Source: Pseudovirgaria hyperparasitica (taxonomy: Eukaryota; Ascomycota; Dothideomycetes; Acrospermales; Acrospermaceae). Taken from it: a stretch of DNA of 64,000 nt. Position 1 is the stretch's first letter. Each line of letters begins with the position of its first letter. A program made the position numbers and the translations under genes. The notes under the pieces were generated by a model. The model did not search any database and was not told where the DNA came from. It was given only the letters and a program-made list of their open reading frames with translations. Below, one piece after another: positions 1 to 64,000 of the stretch. The DNA lies in contig NW_022985565.1 in the NCBI RefSeq assembly GCF_010093815.1, positions 727,841 to 791,840 of the forward strand. Reading direction: 5' to 3'.

Positions 1-280
1 GGCAGGCATGTTCTTCTGGATGGGTCTGGATTGGAAACGGCATCCCGACGCCGCGAGCAAGAGCGTGATGGAGATTGAGGAGCAGGTGTTCATGCGCAGT
101 ATCGAGCATGGCGTGTTGGTGATGCGTGGTAGTTGGTTCAGGGCGGATGCAGATAGCGAGATGACGTCGTTGTTTTTCAGGGCCACGTTCGCGGCTGCGC
201 CGTTTGACAAGATTCAGGAGGCTATACGGAGGTTTGGCGAGGCGATTAGGGTCGAGTTTGGGCTTGTGCAGACGGCGTAG
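1..280 (+). CDS. ARO8: Aromatic/2-aminoadipate aminotransferase, 3' end (partial)
   Basis: Only the last ~92 codons are in the window; the frame is open from base 2 to the TAG ending at 280. The visible part matches the C-terminal small domain of fungal Aro8-type class I/II PLP aminotransferases: a GGMFFW-like opening (AGMFFWMGLD), a conserved HP, an IEE helix, then GVLVMRGSWF, FFRATFAAA and a terminal RFGEAIRVEFGL helix. FFRATFAAA contains the conserved arginine that binds the substrate alpha-carboxylate in this fold. The PLP lysine lies upstream, outside the window. Family members transaminate aromatic amino acids, kynurenine or 2-aminoadipate in the cytosol; which substrate applies here cannot be told from the tail alone. 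It is convergent with OST2. Confidence 0.85.
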   Translation, partial: AGMFFWMGLDWKRHPDAASKSVMEIEEQVFMRSIEHGVLVMRGSWFRADADSEMTSLFFRATFAAAPFDKIQEAIRRFGEAIRVEFGLVQTA

Positions 281-479
281 GGTTGGGGGTTTGGTGCCGC
301 CGGAAAGTGGAGGAGCACTGTGGATACAAGTAGCAGATCAAAATGATTCACAGCAATGTTTTTGCAAAACTTTTGACCAGTATTGAGTATACCCCTGAAT
401 GGCTCCATAAATGCTTTAGTATTCATACAGATATCGTGTTTGTATCTGAAAAAAAGGCCATCTCTCTCCACTCTCTTAT

Positions 480-1170
480 TCAGTTGATAAAGTTTACACA
501 AAAGAAGTGTAGAATTAGACTGCCAAAGACAAAGTCCGCGAACGCTCTGTGGATGTGTCAGTTTCTGTGCGCGACGCAGCCAAGCTAGATGCCACAATCT
601 TACCTCTCATTCGATATGCTCTTGAACTCGTTCTGATTCTCTGGGTTTGTCTGGATGCGCAAGCTCGCCGTGAGCACGAATTGGCCTACACAAGCGCTAA
701 AGCCCGACAGAAACGCATTGAACGGCTGGATTGTAAACAGTTAGTGAAGAGTTCTTGCAATGCGTAAATTCAGTCTCTCATGGCTCTTCGCGAGTGTCTG
801 CGCCCAAGCTCTTCGGACCACCTCTTCCCTCTCGCCCCCTCCCACAACGTCCTCCCCATATCAACACCATTCAGTAAGAAGTGCCACTTACATAATTCCC
901 CACCAGTATAACATAGACAAACTGCAGCGCGCCCACAACCGCAAGAAAGGCCAGGAAAGCATCGAGCAGCTTCGTCCGCTGAGGCGTGTTCTTCACGTAA
1001 TTACTCCAGATCTTCTCTGCGATGTCCTTGGCATCGTATTGTGAGGCGGGCTTCGCAGTCGTTTTTGTCGACTTGGATGATTGTGCGGACGGGACGGCTT
1101 GCTGCTGTGACGATAATGTGGTGGTGGGTGTGGAGGAACCGGACGATGCGGCGGTGCGTTTGGGCGCCAT
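480..1170 (-). CDS. OST2: Oligosaccharyltransferase subunit OST2/DAD1
   Basis: Three exons on the minus strand: 1170-892, 725-604, 546-480, giving 155 residues. The start at 1170 is the first ATG of the frame (MAPKRTAAS). Family marks: a Ser/Thr-rich N-tail, then [20 protein letters not shown], a hydrophobic segment ending LVGNY, and after intron 1 [18 protein letters not shown], ending in [20 protein letters not shown]. This is the DAD1/Ost2 family, a small three-helix membrane subunit of the ER oligosaccharyltransferase that transfers the lipid-linked glycan to Asn-X-Ser/Thr of nascent proteins. All three exons join in frame through canonical GT-AG introns (166 and 57 nt), the first longer than usual here. 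It is divergent from the TMEM14 gene. Confidence 0.93.
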
Positions 1171-1590
1171 GTCTCTCAATTGGCGAGCTGAGAAAGGGTT
1201 GGGTGAGTGTGTTTGGTTGTCGAGTGCTGGTGGTGCGGTGCTGGAGTGGATTATTATGTATTCCCTCGCTCTGGATTGATGAGGCCAGAAAGTCGATGGA
1301 GCTCGGTTGCTTACGTACGTGTTGCCTGATGGCCTTAGGTACTCGAAATGCCTGAGGTACTCCGTAGCGCCAGCAGTGCAGCCAATGAGAGCGCGCGGAA
1401 TGGAGCTTTCCCCGCGAGATGTCGTGATGACAGCGGCGAGGAGCTATAACTGACTATTACGAGAATGGAGCTCCTTTACTTCTTCGTCTGACACTTATTA
1501 CACTGTCGCATTGCTTTGTACACAACCACTTGCCAACTACACTCCAGCCATACCCAAACCATCTCATCATATCTCAGCCCTGTCTTCATC
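1171..1590. promoter_or_regulatory. Divergent intergenic region OST2 / TMEM14-like
   Basis: A 420-bp gap between two outward-facing start codons, so it must carry both promoters. No clear TATA box or other named site was recognised. The stretch before the plus-strand ATG is CA/CT-rich, typical of a fungal 5' leader. Confidence 0.5.
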
Positions 1591-2011
1591 ATGGTATGTC
1601 TCCTCCGTCATCACCAGCATCAATCCATCAATGTTCCACGCCATAAACATCGTCATCCATAGCCTCGGTCCACCGAACTAACAACCCGCGCAGACGACCC
1701 TCGAACAAACCGCCTTCATCATCGGAACCCTGACCTCCGTCGGCGGCAGCATCGGCTACTTCCGCACCGGCTCCGTGCCCTCCATTGCTGCCGGTTTGAC
1801 CGTCGGCGCACTGTACGGTCTGGGTGGTCTGCGCATTCAGAACCGCCAGCCTTACGGTGTCGAACTTGCGCTGCTTGCTAGCTTGGTGCTTGCCGGTAGC
1901 TCGATTCCGAGAGCGATCAGGAGTGGGAAGCCGCTTCCTGTTGGATTGAGTGTGTTGGCGACGTATGGACTGTATCAGTTTGGGACGGCGTGGAATGGCA
2001 GGATCCGGTAG
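1591..2011 (+). CDS. TMEM14-family (UPF0136) small membrane protein
   Basis: Two exons, 1591-1593 and 1694-2011, encode 107 residues. Exon 1 consists of the ATG alone, directly followed by a gtatgt donor; exon 2 begins MTTLEQTAF when joined. Almost the whole protein is hydrophobic and Gly/Ala-rich, with about four membrane spans: FIIGTLTSVGGSIGY, VPSIAAGLTVGALYGLGG, ELALLASLVLAG and a last one around GLSVLATYGLYQF. The motif GGSIGYFRTGSVPSIAAGL is the TMEM14 signature. Human TMEM14C acts in mitochondrial porphyrin handling, but the fungal role is not established and none is claimed here. The GTG at 1775 is an internal Val, not a start. Confidence 0.85.
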
Positions 2012-2540
2012 ATGACGTATATTTGGGGAATCGGAGAGTGCTTTCATTTCAGAGGCGGTCTGAGGTGGAGTTGACACTACGAGGATATGACGTATCAAGA
2101 GGCGAGCTATAGGATGAAGAGAAGACATAATATCAATATACAGCAGAGGTGTGGATCATTATCGATGTGAGATGTCATTGTCGCTCTGCGATCAGACTGA
2201 CAACAGGCAGCAGCGCAATTGAACCTACACCTCCCATGCCATACCCACCACCATTGCAGCACACCATACACGGGAAGCACTGAAACACTTTGGTTCGTTC
2301 TTCTTTCGCAGATGCTCAGATTAACAAGATGATCGATTGCTAGTTTACAACGTCCAGCCCAGGCTAGTGATCAGGTATTTATACATCCGTACCCTCCCAA
2401 GTGCTGCTGTGTATATGTGTGCGACCGAACACGCCATCTCCAATGCACCGTCCACATCGCCCTCGATCGCATCTTCTCTTCCCTTGCATATGTACGTGAA
2501 GTCGTCGTAAGTGGCATGAATTGTCGTAGGTTCCCGATGT
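2012..2540. other. Intergenic, convergent
   Basis: 529 bp between the stop codons of the TMEM14-like and CYSTM genes; it should hold both 3' UTRs. No further coding signal was seen. Confidence 0.5.
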
Positions 2541-3115
2541 CTAGCAGCAGTCTGCCGCGCACTCGCAGCAATCCGCGCAGCACTCGCATCCTTCTTCGCA
2601 GAGGAAACAGCAGCACATTACGGCCAGACTGTGTGCGTGGTTAGTCTGTCATGTAGTCTGCTGAATGTCCAAACACAGTTACGTACCAGGACATGAGACA
2701 GCCTCTGTCCTTCTTCTGCCTGGTCTTCTGACCGCCGGCGCTGTACGCCATCTGCATTCGTAGTTAGGCCCTGTCGCATCAGGCACCGCATATGCTGGGA
2801 TACGTACCGGCGCTTGTTGGTTGTATCCGCCTGGTGGGAACCCGCCGCCCTGCTGGTATTGAGGGTATCCGCCTTGTTGAGGAGGGTAATTGCCTTGGGG
2901 CGGGCCGTATCCTTGCTGGGGATATCCTCCGCCGTATCTGTTGAAGGCTGCGTGTTAGCAGTGCTTTGTAGGCTCACAACGGTCCAATGGTGCTCAGACT
3001 GCGCCATGGCGAATGGCGATACGTACGATTGCGGTGGCTGCTGAGGATAGCCGCCATGTCCTTGTGGTTGGTTGTAGAACTCGGCGGCTGCTCCTTGGTT
3101 ACCGTAGCCCGACAT
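2541..3115 (-). CDS. Gly/Pro/Gln/Tyr-rich protein with C-terminal CYSTM module
   Basis: Four exons: 3115-3027, 2937-2808, 2751-2687, 2628-2541, giving 123 residues. All three donors read gtacgt. The N-terminal two thirds is low complexity, repeating GGYPQQ/GGYPPQQ/YQQGGG. The C-terminus is GCLMSCLAVMCCCFLCEEG followed by CECCADCCECAADCC, so about 15 of the last 30 residues are Cys. This is the CYSTM layout (cysteine-rich tail-anchored membrane module) found in small eukaryotic stress-resistance proteins. The polar prion-like N-part with a palmitoylatable or metal-binding Cys tail suggests a peripheral plasma-membrane protein (inference). The exon phases close exactly (2, 0, 2), which supports the model. 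A long TG tract lies 60 bp upstream of the start codon. Confidence 0.85.
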
Positions 3116-3171
3116 GGTGATTGTGTACGTTTGCGCTGGCTGGTGTGAGGTGCGTATCGACGAGGCGTAGA

Positions 3172-3240
<69 letters not shown>

Positions 3241-4217
3241 AGACGTCTATGAAGCTGGCTAAGGGATGGTAAGAAATGCAGGCAAACGGATGCGACGAGG
3301 CTTTGGCTAGGCTAACTGGGACACGATCGAGAAAGCACGGGAATGGCCGCGTTATCCGTGTAATGACTAATGAAACGTCTATGTCATACTTATGAAGATC
3401 GGGATTTTATTCACTTCCACACCTCCCGTGGTGATCACATGAAGTCTCCAGCCGTCACACCGCAGTAACAAGTAATTAACGTCTATTAATGCTGAATCTG
3501 ACGTTGACGTTGCTTGCTGCTGCTGCTGCCAACCAATCACAGCTGACCCCGCCTCCCGGGCCGCAATCAAGAGGTTCTTGTGCTTAAGCTTTGCCAAGAG
3601 GTTGCACAAGGCGGCTTGGCAGATATGTGTCACGTGGCAGTCTATATTAATCCACAGTCGGTCCGTCGGCATAGCATCATAACAATGACTTCCACACCGT
3701 CTTCTGCTTCATTAGCTTTGAAGTCGCTAGACGATGCCCATATCGGCCACAGCGATACGGTCTTGTCTTGGTTCCCCGGACGTCGTGTCATATATCGCTC
3801 GCATTACTACTTTAATCGTAATGCCGTCTGCATGCTATGGCGATGAAAAAGACGATATATGTTATATATGGTGAATGATGGAGGTTATACGTATTATCGC
3901 TAGAGTTCATGCGATGAAGCTGGGTGGTACGTCATTTTTCAAAAGGGGTCAACTTCCAATATATGGTCGACCACCGACCCCCATACCACGGAACGGCCAT
4001 GCTTCTGATACCATCGCGCTCTGAACATATGGCCAGTACAAAAGATGGCAATTCCCCCAATCTCGTGCAACCTCTACCAATACACTCAAAGCATTTTCTT
4101 GCAAGTCTACTGCCCTGATCCGTCTACCAGCTTCTATTCCATTGACTACGCCCACGACCTTACCATCACGAATTCATCACACCAACACCACTACACCACC
4201 ACCAACAACGACACATA
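3116..4217. promoter_or_regulatory. Divergent intergenic region with TG microsatellite
   Basis: 1.1 kb between the CYSTM gene (minus) and the C2H2 gene (plus). It holds the TG tract listed separately and a short CAG/CTG run near 3515. Short ORFs here have no recognisable family. Confidence 0.5.
3175..3239. repeat. (TG)n microsatellite, about 32 units
   Basis: An almost uninterrupted run of alternating T and G over 65 bp, starting 60 bp upstream of the CYSTM gene start codon, in its promoter or 5' leader. Such tracts vary in length between isolates and can adopt Z-DNA. Confidence 0.97.
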
Positions 4218-4895
4218 ATGTCACCCTCCCCCATCCAAACCACCACCCACCCCAAGGCACCACCCACACCCCCTCAAACCCCATCCCATTCTCCATCTCC
4301 ACCTCCACATCACCGCCCTCCCCCCAAACCCTCTCACCCAACCGACCACTGCTTCCCCTGCACTCTCTGCCCCAAAGCCTTCACCTCCCTCGCCGCCCAG
4401 CGCAACCACCAGCACAGCTGCGGATACAACTTCTGCTGCGGCAAGCGCTTCAAGACCGCCAAGCGCCTGCTCCAACACGCCGAAACCCACTCTTTCACAT
4501 GCGCTACCTGTGGAAGTGGGTTTGGCACTAGGTATTTCCTCATGCTGCATTTGAGCGAGTGGAGGGCGCATGTTGTTGGTGAGGGGCTTGTGCAGGCTGT
4601 GCAGGCTGAGAGCGAGGAGAGCGGTGGGAGTGTAGGGAGAAAGGAGGAGAGAACAGAGGAGAGTAAGGAAAGTATAGGGAGAAAGCAGGAGAGGAGGACG
4701 ACTCCGTACCTCACGCTCGAGATACTGGAATATGAGCGTCTGCACAGGGCTACTGAGGGGCGTGGTATGCAGTGTGCATACTGTATGACGCAGTTCTGCG
4801 AGAACGACGATATCATAACCCACGTGCGAGTGTGCGCGCAAGCACAATGGGCGAAGACGGCATCGTTGTCGAATGGCGTTGAAGGTTCGGTTTAG
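4218..4895 (+). CDS. Orphan C2H2-type zinc-finger protein
   Basis: Single exon, 225 residues, ATG at 4218 in an A-rich context. Residues 1-45 are Pro/Ser/Thr/His-rich and disordered. Four finger-like blocks follow: CTLCPKAFTSLAAQRNHQHS-C, CCGKRFKTAKRLLQHAETH, CATCGSGFGTRYFLMLH and, near the C-terminus, CAYCMTQFCENDDIITHVRV-C. The first and last end in Cys rather than His and the second starts CC rather than C-x2-C, so these are variant C2HC/C2H2 fingers. A charged Glu/Arg/Lys linker (repeating RKEERTEESKES) separates fingers 3 and 4. I do not recognise an orthologue; DNA or RNA binding is likely from the fingers only. Confidence 0.7.
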   Translation: MSPSPIQTTTHPKAPPTPPQTPSHSPSPPPHHRPPPKPSHPTDHCFPCTLCPKAFTSLAAQRNHQHSCGYNFCCGKRFKTAKRLLQHAETHSFTCATCGSGFGTRYFLMLHLSEWRAHVVGEGLVQAVQAESEESGGSVGRKEERTEESKESIGRKQERRTTPYLTLEILEYERLHRATEGRGMQCAYCMTQFCENDDIITHVRVCAQAQWAKTASLSNGVEGSV

Positions 4896-6163
4896 GTTAA
4901 TTGTAATTTCAGTTGGCAGGTGCTAGATATGGGAGATTTGCGAACATCGGTGTTCTGCGTGGCAGAAAAGTGATCGTTGCTCATGAGTACGTCTGGAAGC
5001 GCGGGTGTATGATCGCTTTTGTTGTTTTGGTTACTGCATAGGCTTGCATGGTGGATTTGAGAGGACGCAGCGGGGGAGTACTGAGTGGTTAGGGGTGTAT
5101 TTTGGATGTATATAAAGGGCTGATCGATAGTCTAGCCCTGACTCAGGGGTCGTAAGCTCGATGTAACGAATACAAATATAATGATGTCTATTTTCTGATT
5201 AGCCACGAGACAGAACAGTGATTTGACACGTCTGGACATAGAATCAACGCTCAGCAAAGAGAAACCTTTCAAGACTCCTTGCCTTACGCAGGCATGTAGT
5301 CACCGTATCGTGTGACCAAATATAGACACGCATAACTAACTTACCATCTAGCATTCATTGCACATCCAACATTCTCTACCAACGACCAAGCTTTTTCAGA
5401 GCACTGGGACGCCAGACAATGGACATGTCAAATCCCATGCGAATTCTCGCGCACGGAAACCGCTGGATCTACATGTTATCTCGTGCGCGTCAACCCAATA
5501 CCAGGATATGCCCCTGAGGAAGAAAGCAGCTAATCCCTCGATGAATCCGAACTACGCAGATCCGGTCTCAGGTGAATACTTAATCTGCCCGGGGTCACAC
5601 ACATCAAGCCAAGCCAAGTCGCCCGCAGTATCGAGTTCGAGCACTGAATCAATAACGTCTGGAGAGATGACAGGATGGCGTTGAGCAACGCGTCTGGTGC
5701 AGTTGAACTTGTTTGGAAAAATAAAAGTCAGTCGGCAAGTACAAGAATCCCAATACGAAGCCGAGCGCACTAACGTAGCGCTGGATCATCGACTTTATGA
5801 AGCTGCATGGATAGATTACTTGGCATAGTACAGTACAGTAGTCTGCTCAACGATACGGAGTGCATGCGGGATTTGTCTAATGCGGGTGTTGGAGCAACGG
5901 TATCCCGCCTTCTTGCTCGGGCCTTCTCTGCCCGCGGATGCAACGCCGAACGCGAGACGAAGCGGACCCGAAAGATCGGTTCGGAAGCACCGATATCCAT
6001 CACATATACCCTATCACTTCGGCATGCTTATCCATCATCTGATAATTGAAACCCACCCCCGCAGACTTTCTCCACTCACTTCTAGCATACTTGTCTCGGA
6101 CGTTTCGAAAACATGATATACTGATATAATAGCATCGTCGCAATCTTTTTTTTTTCGCCCCCA
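4896..6163. other. Intergenic between C2H2 gene and MFS transporter
   Basis: 1.27 kb. A TATA-like element (tatataaag) sits at about 5110 on the plus strand with no recognisable ORF behind it. The minus-strand ORFs at 5552-5770 and 5770-6003 have no family resemblance. A poly-T tract lies 12 bp before the MFS start codon. Confidence 0.4.
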
Positions 6164-7813
6164 ATGGACAGACTGACAGCAGAGCCAGTCCCCAAAGTCA
6201 TCCAGGACAACATCAAGCATCTCGCCGACCTGCCCGTGAGCGACGATGAGGCCGAGACGAAATTCGCAAGCGAGCGACTCATCCGGCTCAAGACGGACTT
6301 CAGACTGTGCACCATAGCCGGCATCCTCTGCAGCCTCAACCTGCTAGACTCGGGCGTCATCTCGAGCGCATCCGTCACTTCGATGCTGTCGGACCTCGGA
6401 CTCGACCATGGGAACCGCTACTCGGTGTCAATCTTCATCTTCACAATCGCCCAGATCGCCTTCCAGCTCCCCTCGACCATTGCCGTCCGCACGTTTGGCC
6501 CGCGCAGATGGTTCGCCTTCGTCACGTTCTGCTTCGGCCTCGTCACGCTTTGCACGGCTTTTGTGACGAACTGGAAACAGATGATCGTGCTCCGCATCCT
6601 GCTGGGCATGTCCATGTCGAGCATCTATCCGGGCCTGACGTACCTGATCTCGACCTGGTACACCCGCAAAGAGCAGCAGCTCCGCTTCGCCTTTCTCCAG
6701 AGCGGCGAGGTCATCATCCTCGGCACCGGGAGCATCGTCAACTTCGGCCTGAACCAGCTGAACGGCCGAGGCGGACTCAAGGGCTGGCAATGGATGTTTC
6801 TCGTCCAGGGCCTGATCACCTGTGTCATCGGCTGCGTCACGTATTGGTGGATGATCGACTTCCCGGAGAATGCAAAGGACAGCTTCTGGTTCCTCACCGA
6901 AGAGGAGAGCATCGTGGCCGCCGCCCGGATTGAGCGCGATCGCGGCGATGCCATCATCGAGCGCTTGTCCGTCCGGGGGGTGTTGATCCATGCCAAGGAT
7001 CCCAAACTCTACGGCTTCTGCGTCATGTTCTTTCTCCTCAATCTCGTCTCGACCTCGCTCTCGTACTTCCTGCCCATCATCCTCCAGTCCGGCATGGGCT
7101 TCTCGTCCAATCGTGCCATCCTGCTGAGCGCGCCGCCATACTACTATGCCGTCGTCCCTGCCATAATATCAAGCTGGATCGGAGACAAGTTCCAGATCCG
7201 TGGTCCGATCATCACATTCAATGCACTGTCGTTGATCGCCGGGTTCGTGATGCTCGGCTTCAGCAACCAGGTGACAGTCCGCTACGTCGGCACCTTTCTG
7301 GCTACAGGCGCATATGTCGCAAATTGGGCTGCCCTGAACGCATATCTAGCCAACAACATCACCGGGTCAGTCGCGCCGATCCGACCCGACCAGATCATCT
7401 ACCTCAGCTAACATTATTAAATCAGACAATGGAAACGCGTCTTCACAGCTGCCTCTGTCACAATGTGCAATGGCGCAGGAGGTATCGCCGGCAGCTTCAT
7501 CGTACGACAACCCGAAGCACCGCAATACATGACCGCTGTCTGGGTATCCATCGGGTCTGTCCTCGTTCTTTTTGCCCTGTTCATGTCTAGCCAGCCATCT
7601 CTCATACTGACCTATCCATCCACAGCTCCCATATCCTGATCATCGCCTGCGTGGCAGCGTTTACATGCTATTTCTTCGTTGCTAACAGGGCGCAAAGGAA
7701 GGGCCTGCGCACTATCGAAAGAACTGTAAGTTTTGATTGCCTGCGAAAGCGTCACAATAGGGGGGTCCGGAGCTAATAATCCCCGTCAGCAAGGCTTCCG
7801 CTATACATACTGA
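6164..7813 (+). CDS. MFS transporter, anion:cation symporter type (Dal5/allantoate permease-like)
   Basis: Four exons, 6164-7365, 7426-7554, 7626-7725 and 7790-7813, give 484 residues. After a 50-residue acidic cytosolic N-tail come about 12 membrane segments. Landmarks: LDSGVISSASVTSML, the loop GPRRWFAFVTFCFGL, RILLGMSMSSIYPGLTYLIS (the SSIYPG of this family), STWYTRKEQQLR and the closing GFRYTY. The last exon is only 24 nt (QGFRYTY plus stop), and its match to the usual ACS-family ending supports the model. Family members import organic anions such as allantoate, ureidosuccinate, nicotinate/pantothenate or biotin precursors across the plasma membrane; the substrate cannot be predicted here. 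No pathway gene lies next to it. Confidence 0.88.
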
Positions 7814-8559
7814 TCTCAAACTAAACACAATACTAACAAGCTTCTTTCCTCATCTTCATGTCCCTTTTTTTCCCGTCTGATGCGCACCTGATCCCAAGCC
7901 TAGTTCCCAGCAGGCATTTCGAATGCGTCGTCCTTTTGAAAATGTGTGCCTCGCCAATGGTGCCTGAGTCTACGCGTCACGAATGAATGAATGTATCCTC
8001 GCTCATTAACACATGCCTATATACCCGAACCACGCCACTGCTTTGTTCATACTGCAACTTTCCTCATGCATTGCAGACGTGTCGAAATGTTAGATGCTAT
8101 CTAAGTGGTAACGGGCTTTAATTGGAGTTTGTATATCATACTCCACCTCTGAACGCGCTTCTCCGAGTCGTGTATGTTATAGAGGTACTAGTGACGGCAG
8201 AAGCACGGAGGTCCGTTCACATTCACCTCTAGACACTGTCACATACAACATCACAAGCAGTCAGGCACGGCCAGGCAAGTAATTGGCAGGCATAGTTTTC
8301 GATGGCTAACTAGTTATACACTCCCTACACCCATCCATATTCCCTCCTCCTCTGCACCTTACTATAGCCAGCCCTATGTAGCCGTTTTGCATAACTGTTC
8401 TCGTCGTGTGCGACGAAGATCATCTAGGTTCCTAGATAAAGTATATATGTTAGTAGATGCCAGATAGATGTACAATTGGGAAGCAACGATACGCTTCCTC
8501 TGGACGCCCCAACACCCCTTGCTGCTTCCTTCCATATGAAACGCCCCCAGATGACCCTC
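7814..8559. other. Intergenic, convergent
   Basis: 746 bp between the stops of the MFS transporter and SF3B1; presumably 3' UTRs. No ORF or repeat of note. Confidence 0.5.
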
Positions 8560-11500
8560 TTACACCAAGATATCTAGCTCGAACCGTGGCAGCTTGGCGT
8601 CGTCCATGACAGGATAGTATGGAACCATGCTGTCGGCCTGCTGCACATATGTGCTGTTGTAAAGTCGCCAGTACGGAACCCTGACCTTGCGCGCTGGGTG
8701 GAACAGACCAGCCCACACGTAATTCATTACCAGACCGGGGCCAACAGCCATACGAACGGCATCAATGGCCTCGATGATGCGGTCAATGACATGGGGACTA
8801 GTCTCGAACAAATTCGGGTACAGAAGGTTGAGCAAATGTAACATGGCGTCTTCGCAACCTAGACCAACAACACCGAGCGCAACGTGCTTGACAACTGAGG
8901 CTGCAGTCTGTCTATGGACTTGATCGCGGTCGATGAGAGCGTCTTCCAGGAGCGGCGTAACGGCGTAGACGTAGTCCTTGGCCATTTCACCGATGTATTC
9001 GAACAGGAAAGAGAGGGATTTGAGGACACCGTTCTGGACGTTAAGTTCGGGCACGCGGTATTCGTTCATAAGAGCCGGAAGGACCGTGAACGGTGCGCAT
9101 GTCTCGGCTACAATGCCGATGGCCACGGCGGTACACACACGAGACTGGCGTTCTTGAACACGCAGATTGTTGAGGAGTGTGGCGAGAACATCCTGCGGAC
9201 CGATGGCCTTGGCAATGAAACCAAACGTGTTGTTGGCTGCGCGACGGATTCCCTTCTTGTGCGCCTTGAGCATGTCGAGCAGTTCGAAGCAAATACGCAT
9301 CCACTCACGCGCGTTGACAGCTTCAGGTCCTCTGTCAGCGATACGTCCTACCAGATCAATTGTATTTTCCTGCACTTTCTCGTGTCGATTTCGCAGAATG
9401 GGTGTCAGGCGCGGAAGAAGGTCTTTAATTGGAGGCTGCATTGTAGAAAGACCAACAACAGTGACAATGGATCTCAGAGCCCCGAGGATGGAGCCGAGAA
9501 CCTCTGGATACTCTTCACCAAGATACTCATAAAGGACTGTGCTCAACTTTCCGAGAAGACCATCTTCACCACACTGACTCATGATAGGCGCAATGCGAGA
9601 GATAAGATCTGCAGACTGTTGACGCACCGGTGCAGACTTGTGGTTGAGCCTCCACAGGATGGTGCTGACAATCTGTGGCAGATACTTCTTGCAGCGAATA
9701 CCCAGAGCGTTCACGACGGTGCCGAAACCGTTCAGCATGATGATGTCTTCTACACTCTGTTCTTGGAACGAATGCAAGATTCCGTCAATCAACTCCTCTT
9801 CAAGTCGCTCGGTGACGTCGGCTGCACCAAGGCCTGCAATGATCTTTTCGATGGTCTCCACCGCCATCTTGCGGTATGCTTCGCTCTCATCTTTCAAATT
9901 CTTGACAATCCTAGAGATGATCTCACCAGCACCAACCTTCTGCCCGAGGTCAACGGTGGTGTCTACGACTTGGCGATAGTTGCGCTTGTCGAGAGCCATG
10001 CGTCGTACCCAGAAGCTTTTGAAAAAGTCATCCAACACCGTCTCTTTCAGATATCCAGCCGTGACACCAGCGGTGCTAGAACATTGAGAGACAACTTTCA
10101 GTACCACCTTCTTCATCTCTTCGTCGGGCGACGAGAATTCTCGGATGAGGATCTCCATGATAACACTGGTGTAGTAATTGGCATATTCTTCGTCCATCAG
10201 AGGAATGATATAACCAATGGCTTTCAGGAATCCGGCCAACCCTTTACCACGTTGCTTGCGAGCTCCCATCCAAAGGGGGTTGAGAATGGCATCGAAGCTT
10301 TCGATACCGTAGGGATTGGACGCCTCGGCGAGAGCGGCGATAGCAAGACTGGTCACTGTCCTCACCTTGGCCTGCTCGTCGTTGAGATTATCAGCGATAC
10401 AATCTACCAGCTGCTTCAAATGTGGTAGAACGGCACATCCCATTAAAATAGGAATCTGCTGAATAATCTTGACGCCAGTGTGTCGTGCCTGCCACGACTT
10501 TCGACTCTTACAAACGGCATTGAGAAAGGGTAGAAGTGGGGGAATGGTCAGCGCGGATGCGACGACAGCGAAAGCTCTAGCAGTGGTATTTCGGACGTAT
10601 TCGTCGGCGTGATCAATATCTGGACGCATAGTACTGATCATGTGGGCCAGACCAGCAGCCTTGCTGAGATTGGAGATGATTTCACGACCTTCAACGCGAG
10701 CATAATAGTCCTGGTCGATTAGGAGAGGCTCAATGACGACCAGAATTTTGTGCACGAATGGGCGAACAAGGTCATCGAGCTTGTAAAGAACGCGATCAAT
10801 GACTTTGACCAGAAGATGGCGTTCTTGGTCTTCAAGTGTCTTTTCCATTAGGAGGGGAAGAATTTGGTTGAATAGAGCACCAGCCCCAAATTGGCGCGCG
10901 TTGTCAGTGATCTGACGCAGAGCTGTCTTTCTCATGGGGGGCGTTCCGTTCTTGACCTTGAGTAGTAGTCGCATGATCTTGCGCTCCTTCAACTCCTCCA
11001 CAGACAATTCATTCTCTTCAGCGCCGTCCACGAGTTTGCCAAAGTATTGCATGTCCTCGGCCTTGAAGAATTGTAGATCACCAACGCCAGGGATATCTGT
11101 TGGTAGCTGCTTGCCCATGGATCTCGGATCTTCAGATTGCTGGTTCATGAAGCCACCCGTCGCTGCGGCAGGAGTCGGTAACAGCCGCCTGGCGGCAGCA
11201 GGCAGAGGCTCATAGCCTGGTGGAGGATCCAAAATCTTATATCCTTCGTTGGGTAGCATCTCATTAAGCTCCTCGTCGCTCAATGACATATTTCGACCGG
11301 ATATATCTGTTCCAAAGGACATCATCTGCGATGGATGCATTGGTGTCGCGAGCCCCGCACCACTTGCAGGCGTAGCTGTAACGAGGGCTGGAGCCAGATC
11401 CCATCGAGACCGCTTCGCTGGTGCAGCACCAGGCGCTGGAATCTCATCCCATCGAGACTTCTTAGGCTTCACGTCCTCCATCTGGACATCTTCAGACACC

Positions 11501-12258
11501 TTCTCTTCCGTAGATACGTCCCATCTCCGCTTCCTTTTCTTCTCTGCAGATACCGCGACTGTGGAGCCGGCTTCGGCATTCTCTTTGTCACTAGGGCCCT
11601 TTAGAGTTGGAGAGTGGTGTGTGTCACCATTTTCGCCGTTCTGCTCCTTTTGTTCGATCGCCTTTCTGACACGTTCTTCCTCTTGTTCGACCTCGCGCAT
11701 AGCCATGATCTCTCTGTAAGACTGACCATTCTCTTCGACACCGGCCTGGCGATTTTCCGCAAACGGGTCTGCACGGGTTGGGGTAAGGACTCGTCGTTCC
11801 ATGCCCTTGCGTTGGTAATCGGACTGTCTCGAAGCAATCTGAGCTTGCTTCTCACGTGTCACCAAGATATCTGCTTCTTCTGTCCCGCCATTGGCAAACT
11901 CCTCCCTCTGTGCGGTAGTTGCAGTGTATTGACCAACCAGATTCCTACCCGAGTCACCATCAGCGTCTTCCATCTCTTCGTCTTCTTCATCGTTGACCGC
12001 GATGGATGTATTGTAGCCCGCGAATTTGTCAAGCCCATTGCGTTCATAGAGCTCAGTATCGAAGGTATCAGTCAATGAAGCCTTGGTCGAAGTGTCAGTC
12101 CTCTGGGTGGTCGGATCAAAGGCTTTTGAACCTTTCTTTCCCGCAGCTTTTGCGGCATTGCGCTCTCTCTGCGCTTGCAGGACTTGGTCGGCGGCTGTAG
12201 GTGGCGTAGTCAGAAAATTGTCATGAGCGAAGTTCTGATGCAGCTTACCGTCCGACAT
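8560..12258 (-). CDS. HSH155: U2 snRNP splicing factor SF3B subunit 1 (SF3B1/Hsh155)
   Basis: A single uninterrupted ORF of 1232 residues. The first ATG is at 12258 ([10 protein letters not shown]); upstream codons in frame have no ATG. SF3B1 holds the branch-site adenosine/U2 duplex in the pre-spliceosome. Residues 1-340 are disordered, with three UHM-ligand motifs: RKRRWD (~244), KSRW-D (~270) and RSRWD (~286). From ~430 to the end are the HEAT repeats. Positions matching human hotspot residues carry the wild-type residues: R556 (human R625), H593 (H662), K597 (K666) and K631 (K700, in DEQAKVRT). It ends in the conserved [10 protein letters not shown]. The length and colinearity with the family are very high. 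Intron-free over 3.7 kb, unlike most neighbours. Confidence 0.97.
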
Positions 12259-12587
12259 GGTGAATCTTTGCGAGTTCCCCTGTATTGATGAAGTTTTCAC
12301 TGTATGTGAGATCGCCAACGATAGCTTGCGCGATTCAGCCCATGTGGTTGAGGTTGATGATGGCGGTGCTGAGGTGAAGAACCCGCGAGGAGGCAAGCTT
12401 CACATACTCAGCGCGACGTCGAGGTCACGTGTGACGCGTCGGCGCCAAGCCAAATCTTATTTGTATCAACAGCACAGTATATTGGACACCCACGGTTTCG
12501 CAGTGGAGTAATGAATGAGTGATGTTTCTGCGTTCTTCATAATATAATATTGAATACTCAAATAATATAAGCACCTCGTGATAAAAT
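12259..12587. promoter_or_regulatory. Promoter region of SF3B1 / 3' end of DUF3752 gene
   Basis: 329 bp between two minus-strand genes in tandem. The 12530-12580 part is AT-rich (ataatataatattg), fitting the 3' end of the upstream gene. No further feature. Confidence 0.4.
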
Positions 12588-13499
12588 CTATAGGAAGCCA
12601 CCACCAGAAAACTTTGATCCAAAATCCGCAGCACGGTTCATCAGTTCTTTACGCTGTGCATGTCCCAATTTCAACCCGACACCCATGTCTTTCTCCCGAT
12701 CAAAGGCACGTTTGCTTGGATCGTCTTCTTCGACAGTATTGCGCTCTTTGTGCTGCATGTATAGGGACTCACCACGACTCTTGTCCTGCCGAGAGTTAGA
12801 CATTGCATATAATCATGCTATACACAGACTTACTAGGTTTTCTTTGATCTTGCGAGCCCTCTGCTCCTCACGACTCTTGCTCTTGCGACTAGAGTCTGAG
12901 CTTCCAGCAGTTGCCGGTTCTGTGATGCCGAGAACTTCATTCTGTAGCCTCCTTTGTTTCTGCTCTGCCGTCTCCGTCCATAGAGAGCTGCCGCCACCTG
13001 CATCTCCAGCTTTTGCACCCTTGCCTGTGTTAAACTTCCGTGCGCGTATCTTCGTCGGATCCATTCGAGCGGCAAGATCATCCTGTTTGGGAGGTAGCAT
13101 CATCCACTCATCTCTTTGAGGCTTCTTCTCTGAGGTGTGACATTGCATTTTCTCAGCTGCTGGTAGTTTGTCTTCACGATAATCAGTCTGGAATATGTCA
13201 GCTGTGATAGTATGAGACGTCGTTGAGATACGTACTGCAGACTCATCACCAGTGGGTAGCGCTGGGCCGAAGTCATCATCACTGCTACTACTGTCGTCGA
13301 CTTCAGGGCTACGGGGCGGTAACTCATCTAGAGGTGCAGGTGGTGGTGCAGGGCCTACTATTCTTCTCCGCTTCTCGCCTGCATCGGGACTTGGGCGCGC
13401 ATCGCCTTTTGGGATGGCTTTGGCAGTGGTTTGCTCCTCTGCTTGCCTCTTTCGCTTTGCAAGAAGGTGTGGTGGTAGCTCAGGGCCGATCGAGGACAT
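12588..13499 (-). CDS. GPALPP-motif / DUF3752 nuclear protein
   Basis: The ATG at 13499 opens MSSIGPELPPHLLAKRKRQ. The last exon is 12785-12588, joined across a clear gtaagt...cggcag intron (12833-12786). A second intron of 48 nt (13235-13188, gtacgt...ttccag) is likely, but skipping it also keeps frame, so the protein is 271 or 287 residues. Marks: three GP-A/E-LPP type motifs (IGPELPP, VGPAPPP, FGPALP), a run of Ser/Asp, then RDEWMMLPPKQDDLAARMDP, FNTGKGAKAGD and a C-terminal DKSRGESLYMQH block, all typical of DUF3752/GPALPP1. The family is nuclear and basic with no defined enzymatic role. Divergent from VPS8. Confidence 0.88.
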
Positions 13500-13968
13500 G
13501 GTAGCCAAATGAAGGCGAGGATGATGAGTGTGTTCGGTTTGTAGTATGGCGCAGGAGTCCTCTCTTAGGTGGAGCAACCGGGTGGAGCTTTGGAGCTTGG
13601 GTTGTCTTAGCGCAGCGTCCAACCATCCGGAGGATATCGGCCTCTCTAAAGATAGCATCAGCATCAACTTCGTGTAGGCAGCAAGCTACAGCTAGGTGTG
13701 CGAGCTTCGAAAGCCGCAATTACGTATCACTTGTGAGTTTGAACATTCTGTAGTAAAGCGCCACAATATATACTGAGCAATTAGCATAAGTCGAAACAAC
13801 TGAGGAACATCACCGGCGCCGTCATTCGCCGCACTGATAGTCAAACCCGGTACACGGATTGCATTCTCGTAGACATCTAGAATTTGACGCACGTCGTCAG
13901 TACCTGGATCGCCTCCATACTAAGCTATAGAGTATTGGTGGAGCTATGCGCTCTCACCCGAAGTCCCC
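13500..13968. promoter_or_regulatory. Divergent promoter region DUF3752 gene / VPS8
   Basis: 469 bp between two outward-facing start codons. No recognised box. A minus-strand ORF at 13692-13892 has no family resemblance. Confidence 0.45.
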
Positions 13969-16900
13969 ATGAGCTCCGTTCCTGGGGAGAACAGCGCCGA
14001 GAACAAGGAGCCAGACAGCGGAGAGGAGACGATAGGCTCGGTTGAAGAGCCGAATGAGGGATCTGAAGAGTCGTCAGCAGGCCGTGGGCATAATGGAGAG
14101 ATTGATGATGTGCCACAACTTGGACAGGATGTCCACGGAGGATTCTTCGAGACGTTTCAATCTGAAGAGAAGGACACGAATGGATATGGTACTTCCGGCA
14201 CTCCACGTATACCTTCTGTGAAAACGCCAATAAGTCCGGAAGCCTCCGTGTCAACACCGGACGATACGCCATCAATACAAGGCTCTCTACTGTCTTCGCC
14301 CAGTAGCAGCGTTCCCGCATCGCATGCTTCAGCGAGCCGGGGGCATCACCGCCCGTCGCTGAAACCCTTTGAAAGAAGATTCTCGTCTAGGCTATCGCTA
14401 TCGCCTTTACCTTCCCCACGTTCACAGACACCTACATTCCTAGCTCCTCACTCAAGACAATCATCGATTTCGTCCCAGCTCGTACCATCTCGCGATGAGT
14501 CGGAGACACCACAACCGCCCTGGGAGGTAGTCAGATGGACTAAACTGAAAAGGATATCCGGACAAGTGTTCTCAGAAGTTGGGAAGAGGAACTTTGGCCG
14601 CGCTACCTGTTTGTGCGTTGCTGCATCAATCATTATTGGAACTTCAAAGGGCTTTATCTTGGTTTTCGATTACAACCAAGTACTCAAATCGATCATTGGT
14701 CCAGGAACTAAGGCTATAGAATGTGGAAGTATCACGTCTCTTGCAATTTCTGCGGACCATTCCACCGTTGCTGGGGGCCATGCCGATGGCAACATCTTTA
14801 CCTGGGAACTCGCCAGACCTGCGAAGCCTTTCTTGCACATCCCTCCATTGGACCGTGCTCAACTCGATGATAGACGAAGCGATGGTCATATATCAGGCGT
14901 TGCTATTCTCCATTTGGGTTTTTTGGCTACTCGCCACACCGCATTGGTCTCTGCAGACGATGCTGGCATGGCGTTTTCACATCTAGCGACCAGAGGACTG
15001 GGCGTCGTGGCAAGATCTATCAAGACTACCCGTGTTTTAGGACGCTATCCAGTCAACAACGGCACTTTTGATCGGCCAAGAAAACCTAGTTCTGTTCTAG
15101 CTTTCGCTCCGCTTCCCCTCGGGAATGTGGAACAAGCAACAGACACCTTAGGGCTGACTGCTCTCCTGACTCCCTACCTCTTGGTGATTGTATCTACCAC
15201 ACCCATTGCCCAAACGCAACACAAGTCATCCAGGCCTAAGGAGCTAGCACCGCACAGTACTCTAAGCGGTTGCCTTGCTTGGTTTCCTGCCGTGCGACTG
15301 AAAAATAGAAACTCGGGGGAACCACAAGTGTCAAAGACGAAATTGGCTTACTGTTGGTCCAACATTCTTACTATTCTAGATGTAGAATCTGCAGAAAACG
15401 CGGACGAAGGAAAACCTGCAGATTTAGATTTCCAGCCGCGCAGCCGTTGGAGATCGGAAGAGGCAATTGTTGCTATACAGTGGCTGAGCCGCTCCGTCTT
15501 GGGCGTTTTGACGATCAGTCAACGACTGGTCATTCTGGAAGACGTATCAATCAGAATGACAGATACATTCGATCTAATACAGAAGCACATCTTTCATCAA
15601 GACTTGTTCTCAAAGCAGTTGCAGCCTGTAGTGGAACAACTGGATGAAGAAGACGCGTCCATGCATGGAGTTGTGGCGGATGCTTTTTATATGAGCTTCA
15701 GAGCTTACAAAAGCAGGCTGTTCCTTCTAGGTTTCAATGATGTCTCGATAGGAACACTGTCTAACTGGGCCGACCGTTTGCTTGCACTGATGGATGAGGG
15801 CGATGTCATCGCAGCCTTGGAGTTGGCAACCTCATATTACAATGGTGATGCGGACAAGCTGACTGTTGGACTTCCGGAGGACGATGGTGCTCGACATGGC
15901 CTTGTTGAAGAGAAGTTGCTCCCCATGATATCCGCATCTTTGCGATATACTTTCAGCCGAGAAGAGAGCTATAGCGATCAGGATCAAGCGTTGAGCCATA
16001 GGAAACAACTTGCCTCAATATGTTTCATAGCTTGTCTCAGTATGGACCAGCTGGAAGTCCTTTTCGAGGAAATCTATGAAGCCTTCGAGAGCGGCGACTG
16101 CGAGGGCATCTTCTATGAAACCCTTGAGCCTTATATACTCGATGGGCAGATCAAATCGGTCCCACCAGACGTTCTGAAGTCGATGATAACGTACTATGCG
16201 TCGGGAAATCTAGCCACAAGAATTGAAGAAGTTATCATTCGCCTTGAGACATTGACAATGGATATCGACCAGGTCACTACACTATGTCGTCAGTATAGCC
16301 TTTACGATGCACTTATCTACGTGTGGAATCAGGCACTCGGAGACTATGTAACTCCATTAGTCGATCTCATGGACCTTATCAAGCTACTCGTTCACGATGA
16401 AACAGGTGATGGGCAGATGGAGAGCTTATATCATGAATCAGCAATGAAGGTCTTTCCATATCTGGCATATTCGTTGACCGGACGTATCTATCCAGGCGGG
16501 CTTTTCATGGAAGATGAGACAGCTTTGAGAGCAAAAAACGAGCTCTACAGCCTCGTGTTTGCTAGTACAACCAAGGAGTGGCCGATAGGAAGTAAAACAA
16601 AGATCCGCACCCAGATTGGTAGATCAGCTGAGCCTGCCTTTCCCTACCTGAGCCTGTTACTGGAGTTCGACTCGGCTAGCTTTATGAGTATGCTCAATGA
16701 AGCGTTCGAGGATTCCTTCCTAGATAGAGATTCTGACGCGAACGGTACTGTCAGCCAGGCGAACGGCAATTCACCATCGCCTTCGTTGGTCGCAACTCGA
16801 CAGTATGTCATCAACATCTTACTCAGAGTCATCACACCAGAAGCCTATGATGCGGAAGATCGGATATTCTTTCTCATGTTTCTGGCCCGAAATCTGGCCA

Positions 16901-18693
16901 AATACCAGCATGCACAGACAATCAATCTTCCAGGTTCTACGCTTTATGGTATCTTGGTTGGTCTCTGTCAGTATCCCAATGTGGAGATCAAGGAAGATTG
17001 CCAGCTAAGCGTGGAGTACCTGTTATCTGTTTATCAACCGTCAGACCTCCCAAAGATCATTGCACTATTCGAAGAAGCTGGTTTCCACCGAGTCCTAAAA
17101 TCGATATACCGAAAAACGAAACAGTACCCAGAACTGTTGATTGCTTATCTGAAAGACGATGATGACAAGGAGGCGATATTTGAATGCATTAGTTCATGCC
17201 TTAGGTTAGAAAGCAGCATGACGAAACGACAAGTATCTGAGTTTCAAAACGCCCTCGTCGCCCATTCACACGAGCTTGCTAGCATCAACGCACATAGAAC
17301 AGCTCAGATTGTGAAGACTCATGTAGCGCATCTACTCGAACCAATCATTTCAACCCTGAGCAATGAGCCTGAGCTTCAGTACAGATTTCTACAAGCGTTG
17401 ATCGAACCAGTTTATAGAGGAGACATTGATCAGCGAGCAATACGGCATGATCAGCCTCAGGCTGTCACCGGGCTTTATGTCCAATTGATGTGTCGATTCG
17501 ACCCGACCCGCGTGTCTGACTTCGTCGGACTGTTGAACTCTGGCGATCTGCAGCTCGATGCTGTCCTCCCAGCACTTGAGAAAGGGGGCGTCATTGACGC
17601 AGCTGTGGTCCTCATGGCGCGCGACGGTCTCGTTCAGAAAGCCATGCAAAGACTTGTGGCTCATCTCAGCACTCTAGGCAAAGCACTTACAGGCCTCATC
17701 GCCGCATCAGAAGAGAGCCCCGATGCGCAAAGTACAGAAGAGTCGATCGAAGCTCTCCTTGAAGAAGTTGAGAAGTACTGCAAAGTGGGTATCTGGCTGT
17801 GTCAAGGCCAAACCAAATCTAGACAAACACGCCCTACGCACAAAGACGAGCGCAAGCTCCTATCCCGTGCCACAGAACAAGACCTCGACCCTGACGAACT
17901 CCTCTGGCTCGACCTTCTCGATGCCATCGTCACCCTATCCCGTAACGTTATATCCGCCACCGACGACCTGCAGACCCCCTACGCTATCGATACGACTAAG
18001 ATATCGTCCACTCTCCGCTCCTCAATACAAGCATCCTTCAGTGCCCTGCTCGCCGCGACAACACCCTCGTCTACCCCATCCTCCAAATCTCAAACTACAC
18101 AAGTACTTCATCATCCGTCCTTCCTCCTCATCCTTCGGTCCTTCCTTACCCGCGCATCTTCCACAGCGCCATCGCTCGCTCACCTGCGCTCCGTCCTCAG
18201 CTCTATATTCGCCACCTACGCACACGAAGAAACCATCCTGTCGCTCGCAGGCCGCTTCCTTGATGCCGATGCATTCGCACATGTCGCTGAGCTCCAAGAG
18301 CGCAGAGGCCAGGGCTGGCGTCCACGTGGACAGGCGTGTGAGGGATGTAGGAGGCGAGCGTGGGGACCTGGTGCAGGAGGTGACATATGGCAGAAATGGG
18401 AACGGAGGCAAGGCGCGGAAGAAAAGAGGAGGCGGGAGAAGATGAATCCTGGATTCAAGGGGACGAGGGGGAAGGCAAGGGAGGTTGTTGAAGCTGAAGA
18501 AGAAAGAGTTGAGGATACGAACAAGGAGAGCCCGGGCCCGTTGGTGGTTTTTGCGTGTCGGCATCTGTGGCATCGGGGTTGTTTGGACAAAGCGCAAGGA
18601 CCGGGCAGTGATGCAGGGCAAGTAGCTTCGTCGGCGCAAACCAGAATTGCAAATGATGCCAGACAGGCTCTTACGTGTCCGCTATCACATTAG
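13969..18693 (+). CDS. VPS8: CORVET complex subunit Vps8
   Basis: A single exon of 1574 residues. Residues 1-185 are Ser/Pro/Glu-rich and disordered. A WD40-like propeller follows (~190-560), including TSKGFILVFDYNQVLKS, SADHSTVAGGHADGNIFTWE and the Vps8-type WSNILTILDVE. A long alpha-solenoid fills ~600-1300. The C-terminus has a RING-like zinc site: CEGC near 1460, then C-R-H-L-W-H-R-G-C at ~1530 and a last CPLSH at 1570. Vps8 is the Rab5/Vps21-binding subunit of the CORVET tether, which brings early endosomes together. The final Cys expected in CP-x-C is replaced (CPLSH). It is convergent with the GH105 gene, the stops being only ~76 bp apart. VPS33, another CORVET subunit, is 4 kb downstream. 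Confidence 0.93.
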   Translation: MSSVPGENSAENKEPDSGEETIGSVEEPNEGSEESSAGRGHNGEIDDVPQLGQDVHGGFFETFQSEEKDTNGYGTSGTPRIPSVKTPISPEASVSTPDDTPSIQGSLLSSPSSSVPASHASASRGHHRPSLKPFERRFSSRLSLSPLPSPRSQTPTFLAPHSRQSSISSQLVPSRDESETPQPPWEVVRWTKLKRISGQVFSEVGKRNFGRATCLCVAASIIIGTSKGFILVFDYNQVLKSIIGPGTKAIECGSITSLAISADHSTVAGGHADGNIFTWELARPAKPFLHIPPLDRAQLDDRRSDGHISGVAILHLGFLATRHTALVSADDAGMAFSHLATRGLGVVARSIKTTRVLGRYPVNNGTFDRPRKPSSVLAFAPLPLGNVEQATDTLGLTALLTPYLLVIVSTTPIAQTQHKSSRPKELAPHSTLSGCLAWFPAVRLKNRNSGEPQVSKTKLAYCWSNILTILDVESAENADEGKPADLDFQPRSRWRSEEAIVAIQWLSRSVLGVLTISQRLVILEDVSIRMTDTFDLIQKHIFHQDLFSKQLQPVVEQLDEEDASMHGVVADAFYMSFRAYKSRLFLLGFNDVSIGTLSNWADRLLALMDEGDVIAALELATSYYNGDADKLTVGLPEDDGARHGLVEEKLLPMISASLRYTFSREESYSDQDQALSHRKQLASICFIACLSMDQLEVLFEEIYEAFESGDCEGIFYETLEPYILDGQIKSVPPDVLKSMITYYASGNLATRIEEVIIRLETLTMDIDQVTTLCRQYSLYDALIYVWNQALGDYVTPLVDLMDLIKLLVHDETGDGQMESLYHESAMKVFPYLAYSLTGRIYPGGLFMEDETALRAKNELYSLVFASTTKEWPIGSKTKIRTQIGRSAEPAFPYLSLLLEFDSASFMSMLNEAFEDSFLDRDSDANGTVSQANGNSPSPSLVATRQYVINILLRVITPEAYDAEDRIFFLMFLARNLAKYQHAQTINLPGSTLYGILVGLCQYPNVEIKEDCQLSVEYLLSVYQPSDLPKIIALFEEAGFHRVLKSIYRKTKQYPELLIAYLKDDDDKEAIFECISSCLRLESSMTKRQVSEFQNALVAHSHELASINAHRTAQIVKTHVAHLLEPIISTLSNEPELQYRFLQALIEPVYRGDIDQRAIRHDQPQAVTGLYVQLMCRFDPTRVSDFVGLLNSGDLQLDAVLPALEKGGVIDAAVVLMARDGLVQKAMQRLVAHLSTLGKALTGLIAASEESPDAQSTEESIEALLEEVEKYCKVGIWLCQGQTKSRQTRPTHKDERKLLSRATEQDLDPDELLWLDLLDAIVTLSRNVISATDDLQTPYAIDTTKISSTLRSSIQASFSALLAATTPSSTPSSKSQTTQVLHHPSFLLILRSFLTRASSTAPSLAHLRSVLSSIFATYAHEETILSLAGRFLDADAFAHVAELQERRGQGWRPRGQACEGCRRRAWGPGAGGDIWQKWERRQGAEEKRRREKMNPGFKGTRGKAREVVEAEEERVEDTNKESPGPLVVFACRHLWHRGCLDKAQGPGSDAGQVASSAQTRIANDARQALTCPLSH

Positions 18694-18769
18694 AAAAGGG
18701 GCTTAGGTGGTTTCGTCATGTACATCAAGCGTAGCGTGTATTCATCAGTCTTCTACTCTATTTCCTTTC

Positions 18770-19902
18770 TCAAGTGTTTAGGTCCCTCTTCGCACTCTCC
18801 ATCATAATGATGAACGCCTGGCCCTCCGGGCTCCCAGATGTGAATCTGGTAAAGTCGCCCCAAGCCAACGGATTGACTGCCGGGCTCGCGATGCCATCTT
18901 TCCCGATGTGCTGCCACACGACACGGCGCCTCTTGTCCGCCCACTTTACACAGTCGCCACCAAACATCTCGGGCTCCAGCTTCGCCATTCGATAAATTGC
19001 CGCCGCAATCAACGAGGTCCCCGAGATCTCTCCCCACCACTGGTCCTGCTGAATATAATTCCGGACGAGACCTGCGCCTTGCTCGTCGTCCGCAAGCGGC
19101 GCACTACGCACGCCATCAATGATACCCTTCATCAACACCCTGAGATCCTTCATCTCGGCCCCCAGTTTCCCTGCAAACGGCCCGTTCTTGATCGTCGCAT
19201 ACACACGCGCCATGCCGGCCAGCGCCCACGCATTTCCCGTGCTCCACAGCCCCGTGTCGTCAGGCGTCTCCTGGTCGTACGGCTTGCCGAGGATATGCTG
19301 CCACAAGCCCCTTTCGGGCGCCAGCTTGGCGGCATACTTGACGGGCTGGCGGGCGGCGAAGCGCAGGGCGTTGAGGTCGTGTTTGCCGACGGCGTAGTAG
19401 GCGAGGAACGGCGGCACCATGTATTCGCTGTCGGCCCAGAGCTCGGTGGTGGATTCGCGGTGCGAGATGGCGCCGTCCCAGGTCTTGCCGGCGAGTGTGT
19501 GGTCGTTTTGGCGCTGGGCGGCGGAGGCGTAGGCGGCGTCGTGGACGGCTAGGAGGACGGCGGATACGCCTAGGGAGTTGGGGTCGCCGAGAGAGCCTTG
19601 AGGGTTTGTTAGTATGGTATATTGCTTGGGCCGTGATGTGGAGAGGGTATACCGTCAGGAGTCAGGGTGTCAGCGTCGAGCTCGATGGTGTGTTTGGCAT
19701 ACGCGAGACCCTTGACATCGTCGGCGGTGAAGTCTGTGGGTAGCTTGCCGTTGGGGAAGGCATTTGCACTGAACACGGAGAGCTCTGGGTTGTAGTATTC
19801 AAGAAGGGCTTCCGCGAGCGTTCCATTCTCCCAGGAATATGTTGCGAGGCGTGTGGCTTGTGATATCACAGCCGTGATTAGGGCGGTGTCGAGAGCGACC
19901 AT
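18770..19902 (-). CDS. GH105/GH88-type six-hairpin glycoside hydrolase
   Basis: Two exons, 19902-19653 and 19596-18770, give 358 residues; a 56-nt intron joins ...TLTPDG to SLGDPNSLG. The fold is (alpha/alpha)6-barrel. Motifs include TTELWADSEYMVPPFLAYYA (the Asp in the middle is the likely general acid of GH105), DDTGLWSTGNAWALAGMARV, QQDQWWGEISGTSLIAAAIY and WGDFTRFTSGSPEGQAFIIM. These enzymes hydrolyse unsaturated glucuronyl or galacturonyl residues left by pectin/rhamnogalacturonan lyases, by hydrating the double bond. The N-terminus (MVALDTALITAV) is only weakly hydrophobic, so secretion is uncertain. The fungal subgroup is annotated as YteR-like or cell-wall glycosyl hydrolase; the exact substrate is not shown. 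Confidence 0.87.
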
Positions 19903-21184
19903 TGCAGACAGAGGAGCAAAGCTAGTGCGGAAATCTTGGAGAAGGGATCTTGCATGATGTTAGTCCCAAGTAGCCGGTGGATGGCTATATAGTCATATCA
20001 TAGTGATACAAAAAAGCCTGGAAACATCGATCATGCCTGATCAGCACACTTTACGCCCGCCCGGTACGACGTTCGGCAAACAAATTTTGAATTAGGAAGA
20101 CGCCTTTTGGAACGAATTGGCAACGGATATGACCACGGAAGTAGACATTAGTCGAACTGCCCGTCTATTTTAGAGTTTCCAAGCTTCTTTGGAATGCTTA
20201 CGGATGTCTTGGGTCGTTTCGAACGGGGTAGTCCATGACTCGCCACTCGCACTTGGTTTAGTTTATTTGTGTGATGTGAGAAGCCCCCCTATTATAGATG
20301 TAAGCACCTTATCTAAGTAGTGTCACCCCATCTTGTTTGTGTCATGGCAGCACACGATGTGTGTCCGCCAATATAGTGCGACCTCAGATCGCAGCAGAAC
20401 GTTTAATTAACCTACGTCATGTCAGGACAACGATGCTCAACACCAGGCATGGCGCGGAGAAACATCCCAGAGCTCCAACAGCTCTCAAGGCTCATGACTT
20501 TCTAATTGGCTGGACGAAACAATCGAATGACAAATAAGATAGGCTGCGTGTAGATTCCGGGGCGTAAGGCTAGATAGTCTGTCTGACAGGCGACTCGCCA
20601 CTAAAAGCCTAAAACGGATATCCGAGCCCTGAGACGCCTGGGTGTTTCGAACTATTTTTGCAAGCGAAGATAAGTGCAGTATAAGGATAGCTTAGTCACT
20701 GTGGGGATGTAACATGTTTCTGGAGGATCGTCGAAGAAACACAACATTCGATGTTCTCCACCCGAAGGATGCATCAACAGTATCATCTCAGATGTACGGA
20801 GTAGCGGTACGTGGAGACGTCGACGATTTCCGGATCGGGAAAGGTGGTAAATATCACGGAGCGCGCTAACGCTTGATTGGGTGGTGGCTTGGCATCAATC
20901 TTCTGCTTCCGAAGTACTCACTGCACGCCATACACCCAATAATACACTTCCATCTGCGCATCATCATCAGTAATTGCCATCTCGGCCCTCAATCACTGTC
21001 CTATAGTTTCTCTGTCTAGCTGACCACGCTGGAGCTCTACCTCCAGAAGGAAGTAAGAGATATCGACCGCGTCAAGCGCTTGCAGCTCCGGTCCTTCAAG
21101 CTGACCTCCGGGGGTCTTTTCTGTCCTGTCTTACTCTACAAAGGCTGTCAGTAGCTTCATGCGTCAGGTTGTTTGCTAGTAAAC
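19903..21184. other. Long intergenic region GH105 / COQ6 (divergent)
   Basis: 1.28 kb between two outward-facing start codons. No ORF with family resemblance (the 66-codon ORF at 20337 is not convincing). The part just before COQ6 is CT-rich. No repeat of note. Confidence 0.45.
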
Positions 21185-22757
21185 ATGTCGCTTGGGCCCG
21201 GTGTGTGGCGTCCGGCCATACGACGAGGATGCAAACCTTGCTCTTCTATCAGACTTATAATCGTTGCCCGGCGAGGTTATGCATCCACCACGGAATCAAT
21301 ACCGGAGATATACGATGTAGTATGTGTTGGTGGAGGACCAGCTGGTCTGAGTCTATTGTCTGGTCTACGTAGGTCTATCAGAGAAGAAGTCACGTGCTCA
21401 ATGCTCATGTACTTCCAGGCGCGACAAAGGCAACTTCTGGACTTCGGATAGCCTTGATAGAGTCCCAAGACCTTCAGAAGTCTGTGTTCAAGAGGGATTC
21501 GCAAAATGAGTTTTCGAACCGATGTAGCTCACTTACCCCGGCGTCTGTCTCATACTTCAAAAGTAGTCCATTCATGACCGGCAGTGCTAATTATATACTG
21601 ACTACATACTAGAAATCGGAGCATGGGCACATTTCGACACGTCTCGCATTCAACCTTACCAAGAAATGCAAGTATGGGACGGTATCAGCGATTCTCGCAT
21701 CTCGTTTGACTGGGGAAACCTTCAACGCTCTCCAAACCCACACTCCACAATCGCCTACATGACCGAAAACCTCAACATCACAAATGCCCTCAGATCACAC
21801 CTCTCCTCCCTCGGCGGCATCGACATCTTCTCCCCGGCCAAAGTCGACGCCATCAACTTCGGTCCTGAGACAGAGGACACAGATCTCAGCGCCTGGCCCA
21901 CCGTCACCCTCAGCACAGGCCAAACCATCGCAGCCCGCCTCCTTGTCGGCGCCGACGGTGCAAACTCTCCCGTACGTACCTTCGCCGGTATCGAAAGCCG
22001 CGGCTGGGACTACGGCCGCCACGGTGTCGTCGCCACGCTCCGTCTCCAAGGCCCGGGTTGGGGCGGCAACACTCACAAAATCGCATACCAGCGCTTCCTC
22101 CCCACAGGGCCCATCGCCATGCTCCCTCTCCCAGGCAACATGGCAAGCCTCGTATGGAGCACGACGCCCGAGCGCGCGTCACGGCTCAAGTCCCTGTCTC
22201 CCACCGACTTTGTCGCCATGGTCAACGCCGCGTTCAGACTCTCGGCCGTCGATCTGTCGTGGTTGCACGACCTACCATCAGGACAGGACGCCGAGGTACA
22301 GTGGCGCGAAGCGAACACGCCCGTCAAAGAACGTGCTATTCCCATGCGCGTCACATCCGTGCAAGAGGGCACCGTGGCAAGTTTCCCGCTCAAGATGCGC
22401 CACGCTGACACGTACACGGGCGAGCGCGTCGCGCTGGTCGGCGATGCCGCCCACACGATCCATCCGCTTGCCGGGCAGGGCTTGAATCAGGGCCAGGCGG
22501 ATGTCGCGGCGCTGTTGGATACGATTGAGACGGCGGTCGTGCATGGGCAGGATATTGGGTCGACGATCTCGCTTGAGGCGTATAATGCGGCGAGGTATGC
22601 GGAGAACAACGCGTTGCTGGGCGTGGTGGATAAGTTGCATATGCTGTATAGTGTGGAGTCGGGTCCGATTGTCGGTCTGAGGAGTTTGGGCTTGAGTGCG
22701 GTTAATGCGATGGGGCCTGTGAAGGAGTTCTTCATGAGGAGGGCGGCGGGCGCGTGA
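21185..22757 (+). CDS. COQ6: Ubiquinone biosynthesis FAD monooxygenase Coq6
   Basis: Three exons, 21185-21368, 21419-21562 and 21613-22757, give 490 residues. The N-terminal ~45 residues are rich in Arg/Ser/Gly without acids (a mitochondrial presequence), then comes the FAD fold: YDVVCVGGGPAGLSLLSGL (GxGxxG), LLVGADGANSPVRTFAGI (GD motif) and VALVGDAAHTIHPLAGQGLN (the second FAD-binding GD). Residues around HFDTSRIQPYQEMQVWD are typical of Coq6. The enzyme hydroxylates C5 (and deaminates C4 in yeast) of the coenzyme Q ring on the matrix side of the inner membrane, receiving electrons through ferredoxin. Introns are 50 nt each and phases close. Convergent with VPS33 (79 bp apart). Confidence 0.94.
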
Positions 22758-22836
22758 GAGTTGGATTGTAGGGCATATGTATTATAATCTCTGGGAGGTC
22801 GATGTATCGAATAGAGACACATAATGCTGGACGCAG

Positions 22837-24991
22837 CTACTTGACTTCAAACTTTCCCTCCTCGACCGCACTCTTGATAATCCCATCTCCACTCACGATC
22901 CCCGTCGTACAAATCACTAACCGCCTCCCTTTCCCTTCTTCTCTCAACTTCTTGCCCACGAACCGCAACGCCGCAATCTCCGCCCGACATATACCACCCA
23001 GGTAGAACACAACAACAGTCTTTCCCTCTGCGCCCGCACTCCCATTCAGAATCTGACGCGCCCGCACCGCCTTCTCCTCGCCGCGCTGCACCTCGTCAAA
23101 TGCCACGCCACGCACCTGCTTCACCGCATCCTCAAATGGCTTCCACCCAGTCGACAAACCCAGCGTACTGGCGCTGACCCCTCTCTTCTCCGCCAGACCA
23201 GCGACGACGCTTTTCTGGAGTATGCACTGCACGAGACGCACGCTGAGGGGCGCGTAGCCGCTGTACACATATGCTACATCCTCGGGGGTGGACTCGTTGA
23301 CTTCGTCGACGATGAGCTTGAGGTGCTTGCGCGCCGTGTTGAAGTTTGTCGTACTGCCTGGTTTCGCCGACGCGCCGCCGCCCAGGGGCCCGCCGCGGAC
23401 GGTGAGCAGGCCGATTTTCTCGAGCGCGGAGAGGGTGAGGATGTGTTGCGGACCGTAGGCGTGGATGATGTCGCGCTTGAAGGCGTCGAGTTCCTTTGCC
23501 TTGATGCCTGCGCTCATGACTGATTCGAGACACAGGAGCCGGAGCACGGTGGGTAAGGGAAGGGCACGGGCGATGAGTTCTTCGATGGTCTCGTGCTGCG
23601 AGCTGGGGTCTGCGCCGGCGGCGATGTTTTGCTGGACCTCGAGGGAGCGGGAGAATTGCTCGGCCATGGTGTACTTCTTGACTTCTTCGGCGAGCGAGGT
23701 GTGCAGTTTGAGGCTGCCTTGTTCGGACTGGAAGCCGGGCAGCTTTGCTACGAAGTCCTTGAGCTCGGAGATGCCTTTGTTGGCAATTTGCTTGGAGTCG
23801 TAGGAGGCTTGCAGACGTCGGGCAACGGTGTTGAGGATTGGGCCTACGGTGGCGAAATTTGCGTCCACGAGCGTGCTGTAGAGGGGGTCTTTCTGGTCGA
23901 GTTGAATCTTGCGCTTCAGACCTTGTGGAGCAGCAGCCGATTGACTGCCTTGTTGCTGCTGGGAGCCGGGGGCGGGCCCTATGATAGAGGTGTCTATTTC
24001 GGTCTGGTTGGATTGGATGGTGAAGACCTCGTCTAGGAGGCCTTCGTATGTAAGTTGGGTCATGAGAGGTGTGGCAAAGTCAGATTCACGGTCGATTATG
24101 ATCAGGCTCTCTATCGAAGAACTGGGAGTTAAACCTAAGAACGAGTTTCCAACATCGGCATTGTCTTCACCGGCAGATAATTCCTGGCGCATGCGGAGAA
24201 GAAGGTCTGCGAGCCGTTTGGCATTGTCTCCTTTGCCTGTGATTCGAGGAAAGAGGCCATGTTGCTGTTGCAGAAGCATCAGTGCTTTTGCTGACAGAAA
24301 GACAGACTTTGGGTCTTTCCGGAGATACAGATCACCAAATGCGTCTTCCAGCTCTAATGAAAGCACGTCGTCTGCAAGCGGCATGAAATGGAGCGGATAT
24401 TCGAAGATGCTCGTCTCTCCCAGGACACCCTCGGCCTCAAGTAATTGATCGGAGACCAGGGTCCGCCTTGGTATCCAGAAAATGAAGAACTCATGATCAG
24501 TCTGCGACTCTTGTCGCAGTTTCTTTATTTGAGCTGTGCTGGGTCAGATGAGTGTCTCGTCTATCAAGATACGAAAGGGTGACAAAGCCAGATTTCATGC
24601 TGTTACAGTTGAGAGGATTTTGAGGCTCCGAGACATAGGCCATAAAAGATGCATACCTGCGATTTCTAGCACGATTTTAGAGTTCTCGCCCCGTGCAAGG
24701 AATACAACATTGCGCTGGGAAGAGTTCAAGTTGTGATTCTCCAAGAAGAATATCTTCTCAACGCCATATTCCTGCAACGTCGAGACTTTAACAAGCAGAT
24801 TGATTGGGCCTGCAAGCGCTTTCTCTAGAACAAGGTTCTTCTTCCCTCGAACCTGCAGTAACGTGAGCTTAGGTGATTCGGAGTGTGGAATAGACGATGA
24901 GGAATAGTCTTACACCTTCGAGAAGCTGTAGCAACGATCGCCGAGCCTTTTCAGCTATGTCCGAGCTACCGATAGCCGCATGAGGTGCCAT
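22837..24991 (-). CDS. VPS33: Sec1/Munc18 protein Vps33 (CORVET/HOPS)
   Basis: Three exons, 24991-24914, 24852-24657 and 24533-22837, give 656 residues. Starts MAPHAAIGSSDIAEKARRS. Domain marks: EKIFFLENHN, then the SM core with IESLIIIDRESDFATPLMTQ (the Vps33 DR-D-TP motif), LTYEGLLDEVF, and the C-terminal Rossmann-like part FYLGGICRAEIAALRFVGKK followed by LVICTTGIVSGDGII. A glutamine-rich insert (GSQQQQGSQSAAAP) separates two core segments. Vps33 is shared by the CORVET and HOPS tethers, where it binds SNARE bundles and templates their assembly at endosome and vacuole. It shares a 260-bp divergent promoter with HTS1 and lies 4 kb from VPS8. Confidence 0.95.
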
Positions 24992-25251
24992 ATGTTGTTA
25001 ATATGTGACACAGGCATCAGCGGATGAGGTTGTAGTTGCAAGTTGATGTTATTCATCCGATAGGTTGATGTTTACTAACTCCGGCGCCCGTAGCGTGGTC
25101 GGATTATGGCGTACCGAAAGTCCCAAAAGGGTGCAAAACTCACACTGCTTGACGCCTGACGTCGTCAGGCATAATTCGTGTTCGTCATTCATCGCTGGAA
25201 GCTTTCAAAACATTGTGACTCACCAGCTTCACCCCAAAGCCGCATATTTGT
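24992..25251. promoter_or_regulatory. Compact bidirectional promoter VPS33 / HTS1
   Basis: Only 260 bp separate the two outward-facing start codons. The 3' half is CT-rich and ends in tctctctctctcgc across the HTS1 start. No TATA box seen. Confidence 0.5.
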
Positions 25252-27121
25252 ATGCGCGTCCTCTCTCTCTCTCGCGCCCGACTCTTCCAGTCAGGGCCAA
25301 CAAGCTACCTGCGCTCCACATCATTCTGCTGGCACCTACCCCACTACCGCCGGCCGTACTCCACAAACAACGAGAGATCACACAAAACTACCGTGAGCGG
25401 CGATAACGGTGAAGACATCATGGGCAAGAAAGAGGCAAAGCAGAGCTTCGTGCTCAAGACCCCCAAGGGCACCAAAGACTGTATGTCCTCTATCGCATGC
25501 GTATTCGCGTGACAATTCGGCTGATTTGCACAGGGGAGGGCCTGGATATGGTCATTCGCGACAAAATATTTTCCACGATAACTCAAGTATTCAAGCGTCA
25601 CGGAGCTGTGACAATTGACACGTACGTGTGACTCATTTGGTGTTCTGAAGGCTCATAATAACACCATGCTAGTCCTGTCTTCGAACTCAAGGACATCCTC
25701 GCTGGCAAATATGGCGAGGATAGCAAACTCATTTACGACCTCGCAGATCAAGGTGGTGAAATCTGCTCACTACGCTACGACCTCACCGTTCCGTTCGCAC
25801 GATGGCTCGCGCAGAACTCGTCTGTACAAAGCATTAAGCGCTACCACATCGCCAAGGTCTACAGAAGAGATCAACCTGCCATGAGCAAGGGCCGTATGCG
25901 AGAGTTTTACCAGTGCGATTTCGATATCGCCGGAGTCTACGACCCTATGATTCCCGACGCCGAAATCCTCCGAATCACAAGCGAGATCTTCGAGGCTCTG
26001 GGATGGGGAGGGAATTACACAATCAAGATAAACCACCGCAAGATTTTGGATGGTATATTCCAGGTCTGTGGAGTACCACAAGATAAGATCCGAATGATCA
26101 GTAGTGCTGTAGACAAGCTGGACAAGGTGAGAGAAACTGGTCTCTGAAAGTGGCAAGACACTGACCTTGACAGTCTCCTTGGGATGTGGTCCGAAAAGAA
26201 ATGACAGAGGAAAAGGGCCTAGACGGCGAGATAGCAGACAAAATCGGCGAATACGTTAAGCTGAAGGGGACCCGCGACGTCCTGGACAAGCTCAACAGCA
26301 TAGAGGCTCTCCAGGCCAATGAATCGGCAAAGCAAGGGTTGGCCGACATGACCCTGTTATTCTCCTACCTAGAAACATTTGGTGTGTTGGATAACATATC
26401 ACTGGACATGAGCTTGGCGCGTGGCCTGGATTACTACACAGGTGTGATCTACGAAGTCGTCACCGAGGGCTCTGCGCCACCTGCTGCTAGCAACGTAGAA
26501 GGCCAGAAGGTACAAGAGACTGGCAGAAAGGAGAAGAAGGAGAAGAAACCAGCGGAAGACGACGACGATCGATCGAACGATCCTACCATTGGCGTAGGAA
26601 GTGTGGCAGCCGGTGGACGCTATGACGAACTCGTTGGCATGTTCAGTGGTAAAGGTCAAATACCCTGTGTCGGTATCTCGTTTGGCGTAGATAGAATCTT
26701 CAGCATCACAAAAGCGCGTATGGAGAGCGAGAAAGCTCAGCAGCTACGGAGGACGGAGGTCGATGCGTATGTCATGGCTTTTGGCGGAAAGGGGTTCACT
26801 GGCCTCCTACCTGAGCGTATGGAGGTCGCTAAATCGCTTTGGGACGCCGATATCAAGGCCGAGTTTCTGTGGAAGGTCAAGCCTAAGCTACCCGCTCAGT
26901 TCAAAGCTGCCGAGCAGAGTGGTATCCCGTATGGCATCATTCTTGGTGAAGATGAGCTGAAGGCAGGGAAGGTCAGCATTAAAGAGATGGGTCTGCCCGA
27001 AGGTCACCCGGAAAAGAATGGTGTGCTTGTGGACAAGGCCAACCTGATCCCTGAGATGAAGCAGCGACTGAAGCAGTATGAGGAGAAGCTGGCGTCACAA
27101 CTATCCGGAGTCAGCATATAG
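25252..27121 (+). CDS. HTS1: Histidyl-tRNA synthetase, dual cytosolic/mitochondrial
   Basis: Four exons, 25252-25480, 25534-25621, 25673-26126 and 26174-27121, give 572 residues from the first ATG. Residues 1-56 are Arg/Ser/aromatic-rich and resemble a mitochondrial presequence ([15 protein letters not shown]). A second in-frame ATG at 25420 opens [20 protein letters not shown], the usual cytosolic start. Class II motifs: motif 2 region [29 protein letters not shown], the His-binding [11 protein letters not shown] and motif 3 GGRYDELV...[10 protein letters not shown]. The C-terminal anticodon domain follows. A Lys/Glu/Asp-rich insert (~[16 protein letters not shown]) lies between LDYYTG and motif 3. 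Translation from two AUGs gives both isoforms in yeast; the same layout here implies the same use. Confidence 0.95.
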
Positions 27122-27270
27122 GAGCACCTAGGTATACAAAAAGTGCAAGCGATTCTGACAACTCGATGTATTTACATAGATGGTTTCATACAAAATACCC
27201 GATTACAATTCAATTCATCTAGAGGCGTCGTCCTGCCATCTCCGTCTCTTACATCCAACTACTACTACTA

Positions 27271-28272
27271 CTATGACACAGGCCTATCAACCCGCGTGAT
27301 CCTCTCCGCAACATTCAGCCACGCCTCATACTCGACCTCCTCCCCCTCCACATCCCCATGGTAATGACCCCCCTCGCCATGCTCCGAAAAGCAATGCGTA
27401 TGCTCCATCCTCAAGCCCAACCCAGCAGCATCAACACTATGCAACGTCACCAGCCCAACCAACGGCGGCCCCATCTCAAAAAACCTCAACCACCCCTCCA
27501 CCGCCCCTCGATCCTCCAGCGCCGTCTCGCTGAAATCCGGCATCACATGCACCCTCACCCGCCCCCCTTTCACAAGCATCACCCCGCCCAGCGATACCTG
27601 CTGCCCGGCCCCGAAACGTCGGGCTAGTCCTTGCCGGACACATTCTGTGAAACTCGCCGTTGTGCCGTGTCGTGTGCCGCTTGCGCTGATGTGTAGTACT
27701 TCGCCGGTCGTGCCCTCGCTGCCGTATAGATTTGCCATTAGTCCGCAGGTGTGTGTGTCTAGTGGGCCGCATATACATGCGCCATCGGGTCCGACGCGCG
27801 CATACCGTGTGCGGTTTACAACGACCTTTTCGCCGTTTCCCGTGCCTTGCCCTTCCCCTTTTCCTTTCCAATCGGCGTCCGGCGTGGTGGTCGTGGTGGT
27901 ATACCACGCCATATTCGGCATAAGCTCACTATTCACCCCCAGCTCCCCAAACGGCCCAGCAGCAGCGCCCAGAATCAGGCCTTGCGAGTCAGGCAAGCCC
28001 ATAAGCGCAGCCATTTGAGGTAGAGAGTAAATCTTGACGCGATTCGGGAGCGGCGCGAGGTGGGCCTGGCCGCCTATGTCGGCGATGCAGGGCGAGCCGC
28101 TGAGGCCGGCGGCGGCGAGGGAGTAAGGGGGCAGGCGGAGGTCTGGGGGCGAGGCGATGGAGATGTGGTGGGTGGTGTAGTTTTGTGCGAGGGCTTGGCT
28201 GATAGGGTGGAGGAGGGTGGGGAGTGGGGTTTTGGGGAGGGGGTGCTGGGTTGTTGGGTATGAGGTGGACAT
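27271..28272 (-). CDS. C11orf54/PTD012-like zinc hydrolase (DUF1907)
   Basis: Single exon; 333 residues from the ATG at 28272 (MSTSYPTTQHPLP), chosen because homologues begin near there; an upstream in-frame ATG at 28380 would add a 36-residue Pro/His/Thr-rich tail. Hallmarks: GLSGSPCIADIGGQAHLAP near 75-90, YSLPQMAALMGL, and the C-terminal zinc cluster MEHTHCFSEHGEGGHYHGDV. Human C11orf54 binds zinc through three His and shows ester hydrolase activity in vitro; its cellular role is open. A 20-residue Gly/Lys/Thr insert (DADWKGKGEGQGTGNGEK) is not in the family core. The region 27450-28270 is GC-rich with many overlapping frames. Confidence 0.86.
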   Translation of the reverse strand: MSTSYPTTQHPLPKTPLPTLLHPISQALAQNYTTHHISIASPPDLRLPPYSLAAAGLSGSPCIADIGGQAHLAPLPNRVKIYSLPQMAALMGLPDSQGLILGAAAGPFGELGVNSELMPNMAWYTTTTTTPDADWKGKGEGQGTGNGEKVVVNRTRYARVGPDGACICGPLDTHTCGLMANLYGSEGTTGEVLHISASGTRHGTTASFTECVRQGLARRFGAGQQVSLGGVMLVKGGRVRVHVMPDFSETALEDRGAVEGWLRFFEMGPPLVGLVTLHSVDAAGLGLRMEHTHCFSEHGEGGHYHGDVEGEEVEYEAWLNVAERITRVDRPVS

Positions 28273-28600
28273 TGCGAGGGTTTGTGTATGTGTGTGTTGG
28301 GGGGTCCTGGTGTGGTGTTTTGGTGTGATCAGGAGGGAGGGAAGGATATGTGGAATTGAGGGAGGTGGGAGAACACTCATGGCGAGCGCTGTGTAGGGAT
28401 GGATGTATGACGTGAGTAGCGGGGTAGCTTCTTTCTTTTTGGTCGATTACTGTAGATGTGATTGATGGTGATTTACTCGACTCGGTCCTCGTGGTATCAA
28501 TTATTTAGTAAGCGTTACGAGTGAAGTAAGAGTCGAGAATTTGATCTTTCGTGTAGAGCTGAGATCTTGTTGTTGTTGTTGTTGTTCAGACTGATATGAG
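28273..28600. other. Intergenic, with (GTT)n tract
   Basis: 328 bp upstream of the DUF1907 start and downstream of the F-box stop (both minus strand). A (GTT)6-7 run lies at about 28567-28586, in the F-box 3' UTR. Confidence 0.5.
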
Positions 28601-30056
28601 TCATGGGTTTCCTCCTCCTTGCTGCTCTTCTTCCTCTTCCTCTTCCTCCTCTGTATAGTAAGAGAATGGCCCAACAGGACCGTTCTCCTCGTGGTCACAG
28701 CCACTCCAGATGCCAAAAATTGGGCCTGTTCTGATGCCACCAGGCTGGACGCCTTCGAGCTGCCATTGATCCAGGCCAGAATAGCTATGCTCTTTGTTAC
28801 TAAATGTCACTCTGGCGTGCTACAGGAAGTGCTTACCGAATGATGAACCTCCATCGTACCTCTTTTCCTCCAGGCACCAGTGATACACACCCTCGTATGC
28901 CAGCACCATGTGTATGCATCAGCCCCTGACTTTGGGATGATCCCGAAAAGTATATTGTGGGGAGATCTTCACAAACAGGTAGCCTCGTTTTCAGGGCCTG
29001 GTCGTCCTTTATGCGGTCGTCTCGATGGAGACAGAGCCGACTTAGAAGCCCAGAAGCCTCATCGAACTCGCCAAGCGAGATTGAGACACCTCGGGCACGC
29101 TCAAAATTGAAGAGCGCAAGATCGGCATAGTCCAAGAAGGCGTACGTGCCCATCCAGACATCGCGTTCGTAGGATATGCCTGCCCAGTCGGTTTCTGGAT
29201 CGCACGGGTACTTGGTAGCTGGCTTTTCGAACGGGCAGACTTGGAAATTATCCGCTTGCATGTGTACGGCCTGAGCCATCAAGCTGGAGACAGCCTCGAC
29301 CACGTGCCAGTTCACGCTGCCGTCGGGATGGAAAGGGCCATAGTCACAGTCAGGGCTAAACTTGCTCCAATCATATACCAGCTCTCTCGCTGACGACTTG
29401 GCTCCTGGCCTTTCCTGTGTTCTCTCACTTTCGGTGATTCCATGATATATATGAATCTGGCTCGCACACTCAGGCACTCTACGTTTGCTTGTTCTAGACC
29501 GCGTCATCGGGCCCCCGGAATGATCCTCGAAGGGCAGTGCAGAATCCCGATCAATCGTGAAATCGTTGAGGAAAAAGCTTGCCTTTGGCACTTGAAATAT
29601 GTCTTCCAGGAACTCCAGGTTCCTGTCATAGGGATGTGGGCAGTAATCATTGAAGTACTTGTGATTGTGCCGCCCCGTCTCTAGAATGTCGAGGAGGGCG
29701 TGCATAACGTCCTCAAAACGATCTCTCTTCAATTCTATCGTCACGTCGTCGTCAAGTATGATTCGTCTTGCTTCAAGTCGACGCTCCAGTTCGCCATACC
29801 AGTCCCATTCCTCCTCGCGCTGCTTATTATTGGCCCTTGCTGTAGGCGTCAATCCTTGCCAAGCCCTTTGCGGATTCTCAAAGACGTTCAAGAATACCCT
29901 GCGCCACAGTGATTTGTTGCCTCGATCGAGGTGTCCTCGCGCCTGTTTACATGAGAGGCCAAAGTTTGAAATCTCCCCAGGCGATAGGTACGTCAAAATC
30001 TCGTGTATTAGCTCTGCCGGAAGCTCCAGCACTGACGATCTGCCTGGTTCCGTCAT
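28601..30056 (-). CDS. F-box protein
   Basis: Two exons, 30056-28837 and 28799-28601, give 472 residues; the intron is only 37 nt (gtaagc...tttag). The first ATG is at 30056. An F-box lies at ~8-50 (SVLELPAELIHEILTYLSPG, then LSCKQARGHL). The long remainder is the fungal F-box C-terminal type: RGCVSLVPGGKEVRWRFIIR, and across the intron NKEHSYSGLDQWQLEGVQPG, GIFGIWSGCDHEENGPVGPF. It ends in a run of nine Glu, then QQGGGNP, encoded by a GAG/GAA tract prone to slippage. F-box proteins present substrates to the SCF ubiquitin ligase through Skp1; the target is unknown. This is the first gene of the accessory-looking island. Confidence 0.85.
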
Positions 30057-30672
30057 CAAATTTTTGGAACAGGGATGGATGTCACAGATCTTATCTCATT
30101 CAGAATTCCGGGATGTGCCTATTCATCAAATCCAAGAGGTGCCCCATGTGGATGAAGGTGTATGACGATGATTAATATTTACGGACGTTGATCCGAGTTG
30201 CACACTGGACCGAGCGTCCGGCCCGGACTTACCGGCTCTAATACACTTTACGGTCGGCACATGATATATGTTTAGGAGATGTGCAAATTATATAAGCTTC
30301 CATAAGATCATTAAAAATGATTAATAGAGTTAGATTATATAATATAGAGAGATAGATATATAAAATCTTTTTGATACTAGGCTATTTTAGTAATATATTA
30401 TATAAGGGTAGAAGTCTAAGCTTATTTTAGTACTAAATAATTACCTTTATTTTTATTATACTCTACTATCTCTTAATCTTATATTTCTTGCAAAAACCTT
30501 CCCTAGCCTTTACTGTTACTTAGTAACAACCTATCGCGAAAAGACCACATAGCCCACTAAGTAAGAACTACGTCTAAGCGTTTAAGAAGCGTTACCTAGA
30601 GACTTCGTTAAGGAGGCTTAGAGCGCTAGTTTAGAATCGTTATAAGAAAAATCACTACGCAAAGACAGTTGC
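30057..30672. repeat. AT-rich stretch, RIP-like repeat relic
   Basis: From about 30245 to 30660 the base composition changes sharply: TA, TTA and TATA steps dominate and CA steps are scarce, in contrast to the balanced flanks. No ORF is open. This is the look of a repeat mutated by RIP (C to T at CpA), a pezizomycete defence. The parent element cannot be named: no terminal repeat or transposase motif was recognised. It sits 3' of the AIM9-like gene and 5' of the F-box gene. Confidence 0.55.
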
Positions 30673-32532
30673 CTACGGACTGCCAACCTCACCAAATGGC
30701 CAGAGGGCCCTTGCCCGCTCTACACTAGCACCCGACTCCTTGATGCTCTCAGTCCATTCATTGAACAACCTCGTATTTTCTTCTTTTGCAGAAACCCATT
30801 TATCAGCAGGAACCCATCCATCCGAGTCTGCCTCCAGAACACGTTTAAGAAACAATTTCAGGTGTTGCGCGGTTTCAAAGTCTTCATACTGCTTCTTGTG
30901 TTCGGCTAGCTCATTTGGCGTTGGTTCGTACGGACAACGACCGGTAAGCCCAAGGGCAGTCCAATGCTGTGAGAGATCAATAAGTTCTTGTCGCAAAGCG
31001 GCAGCGCTATTCTTCCAGGACGCGTCGCAGTATTGGAACGGCCTGAGCAAAGTTTGATCCATGACCCTCGCGTCGTGGAGTTTTCGCACATAGCCCCGCA
31101 GCACAATTTCAAAAGTCTTCCTGCACGTCAAGACGTCCTTCTCTCTTCTTTTTCTTGCCATGTCTTCTGCATTGTCCACTATTACTTCTTCCTGAAATAT
31201 TGTTTGAGATAATTTGCCTTCTGAAGGAATTAAATTTTTCAAAATTGCTATGTCGGCAGTAGCATCCTCGACTAGATCAGGTGTATCGTTTGCATAGATG
31301 AATGTTGGTTCTATACTGGTGGATTGCCAGTCGATAATTGCGGTAACGCATGACGGATCTTTCTCGGAGACGTAGATGTTTCGCTTGTGGATGTCGGGGT
31401 GAAATAATGATGGACCAGCTACATGTTGTATAATGGGGCTCTGAGTCAATTCCTGAATGACTCTGCTGGTAATGTCCAACAGACGGCGGTGCTCCTGGAC
31501 AGAGCCGCGATACGAGAGCTCTGTTCGGTGTTCACCGTTGTTCGGTAAGCGTGAAAATCCAGCGTCGATTAAGCCAGAACAGTATGACGCGGCATCGCTC
31601 CCTGCAATGTTCAGTGCTTTGCTGGCCTCGTCTCGTGCGTGTGAGAAGAAATGAGCGACTTACAGGGTCCCTGGTTGGGCGCTCTTTCACCATAAAATCT
31701 AGATTCTCCAGCGTTGCAGTCCCAGTACTTTGCACCGCAATGTGGCCCTATGCAGTAGCCTTCCACAAAATCAAACTTCGACTCTGGATCGATAGGCGCG
31801 TTAGCAAAGTACAGACTTCCATATTGCGGAAATTGAAGCTTTGCCATTTCGTTTATCATGAAAGCTACATTCTTAACGCACAACATGTGTTGATGTGGAG
31901 TCATTGAAGGCCATGCCTTGTGTAGCTGAACTCCGCGAGCTTGCTCCATGATGATATACTCGGTGCCGATGGAGGTGTCATCGTCGGACCAGTCAAGGAC
32001 TTTGGGGACAGGTATCTTCGTGGATGATCGTACTAGGAGCCGTCAACTGGGGGAGCCATGACAGCATTTGTTTGCCATACTATAAGTCATAGTCGCCACT
32101 TCGGAATTTGTGGTCAGTCGTCGTGGATCAGCAATACGATAGGGCACCCGTGCGACAACGCGAGCTCCATTATCCAAGGTCATGAGGAAAGCTCTATTAA
32201 AGCCTCCCTCTCTCTTCTCATATTGGACTACTTTTGTCGCGCCAGGACATACGTTCACAGCTTTTGCGCAGAGTGCAGCAAAGTCGAATCTCACGCAACG
32301 CGCTTCGCGGTGCAGCTTGTCATTGTTGAGCCAGCGGCCAGAAGTGTAAAGGTAGGGATCAGTCACTAAAGGCTGTATCAGGTCGTGTCAAGGTTCCAAA
32401 GGATGCGCCTTTACGATGGGATTGTTCGTATGCACACGGAGCAGCCGGACGCAAAGCTTTGCTTGCGTTTGCTACTGTCTCAGCTAGTGTGGGCTTGCTG
32501 TCAAGTACAAGCCGTCGTACTTGCCTGAGCAT
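30673..32532 (-). CDS. AIM9-like aminoglycoside-phosphotransferase-fold protein
   Basis: Four exons, 32532-32415, 32365-32081, 32032-31664 and 31601-30673, give 566 residues. The N-terminus (MLRQVRRLVLDSKPTLAETV) is Arg-rich and resembles a mitochondrial presequence. Next come PYLYTSGRWLNND, REGGFNRAFLMTLDNGARVV (glycine loop and Lys/Arg strand), IPVPKVLDWSDDD, TEYIIMEQARG, the catalytic-loop equivalent SLFHPDIHKRNIYV and the metal-binding AIIDWQSTSIEP. This is the fungal APH/AIM9-type kinase-like family, often expanded in filamentous fungi; substrates are unknown. Yeast Aim9 is mitochondrial. Four introns of typical size close in frame, so the gene looks intact despite lying among broken genes. 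Confidence 0.8.
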
Positions 32533-32787
32533 GGCAGCATAACAAGTGTAATGAAGAGGAGAGACATAAGTATTGAGGAGTTCTGTTGTTACTTCAAAGA
32601 GAAGAAAGCAAATGTCGGAGTGGCGTTCAGCCACAGCAGCACAGCCTCAACAGCGTGCATCCTCCAGAAGACTGCTGAGTAATTACACTCCTCTCACATC
32701 TACCCGAATATCTGTCTTGGCACGTTACAGACGAATGGCCATGGTATGTATATAGGAGGAGCGAAAAGAAGACCTCGTCCTCGGCAC

Positions 32788-33405
32788 TACATATGCGCGA
32801 GATGCGTGCTGCTCGTGGAGAAATGCTCCAGAGCTTGACGGACGGCTCGCAAAGAGTCTGTGTATAGACGCGCCAGAAGAAACCTAAAGCTCATATTACA
32901 TACTGCAGAGCAAAGACAGACGAGACTCCTCACATGCCGTCTACTGCCCTCGATACCTTGTCTTCGATCTCGTTCTGCAGGTCGTTATTGCGTTGCACAC
33001 ACTTGGCTAGATACTCTGTCCGGCCAGCCACAAACCGTCGAACGTCGAGCTCGGTCGCACGAACTTCGAGTGTAGGCAATCCGGCAAATTGGCTTTGAAT
33101 GTCCGCGATAAATCGTGAAGTAAACATCAGGCGGGTATCCGATTTCACCTGTAGAGGTCTTGAAGTGTTGCTACAAGTTGTTCTCGAGAGCGCTCTTGGG
33201 TGGGTCATCCATCTATCGCATCAACAACAATAAATACAGTTGTGAACTCTGCTTAGACGAGCTGAAGAGTCTGGAGTATCTCTGCTGATGACGGCCTTGT
33301 TTTCTTTGCCGCGTGACGGCTGTAGAGTTCTTTTAAAGGGCTCGCGCTTTCTGCGCGGCTTTGTACAAGCTGCTTTATGATAGCTAACTCCTGTTCCATT
33401 ATATC
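32788..33405 (-). pseudogene. Decayed NACHT (STAND/NLR-type) NTPase fragment
   Basis: Minus strand, read in pieces from several frames. Upstream part: LVQSRAESASPLKELYSRHA, SAEILQTLQLV; then a Walker-B-like FIVVDAIDG; REQLVATLQDLYR; then LMFTSRFIADIQSQF, LEVRATELDVRRFVAGR, KVSRAVDGM; and across a still recognisable 50-nt intron (32933-32884) FLLARLYTDSLRAVRQALEH. These are, in order, segments of the NACHT domain of fungal NLR-like ankyrin proteins. Several stops and frame changes separate them, and the Walker A region and C-terminal repeats are absent. Fungal NACHT proteins act in non-self recognition and programmed cell death. This is a remnant of the host's own gene family, not expressed as one protein. 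Confidence 0.72.
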
Positions 33406-33579
33406 TATAAAAGAATAGATTTCATGTTATAGTAAAGATGTTCCTCCTACTCTAGTTCAGCATAGTGCCATGATGTATGAAACGATAAGACACATTAGCT
33501 CGCACTCTTCAGGGGAATGACGGTGAACAAAACTCTTTGGACTGATCTCTAATGTTGACAAGAACTCATAACCCTAGTA

Positions 33580-34399
33580 TCAGCCACTCCTTCCCTTACT
33601 TTCACCAAACCGTCTTGCTCTCGACGCTGCCCATTCTGCCCGCTCAGACCTTGCTTCCGTTAGCTTGTCAACAAAATAAGCCGAGATTTTCATTTCAAAG
33701 AGCCGGTCCTTTAGACCTTTGAGAAAGAACGTATCACCTGTACCAGGACTAACGGCATATAGTGTATTCGGATTAGGTGTGTGCGTTTTGGCCCCTCTGC
33801 TTACGAGGAGGTGGTGTATTTTGACATACCCCATCACATCTGCGATGTGATAAGGGGTGAAGCCATTAATCAGCTTGGCTTCGACATTCGCTCCACTCTC
33901 TAGCAGCACTCACACAACTTCGTATTCGTTCTGAAAAACTGCAATGTGGAGTGCTGTAGCTCCGTCATGAGTCCGCAAATCAACCTCAGCGTCATGCTGT
34001 ATGAGAGTGTAAGCAGCTTCAAGACTGCCACAGTCGGCTGCGAGCATCAGCGCAGTTCTGCCGAAGAAGTCTCTCTGTTTAACATCCATCCCTTTTCTCA
34101 CAACATCGCTCAGTCTTGCGACGTGAACCGTGAACTGCTGCCCATTGAAGGAGACCTCTATGTTGGAAGTCCGTTGCGTTTGGATCAGCACCATGCTCAA
34201 TCAACATGTCGACTATACCGAAGTTTCCTGCCTGTGCAGCGCGGAAAATTGGCGAATAGCGCTCTGTCTCGAACTTGCATCCGGCATTCTTCTCCAGTAA
34301 CAACTTGACAACCCAAGGCCCTTTTGGTTTCAAGCGCATAGAACTAGACGGGCTGAACACAACGTCCTCAAGACCATGTTTAGTTTCTGACCTGCCCAC
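33580..34399 (-). pseudogene. Decayed ankyrin-repeat protein gene
   Basis: Minus strand. Ankyrin repeats are plain: RYSPIFRAAQAGNFGIVDML-IEHGADPNA, LLQWAAVHGS, FFGRTALMLAADCGSLEAAY, THDGATALHIAVFQNEYEVV, VLLESGANVEAKLINGFTPY, VKIHHLLVSRGAKT. The coding frame changes once near 34140-34150, and one in-frame TGA (33910-33912) sits where ankyrin repeats usually have Arg or Lys (EVV-stop-VLLESG), consistent with one CGA to TGA change. The repeats outside these two sites are well preserved, so inactivation looks recent. An expressed gene with an unseen intron cannot explain the stop. It is 5' of the NACHT remnant on the same strand; canonical NACHT-ankyrin genes have the reverse order, so the two may be separate genes. 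Confidence 0.72.
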
Positions 34400-34450
34400 C
34401 CAACGTCGTTCGTTGAACAGTGTTTTATGTCCTGCGGTGCGACTGCCTAT

Positions 34451-35125
34451 TCACAGACCCTCGATTCGATTTTTCAGTGCGATTACAAGCTCCGAAGAGT
34501 CGAGGATCTCGCCATCTAGGGATTCGATGCAAACATCTTTAACCCTGAGCTCGCTCAGGCCCTGTATGCACGGATCGGAAAGGAAGTCTGCAATGTCTCT
34601 GTTGTCGAGGATCTCCGCTTCCATCCGGAGGACCAAGTGCTTCAACCGCTTGCATGCTTTCAGCAACATTATACAATTAGACGTATGTATGAATGGAAGC
34701 CGTAAATGGTGTACTTCGGCGGATTCAGGCTGGTCCTTCCACAAAGCAGCCAACGAGATGCGGGATTCCAACGGGAAAGATAAGGACTCGACGTTATCCC
34801 GGCCAATGTCGCCAATAGCCGTCAAAAACATCACTAGGTCGTCCATATCCTCGACGTGAAACGTTGTTTTGCGATACACATGAGGTAATACTTCGCGACG
34901 TAGAGACTTGTTGACTCTCAATAGGGCCATGTCACTCCACATTGGAAAGAAGAATCCACTAGGATCAGCGATGCCTCTGGTGAACGTCCCCTTAATGTCA
35001 TCCGTACAGTTGGTTACCGTTCGAGACTCGGGGTCATCACAAACGAAACCGTATATAATGTCTCTAATCTCAGTGGGGAGTTTACAGAGTGTCGGTGGCG
35101 GATTGTCAGACCCCGGACGCGTCAT
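34451..35125 (-). CDS. Orphan fungal protein of F-box/2EXR-like type
   Basis: One exon of 224 residues from the ATG at 35125. The opening TLCKLPTEIRDIIYGFV is the start of the fungal F-box/2EXR-like helical module (L-P-x-E-I-R-x-x-I-Y). A second segment, MALLRVNKSLRREVLPHVYR-KTTFHV, is the usual follow-on (LL.VN+.L+.E..p.lY+.T.F). The rest is Leu-rich and ends without further motif. Such genes are numerous, species-specific and mostly of unknown function in Dothideomycetes and Sordariomycetes. A possible upstream exon (35324-35177, gtgcgg...cctag, in phase) cannot be confirmed. Intact in frame, unlike its ankyrin neighbour. Confidence 0.65.
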   Translation of the reverse strand: MTRPGSDNPPPTLCKLPTEIRDIIYGFVCDDPESRTVTNCTDDIKGTFTRGIADPSGFFFPMWSDMALLRVNKSLRREVLPHVYRKTTFHVEDMDDLVMFLTAIGDIGRDNVESLSFPLESRISLAALWKDQPESAEVHHLRLPFIHTSNCIMLLKACKRLKHLVLRMEAEILDNRDIADFLSDPCIQGLSELRVKDVCIESLDGEILDSSELVIALKNRIEGL

Positions 35126-35908
35126 CTAGGTAAAAAAGGCTCAGTACTGACCAAAACGATGAAGAGAGAAACCGCACCTGAGCAACTCTGCGCATCTCGT
35201 CTACCTCGCTTTGAGAGCAAAGTAGTCTAATGTTCATGCCAAATGTGAAAAGAATATTTACTTCGTACCGGTAGTATCCCAAGGAGTCGAAAGGGGCTAC
35301 CTCTATGGCATGCGAACCAGCCATAGTAAGCTAAATTTTGTCAGCCGAGTACTGGCAATGCCTGATCATTGCTGACTTCTGTTTGGGGTTCCTTCACTCC
35401 ATTGCATTCTGTAGAAACTATGGATGGCGTTGCGTGATGAGAAATGTACAAGTGCTCTTCGTACTCTCGATTGATTCTATCAGATCCATCATCAAATTGC
35501 ATAAGATCAGAATAAAACCTCTCGTTGGCAAAGCTCGGCTTGCTAAACGAGGCTGAACTGTATCCAAGCGCACCCTCCATTACTTCAGGCTTCGGGAAGC
35601 CTTGTCTCTTCGCCATTATAAAATATGTATACAGCGAGACTGACGTCGGAAAACAAACCAATATTCTAGAGAAATGGCCAAAGATGAGATATAAATAGTT
35701 GATCATAACATGATGGAGACACATGTACTCATAAAAATTGGAACAATGTTTCAGTGATTCAATCTTGGCATCAAGTAGTTAGCGTCGTCGGATAAGCCAG
35801 GACCCGCCAATCAAATTGGGTGATCTGTGTGAGACCACAAAATTGTTTGCATAAGTAACAAAGGCATACCTCACAACTCTATGTTCATTGTCCTCTCTGA
35901 AAGTGTCC
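35126..35908. other. Intergenic with weak minus-strand ORF
   Basis: 783 bp between the F-box-like gene (minus) and the SET gene (plus). A minus-strand ORF from an internal ATG near 35616 to 35341 (starts MAKRQGFPKPEVMEG) has no recognised relatives and could be a small orphan or chance. Confidence 0.35.
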
Positions 35909-37108
35909 ATGGACAAACATAGTTCCTTCTTTGCTCGTGCAAAAGACCAAGGACTCGTATGGGATGGAATCGCTTTCGCCCCTATTGCTGGACTCGGTAA
36001 CGGTGTCAAAGCAACCCGGCCACTGAAGGTAACTTGCCTATCATCATGCAGTTGCTCATGTATTCTTGTACCGGGGACTTGCTGAATTGATTTTTATCAG
36101 ACTGGAGATGTGGTATTAACGGTCCCGGCGTCGACCTTCCGTACACTTTCAACATTATCACCTCGAGTAGTCGAAGCTCTCCCCGATCATATGTCACTGC
36201 ACGGCCGTCTAGCTGCCGATCTCTCCCTCGACAATACCCCTGAATTCGCACAATGGAGTGCCTTGTTTCCCAGTATATCCGACCTTGAAACAGCCCTTCC
36301 CTTCTTCTGGCCCAAAGCCATTCAGGAGCTGCTCCCAGCACCAGCCAAGGCCTCCTTGGAAGCGCAGACAAAGCGCCTCAACAGAGACAAAACACAAGTC
36401 GTTCGTGAGCTGCCGGATATACCACCGTCTACCTTCACGTACTACTGGATGGTAGTCAACTCCCGCTCCTTCTACCTCCCCACGCCCGAGATGCAAGCCC
36501 TGGACTTCATAGACCGCCTTGTGCTCATGCCAGTTGCCGACCTGTTCAACCACGCCGATGCCGGCTGCCGCACGACCTTTTCGCCCGATGGCTACCAGTT
36601 CGCCGCTGATCGGGATTACGCCGAGGGCGAGGAAGTCAAGATTTGCTATGGAGACCACACGAACGATTTTCTCTTGGTCGAGTACGGCTTTGTGCAACGG
36701 TTCAGTCGGTGGGATAAGGTGTTTCTAGACGACGTCATCCTACCGAAGCTTGATGTACACCGCAAGACGGTATTGAACCGCCGGAAGCTGCTTGGTAGTT
36801 ACGAGATCGGACCAGAGATGCTTGGGTGCCCCCGGACACAAGCGGTGCTGCGACTATTGTTCTGTGGGAGAGGACAATGGGAGAAATTCGTAAGGGGAAA
36901 CAGCGATGGTAAGGAGAGCCAGGCCGACGCTAATGCGTTGCTGGAGACTCTTTTGGCCGAGTATGAGGAGCTTGTGAATCAGCGTATCGAAACGATCGCA
37001 GGGGTTCATGATGGCTTAGAGGCTCAAAGACGTGTTCTCATGGATAGATGGAAACAGATCGAATTGGTTGTGTCACTCACTAGAGAAGCGCTAAGGGCGA
37101 AGATATAG
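35909..37108 (+). CDS. SET-domain protein lysine methyltransferase (RKM/SETD6-like)
   Basis: Two exons, 35909-36028 and 36101-37108, give 375 residues. The 72-nt intron joins VKATRPLK to TGDVVLTVPAS. SET marks: the N-terminal GLVWDGIAFAPIAGLGNGVK (the GxG of the SET start), FTYYWMVVNSRSFYL, LMPVADLFNHADAGC (the NH motif that builds the AdoMet pocket) and YAEGEEVKICYGDHTNDFLL-VEYGFV (the EE-x-Y-G-x-x-N-x-x-L-x-x-YGF block). The C-terminal region is helical, as in the Rubisco-LSMT substrate-binding domain. Members methylate lysines of ribosomal or other non-histone proteins; the substrate here is unknown. Convergent with the secreted repeat protein (200 bp apart). Confidence 0.85.
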
Positions 37109-37308
37109 CCCATGTATACTCAACCTGCCCTTGCATTCATCAGGATTTGGAAGACCCTACTCGTACTTAACTGCTCATGACCGTTAGCGTATTACTGTCA
37201 CAGATGGTAATACTGCGATCCTCCAGCAAAGTATTCATTTTGGACAACCACGCCTCCAACGCCACGCCATAAGAACATCACATTTATTTTAATCTATACG
37301 CCCAATCC

Positions 37309-39953
37309 TCATACCACCCCAGTTTTCCCAACCAGAATCCCAGTTGGCTCCGCGTCCCGACCTCCCAGCTTCACCGTCACGGCGCTCTGCAACCCTATGG
37401 TTTCGAAGTTGATGGAATGTCCGTTGATCATATAAGGCGCATTCTGCTCGCCAGCGTCAGCAGGAGGAGCGCCCGTTGGCGAGGGGGCTTTCTCGCTTGT
37501 CGCAGGCGACATGACCGAGGGCTTGGATTCCATGGCGGGCTCCTTGACTGCTGAGGGAGTCTCTTTGGCAGACTCCACCATGATTGAAGAGGGTGTTTCC
37601 AGTGCCATGGATGGGCTCTTGACAGAGGACTCGACGACTGCTGAAGGTGTATAGACAGCCGAGTCCGCTGGGGTAGACAGCGTATGCATCATCATAGGTA
37701 TACTGGACTTCATCATGGTCTCGTGAACCATCGGTGGCACAAGAGAAGACCCGACAGACACCACCGGCATAGAAGAATTTACAAACATATACGGTGCCGA
37801 CGAAGGCGGACTATGCACAGTGAGCAGCGTCGAAGCTGGTGGCGGGGGCAGCATTTGCGAATAGTGGCTCGCGATGACAGGGGGTACGGGCGCTGGGTAT
37901 GCGAATTGGCCGGGTGGACACATGCACTTGCAGTCACAAGAGTTGTGCATTGCTTGGGTTGGGACAGGGACTGGAGCGTATGCGACGGTGGATTCGGCGT
38001 TCACGATTGCGGCGGAGGAAGGAGCGAGTTCGAAGGATAATGGGGGACCGGACTGAAGATTCTGTGATTGTTAGTGTGATTTTGATTGAGTATTTTCGAT
38101 TGAGGATGTGCACTTACTGCCGTGGCTTCGGGTGCGCCGGCCTCAGTGACAGTCACGACGTGAGTGATTGACTGGGTTGAGACGTAAGGGGAGCCCTCTT
38201 GCGTGACAGTCACTTGCAGTTCCTCAACGGAGGTTACCAAGACCTAAAAGTGTCAGAGAGCGGGTTTTCGTAGGTACGTTCATGCCTACAGTGTGTTCCA
38301 TCACAATGGTTTGTTGGACAGTGTGCTCCATCAGTTGTGTGGAGACAAGTTGCTCAGTCTGAACAACTTCAATGGTCTCAGTGGCCTGGTCTTCCACTGT
38401 AACGGTATGTTGCTGAACCTCCGTCTGGATAACTTTGACAATTTCCGTGGCTTGGTCCTCGACCGTGACAGTCTGTTGTTGAAGATCAGTCACAATTTGC
38501 TGTTGAACCTCGGTCTGAACGAGAGTATGTTGCTGCACATCTGTAACTTTGATAGTCTGCTGTTGAACCTCAGTCTGTACTACATGCACTATCTCTGTCG
38601 CTTGGTCCTCAACGGTGATTGTATGTTGCTGGACTTCAGTTTGCACGACCTGGATGGTCTCGGTCGCTTGATCTTCGACCGTAATGGTATGCTGCTGTAG
38701 TTCAGTTTGTACAATCACTTCAGTCGCTTGGTCCTCGACGGTAATGGTTTGCTGCTGGATATCGGTGACCGTCTGCTGTTGAATTGAGATCTCAGTCTGA
38801 ATGACATGGACTGTCTGCTGTTCAACATCCGTAACCTCAACTGTTTGCTGCTGCACTTCGGTCTGTACAACATGGATAGTCTCCTGCTGAAGCTCTGTTT
38901 CGACGGCGGTCACGGTCTGCTGTTGAACCTCGGTGGCCACGATGGTCTCTTGCTGAGTTTTGACATCGGTCTGAATTTGAACTTCTACCTGCAGCTCAGT
39001 TGAGACTTGGAGCTCGGTCTGGACGTGTACTTCTGTCTTGACATCGGTTTCAACGGAGAGCTGAATCTCTGTCTGTTTTTGAATTTCAGTCTTGACCTCA
39101 GTTTGCTTCTGAACTTCGGTCTGGACCTCGGTCTGGACTTGCAACTCGGTTTGCACCTGTGTCTGCACTTGCAGCTCAGTCTGAACAATCGTCTTCTCGA
39201 TGAATTCAGGAACCTTCTCCGTTTGCACGTGGATTTTAGTCTCCAGGATAGTTTCAGGGATGATCTCAGTTTTATGGATAATCTGAGGGGGCGCGGTTTC
39301 CACAACTGTCTGGTGCATGACTTCGGTCTGGACGATGGTTTGCGGGACGACCTGGGTTTCCACCACGTGTTGGACTTGAGTCTCGACTACGTGCATTACT
39401 TCAGTCTGTACGATGGTTTCCGGCACTAGCTGCGTCTCGACGATGTGTTGGATCTGAGTTTCGACGACATGTTGCAGTTCGGTTTGGACGATGGTCTCTG
39501 GGACCATTTGTGTCTCGACCATGTGTTGCACTTGTGTCTCAACCATATGCTGGACTTTTGTCTCAACTACATGTTGGATCTCGGTCTGAATGACGGTCTC
39601 GTGTATCGTCTCTGGAGGAGATTGCTCAGTGACGGTATCATGCACTACCTCGGTGACATAGTAATAGACAGGGGGAGGCGGCGGTGGTGGAGGGTGGTAA
39701 TATTCCTGTGATGGTTAGTGGAATCCAATTTGTCTCCAAGATTAGATCAACACACTGCCTATTGTTAGTGAAAGAGCACAATGTATAGTCAATTACAAGA
39801 CGCGTACCAGGTGGAGATGCATAGTCATCAGTAGGTGCAGCAAGAGTCTGTCAAGCTGTTAGTATGGTCCCCTACGTGAGAAGCACTGCGTGTACAGACC
39901 AATGGAAGAGCAATGAGAAGCGCAACGGCGCCGCTTGGGAGTATAGACTTCAT
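37309..39953 (-). CDS. Secreted T/V/Q/E repeat protein (orphan)
   Basis: Six exons in the preferred model: 39953-39900, 39847-39808, 39758-39754 (5 nt), 39705-38290, 38243-38118, 38061-37309, giving 797 residues. Start ATG opens a classical signal peptide (MKSILPSGAVALLIALPL, cleavage after TLAAP). Then YYHPPPPPPPPVYYY, and about 430 residues built almost only from T, V, Q, E, I and H: first PETIVQTE / HVVETQ-type units, then VQTEV short units, then 22-residue units QTEVQQHTITVEDQATE+IxVV. After it VTVTEAGAPEATA, a CDCKCMCPPG cluster and a Ser/Pro/Met-rich tail. Alternating polar and hydrophobic residues suggest beta-strands or a beta-solenoid (inference). No family recognised; cell-wall, adhesive or fibre-forming role possible, none shown. 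Almost no Lys, Arg or aromatics in the repeats, so strongly acidic. Confidence 0.78.
38290..39660 (-). repeat. Coding tandem repeats of the secreted T/V/Q/E protein
   Basis: At DNA level the exon is a patchwork of diverged short tandem repeats whose period changes along the gene: a long one of roughly 24 residues in the 5' part (PETIVQTE-xHVVETQ-xQHVVETQ), a 5-6 residue one in the middle (VQTEV), and 22-residue units in the 3' part (38330-38760) holding the motif TITVEDQATE. Units differ at synonymous sites, so the array is not freshly expanded but can still misalign and change length. Confidence 0.8.
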
Positions 39954-40892
39954 TATGGCTAAGAATTTTCGAGACGGCAACGAATAGAAGAAACAGTTAA
40001 ATTAATATATCAGACCAGCTGCAAATGAATGAAAGCGAAGGTCGGCTGGCCGAATATTAGATTGCTTTGATGGTAAAGCTCAAAGGTCAAAGGAAAGCAA
40101 AGAACGAGCGAGAGGCATGTGAGATGCAAACCCAAACACTATAGGAGTGTAGCGGAGTACCAGACGATAAATACAAGACTGTAGGCGAAGATGTGCAGGC
40201 TTCAAGGGCAAAGTAGCCCCAGTCTCAGCCATCTCGGTGAGTGATTACAGAGGATTGTTTGCCGTGTATACGCGGGCCATGGTCATAATGGCAAAAGGTA
40301 CAAATTCATGGGAGATCATGAGAGACACATGTCGCATTACTCTGGCACCTATACAATCTTAGCGACGTGCGACATAGACACGGTCTCAGACAGGTCTGAT
40401 CTGGGGCCTCGCTGGTGTTGTGAGACGGCCAAGGTGTGAATAGCAAGGCCTTGTTACAGGACGCGTTTCGGCTGATGCCCACCCGAACGATGGCTTGGAG
40501 TCTTTTTGGATTGGCCCCTTCAGCTTTGCCAGGACGAAATAAGATGCATATTCCTAATATTCGCGACTGTTATGATGTCTCTAATGTGTTGACGTCGGAA
40601 ATCCAACATTAGTGGCCATCCACGTGTTGGCATTGGATAGGGAGCGATACAGCCGATTGCTAGCGACCATCGGGGCCGTTTCCACGATCGATGTCGTCAT
40701 GATGGCGCCGTCATCGTTCCTACAACTCATCGGCCTTTGCGGGCGCAGAACTCACCGCAGTGACCTCACGACTTTCGCTGATACACTTGTAAAGATACTA
40801 TTTGAAGCCCGTAGAGCAGCTCCCCTGTCTTCAAACGCGCATTTTCAAAGACCTGACTGTAAGGCACAATAATTCTTAATCTGGTAATCAAC
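39954..40892. promoter_or_regulatory. Divergent intergenic region, repeat protein / DUF1295
   Basis: 939 bp between two outward-facing start codons, holding both promoters. No repeat and no convincing ORF (the 86-codon frame at 40612 has no family resemblance). Confidence 0.45.
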
Positions 40893-41975
40893 ATGGCGAC
40901 CCCTGTCCACGTCCTCGATGACTACTATCTGGCCATCACACTTCTCATCACCGTCGCATACCAACTCATTGGCTTCTCCATTGCATTTAGCCTCAAATTC
41001 GACAAGCTCACTGATTTCATGGGCGGGACGAATTTCGTCATCCTCGCAATCATCACCCTTGCCTTTAGCGGCGTCCACCACGCGCGCAACATAGTATGCT
41101 CGCTCTTCATCATGCTCTGGGGCGCGCGCCTCTCCGGCTTTCTACTCTTCCGCATTCTCAAGACGGGCAAAGACGACCGTTTCGATGATAAGCGCGACAA
41201 ATTCTTCCCGTTTCTCGGCTTCTGGATCTTCCAAATGTTGTGGGTGTGGACGGTCAGCCTGCCCGTGACGATTTTGAATTCGCCAAAGGTTACGCAGTAC
41301 GCACAACCCGACTTTGGCACGGGGAGGGATATTGCGGGTGTGGTGTTTTGGGCCGTGGGCATGCTGTTGGAGAATACGGCGGATGTGCAGAAGTATCGGT
41401 TCCGGAGTAAGCACCAGGGTGATGGGTCGGTGTGCGATGTTGGCGTGTTCAGCTGGTCGAGACATCCAAATTACTTCGGCGAGATGCTGATTCAGTTTGG
41501 TATGTCGAATCTCATGGGAACTCCATGTTTGCTTTACTGACCATCCGTAGGTATTTTCATGATCGCCGTATCGCCCGCAGCGATCGGCTACGTGCATGGC
41601 GGCGCCTACAAAGCCCTCTACGCGTCCATTCTCGGTCCATTTTTCTTGACCCTTCTACTCATGTTTGTATCCGGCCTAACACTCCAAGAGCGTCCTGGAG
41701 CCAAGAAGCGATACGAGAAAGGCAACAACTGGGAGGCCTATGCACGATGGCTTCACCGAACCAGCATTCTGATTCCTTTTCCGCCGCAATTTTACGCACC
41801 AATGCCCGTCTTTCTGAAGCGCACCATTTTCCTCGAATTTCCAATTTATGTTTTTGATCCCGCCAAACATGCCGACTCGAGCAAGACACAGTCAAACGCG
41901 GAAAATGGCAGTGTGCGGCAGAATGATAATGCTGATGGGGCGAGGCCGAGTGATGAGCGAGGTCTCCGAGCTTGA
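40893..41975 (+). CDS. DUF1295 membrane protein (steroid 5-alpha-reductase-like superfamily)
   Basis: Two exons, 40893-41499 and 41551-41975, give 343 residues. Six or seven membrane segments: YYLAITLLITVAYQLIGFSI, FVILAIITLAFSGVHHA, IVCSLFIMLWGARLSGFLLF, FPFLGFWIFQMLWVWTVSLP, DIAGVVFWAVGMLLENTADV, MIAVSPAAIGYV, LGPFFLTLLLMFVSGL. The signature GVFSWSRHPNYFGEMLIQFG, spanning the intron, is the NADPH-binding R-H-P-N-Y-x-G-E motif of DUF1295. The superfamily includes 3-oxo-5-alpha-steroid 4-dehydrogenase and ergosterol Delta14/24 reductases; the DUF1295 branch itself has unknown substrate. The C-terminal 40 residues (Asn/Asp/Arg-rich) are soluble. The start is the only ATG in frame before the first span. 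Confidence 0.87.
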
Positions 41976-42713
41976 TCGGTCGAAATGCGAGCACTTCGAT
42001 TGTCACACGTTCGATAGTCAATAGGATTTGCGCGAGGTATAGATTTGACGTTTGTGTTTCTATTTTTATTCAGCGACGGTGTTTCAGGTCTCACTCGGGA
42101 ATTCGACTTGTCACGAGATATCCGTGTACTATTATTATTACGGAAGGATTATACCAGCTATGCTCTGCCAGCAATGAACTTCGCGCAAACAACATTATTG
42201 ATTTGGTTGATAACACGGCATATAGCTCACCATGTAAGTCATGGATCAACAGTCTAGTCATTCGACGGCTGTCCTTGGATCTAATATACCACGACGCCTG
42301 ATGTTCTTGTGCGCGAGACGGAGGCTTTGGCCAAAACCATATCGGAGTCGACAAGAAGCCAACGATTTCTAAACTTGTGTAAATGCCATCCAGCGAAGGC
42401 CGCCAGTTGCCTATGGAGTCTGTTTGATTTGGTTCATACTCGGCTCTTTCCACTTATTTTTCAAGGGGTTCTTGAAGCGTGCGCGACAGACTACGTCCTC
42501 GATGAGATCGGACCGGCACTGATGTGGTTGGCGCCCTTTCGTAGAAGCTGCGTCTAATATTTCTCTGTACCCCCTACTCGGCATTGATTCATGGGTCTTC
42601 AGATACGCCACTCCACGCTCACACGCGTTTGACGATGACGCATGTGATATCGAATCAGGAACATGGCAGCATCGGCACCATACGTTGTTTTTTATGGACC
42701 CCAGATGCGAATT
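41976..42713. other. Intergenic, convergent
   Basis: 738 bp between the stop codons of the DUF1295 gene and RPP1; 3' UTRs and no other convincing feature. Confidence 0.45.
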
Positions 42714-43729
42714 TCAAGAGTCGGCTTCTCCTTCCTGACGTTCTGGCTGGATCGGCATCGCTTCCAATCGAGCTTGCTTCTCACGTCGTTTCTTTTCACG
42801 TTTTGAGATCGGATTATCTGTACTTCCAGAATCTGCATCAACTTTTCGCTTGTTGTTCTGCTGCTGTTTCGAACCTTTCGAGACCAATGGCAAAGTAGTC
42901 TGCGGTTTTGGCCTCTCCCCTCCATAAACCACATTCACGGCACCACGATAGCTGTTCCGTTTCAGTTGAGCAAAAGCTACAAGATTTCTGGACTCAGTAG
43001 ATAGGGCTTCTTTGCCTCTTTCTTGACTCAAGCCCCAAACAGTGGTAAGGTTTATGACGTCCCACGGAGCCCGACAGCCTAGCGCATTAGTCGCGCCACT
43101 GCTAATGATGATACCTCTGCCTCTTGTCGCGCGTATAAGCTGGATTACATTGCTAATGACGTTCCTTCGTGCAAGACTGTCCTTCGCAAGGATGCTTGGT
43201 CCGTAACAAATCTCAATGCGCGCTCCTCGCTCTATGGCTTGGGATAGCATTTTGAATTTGAAATAGTACGACAGTCGCTGTGTCATGTCGATCGACACGA
43301 TATCGCAGTCAGCGCTTTCACAAGCCTGTTTTAGCGTCTTTTCATCCGTAGGCCTAAGGGCAAGGATATCGTAATTGGCACTCAGTGTGCTTATGCGGTG
43401 ATTTTGTGAGGGGTCATGTAGCGTGAGTGTACAACGGCGCAAGATACGCATCGATGGTGGTACAGGAAAGTCGGGCGTCTGGGGTATGGGACAGGTCTAG
43501 TTGAGTCAGAAAATGACTGACGCGCGGTGAAGTAGGATACCAACTAGATCACCAGGAAGCTTGCCAGAAAGCGTGTGATTGAGAGCAACGACATTATATC
43601 CTACTTCACATAATTAGAATTTTGGCCCATGATTTTTCAAAGCATCCCCTCACATTCGTCGAGAAAAGCAATTGTACGTTGTAGCTCGCGGTCCTGTGCG
43701 GCCCAGGGTACATTGAGATCGTAGAACAT
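42714..43729 (-). CDS. RPP1: RNase P/MRP protein subunit Rpp1 (p30)
   Basis: Three exons, 43729-43654, 43603-43545 and 42714-43496, give 305 residues. It starts MFYDLNVPWAAQDRELQRTI, continues LGYNVVALNHTLSGKLPGDL across intron 1, then FPVPPSMRILRRCTLTLHDP, all standard for Rpp1. The C-terminal TIM-barrel-like p30 core shows YYFKFKMLSQAIERGARIEI-CYGPSI, IIISSGATNALGCRAPWDVI and LTTVWGLSQ. The tail is basic (KREKKRREKQARLE). The protein is a shared subunit of nuclear RNase P and RNase MRP (tRNA 5' and pre-rRNA processing). Both splice pairs are weak: the first acceptor must be an AAG (a TAG two bases on would give an in-frame stop) and the second donor is gttggt. Confidence 0.9.
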
Positions 43730-44153
43730 CTTGTGCAGCTCTTATCGTGACTTTGTCACTGTGGCAATACTAATATTGGCATTTTGGCAAGTGGAATAGA
43801 AAAGTGACCCGAACAGTGAAACCACGAGTTGTATATCGTAGCTTTAGGGCGGTGGTTGACATCTACCCGCGCGCCTGCCCGGCGCCGGTAGCCTGGTAGT
43901 TTAGTCATCACTTAGCGCGCAAATCGGTCTGTAGGGGTACCGGCGAAAGCATCCATCCCACTTCACTTCATTGCTGCGTTCTGTGCTGTCTGGCCCGTAA
44001 TCCCCAACAGTCTGGCGATTGTGGTCGTCTAAAGTCATATACAGACGAGCATCTCTCTATCGGTAGGTCATCCATCCATCAGATATCTAGCGAATGCCAC
44101 AACTGACACACTGAACAGCATCAACGGCAGCCCTTACGCGGCGATTGCCTAGG
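43730..44153. promoter_or_regulatory. Divergent promoter region RPP1 / CK2 alpha
   Basis: 424 bp between two outward-facing start codons. A GC-rich stretch (43870-43900) and a gtctggcg-like segment are seen; no recognised box. Confidence 0.4.
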
Positions 44154-45351
44154 ATGGCGCGTGTCTATGCGGATGTCAACGCAAACATGCCGCGGTCCTA
44201 TTGGGACTACGATAGCGTCAATATCTCATGGGGTGTGCTTGAAAACTACGAAGTCGTGCGCAAGATCGGTATGTTGTCGTCTCTCACATGCGTCCGACGC
44301 GGGGCTGATTCGAGATCACAGGGCGGGGCAAGTACTCGGAGGTCTTCGAAGGCATCAATGTGGTGAACTACCAGAAATGCGTGATCAAAGTGTTGAAGCC
44401 TGTCAAGAAGAAGAAGATAAAGCGAGAGATCAAGATATTGCAGAATCTCTCTGGTGGACCAAACATAGTCGCACTCCTCGACGTAGTGCGCGACAATCAA
44501 GTCAGCCCTCAATCTCCTTGTATTTCTGTATCGCCTGCATATTGTCATTTTTATCCGCATCAGAGATTTAACGATTGGACCGAACAGAGCAAAACGCCGT
44601 CCTTGATATTCGAATACGTCAACAACACCGACTTCCGCGCCCTCTACCCCAAATTTGTGGACTATGATGTGCGATATTACATCTTCGAGCTGCTCAAAGC
44701 TTTAGACTACTGTCACTCCAAGGGAATAATGCACAGGGACGTCAAACCACATAACGTCATGATTGATCACGAAAAAAGAAAGCTGCGCCTGATCGATTGG
44801 GGTCTAGCTGAGTTCTACCATGCCGGGACGGAGTACAACGTTCGTGTTGCGTCAAGATATTTCAAGGGCCCGGAGCTATTGGTTGACTTCCAAGAATACG
44901 ATTATTCGCTAGATATGTGGTCCTTAGGAGCCATGTTTGCCTCGATGATATTCCGAAAAGAACCATTCTTCCACGGTAACAGCAACTCTGACCAGCTGGT
45001 AAAGATTGCAAAGGTGCTTGGCACAGAGGATCTTTTTGATTATCTTGACAAGTATGATATCGAGCTCGACGCTCAGTATGATGATATCCTCGGAAGATTT
45101 CCAAAGAAGAGCTGGCATTCGTTCATCAATGCAGACAATCAGAGATTCGTCAGCAATGACGCTATCGACTTTCTAGACAAGCTCTTAAGATATGATCACC
45201 AGGTCTGTACAAACATGTTCTGCTGAGAAGATGATGACTGACCACGTTTCAGGAACGTCTGACTGCCGAGGAAGCAATGGCACACCCGTATTTCAGTCCC
45301 GTCAAGCAGAATGCAGCCCAGTCGCAAAACCATACTGTTGCGTCTTCATGA
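44154..45351 (+). CDS. CKA1: Casein kinase 2 catalytic subunit alpha
   Basis: Four exons, 44154-44268, 44322-44500, 44588-45202 and 45253-45351, give 335 residues, the normal CK2-alpha length. The start is [19 protein letters not shown]. Features: glycine loop [14 protein letters not shown], catalytic lysine in [19 protein letters not shown] (basic substrate-recognition cluster), [17 protein letters not shown], catalytic loop [11 protein letters not shown], and DWG instead of DFG ([10 protein letters not shown]), the CK2 mark. It ends [16 protein letters not shown]2 is a constitutively active Ser/Thr kinase for acidic sites, joined by two beta subunits, and acts in growth, DNA repair and circadian control. 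Introns are 53, 87 and 50 nt. Confidence 0.97.
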
Positions 45352-45977
45352 ATTTGATTCACATCATTACCGCAACTATTGTCGAGACGTCACAAGTTGC
45401 AGTCAGGCCGACGAAATTTAGTGCTTTTTGCCACGGTATCGCCAATAGCGGTCAGCCTGGAAGCGCTCGAACGTGTGGTGGACGTCCTGACAGCATTCAC
45501 ATTGATTGCCTGTGGAATACGGGCACATTATATTTGGGCGAAGAGGAATCATTAGCGATCTCATCAATGGGAATAGCCGCGTTTGTGATCGCATTGGACT
45601 ACGACAGCTTGTCATGGATAGACGATCTTCAACCTGTACATTGTACATAGTAATACCCACCGTCCAATAGACGGACCATCGGAAAGCCCACTCGCAGCTC
45701 TTGCTCTCTCTGCTTGTTTGCTGAGAATGACTGATACCACGTGAAATGACTCTTCTAGTTTATGACTGACTAGAACGACAATGAATGACTCTTTTAGTTC
45801 ATGACTGTAACCATCTAGATGTGAAGGCAGTTTCTGCTATGTATGACCCTTGGACTGCCGACCGGGAGGGCTCCAGTCGTACTAGCGTGCTTATGTAAGG
45901 GCAAAGCTCTCGGTCTGAGTGACTCAATTGGCGGGGGTTATGTTAGTTATAAGCAGAGAGCTCCTCTATATATTTTA
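45352..45977. other. Intergenic between CK2 alpha and VAS1
   Basis: 626 bp in the same transcription direction, holding the CK2 3' UTR and the VAS1 promoter. An imperfect 24-nt direct repeat (45745-45768 and 45784-45807, aatgactcttYtagttYatg...) lies here. A minus-strand ORF at 45418-45660 has no family resemblance. Confidence 0.5.
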
Positions 45978-48900
45978 ATGATTTCGCGCCTGCTATTTGC
46001 GCGTACATTAAGAACTCCACGGTCATCAATCTATTTTGGCAGGATGGCGCTCAATGCTGGTTCTCACAACATAGGTTAGCATATATGTGTGGTCGAATTC
46101 GCCCTATTAACTTCTAAATAGCGGGCGAGGAGACTGGCCCTGTAACTGGGCAACCCCCGCCACTCTCGAATGAAACGAAAAGTGAGATACTTCACTCTTC
46201 AACGCAAGATGCTACCGGCCAGAATGCCCCAGGTCGCGACGGTGGAGATGCAAACGCCGAGAAGAAAGTAAAGTCTGCGAAAGAGCTAGAAAAAGAACGC
46301 AAGAAAGCGGAGAAGGATGCGAAGTTTAGAGAGAAGCAGAAGAAACAACAAGAGCAGGCTACTGCAAGCTCAAAAGCGAAGAAGAAGTCTGACACAAAGA
46401 AGGAGGCCTTACCAGAATACGTAGAAGAGACTCCCAAGGGTCAGAAGAAAATTTTGAAGCCTCTAGATGACGAATGGCACAAGGCATATCACCCCAAAGT
46501 TGTTGAGTCTGCATGGTACGACTGGTGGGAGGCAGAAGGCTTCTTCAAGCCGCAGTTCACACCAGAAGGGGACGTCAAGCCCGCAGGTCACTTCGTGATT
46601 CCCATACCACCTCCCAACGTTACGGGAGCATTGCATTGCGGACACGCTCTCGCTACTGCGCTCCAAGACACCCTTATACGATGGCATCGGATGAAGGGGT
46701 TCACCGTCCTGTACCTTCCGGGATGCGATCATGCTGGTATATCAACACAGTCCGTGGTGGAAAAGATGCTTTGGAGACGGGAGAAGAAAACACGTCATGA
46801 TCTGGGCCGACAGGAGTTCACAAAAGTCGTATGGGATTGGAAAGATGAGTATCATCAGAAGCTCGTGGCTGTATTGAAGCGACTTGGTGGATCGATGGAC
46901 TGGTCAAGGGAGGCCTTCACTATGGACGCCAATCTTTCAAAGGCAGTTACAGAGACATTCGTCAGATTACACGAAGAGGGATATATCTATCGGTCCAACC
47001 GCCTGGTGAGCTGGTGTACTCAACTTAATACGGCCCTTAGCAACATTGAAGTTCAAAACAAAGAGATCACGGGACGCACCAAGATCTCCGTGCCCGGGTA
47101 CGACAAGATGATTGAATTTGGAGTGCTCACATATTTCAAATATCCAATCGAAGGTGAAGAGGCCATTACTGTGGCCACGACCCGGCCCGAAACCATGCTT
47201 GGAGACTCCGGTATTGCCGTGCATCCGGACGACGAGCGTTATAAACACTTAATTGGAAAGAAAGCAAAACATCCATTCGTAGACCGAGAGCTGCCAATCG
47301 TAGCAGACACTTATGTTGAGAAGGATTTCGGTACCGGCGCGGTAAAGCTGACCCCAGCACATGACCAGAACGATTTCGAGCTTGGTAAACGCCATAATCT
47401 CGCTTTTATCAACATTCTTAACGACGATGGTACTCTTAATCAGAATGGTGGCAAATTTGCGGGACAAAAGCGTTTCGATGTACGCTATACTGTCGTCAAA
47501 GAACTAACAGACCTTGGCCTGTTCGTAAAACAAGAGGACAACCCAATGAAGATTCCCCTCTGTGAGAAATCGAAAGATGTTATTGAGCCATTGATCAAGC
47601 CGCAATGGTGGATGAAAATGGGAGAACTTGCGGAGGAGGCTGTCAAGGTGGTGAAGGCCGGTGAGATCAAGATTCGACCTCAAAAATCAGAAGACGAATA
47701 CTACCGCTGGATGAGCAAGGTCAATGACTGGTGTCTCTCGCGTCAATTGTGGTGGGGCCATCAAGCACCTGCATATTTTGTAAAGATTGACGGCCACGAT
47801 CTACAGAAGGACAATGCAGATGGTGAATATTGGGTCACAGGCCGCACAGAAGAAGATGCCCAACAAAAGGCTACGAAGAAGTTTCCAGGACAGAAATTCA
47901 GTCTCGAAAGGGACCCCGACGTCTTGGACACATGGTTCTCATCTGGACTATGGCCATTTTCAACATTAGGCTGGCCTGACAAGACCCACGACTTTGAAAA
48001 ACTTTTCCCTACTTCTGTTCTAGAGACAGGTTGGGACATCCTGTTCTTCTGGGTCGTCCGCATGATATTCCTTTCTCTAAAGCTTACCGGAAAAGTGCCT
48101 TTTAGCGAGGTATATTGTCATTCACTTATCCGCGACTCAGATGGCCGTAAGATGTCTAAATCTCTGGGTAATGTCATAGATCCGATCGATATTCTAGAGG
48201 GAATCACACTACCGGACCTCCATGCCAAGTTGCACGTTGGCAATCTAGACCCGAAGGAGGTGAAGAACGCCGAGAGATACCAGAAGGCTGCTTTTCCTCA
48301 GGGCATGCCTGAGTGTGGTGCTGACGCGCTTCGATTCTCACTGATTCAATATACTACTGGTGGTGGTGATATTGCTTTCGATATCAAAGTAATGCATGCG
48401 CACCGTAGATTCTGTAACAAGGTATACCAAGCAACGAAATATGTATTGGGGTCACTTGGCGCAGGTTACCAGCCGCAGAAGTCTAGCGCCTTGTCTGGAA
48501 ATGAGTCTATGGGTGAAAAGTGGATTTTACATAAGCTCAGCATTGCTTCAAAGGACATCGATAAAGCGTTGACCAATCGCGAATTCTCCAGAGCGACAAT
48601 CATCGCTCACAAGTATTTCTATGATAACTTGTGCGATATCTTCATCGTAAGTATTAGCTCTCTTATTGACGTAGGGCAGCCAGCTGACAGATTAGGAAAT
48701 CTCAAAACCTGCTTTGAAGGAGGGCTCTTCCGAAGAGCAGGCATCGACAAAAGCAACACTATACACGGCACTAGAAGGTGGATTGACGATGCTGCACCCA
48801 TTCATACCGTTCGTAACAGAGGAACTTTGGTGAGTAGATCTAGTCTTCGAGTAGTGCATTTGGAATTAACAAGTCAGGCAACGTCTTCCCCGTCGCCCAG

Positions 48901-49506
48901 ACGATTCAACACCTTCGATTTGTCTTGCAGCATACCCACAATACGTTTCAGAGTTCGATGATTCTGTGTCGGAGGCCCGCTTCCAACTGGCCTTGGATGT
49001 CAAGCTTGGAATCACGAACCTCATCAATGATTTCAAGCCGGAGAACGCCAAGAGTACGTGGCTTATACTATTTGTTTGGGACCACACTAACACTCGTCTC
49101 AGTCCTGATCCAGGCATTCGACCAGGATTCTGAACAGATTCTTGCAGCAGGTCTCTCCGAAATCAAGCGTTTGTCGCAGTATCTCAAGACCTCGTCCATC
49201 GAGATCTTGCCATCTTCGCAGCCGATGCCCAAAGGATACGGTGTAACAGTCGTGTCGCCAACTGTAGCTGTCTACGCAGAAATACAAGATCTCGACATCG
49301 AGTCACAGGTAAAGAACGCAACAGAGGCCATGAGCAAGGCTACCGACGGCGTCAAGGAACAGCGCAAAGTCTTGGACGAGCCCGAGTTCGCGGAGAAGTC
49401 AAGTAAAGACGCGCAAATCCTTGAGCAGAAGAAGTACGATGATTTCCTCGCGGAACAGAAAACTTGGGAGCATATCATTGAACAGTTTCACACAATGAAG
49501 CTATAA
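45978..49506 (+). CDS. VAS1: Valyl-tRNA synthetase, dual mitochondrial/cytosolic
   Basis: Five exons, 45978-46074, 46122-48646, 48696-48829, 48878-49053 and 49103-49506, give 1111 residues from the first ATG. Residues 1-22 ([22 protein letters not shown]) look like a mitochondrial presequence; a second in-frame ATG at 46044 opens the cytosolic form. Class I motifs: HIGH-type [19 protein letters not shown] in [12 protein letters not shown], and the insertion (CP1/editing) domain between. The N-terminal Lys/Glu-rich region is a coiled coil ([20 protein letters not shown]). The C-terminus [19 protein letters not shown] is the Val-arm coiled coil. Aminoacylates tRNA-Val and edits Thr. Yeast VAS1 makes both isoforms from one gene by two AUGs, the same layout as here and as for HTS1. 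Confidence 0.96.
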
Positions 49507-50382
49507 AAGTAAAAAGGGGTATCAAGTATTTGTGGGATTACTAACGTGCTGCATGCTAAATGATCGAATATGATTGGGTGTGATGATGATGGATAGCTTG
49601 TGTGGCACGCATCTTCGCTTGAAATAGATAGCTGTTATGTCCCTATAAATGCTGCAATCAAGTTTCCGTTATACGTCTCGGACTCCCTATTGTCGCATTT
49701 GCATCGCCATCAACACACAACGACGGAACACAAGTAGTGAGTGTTTATGGAACGGCACGGTATGCATGCCCTCAAAGCCAACGGGATACGATAGCCGCAA
49801 TACTACCCCCAGAGAAGAAATTCGCTTGCAATCACCTCGGGCATGGCGGGTGGAGATAGTGAATGATCCATTGGAAGGATGCACACCATGGCTTGGCTTG
49901 GCTAACATGACGTAACACCACAGCTATCACTGTCCCGGTTTCGACTATAGGTACTCGAGCGCATCCAGGAGCTTCGTGTCTCATAGAAGACATAGGCTCT
50001 CATAGGCTCTTCTGTGCAGACATTCTCTCTCATCAGCACGCCAACAAGAAGTAATCTCAGCGACCTCCCGTTCACAGTATTTAGGAGTTTCCCGCGCTCA
50101 AAACCCTGGTAAGCCTTGCGAGACCCACTCAGGCCCAACGGAGATAAGCAGATAGCTACAAGTATGCTGAACCGTGCTGTCTTCTGCATCATGTGTGTCA
50201 AAGAAGTCGTTTTCTTCTCTCATATATTCTCCTAGAGAGATTGTTCTTCTAAGCATCGTAGCAATTGAGGCTGATTTTGCAGCAGGGTAGGCTAGTTCGC
50301 GAGGCTACTATCATCGTGAGTCCGAAGAGAGCTCCCAGCTCGGAGGAACGAATTGCTCACGCTGAGTACCATAGGAATCATC
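49507..50382. other. Intergenic between VAS1 and phosphate carrier
   Basis: 876 bp in the same transcription direction. A short imperfect tandem (cataggctctcataggctctt, ~49989-50010) is seen; otherwise nothing supported. ORFs here are short with no family resemblance. Confidence 0.4.
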
Positions 50383-51745
50383 ATGCCGCTTTCATTGCCT
50401 ACCTTCAGTTCTCTCCAGAATGTCTACTCGAGAGCATCTCCCCTCACACAAAATACAACAACAGCGATGCCACCCCAAAGGACTCCGTACCAAGCGCGAC
50501 AAGAGCTCTACGGCGCTCTAAGCGTTGCCGACGATGCCAAAGCCAAAGCAACGCAGGCTTCTGATATCGCCCAGCAGAAAGTCGAGAAAGCTAGTAGTGC
50601 TGCACAGGCCAAGGTTGGAAAGATTGAGATGTACAGTTCTAAGTTCTATGCCACATGCACACTGGGTGGTCTCATGGCTTGTGTATGCTCTTGCGTGTGG
50701 TTTATGTTGAGGCAAGCTAATATGCCATAGGGTCTTACACATGCGGCAGTCACACCACTGGATTTGGTGAAATGTCGTCGTCAAGTAGATTCTAAGATGT
50801 ACAAAGGTAACTTTGAGGCTTGGGGCAAGATCTCGCGTGCTGAGGGTGTACGGGGTATCTTCACTGGTGCCGGGCCTACTCTTGTTGGATACTCGGTAAG
50901 AAGGGACCATCTCAAGCCAGTCTCGGCATGAGCTGATTCGATATAGTTCCAAGGTGCCTTCAAGTATGGAGGATACGAGTTCTTCAAGAAGTACTACTCC
51001 GATCTGGTCGGCGAGGAGAATGCAGTCAAATACAAGAGCGCAGTCTACCTTGCTGGCAGTGCCTCTGCCGAGTTCTTCGCCGACATCGCTCTATGTCCAT
51101 TCGAGGCCGTAAAGGTCCGCATGCAAACCACCATTCCACCATTTGCGAACGGCACTATACCTGGTCTGACCAAGATCATCAGCGAGGAGGGTGTCGGGGG
51201 ATTGTACAAGGGCATTACGCCTCTCTGGGGCAGACAGATTCCATACACCATGATGAAGTTCTTTTCATTTGAGAAGACTGTTGAAGCAATTTATGACTAC
51301 TTGCCGGGGAGTAAGAACGACTACAGTGGAGCGGCGCAAACGGGTGTGTCGTTCCTTGGGGGCTACATTGCTGGTATTGCGTGTGCGATTGTCAGTCACC
51401 CGGCAGACGTGATGGTGTCGAAGTTGAATGCGGACCGCAAGGCAGGCGAGGGTTTCGGCGCTGCTGTGGGACGCATCTACAAGAATATCGGCTTTGGCGG
51501 CCTGTGGAACGGTCTGCCCGTCCGTATCGTGAGTCTACACAGCACAGCTGCTCAACTGGAAGGCCACTACTAAAAACCGACCTAGGTCATGATTGGAACT
51601 TTGACTGGAGCGCAGTGGCTTCTCTACGATTCGTTCAAGGTAAGCCACTCTGATCCGTTGGCGTGTGAATGTAGGCTAACACTGCGGACAGATGTTTATG
51701 GGTTTACCAACGACTGGAGGTGCACAGGAACAAGAGAAGAAATGA
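50383..51745 (+). CDS. MIR1: Mitochondrial phosphate carrier (MIR1/PIC2-like)
   Basis: Five exons, 50383-50682, 50731-50895, 50947-51528, 51586-51639 and 51692-51745, give 384 residues. The first ~85 residues (Ser/Thr/Gln, then Ala/Lys helix [18 protein letters not shown]) are an N-terminal extension of the sort seen in fungal PiC. The carrier has three repeats with the signatures [31 protein letters not shown] and [14 protein letters not shown], i.e. P-x-[DE]-x-[VA]-[KRS] motifs, with phosphate-carrier residues (LVKCRRQV is diagnostic). It imports phosphate with a proton into the matrix, feeding ATP synthesis. MIR1 is the best-fit name; PIC2 has the same fold, so paralogue choice is not certain. 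Start at 50383 over the second ATG at 50467 is a judgement. Confidence 0.9.
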
Positions 51746-52571
51746 GATATGCATGTCCGGAAAGGACTTTACGCAGAGATGTCTTGCTTGTGTCGTATTG
51801 TAGAATAGATGCCATTCCCGTACTTGAGGATGGTCGTCAACCATATCATTCCCTTTTCCTACTTTAAGCCGGAACATTCCCAGGATTCTATCGCTCTATC
51901 GTACACTCACAACCATACACACATCCGCAACACGAACAGTAAGCATCCACGAATAAGCCAATCTATTCCAAGTGGGCCCTAAGCCATTGGTTCCCGCCGC
52001 CGCTCGCGTGGGTTGGTAGCCATGTCCCCGTATCTCTCAGCCACACATGTTAGTAGTAGGCATGGCTACGGGCAAAAGTGTGTCAGACGAATTAGAGTGG
52101 AGTGGCTTATCTCGGCCACTTTTCGTGATAAAGTTCTTTTCGAGTACAGATGATTATGTTATGATACAGTTTTATCTGAAAAATGTGAGAGTTGTCTTGG
52201 GGAATGTATATGTTATTGTGTGAGGGGATCCATGTGTTGAATGGTTATTTGAGTACTAGGTTGTACATGCTGCTTTGTTACGTCATTTGAACCACTTCTC
52301 TAGACAGGGGATAAATTGCGATTTGCGAGTACGGTTGCATCCCTCTCATGGGATATACGAACTGTCAACCAACTGTGTGTTGCGCCGCCACAGTCGCCGC
52401 CGGCCTGTGATTAGGTATCATCCCACGTGAACCCTTGCGTCATTTACTGTCTGTTTATTTATTCCTCTGGCCCTGCACGTCTGCGCTGGTGACCGGGATA
52501 GAGCTGCAAACACTTACTGCCACGCCTTTGAGCCTCTTGTCTGCTGCAGCAAAAGAAAGAAAATAAACATT
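51746..52571. other. Intergenic between phosphate carrier and DUF3602 gene
   Basis: 826 bp, same direction. AT-rich at ~52140-52260 but without a repeat or ORF with family resemblance. Confidence 0.4.
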
Positions 52572-53277
52572 ATGCCGACTGACCCTCTTGTATCGACCGG
52601 CCGTGGCGGAGGTGCGTTTTGTGCTCGTGCTAAGAGGCGTCTAGCTGATGCTAATGGTGGGAATATAGCTGGCAATATCGGGAAGTCGGATGGCACAGAG
52701 TACGCAGATGGTTCGATTGTCCGCGAGAACATCAGCGATACTATTACCGAGCCTCATTCTGGCGGCGTATGTGGTTCTTCCCTTGAGTATTTGTACAATC
52801 CTAACGCTGCACAGAGAGGCGGCTTCGGAAACATACACGTAGGCAGATATCCCACCCACGACGAGAGCGACATATACATACACTAGACGCTGACAATGCA
52901 AAGACCCCGACCAAAGGCACGCCCAAGCTAGGCGCAACACAGCGAGATGACGCGGAGATAGTGCCGGAGACAGCACTCAAGCACGGAGAATACGAAAACT
53001 ATCATACGGGGGTGAGTTCTCCGGACTACACAGCTTCAGAATCATGTATTAATGCAGACTTCAGCGTGGTGGAGAAGGTATAGACCATACATCCGACGAG
53101 CTCGAGTGACTCTCCCAGAATGCTGATTGTGCGATAGGCAACGTACACAAGGAGAAATACGGCGGACATAGTCAGGCTCAGAAGGAGCACAAGACGACGG
53201 AGGAGGGCAAGTCGAGCATTGCGGACAAGGTCAAGCACGCGCTGCACTTGGACAAGGACAAGAAGTCTGGAGCATGA
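52572..53277 (+). CDS. DUF3602 small RGG-repeat protein
   Basis: Six exons in the preferred model: 52572-52611, 52669-52766, 52815-52842, 52887-53011, 53065-53077 (13 nt), 53138-53277, giving 147 residues. Three glycine motifs spaced along the chain mark the family: STGRGG-AGNIG, SGG-RGGFGNIH, HTG-RGGEGNVH. Between them is an acidic/polar linker and the tail ends IADKVKHALHLDKDKK, a family-like C-terminus. DUF3602 proteins occur in filamentous fungi; function unknown, possibly stress or RNA related. Each intron falls inside or right next to a GRGGxGN motif. The boundary after exon 3 needs a GC-AG intron (G|gcagat) because the only GT donor near it (phase 0) leads into a stop; this is the weakest point of the model. 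Confidence 0.72.
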
Positions 53278-53743
53278 GTGTGCGGGTGTAGTTTGTTGAT
53301 ACTGTCATCTGGAAGGGAGTATTCATTTGCGGACTGTCATTAGGGAGATACCAGGACGGGATAATAGGATGCGTGTTGTTGATTTCCATACTTGACACCG
53401 TGCTTCACGAGAGATGCTTCAAGGACGGGGTGCAGAGACCCGGATTACGGAACAGTGGTTTCATGAGAGTATGTGTTATGAGGAAAAAGAGGATGGCGAT
53501 GTGGATGTATGTGTTGATGTGTTGATACACCCCGCCATCAATGATCCATCAATCATCAGTCCACACTCGCGCACGGTCCTCACTTGCTCCTCAGTGGAGG
53601 CATGACGGAATTGCCAAGCAGTCCCAATCCGGTAAGGCCGGCAATGAGGCATCAAAAGTTTACAATTCTCTGGACAAATTCATAACCACTCCAGACACAA
53701 CCTCTTTGTTCCTTTTTCTTTTTGGTCCTCTACACAATCCACC
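53278..53743. other. Intergenic between DUF3602 gene and MDE1
   Basis: 466 bp, same direction. Short ORFs only; TTTTT runs and a CCACC start context just before MDE1. Confidence 0.4.
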
Positions 53744-54877
53744 ATGGCATCTGCTGAGCAATCGCGCATCGAGAATGACCATCTCGTTCTCTCCAGCGAC
53801 CCCGACCACCCCGCAAACCTGATCTGTACCCTATGCGCCAAATTCTACACACTCGGCTGGGTGAGCAATTATACCGGCGCAACGGCAAGAAACTCATAGT
53901 AGACACCAGGTGACTGGCACCGGCGGCGGCTGCAGCATCCGACACAACCAGCACATCTTCGTCGCGCCCTCAGGCGTCCAGAAGGAGCTCCTCAAGCCCA
54001 CCGACATGTTCGTCATGGACGCCAACACAAACACATACCTTCGCACCCCGCAAGTACGCTGGTCCAACTACGACATCCCCTATGCAATTGTCCGTCCCAC
54101 GCCTCCCTCTCGCCCACGTTACTGATATGTACCCCGCCTCTGTGGCGGGAAAACTAGGCCCTGAAACCGTCGCAATGCACGCCGTTGTTCCTGGCAGCGT
54201 TCAACCGCGGGGCCGGATGTACAATCCACTCACATTCGCAGTGGGCGGTGCTGGTGACGCTGATTGTGGAGCGGGAGTTTGGGAAAGAGGCGTGTTTTGA
54301 GATTGAAGAGATTGAGCAGATCAAGGGCGTGCCCAAGGGCCGGGGCAAGCAGGGGAACTTGGGATATTTCGATCGCCTGAGGATTCCGATCATCGAAAAT
54401 ACCGCGCAGTATGTTCGAGAGATACATGATAAGGGATGAGGGGAAGAGTGGAGAGATGTGGCTGCTGACCAGTGTGTGCACAGGGAGGAGGATCTCACGG
54501 GTGCGCTGGAGGAGGCCATGGACGCCTATCCAGACACGTACGCGGTCTTGGTTAGGAGGCACGGAATGTGAGAAGCTCCCTTTGCTTTGCGGAGACTCGA
54601 TCTGAACACCGTTTGACTGAAATAAATAAACAGCTACGTATGGGGCGACAACGTCCACAAAGCGAAGACTCTCTGCGAAAGCCTCGACTACCTCTTCCAG
54701 CTCGCGGTGGAGATGAAGAAGATGGGCCTGCCCTGGATAAAGTAAGCGTTTTCTATTAGCACACTCGCACTCAACTGCGAGTGTGCCGTTTGGTTCCATT
54801 GGCTCCGCGGTCTCATTGAATGTTTCTCCAGGCTGGGCCTTTTTGACAAGCTGATCTATGCCATCCGGAATGACTAG
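53744..54877 (+). CDS. MDE1: Methylthioribulose-1-phosphate dehydratase (Mde1)
   Basis: Six exons, 53744-53860, 53910-54053, 54158-54408, 54484-54567, 54634-54741 and 54832-54877, give 249 residues. Class II aldolase fold: [13 protein letters not shown], then [32 protein letters not shown], zinc ligands in [48 protein letters not shown] (third His). Mde1 dehydrates methylthioribulose-1-phosphate to the 2,3-diketo compound, third step of the methionine salvage pathway. The introns are in phase with each other; the third begins CA|gtatgt. A last, 46-nt exon ([14 protein letters not shown]) replaces a TAA that read-through of the final intron would use. That intron holds an 11-bp hairpin. Confidence 0.93.
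54759..54786. repeat. Perfect 11-bp inverted repeat in last MDE1 intron
   Basis: gcacactcgca, a 6-nt loop, then tgcgagtgtgc: 11 of 11 pairs, in the intron between the last two MDE1 exons, 17 nt after the donor. Confidence 0.9.
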
Positions 54878-56228
54878 GCGAGTGGCGTATGGAGGGAGAG
54901 GTTTGTTTGCACCGGGTGCATTGCTTGTGACTTGGGTTGATATGGACGGTGCGAGAGAAAGAGTTGTTTTGAGTCCTGCATATTCAGCGCTGCATACCGA
55001 CCTGCTGCGTTCAACACACGAGCGTTATCCATTAGTTTTGGGAACGGCGCAAAGTCTTGCTTGCTCGCTATATATGTGCCATGTGTGTTGAAATCACCAC
55101 TCGGAGTGTCCAGGACCCGTGAGAAGAACATGGATCTATACCATCATCCACTTTCATATCCACAGAACGCAGCAATCACGCCCACTCTCTCTCTCTCTCT
55201 CTCCAGGAAGATCACAGTCTCTCAGACTAGTTGAACTATTAGCAGCAATTAGCGCAATAATACATCCATGGATGTCCCCGCGCCAAATCCCTGACCCCAT
55301 ATTTGCTACATGACATGACAGGAGCAGGCACGTATCAAAAACACCACATATGCACATGCACGTGCACATCTCCCCCTCCCGCTTCATCACACAATATCTC
55401 GCACATGAACCTCGGTTCGCATGCCACCATCACACAGCGGCGTGACGACGGAGCGGAGCCGTGTAAGCAGGAGGGGAAAGGTGGAGGGGGCCAAAAGTAT
55501 GTTAGTTGGTTTGTTACTGTAGTTACGTCCGGGGGGAGTGGTTAGTTGGGCTTGGTTGCATATATATATATACATATATTCAGTATACGTGTGCGTGCGT
55601 GTGCAGATAAGAGAAGGTTGGTGATATGTTGGCTGGAGGAGGTTGTCGCTGTGATAGTGATGGTATTCCCCAGTGTGTCGTGCTGACGGGGAAGAATAGA
55701 AATGAGTGAGAGGAGTGAGGGGGCGTTCGTACTAGACGGGAGTTTAATGGATCCATCGACCCACAGTAGTAGTGGTGGTGGAGTGCAGTAGTTTAGTAGG
55801 AATAAGTAGTGCGTAGCGAGAATATATATAAATACATATAAAGATACTGTATATATATAACAGGGATTGATACTGCATATCGATTATAACCCATACCCAC
55901 ACATACATACATACGTACATCCAGCCGGCCTTCCCACCAACTTGCCTCCAGCCAGTCGTCTTCTCTCTCTCGCTCGTATATACGATCACCATCCTCGCTC
56001 TTCAACCTTGATAGAGACAGCATCCGGTCGAGCCCTTTTGCGCCGTCGATCTTGAGAGATTTGTACTTGCTCAATCTACCTAAGGTGCTTTCGCCGCATA
56101 CGTAGCCAGCGTCTCATATATCCTTTGCCCTTGCTCTCACCCTTGTCGCATCCCATTGCGTGGCATTGTAACTGCATATACCTACCTATTCATTCCCCTC
56201 GGACTATTACCCGCTACAATACAACATC
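54878..56228. other. Long intergenic region, MDE1 to 220-residue gene
   Basis: 1.35 kb in the same direction. Contains a (CT)9 tract (55185-55202), TA-rich microsatellite-like runs (55560-55580, 55820-55860) and acatacatacat (55900-55913). No ORF with family resemblance; probably long 5' leader and promoter. Confidence 0.5.
55185..55202. repeat. (CT)9 microsatellite
   Basis: Uninterrupted CT dinucleotides in the intergenic region. Confidence 0.9.
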
Positions 56229-56947
56229 ATGGCCGCCCCACCGTCCATCACCATGGATAACCTCACGGGGACCTACGTCATGGTACGTTACAAGACCACC
56301 ACACCACCAATCTCTCCAACTAACAAGCCCCGACACAGGAACGCAAAGTCTCCGACGCACCCGACGCCATCCTCGCCTTCCAAGGCATGTCCTGGCTGAC
56401 CCGCCAGGCCATCTCCTGGGCGACCATCACGCTGCACGTGCGCCACACCAAAGACAGCGCCACGGGCGCCGACCACATCGACATAGTGCAGAAGCTGACA
56501 GGCGGCTTCGAAGGCACGCGCGAGCAGCGCATCGTCGACGGCACGGTGCGCACCCACGAGGACCACGTGTTTGGCAAGGTGCACGGCAAGAGCACGTGGG
56601 TTGCGCGGCTCGCGGACGTGGGCAGCGAGCGGCGCGACGCAAGCTATCTGAGCGACGAGGACAGGGCGTTCTTGGTCGAGGGCTGGGGCGCGGAGATGGA
56701 GGGGAGTGAGCGGGTGTTTTTGGGCTATGTGGAGGCGGAGAGTGGGTGGGTTGCTTGGAGCGTGTGGGGGTTCAAGGAGGTTGAGATTGAGGGTGTGAGC
56801 GAGCGGCGGTGGGCGCGCCATCATGTTGTTGTGAAGCCGGCGACGGGCGAGAGTAAGCGGGCGCGCATGTATTATGATTATCTGGGCCCGCTTGAGGAGG
56901 GTGAGGTGGAGAAGCCGGCGCAGGACGATGGGATCAGTGATGTTTGA
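56229..56947 (+). CDS. Conserved fungal protein of unknown function (lipocalin-like?)
   Basis: Two exons, 56229-56282 and 56339-56947, give 220 residues; intron 56 nt, gtacgt donor. The N-terminus MDNLTGTYVMERKVSDAPDA, then ILAFQGMSWLTRQAISWATI-TLHV, HIDIVQKLTGGFEGTREQRI, THEDHVFGKVHGKSTWVARL and a C-terminal RRWARHHVVVKPATGESKRA-RMYYDYLGP. The protein has many short alternating strands and one helix (WLTRQAISWA), similar in pattern to the fungal lipocalin-like family opening with L-x-G-x-Y (inference). No catalytic motif. Broad in filamentous ascomycetes by recollection, but I do not know a name. Confidence 0.7.
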
Positions 56948-57322
56948 GGGGGTTGGTGGTGAGGGCATCGATGGAGAGACAGAGAGAGAGTCATGGAGAG
57001 ATGGATGTATGTATACCCATTTGGTAGAAGATAGACGGACGCGTACGAGCAAGATAGTGCTTGAATTGAAATGAACAACCTGGTTTCCTCTCTGTACTAT
57101 TATCGTCTCTTTTCTTGTGTCTGTCATGAGGGAAGACTGGAGAGTTGTTGTCGATGGGAATGTACAAAGCGCTGCTGCTATCCCGTGCGCCTTTGCAATG
57201 CTATAAATTCCCCACGCTGCACGCCATGCGAGACCAAACGAAAGCAGTAATCGTAGCGACTGTTGTTCATATCCAAACAGCCGTTCAAACGTCTGCTGTA
57301 TGGGGACAAATGTTAACCATCA
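56948..57322. other. Intergenic, convergent
   Basis: 375 bp between stop codons; agagagaga-rich near 56975. Only 3' UTR content expected. Confidence 0.45.
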
Positions 57323-58727
57323 TCATGGGCCTCCTCGTGGCCGCAATGATCTAGGCCGTATATCCTGGATCTTGATATTGACCGACCTTAAATTGTTCTG
57401 CTTCGGATCGTAGACACCAATGACTTGACTGATGACTACAGATTTATTCCCGACAACTTCTACGGTGCCCCTTAAGACGACAGTGCCCCGCGGCGCTTCC
57501 GATCTGGGTGCCCTTGTGCCTTCTACAAAGTGTCGAGCGAATGTTGAGAATAGTGGAACGGCTTGCTGCCGCGGAATCGAAGGCCCGTCTACGTTCGGTG
57601 GTACCAGCGCGCCTGGAGGCTGCCCTGGCGATTTTCCTGCAGGCTGTCCCGGCGATTGTCCAGGACTTTGTTCAGCAGGAGCATCTCCAGACCCTGCGAT
57701 ACGACCATCGATTCTTTTCAATTCTTGAAGCCCTTGATCGAGTGTAGACATGGAAGCATCCGGCGGGGGCTTGTTGCCAAACACGCCCTTGAACTGCATC
57801 CAGTATTTCTTCGTCAGACTCGACCCGATTATGTAGAAAGCGTTCATGGCGCCGGTGGGATATAGAAACGTCTCAAGACGTCGTTGGTCTTTCAGCTCTA
57901 CAGCCCTTGTCGACCAAGCAATTACGACGTCGTCGTCCTCGAGAAATATAACCTCAATTCTGAGCAAAAGTTAGTCGAGCTCGGAGATCCTGTACGACCG
58001 TTCAAACATACCCGCTCCGTTCATATTGAGGTGGAGGCCCAGGTGGGTAATAGAAATGTATCCAGTAATTGTTCCATCGATCGTCAATCTGCCCAAGAGT
58101 CCGCTTCAACAAAGGATGCCGGCTCACCTCAGTCCGCACCCGAGACACTAGTTGTTCGCGTGCCCCCGTCTGTCTTTTTCCGTCTCTAGCAAACTTCATA
58201 AATTCTCGCCATTCGGGATCAGAGCCTTTGTAGTATTCTCGCGGCTGTTCTTTCGCCCAGGTCATGGGTATGAAGATGGAATCCTCAATGCCGTCCTCGT
58301 CGTATTCGCCCTCCTCATCCTCGTCCTCGTCCTCCTCCTCATCCTCCGACTCTTCCTTGGTCACGTCCCGGCCTATTCCAGCTGCTCCCTTCTCATGCTC
58401 GCCATCAGGTCGTCGTTTCCTGTCCATTGCTTTGAGCACAGCAGCCTTTTGCGCATTCGTCTGTTTCGGGGCTTGCTTCCATTCTTTCTCCTCCTCACCC
58501 TCCAGTGCCCCGAGTATATAATCTAGTCCATGGTTCAATGTTATATATGCTGCGCCCGTGTATAGCAGATACGTGCCAACACGCTTCCATGTGAGCCACC
58601 GGCGCACGAACTTCACTTTCTGTATGCGGACATTGGTAGACTCTCTGTACTGAGGGCGACGGAGGGCAAAAGCCCCTGTCTGTCGAAGGAGCGGCCTAAA
58701 TGTCCGTAGCCCGAGCGACTGGGACAT
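57323..58727 (-). CDS. Orphan mitochondrial-type membrane protein with acidic and PGQ-rich linkers
   Basis: Two exons, 58727-58012 and 57959-57323, give 450 residues; a 52-nt intron joins YERSG to IEVIFLED. Residues 1-45 are Arg-rich without acids (presequence-like: MSQSLGLRTFRPLLRQTGAF), then a short hydrophobic segment GTYLLYTGAAYITLNHGLDY. Next an Asp/Glu run (ESEDEEEDEDEDEEGEYDED), then IFIPMTWAKEQPREYYKGSD-PEW, HFYYPPGPPPQYERSGIEV, GAMNAFYIIGSSLTKKYWMQ, PGQ-repeats, and a C-terminal basic domain. The layout resembles a protein conserved in filamentous fungi that I cannot name; presequence plus one helix suggests mitochondrial inner membrane (inference). Divergent from Vps3844. Confidence 0.7.
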
Positions 58728-59084
58728 ATGGAGCAGGTCGAGGGCAACAACACCGATGAAGATAGGTGTTGGGCAAGGTTTACGAAGTAGGCACTCCCCG
58801 ATGCGATGCTCTGATATTCATGGATGACTCCGAAAGGCTTGGTGACAAGTCGAAGATCAGCAGAACAGGTGAGTGTAGAATGGCACCTCTCGTTGTAGAC
58901 ACGATCCGGATCCCAAATAGAAGTTGAAGCGGAGGCAAATGATAGTACTGGACAACCGGTTGGCTGCAGCCTGAGGCCGTAGTTTCGCCGACGTTTCACT
59001 CTCATGAGCTACTAGGCTTCGACGCTTCGACGTCAGTCAAGCTGTTACTATAATCTCATCATCGGCATCGACATCGACGGCAAC
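58728..59084. promoter_or_regulatory. Divergent promoter region, orphan membrane protein / Vps3844
   Basis: 357 bp between outward-facing start codons. No recognised box. Confidence 0.4.
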
Positions 59085-60390
59085 ATGAGGTCTGGCTGGA
59101 GTCTTACGCTGCCGTTCTTTTATCCTCTCGCCGCGGCCCTCTCATCTGACGAGGCCCGCGTCTTCCTCTTCCCCAGCTCTCCCAGAGCTCTACCGAACCG
59201 GGGTCAGAAGCTTGACGCAGAAACAGCTCGACTAGTCTTCTCGAGGCGTCTAGGACTGGCCCAATACTACAATGTTGGGGATCTGAAAGACGAACAACTC
59301 CAGCAGATTAGTGCATTCGGTGGAAGCCCGTCAGGGCTGCTGGATCTCCAGCATATTACTGCTGCGAATCAGCAAAGTCAAGGGTTCATCGTCGTGGAGG
59401 GGTTCGACAATGTCCAAGGTACTTTTATCACGAGCAAATTGTTCTCCTACGATACTTACGACTAGCAGATGTTGTCCCAACAACTCTCGAGTCGGGTTCA
59501 TACGACGAGTTCACGATCCCCATATCGCCATCCGCGGCCGACACACTGGAGCTCATGGAATCATTCGACGACAAATTGAGATACTTGGAGTCCATTGATA
59601 CAACTATAATGCCAGCAGTGTGCGACTCTATTCATGATGTAGTAAATAGACAGGGCATCACTCCTATGCGACAGACCTGCAAACCCTGGTCATTCTCTTC
59701 CGCAACGAGTCTCAAGGTAGGCATGGTTGTATGACTTGGGCTGAGCAGCTCATTAACTTTCGCCAGGACGCTCAATCTGCAAAAGATGTCAAAGCTACGC
59801 TTGGTCAGCTGTTGACTGAGGCTAATCAGCACAACTACCAGTTCACAGTTGTCTTCACCTCTCCCAAATCAAAAAAGGCCTCGAAACGATCACCGAACGT
59901 CTACGGTGAGATTCCATCAAGACATGGCAAACAGGAACTAGAGATGATCCTGTCCGAGGCGACACCCATCCGTTCCTCCGCTACGTCCAAACCAACACAT
60001 TCAGGTACCCCGAGCACGAATGACACATCGCCGGTCCGAGGAATCCTTCCCAGCTGTTTCGCATCTGAAGCGGACTGCGAAGCCAAGACAAAAGGCTGCT
60101 CTGGGCATGGGCAATGCCGTACGAAATATAAAACTGACAAGACAGAATGCTGGACTTGTGCCTGCGAGGCCCAGGTTCACACCAACTTAGACGGATCAAA
60201 CAAAACCACCAGTTTTGGCGGCCCGGCTTGCCAGAAGAAGGATATTGTTATGCCTTTTTGGCTCTTCACTGGTTTTACGATTGCCTTTTTGTCTATCCTG
60301 ACTTGGGCCATTGGACTTCTCTACAGCATGGGTGAACAGGAGCTTCCGGGCGTGATCAATGCGGGTGTTTCTGGACCTTCGAAGAAATAG
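59085..60390 (+). CDS. Vps3844-family type I membrane protein
   Basis: Signal peptide (MRSGWSLTLPFFYPLAAALS), an N-domain with ARLVFSRRLGLAQYYNVGDL and AFGGSPSGLLDLQH, then a variable linker, a Cys-rich module CFASEADCEAKTKGCSGHGQ-C...ECWTCACEA...GPACQKKD, one C-terminal transmembrane helix (FWLFTGFTIAFLSILTWAIG) and a short tail. This is the DUF3844/Vps3844 layout, found in yeast vacuolar-sorting screens. Intron 1 (59423-59467, gtactt...actag) joins NVQ to ADVVPTTLE. A further intron or boundary near 59590-59645 is needed to reach SYATDLQTLVILFRNES, but only a short (32-nt) phase-correct option was seen, so exon 2/3 limits are not resolved. Confidence 0.78.
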
Positions 60391-60667
60391 ATGTGGGATG
60401 GCAGTGAGCAAGAGACCTTGTATGATTTTCATCATGTATCATTATCTAACGTATTGGTGTTCGACGAACGTATGAGTCCTATTATACATGCAACAGCGCT
60501 TTGCAAAAGTCAGGCCTCCGTGGATATATGCTCCCATTGAACATCGTTGCAATTCTAGAGTGACTGTAACGTGATCGGATTTGAAGAGTCGAATCATCCA
60601 TACACGCTGCGCCCAGAACTCCAGCAATGCTCGTTTTAGTTTCCAGCACTATAGCATAAGTGTCAAT

Positions 60668-61437
60668 TCATTTCTTGCCCTTCTTCTTGTTCTTTGGAGC
60701 ACTATCGGACGGTCCGCCAGCTTCCACTATGACTGCATCATCATCGCTACCCTTCGTGTTCGTCGGACTTGGCTTGTTCATTGCAGAGGGTGGGCTTGCC
60801 GCAGCCTCATTGTCCAACTCCTTCATGAACTCAGAAGAGACCGAAGCTTTCTTCTTCTCCCACCATTCTTTGTCGGCGTCGACCTGAGCTTGTATCTCCT
60901 CTAGCCGTTTCCTAGCTACTATGTTTTGTGCGATCTCGGAGGCAGACTGGAAAATGACTTGGCCCCACCCAGGAACAAATCCGTTCGCCTGAATGAGCAT
61001 GTACGTTAGTATGTAGACAGGCTCTAGTGGCGAGGAGCATCTACCTCTTGAACTACATCTCTCAATTCTTCTTCCACCTCTTTCTCCGCACGCGAGAATC
61101 GCTTCCACAGATCATCACCCACACATCCCTTTTGTAGAAGTGTGCTCAACGCCTGTTTCGCATTCCTAATCTGAACGATTCGATGGACATCCTCAGTCGC
61201 ACGCCGCAAAAGTGCTGCCTTCAATACACTGTCCGGGACTTTTGGTTGCCCTGCTTCGGGCTCCATGTGGAGTAGGGTGAGGTATATGTCCCGTTGGAGG
61301 TTTTGACCAAACCATGGAGCGAGAGAAGCAGCCTTTGCGAGTTTTCGTTTGCGATAAAGAGACGAGAATGTCACGAGTGAGCCGATGAGTATGCCGAGAT
61401 AGGCAAAAGGCACCATCAACGTTAACCAATTCACCAT
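60668..61437 (-). CDS. SEC66: Translocation complex component Sec66/Sec71
   Basis: Two exons, 61437-61045 and 60988-60668, give 237 residues. N-terminal single span: MVNWLTLMVPFAYLGILIGS-LVTFSSLY, followed by KAASLAPWFGQNLQRDIYLT, LKAALLRRATEDVHRIVQIRNAK and GCVGDDLWKRFSRAEKEVEE-ELRDVV. Exon 2 opens ANGFVPGWGQVIFQSASEIA and ends in a Lys-rich tail (PKNKKKGKK). This is the Sec66 family of Pezizomycotina: the subunit of the Sec62/63 complex that helps post-translational protein translocation into the ER. The only ATG at the frame start is at 61437. It is divergent from NPL4 and follows the general protein-targeting theme here (OST2). Confidence 0.93.
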
Positions 61438-61894
61438 CCTGGCGATAGTGTGTGTACGGTATTGGAACTGGACTTTTTCAGGAGCGTGGTCTGCCGGGCG
61501 CGAAAATGCGCTTGGGGTATTTAAAGCCTCGGAGCTGCGATCTTGGTAATGAGTGATACGGTTGGGAGTTTTATGTGTTTGTTGTGGCTGCTGGACCGTG
61601 AATAGTTGGCATCGAAAATGCGCATGGAAAGGCCACCTAGAGTTTCATGCATCGCGCCTCCAGCCCCGAGATATGCCCGCGGGCGGTGGAGCGGGCAGTA
61701 ATCCGCGCCTAATCCGCGAGTGACGTTGGCGGGCTTATGCCTATTATTCGAAGCTCATGGTAGCTTTCACTTACACAGCTTCACCTTCAACCGCAACAAC
61801 TTTCTTCATACATGAGCACTCCCCCTTATATCACATAGATAAATACCATTTCGGTGGCTCTGTCGTCCATCCTCACTACATACCCCGCCTCATC
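61438..61894. promoter_or_regulatory. Divergent promoter region SEC66 / NPL4
   Basis: 457 bp between outward-facing starts. A tatttaaag sequence occurs near 61518; otherwise no recognised box. Confidence 0.4.
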
Positions 61895-63894
61895 ATGATT
61901 CTCAGGTTCCAAAGTAAAGAAGGCCAGTTTCGCCTTACTGTACAGCAAACAGACGACTTCGCCTCTCTATTACATCCAATCCTCGAGAAATTGCCCAAAG
62001 ACGTTGACCCTACCAGTATTACTGTGTCAAATGACCCAAGAGCGGGGGACAAGAGGAAGATCGCATCGTTGAAGGGCATAACTTTCAAACAAGTGGGCAT
62101 GAGGTAGGTCCTCCCCAGTCGCATGTGAAGCCATGATCTAATATATAGCCAAGCAATGGTGATAAGATATATCTTGACTGGCAAGAATCTGCGCCTGCCG
62201 CTACAAACGGGCATACTGCTCCAGCATCAATAGCGAACCGGCTCGATGGCAAACCTGTCCTTCCTTCACAAGATCCACCGGTCCTCCGTAGCGACCTTGC
62301 TTCGCCGACGAAGCTCATAAAGAACCCCTGGGATGTCGTACAACAATCTTCACTTGATGATAGGCTGGACAAGTTGGATGGCAAGATTTCCAGACCGAAG
62401 GATCAGCGTTTCTGCAAGCATGGACCGAAGGGCATGTGCGACTACTGTATGCCTCTGGAACCTTTCGACGCCAAATATCTTGAAGAAAAGAAGATCAAGC
62501 ACACATCTTTCCATGGCTACCTCCGAAAGATCAACCAGGGAAAGAATAAACCAGAGACAGGAAGCTCGTACATACCGCCGCTGACCGAACCATTCTACCG
62601 CGTCCGTCCCGATTGTCCTAGTGGCCATGCTCCTTTCCCTGCTGGAATATGCACAAAGTGTCAACCAAGTGCTATCTCGCTTAAGCCCCAGGAGTATCGT
62701 ATGGTTGACCATGTCGAGTTCGCCTCACCGGACCTTATCAATAGCTTCCTAGATTTCTGGCGAAAATCTGGGAGCCAGAGATTAGGCTTTCTCTATGGGC
62801 GCTACGAACAATACGAAGAAGTTCCATTAGGTACCAAAGCCATAGTAGAGGCTATATATGAGCCTCCGCAGGTCAATGAAGTGGATGGTATCTCGCTAGG
62901 GGACTGGGACAACGAGAACGATATTGATGATCTTGCGCAGCTTTGTGGTATGCAGAGAGTAGGTGTCATTGTCACCGACCTCTTAGATAGTGGCGAAGGA
63001 AATGGTAGCGTCATTTGCCGTCGGCATGTCGACTCATACTTTCTATCGTCCCTCGAGGTAGTCTTCGCCTCAAGGTATCAAGCGCGGTTCCCCCGGCCAA
63101 CGAAATGGAGCGAGACAGGGAGGTTTGGGTCAAATTTTGTTACATGCGTCATCAGTGGAGACGACAACAACCAGATCGCCATCTCAGCGTATCAAGCTTC
63201 GAATGATGCTGTGGAGATGGTACGAGCGGACATCATAGAGCCATCGGCGGACCCTACCGTTATGCTGGTACAAAATGAGGATGAAAACGTGAATGGCAAC
63301 CGCAAGCGATATATTCCAGAAGTGTTCTATCGAAGGATAAACGAGCATGGAGCTAATGTACAGGAAAACGCAAAGCCATCGTTCCCAGTGGAATACTTGT
63401 TTGTCACCCTTACGCACGGTTTCCCGACAGAACCTCGACCACAGTTCGTGAATCATAAGTTTACCATTGAGAATCGGGAGGCCCTTGGGGAGGCACAAGA
63501 GATCTCGAAGCTCGCGCAGCAGCTCAATGCGAAATCGACCGGGCCAGCACTCAACCAACCTACCGGACTTACCGCGGTGTCAGACTTCCACCTGCTATGC
63601 TTCCTTCATGGTCTTGGAATACTTAGCAAAGTGAGTCCAATGTTTTGGAATATCCATTATAGTAGCTGACAATAATCTTAGGACGAGGAACGTCTCTTAT
63701 GCCGGGTGGCCAGCAGTCATGATCTGTCTGACGGCTATCAGCTTCAACATAGTGGAGGATGGGCAACACTTCTGACTATCCTCAGAGAAAGTGGTGAGCG
63801 TCCCCCAAAACGTCGATCCCCAACAGATCATTCAGCATTCGGCGATGACAGCGTTCAGCTTGCTAAGAGGATTAAGGGAGTTAGCCTGAGATAA
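61895..63894 (+). CDS. NPL4: Cdc48 cofactor Npl4
   Basis: Three exons, 61895-62103, 62154-63630 and 63682-63894, give 632 residues. The start ATG opens [21 protein letters not shown]-terminal UBX-like domain (to ~90; [11 protein letters not shown]), then two zinc sites: [20 protein letters not shown] and [20 protein letters not shown]. The MPN-fold body follows: [63 protein letters not shown], and a C-terminal Npl4 tower ([17 protein letters not shown]). With Ufd1 it forms the Cdc48/p97 adaptor that recognises ubiquitin chains in ERAD and other extraction reactions. The first acceptor is ccaag|C (an upstream tatag would break the frame). The gene ends inside the window. Confidence 0.96.
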
Positions 63895-64000
63895 CGTCCG
63901 ATGATGATTCTCGCCAATATGGTATTTGCCCTGTGCCGCACAATTCTCTGAGTACACACCTGCTGTTTACTTTCTGAGTCGAGTTTGGTCATGTCCCCTC

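Follow-up and report, generated by a model that had tools for sequence, protein, structure and literature searches.

A predicted secreted V/Q/T/E repeat protein of Pseudovirgaria hyperparasitica with a candidate structural role in the hyphal wall or extracellular matrix

The gene and its product

The window analyzed here, a 64,000-nucleotide stretch of Pseudovirgaria hyperparasitica DNA, lies on contig C17 of an assembly that totals 35.0 Mb and has 59 contigs. A gene of five exons runs on the minus strand from 39953 to 37309. The spliced model has four introns, all GT-AG, and encodes 796 amino acids (Table 1). Its third exon sits inside a 496-codon stop-to-stop frame on the same strand. From N- to C-terminus the product carries a signal peptide, eight prolines, a V/Q/T/E repeat region of approximately 450 residues, a CxCxCxC cluster and a tail rich in Ser, Pro and Met. 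The spliced model thereby confirms the gene anatomy proposed in an earlier note on this DNA (signal-peptide-like start, eight prolines, repeat chain, CDCKCMC and Ser/Pro tail) and adds the Met-richness of the tail.

CTAAC-type branch sequences are present in introns 1, 2 and 4, and intron 3 has CTGAC only. The donors of the exon 1-2 join (GTCTGT) and the exon 2-3 join (GTAATT) are of weak consensus and were chosen because the alternatives give stops, a 28-base intron or the wrong frame. These two joins rest on the reading frame and are less certain, the frame-forced 3' end of exon 2 (donor GTAATT) being the least certain border in the model. Open frames on the other strand were rejected as the real gene because the differences between repeats sit at codon position 3 of the minus-strand frame. 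A scan for promoters and terminators of bacterial type, a scan not applicable to a fungus, returned chance numbers.

Table 1. Features of the repeat gene in the window; residues are numbered in the 796-residue model
Feature	Window coordinates	Strand	Description
Exon 1	39900..39953	-	Start codon and signal peptide core (MKSILPSGAVALLIALPL)
Exon 2	39797..39847	-	Signal peptide end and short linker (TLAAPTDDYASPPGTRL)
Exon 3	38290..39705	-	Tyr/poly-Pro spacer and V/Q/T/E repeats; 472 aa, net charge -65
Eight-proline spacer	39670..39693	-	Read from the sequence
Block A, residues 74-208	39187..39591	-	26-residue units: 8-residue HVVETQVQ-type pieces and a VPETI piece
Block B, residues 209-286	38953..39186	-	Chain of VQTE-like pieces; 78-residue alternation with two exceptions
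Block C, residues 315-486	38353..38868	-	22-residue units (VQTEVQQHTITVEDQATETIQV and variants, of which some differ in length)
Exon 4	38118..38243	-	Linker, VTVT-type sequence
Exon 5	37309..38052	-	247-residue tail including the stop codon; 53 Ser+Thr, 37 Pro, 16 Met
CDCKCMC cluster	37918..37938	-	The only four Cys of the protein

Two neighbors lie on the plus strand. The frame at 36086-37108 has a weak SET-domain match (E 0.00049, below the Pfam cut-off), and 40863-41540 encodes a DUF1295 protein (E 3.4e-48). Nothing ties either to the repeat gene. Elsewhere in the assembly, the sole scored 5.8S rRNA match (39 scored of 965 candidates) is at C40:7200-8400, where the rDNA, compared with typical rDNA, reads as if altered in the manner of repeat-induced point mutation.

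The N-terminus, MKSILPSGAVALLIALPLTLAAP, reads as a normal signal peptide by eye and by hydropathy (Kyte-Doolittle mean of 1.99 over residues 5-20). After residue 25 the highest 19-residue mean is 1.06, and the last 20 residues (KLGGRDAEPTGILVGKTGVV) average 0.11, so both a membrane span and a GPI-type end are unlikely. A C-terminal GPI attachment signal with a hydrophobic end was not found by hydropathy. Dibasic pairs (KR, RR, RK or KK) are absent from the entire 796-residue model, and a Kex2-processed peptide precursor was rejected for that reason. The single N-glycosylation sequon is at residue 641, in the tail. All cysteines of the protein (residues 588, 590, 592 and 594) are in CDCKCMC. 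Hydrophobins have eight conserved Cys, whereas the repeat protein has four in total, in one CxCxCxC cluster.

Exon 3 is composed largely of Gln (19.5%), Val (19.1%), Thr (17.8%, 84 residues), Glu (13.8%) and Ile (7.8%), and has no Cys, Gly, Asn, Arg or Trp. The repeat chain had been described as nearly free of Lys, Arg, Cys and aromatic residues, and this is borne out in exon 3 by 12 Lys in 472 residues, no Arg, no Cys and six aromatics, namely one Phe and five Tyr, the latter all within the first 16 residues of the exon. These tyrosines and the proline spacer fall in EYYHPPPPPPPPVYYY (window 39658-39705), which resembles the Tyr/poly-Pro cross-linking motifs of plant extensins and is a candidate cross-linking site.

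Repeat units, their age and their predicted conformation

Exon 3 was split into three blocks, named A, B and C in this analysis. Self-identity was 0.48 at lag 26 in block A (shuffled mean 0.13) and 0.44 at lag 22 in block C (shuffled mean 0.16), compared with maxima of 0.28 and 0.29, respectively, at any lag from 1 to 59 in 300 shuffles. In block B self-identity at lag 10 was 0.42, against a shuffled mean of 0.16 and a top shuffled value of 0.37. Exon 3 repeats well beyond chance. The short VQTE-type units and the 22-residue VEDQATE unit reported previously are indeed present, with lag identities above all shuffles. At the DNA level Tandem Repeats Finder reported a 78-base unit with 74% matches and detected no array over block C. 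VEDQATE occurs five times and has a different DNA spelling each time (5/5).

Synonymous and non-synonymous differences were compared between copies. Three block-A units are 77–81% identical in protein and differ at 72–92% of synonymous and 11–13% of non-synonymous sites. Three in-register block-C units are 77–82% identical, with differences of 84–102% and 8–14%, respectively; values exceed 100% because the count is approximate. A fourth in-register block-C unit, at residue 315, is more diverged (50–59% identical to the three others; synonymous 61–99%, non-synonymous 27–32%). One 20-residue block-C unit was left out for length. The block-C row at residue 443 does not align in register; the four pairs that it forms were dropped, as was the block-C total of that comparison. 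By codon position 1/2/3, three chosen in-register units per block gave 15/2/46 differences in block A (78 compared codons) and 10/2/46 in block C (66 compared codons). The combination of 77–82% protein identity with near-saturated synonymous sites indicates that the repeat is old and that its amino acids are held at the protein level. Picking units for their likeness lowers the non-synonymous figure and does not explain the saturated synonymous sites. Recent DNA slippage was rejected as the origin of the repeats since synonymous sites are near saturation.

The earlier note had proposed that alternate residues of the chain are hydrophobic and polar. For scoring, V, I, L, M, T, F, Y, A and W were assigned to one face and Q, E, K, H, D, S, R and N to the other; placing Thr on the apolar face favors the run count, and the controls were scored by the same rule. 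With two exceptions allowed, the alternation in block B runs for 78 residues; the longest such run among 500 shuffled versions of the exon was 29. The longest exception-free run is 41 residues versus 17 in shuffles, and runs of at least 6 cover 36% of exon 3 (shuffled mean 8.8%, maximum 19.1%). Among the 165 stop-to-stop frames of at least 100 residues in the window, the next-best alternating run is 25 residues and comes from a TG microsatellite read as HTHT. A perfect (TG)32.5 microsatellite read as HTHT lies at window 3175-3239, inside an open minus-strand frame.

Hydropathy power in block B reaches 45.3 at period 2.0 (95% shuffled level 7.0). Taken with the run counts, this strongly supports a strand-forming pattern in residues 209-286. 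The other blocks behave differently. The strongest hydropathy period of block A is 4.4 (P 0.008), its local helix-type moment is 1.68 (shuffled 1.32, sd 0.09), and strand-like character outweighs helix-like character in only 20% of its 8-residue windows. The corresponding share in block C is 53% (shuffled mean 43%, sd 7), and no hydropathy period is significant either there (P 0.18) or over the whole of exon 3 (P 0.078). The proposed alternation therefore holds strictly for block B, but block A leans helical and block C is mixed, with weak support for a strand-forming pattern. Its helix-like local moment notwithstanding, block A shares its VQTE/VETQ pieces with the strand-like block B.

Single-sequence AlphaFold prediction of exon 3 gave a mean pLDDT of 41.2, with helices at exon residues 31-118 (block A and the residues just before it) and strands beyond. 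These helices, the above-shuffle moments of block A and the best match of exon 3 among PDB sequences, a designed helix bundle aligned to exon residues 34-119 in block A (E 0.036), would fit a helical rod without strands, in which block A, and perhaps more of the chain, would be coiled coil or amphipathic helix. We consider such a rod improbable. Its helices have pLDDT below 50, and hydrophobic correlations in block A are negative at lags 3 and 7, unlike those of a heptad coiled coil. An amphipathic helix cannot be reconciled with block B, where power in the alpha band is 1.1 versus 45.3 at period 2. Val, Thr and Ile are also poor helix formers.

A second AlphaFold run took as input a 77-residue block-C stretch in an alignment with three further stretches of this repeat. 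The model has a mean pLDDT of 52.5 and a pTM of 0.27, and shows, at low confidence, four strands of 14–17 residues, interrupted at or close to each of the three VEDQATE copies; the remaining four models of this run scored 37–39. It lends slight support to one long strand per 22-residue unit. The beta-solenoid suggested in the earlier note, with each 22-residue unit forming one coil, is unsupported by these runs. A coil of 22 residues would be plausible in length, and the sequence of the unit suggests three strand-like pieces. However, neither low-confidence run (pLDDT 41 for the whole exon, four strands for the block-C stretch) contains a confident coil, unit length varies along block C, and none of the 256 Foldseek matches to the 77-residue model at E <= 10 reached significance (E <= 0.001; best 0.088). 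Gly and Asn, which are common in tight turns, are both absent from exon 3. We regard a solenoid as the least probable of the structures considered.

Relatives and known wall proteins

The earlier note recognized no family, and the searches agree with it within the collections covered (Pfam, NCBIfam, PHROGs, PDB sequences, viral and prokaryote genomes), where nothing significant was found. The 796-residue model has no Pfam match at E <= 1 and, on the same search, no recognized N-terminal ligand-binding domain. At E <= 10 Pfam gave one match for exon 3 (E 6.4) and seven for the 77-residue stretch (best E 0.12), all below the Pfam cut-offs, and none for two pieces of the tail. NCBIfam had no match for exon 3 or exon 5, and PHROGs none for exon 3. 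Exon 3 matched four PDB sequences at E <= 10, and a profile of the repeat matched one (E 0.82). The earlier note would have counted a match to any known family of enzymes or coiled coils against its proposal; no significant one was found, the best PDB match having E 0.036. Viral scans gave 2 pattern matches with the repeat exon and 105 with the repeat alignment, and prokaryote scans gave 23 with the repeat exon and 16 with the tail, none leading to a tblastn-confirmed relative; fungal genomes are excluded from these collections by design, so that little about fungi can be read from the outcome. The literature searched, which lacks most subscription journals, yielded no account of a fungal repeat of the VQTE type.

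No second copy of the gene was found in the 35-Mb genome among the top-ranked candidates, which alone were scored (25 or 26 with the repeat exon); a paralogue that has diverged may have escaped detection. Matches of the repeat exon at E <= 10 were the exon itself and two weak places, and the tail matched only itself. The place with E 0.85 was rejected as a paralogue by eye, being a 245-residue frame without such repeats, and the place with E 5.2 has an internal stop. A DNA pattern for [VIM]QTE[VILMF]Q matched 19 times, 13 in the repeat gene and 6 scattered, compared with 6 matches of the backwards control.

As a positive control, the PF00399 (Pir) profile matched the genome 13 times, at two other loci and never at the repeat gene. 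The loci are C17:145354-145614, with five matches over the cut-off, and C20:600344-600712, with eight. The first has QISDGQPQAP-type repeats and, by eye, a hydrophobic GPI-like C terminus. Pir proteins resemble the repeat protein in being secreted and repetitive with Gln in the repeats, and their units, 17–26 residues in the examples given in PMC8975586, are similar in length to the 22- and 26-residue units here. A Pir-like wall protein would have its repeat Gln joined covalently to beta-1,3-glucan, each molecule cross-linking several chains. The repeat protein has no DGQ (Pir repeats require DGQ[I/V]Q, or minimally DGQ), no PF00399 match and no Kex2 site between signal peptide and repeats in a dibasic-pair scan of the model, and its four Cys are all in one cluster. 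Linkage of the Pir type is accordingly very improbable. It ranks, with the helical rod and the solenoid, as less likely than the reading we prefer below.

The earlier note also offered an adhesin as a candidate. Yeast adhesins of the Als type are likewise secreted and have a low-complexity Thr-rich region and strand-forming segments (PMC9306254). The repeat protein differs in being acidic and Gln/Val-rich, with no recognized N-terminal binding domain and no GPI-like end. Neither a binding domain (Pfam, E <= 1) nor an anchor (hydropathy) was found, which leaves the adhesin candidate unsupported.

Rep1, the repellent of Ustilago maydis, is a parallel in behavior. Its peptides form surface-active amyloid-like fibrils on hyphae, and its repeats, of 34–55 residues, are cut apart at Kex2 sites (PMC4617103). 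By description, both are secreted fungal repeat proteins, and the fibril behavior of Rep1 is that proposed below for the repeat protein. The repeats of Rep1 are separated by Kex2 sites, whereas the repeat protein lacks any dibasic pair and does not belong with it on that count.

A possible structural role outside the cell

The best explanation, to which we give a probability of roughly 45%, is that the gene encodes a structural protein secreted to the hyphal wall or extracellular matrix, whose repeats may form extended, self-associating strands. The surface fibril or matrix role proposed in the earlier note is partly supported. The secreted, repetitive character of the protein and the strand pattern of block B favor the role; the solenoid and adhesin versions of it are not supported.

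We envisage export by the signal peptide with no retention in the membrane. The repeat region would be largely in extended strand conformation, and strands of neighboring molecules would line up laterally, burying the V/T/L/I face and hydrogen-bonding through Gln side chains on the opposite one, to yield fibers or a gel. The 65 net negative charges would keep the protein soluble at neutral pH; since fungi often acidify their surroundings, part of this charge would be lost there, favoring assembly outside the cell. The tail and its CDCKCMC cluster might tie the protein to other wall material through disulfide or metal. Several observations count against the strand reading, namely the low confidence of both AlphaFold runs (41.2 and 52.5), the helix-like block A and the absence of a significant hydropathy period in block C and over the whole of exon 3. 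The net charge of -65 in 472 residues also opposes assembly at neutral pH. Amyloid-type stacking is possible and is in tension with the O-mannosylation expected for a Thr-rich secreted fungal protein.

O-mannosylation underlies the main rival, which is the one nearest to the best reading. Sugars on Thr would make the chain a straight, separated stalk or spacer with no sheet, either holding the Cys/Pro/Met-rich tail off the wall or bulking up the wall glycoprotein layer. The 84 Thr of exon 3 and the 53 Ser and Thr of the tail would suit this, as would the low AlphaFold confidence, which is usual for stalks. The stalks of Als adhesins are low-complexity, glycosylated and extended (PMC9306254). 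Known stalks, however, are rich in Ser and Thr, and in exon 3 three other residues equal or nearly equal Thr in abundance: Gln (19.5%), Val (19.1%) and Glu (13.8%). A mere spacer leaves the Gln content, the exact alternation of block B and the kept VEDQATE and VETQ words unexplained, and no GPI-like end would fix the stalk to the wall. We consider such a stalk or spacer somewhat unlikely.

The wall or matrix reading has a more specific form. The protein may be a natural fiber protein with one near-uninterrupted amphipathic strand of approximately 78 residues as its core, forming a pH-controlled, Gln-zipped sheet between molecules and kept by selection. Fully extended at 0.34 nm per residue, block B would be approximately 27 nm long, and it has no Gly, Asn or Pro turns. 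In this form the strand would be unable to satisfy itself by folding and would therefore assemble between molecules. Alternating polar and nonpolar stretches are reported to occur in proteins less often than expected and, in designed proteins, to promote amyloid-like assembly (PMC2680634). The designed P11 peptides are reported to form beta-sheet gels in which Gln hydrogen bonding matters; net charge limits their assembly, and high molecular charge inhibits larger structures (PMC10297975). The two-faced strand pattern, Gln hydrogen bonding and charge-limited assembly make P11 an analogy to the repeat protein and not a family member. P11 peptides are synthetic, have 11 residues and carry an aromatic center, whereas the run here is natural, 78 residues long and free of aromatics. 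By this analogy the protein could be a natural counterpart of designed self-assembling peptides, a view we hold to be doubtful, as we do the single-strand fiber itself.

The repeat protein is real, old and unusual. Secreted repetitive proteins of the fungal wall and matrix are a known class, from which the length and purity of the alternating block set it apart. Should it be a glycosylated stalk only, it would be one more uncharacterised repetitive wall protein. If the strand reading is true, it would offer a template for pH-switched protein materials. A 78-residue alternating run kept in a secreted natural protein would allow one to test directly if such sequences are employed purposefully by fungi, as fibers of the wall or matrix.
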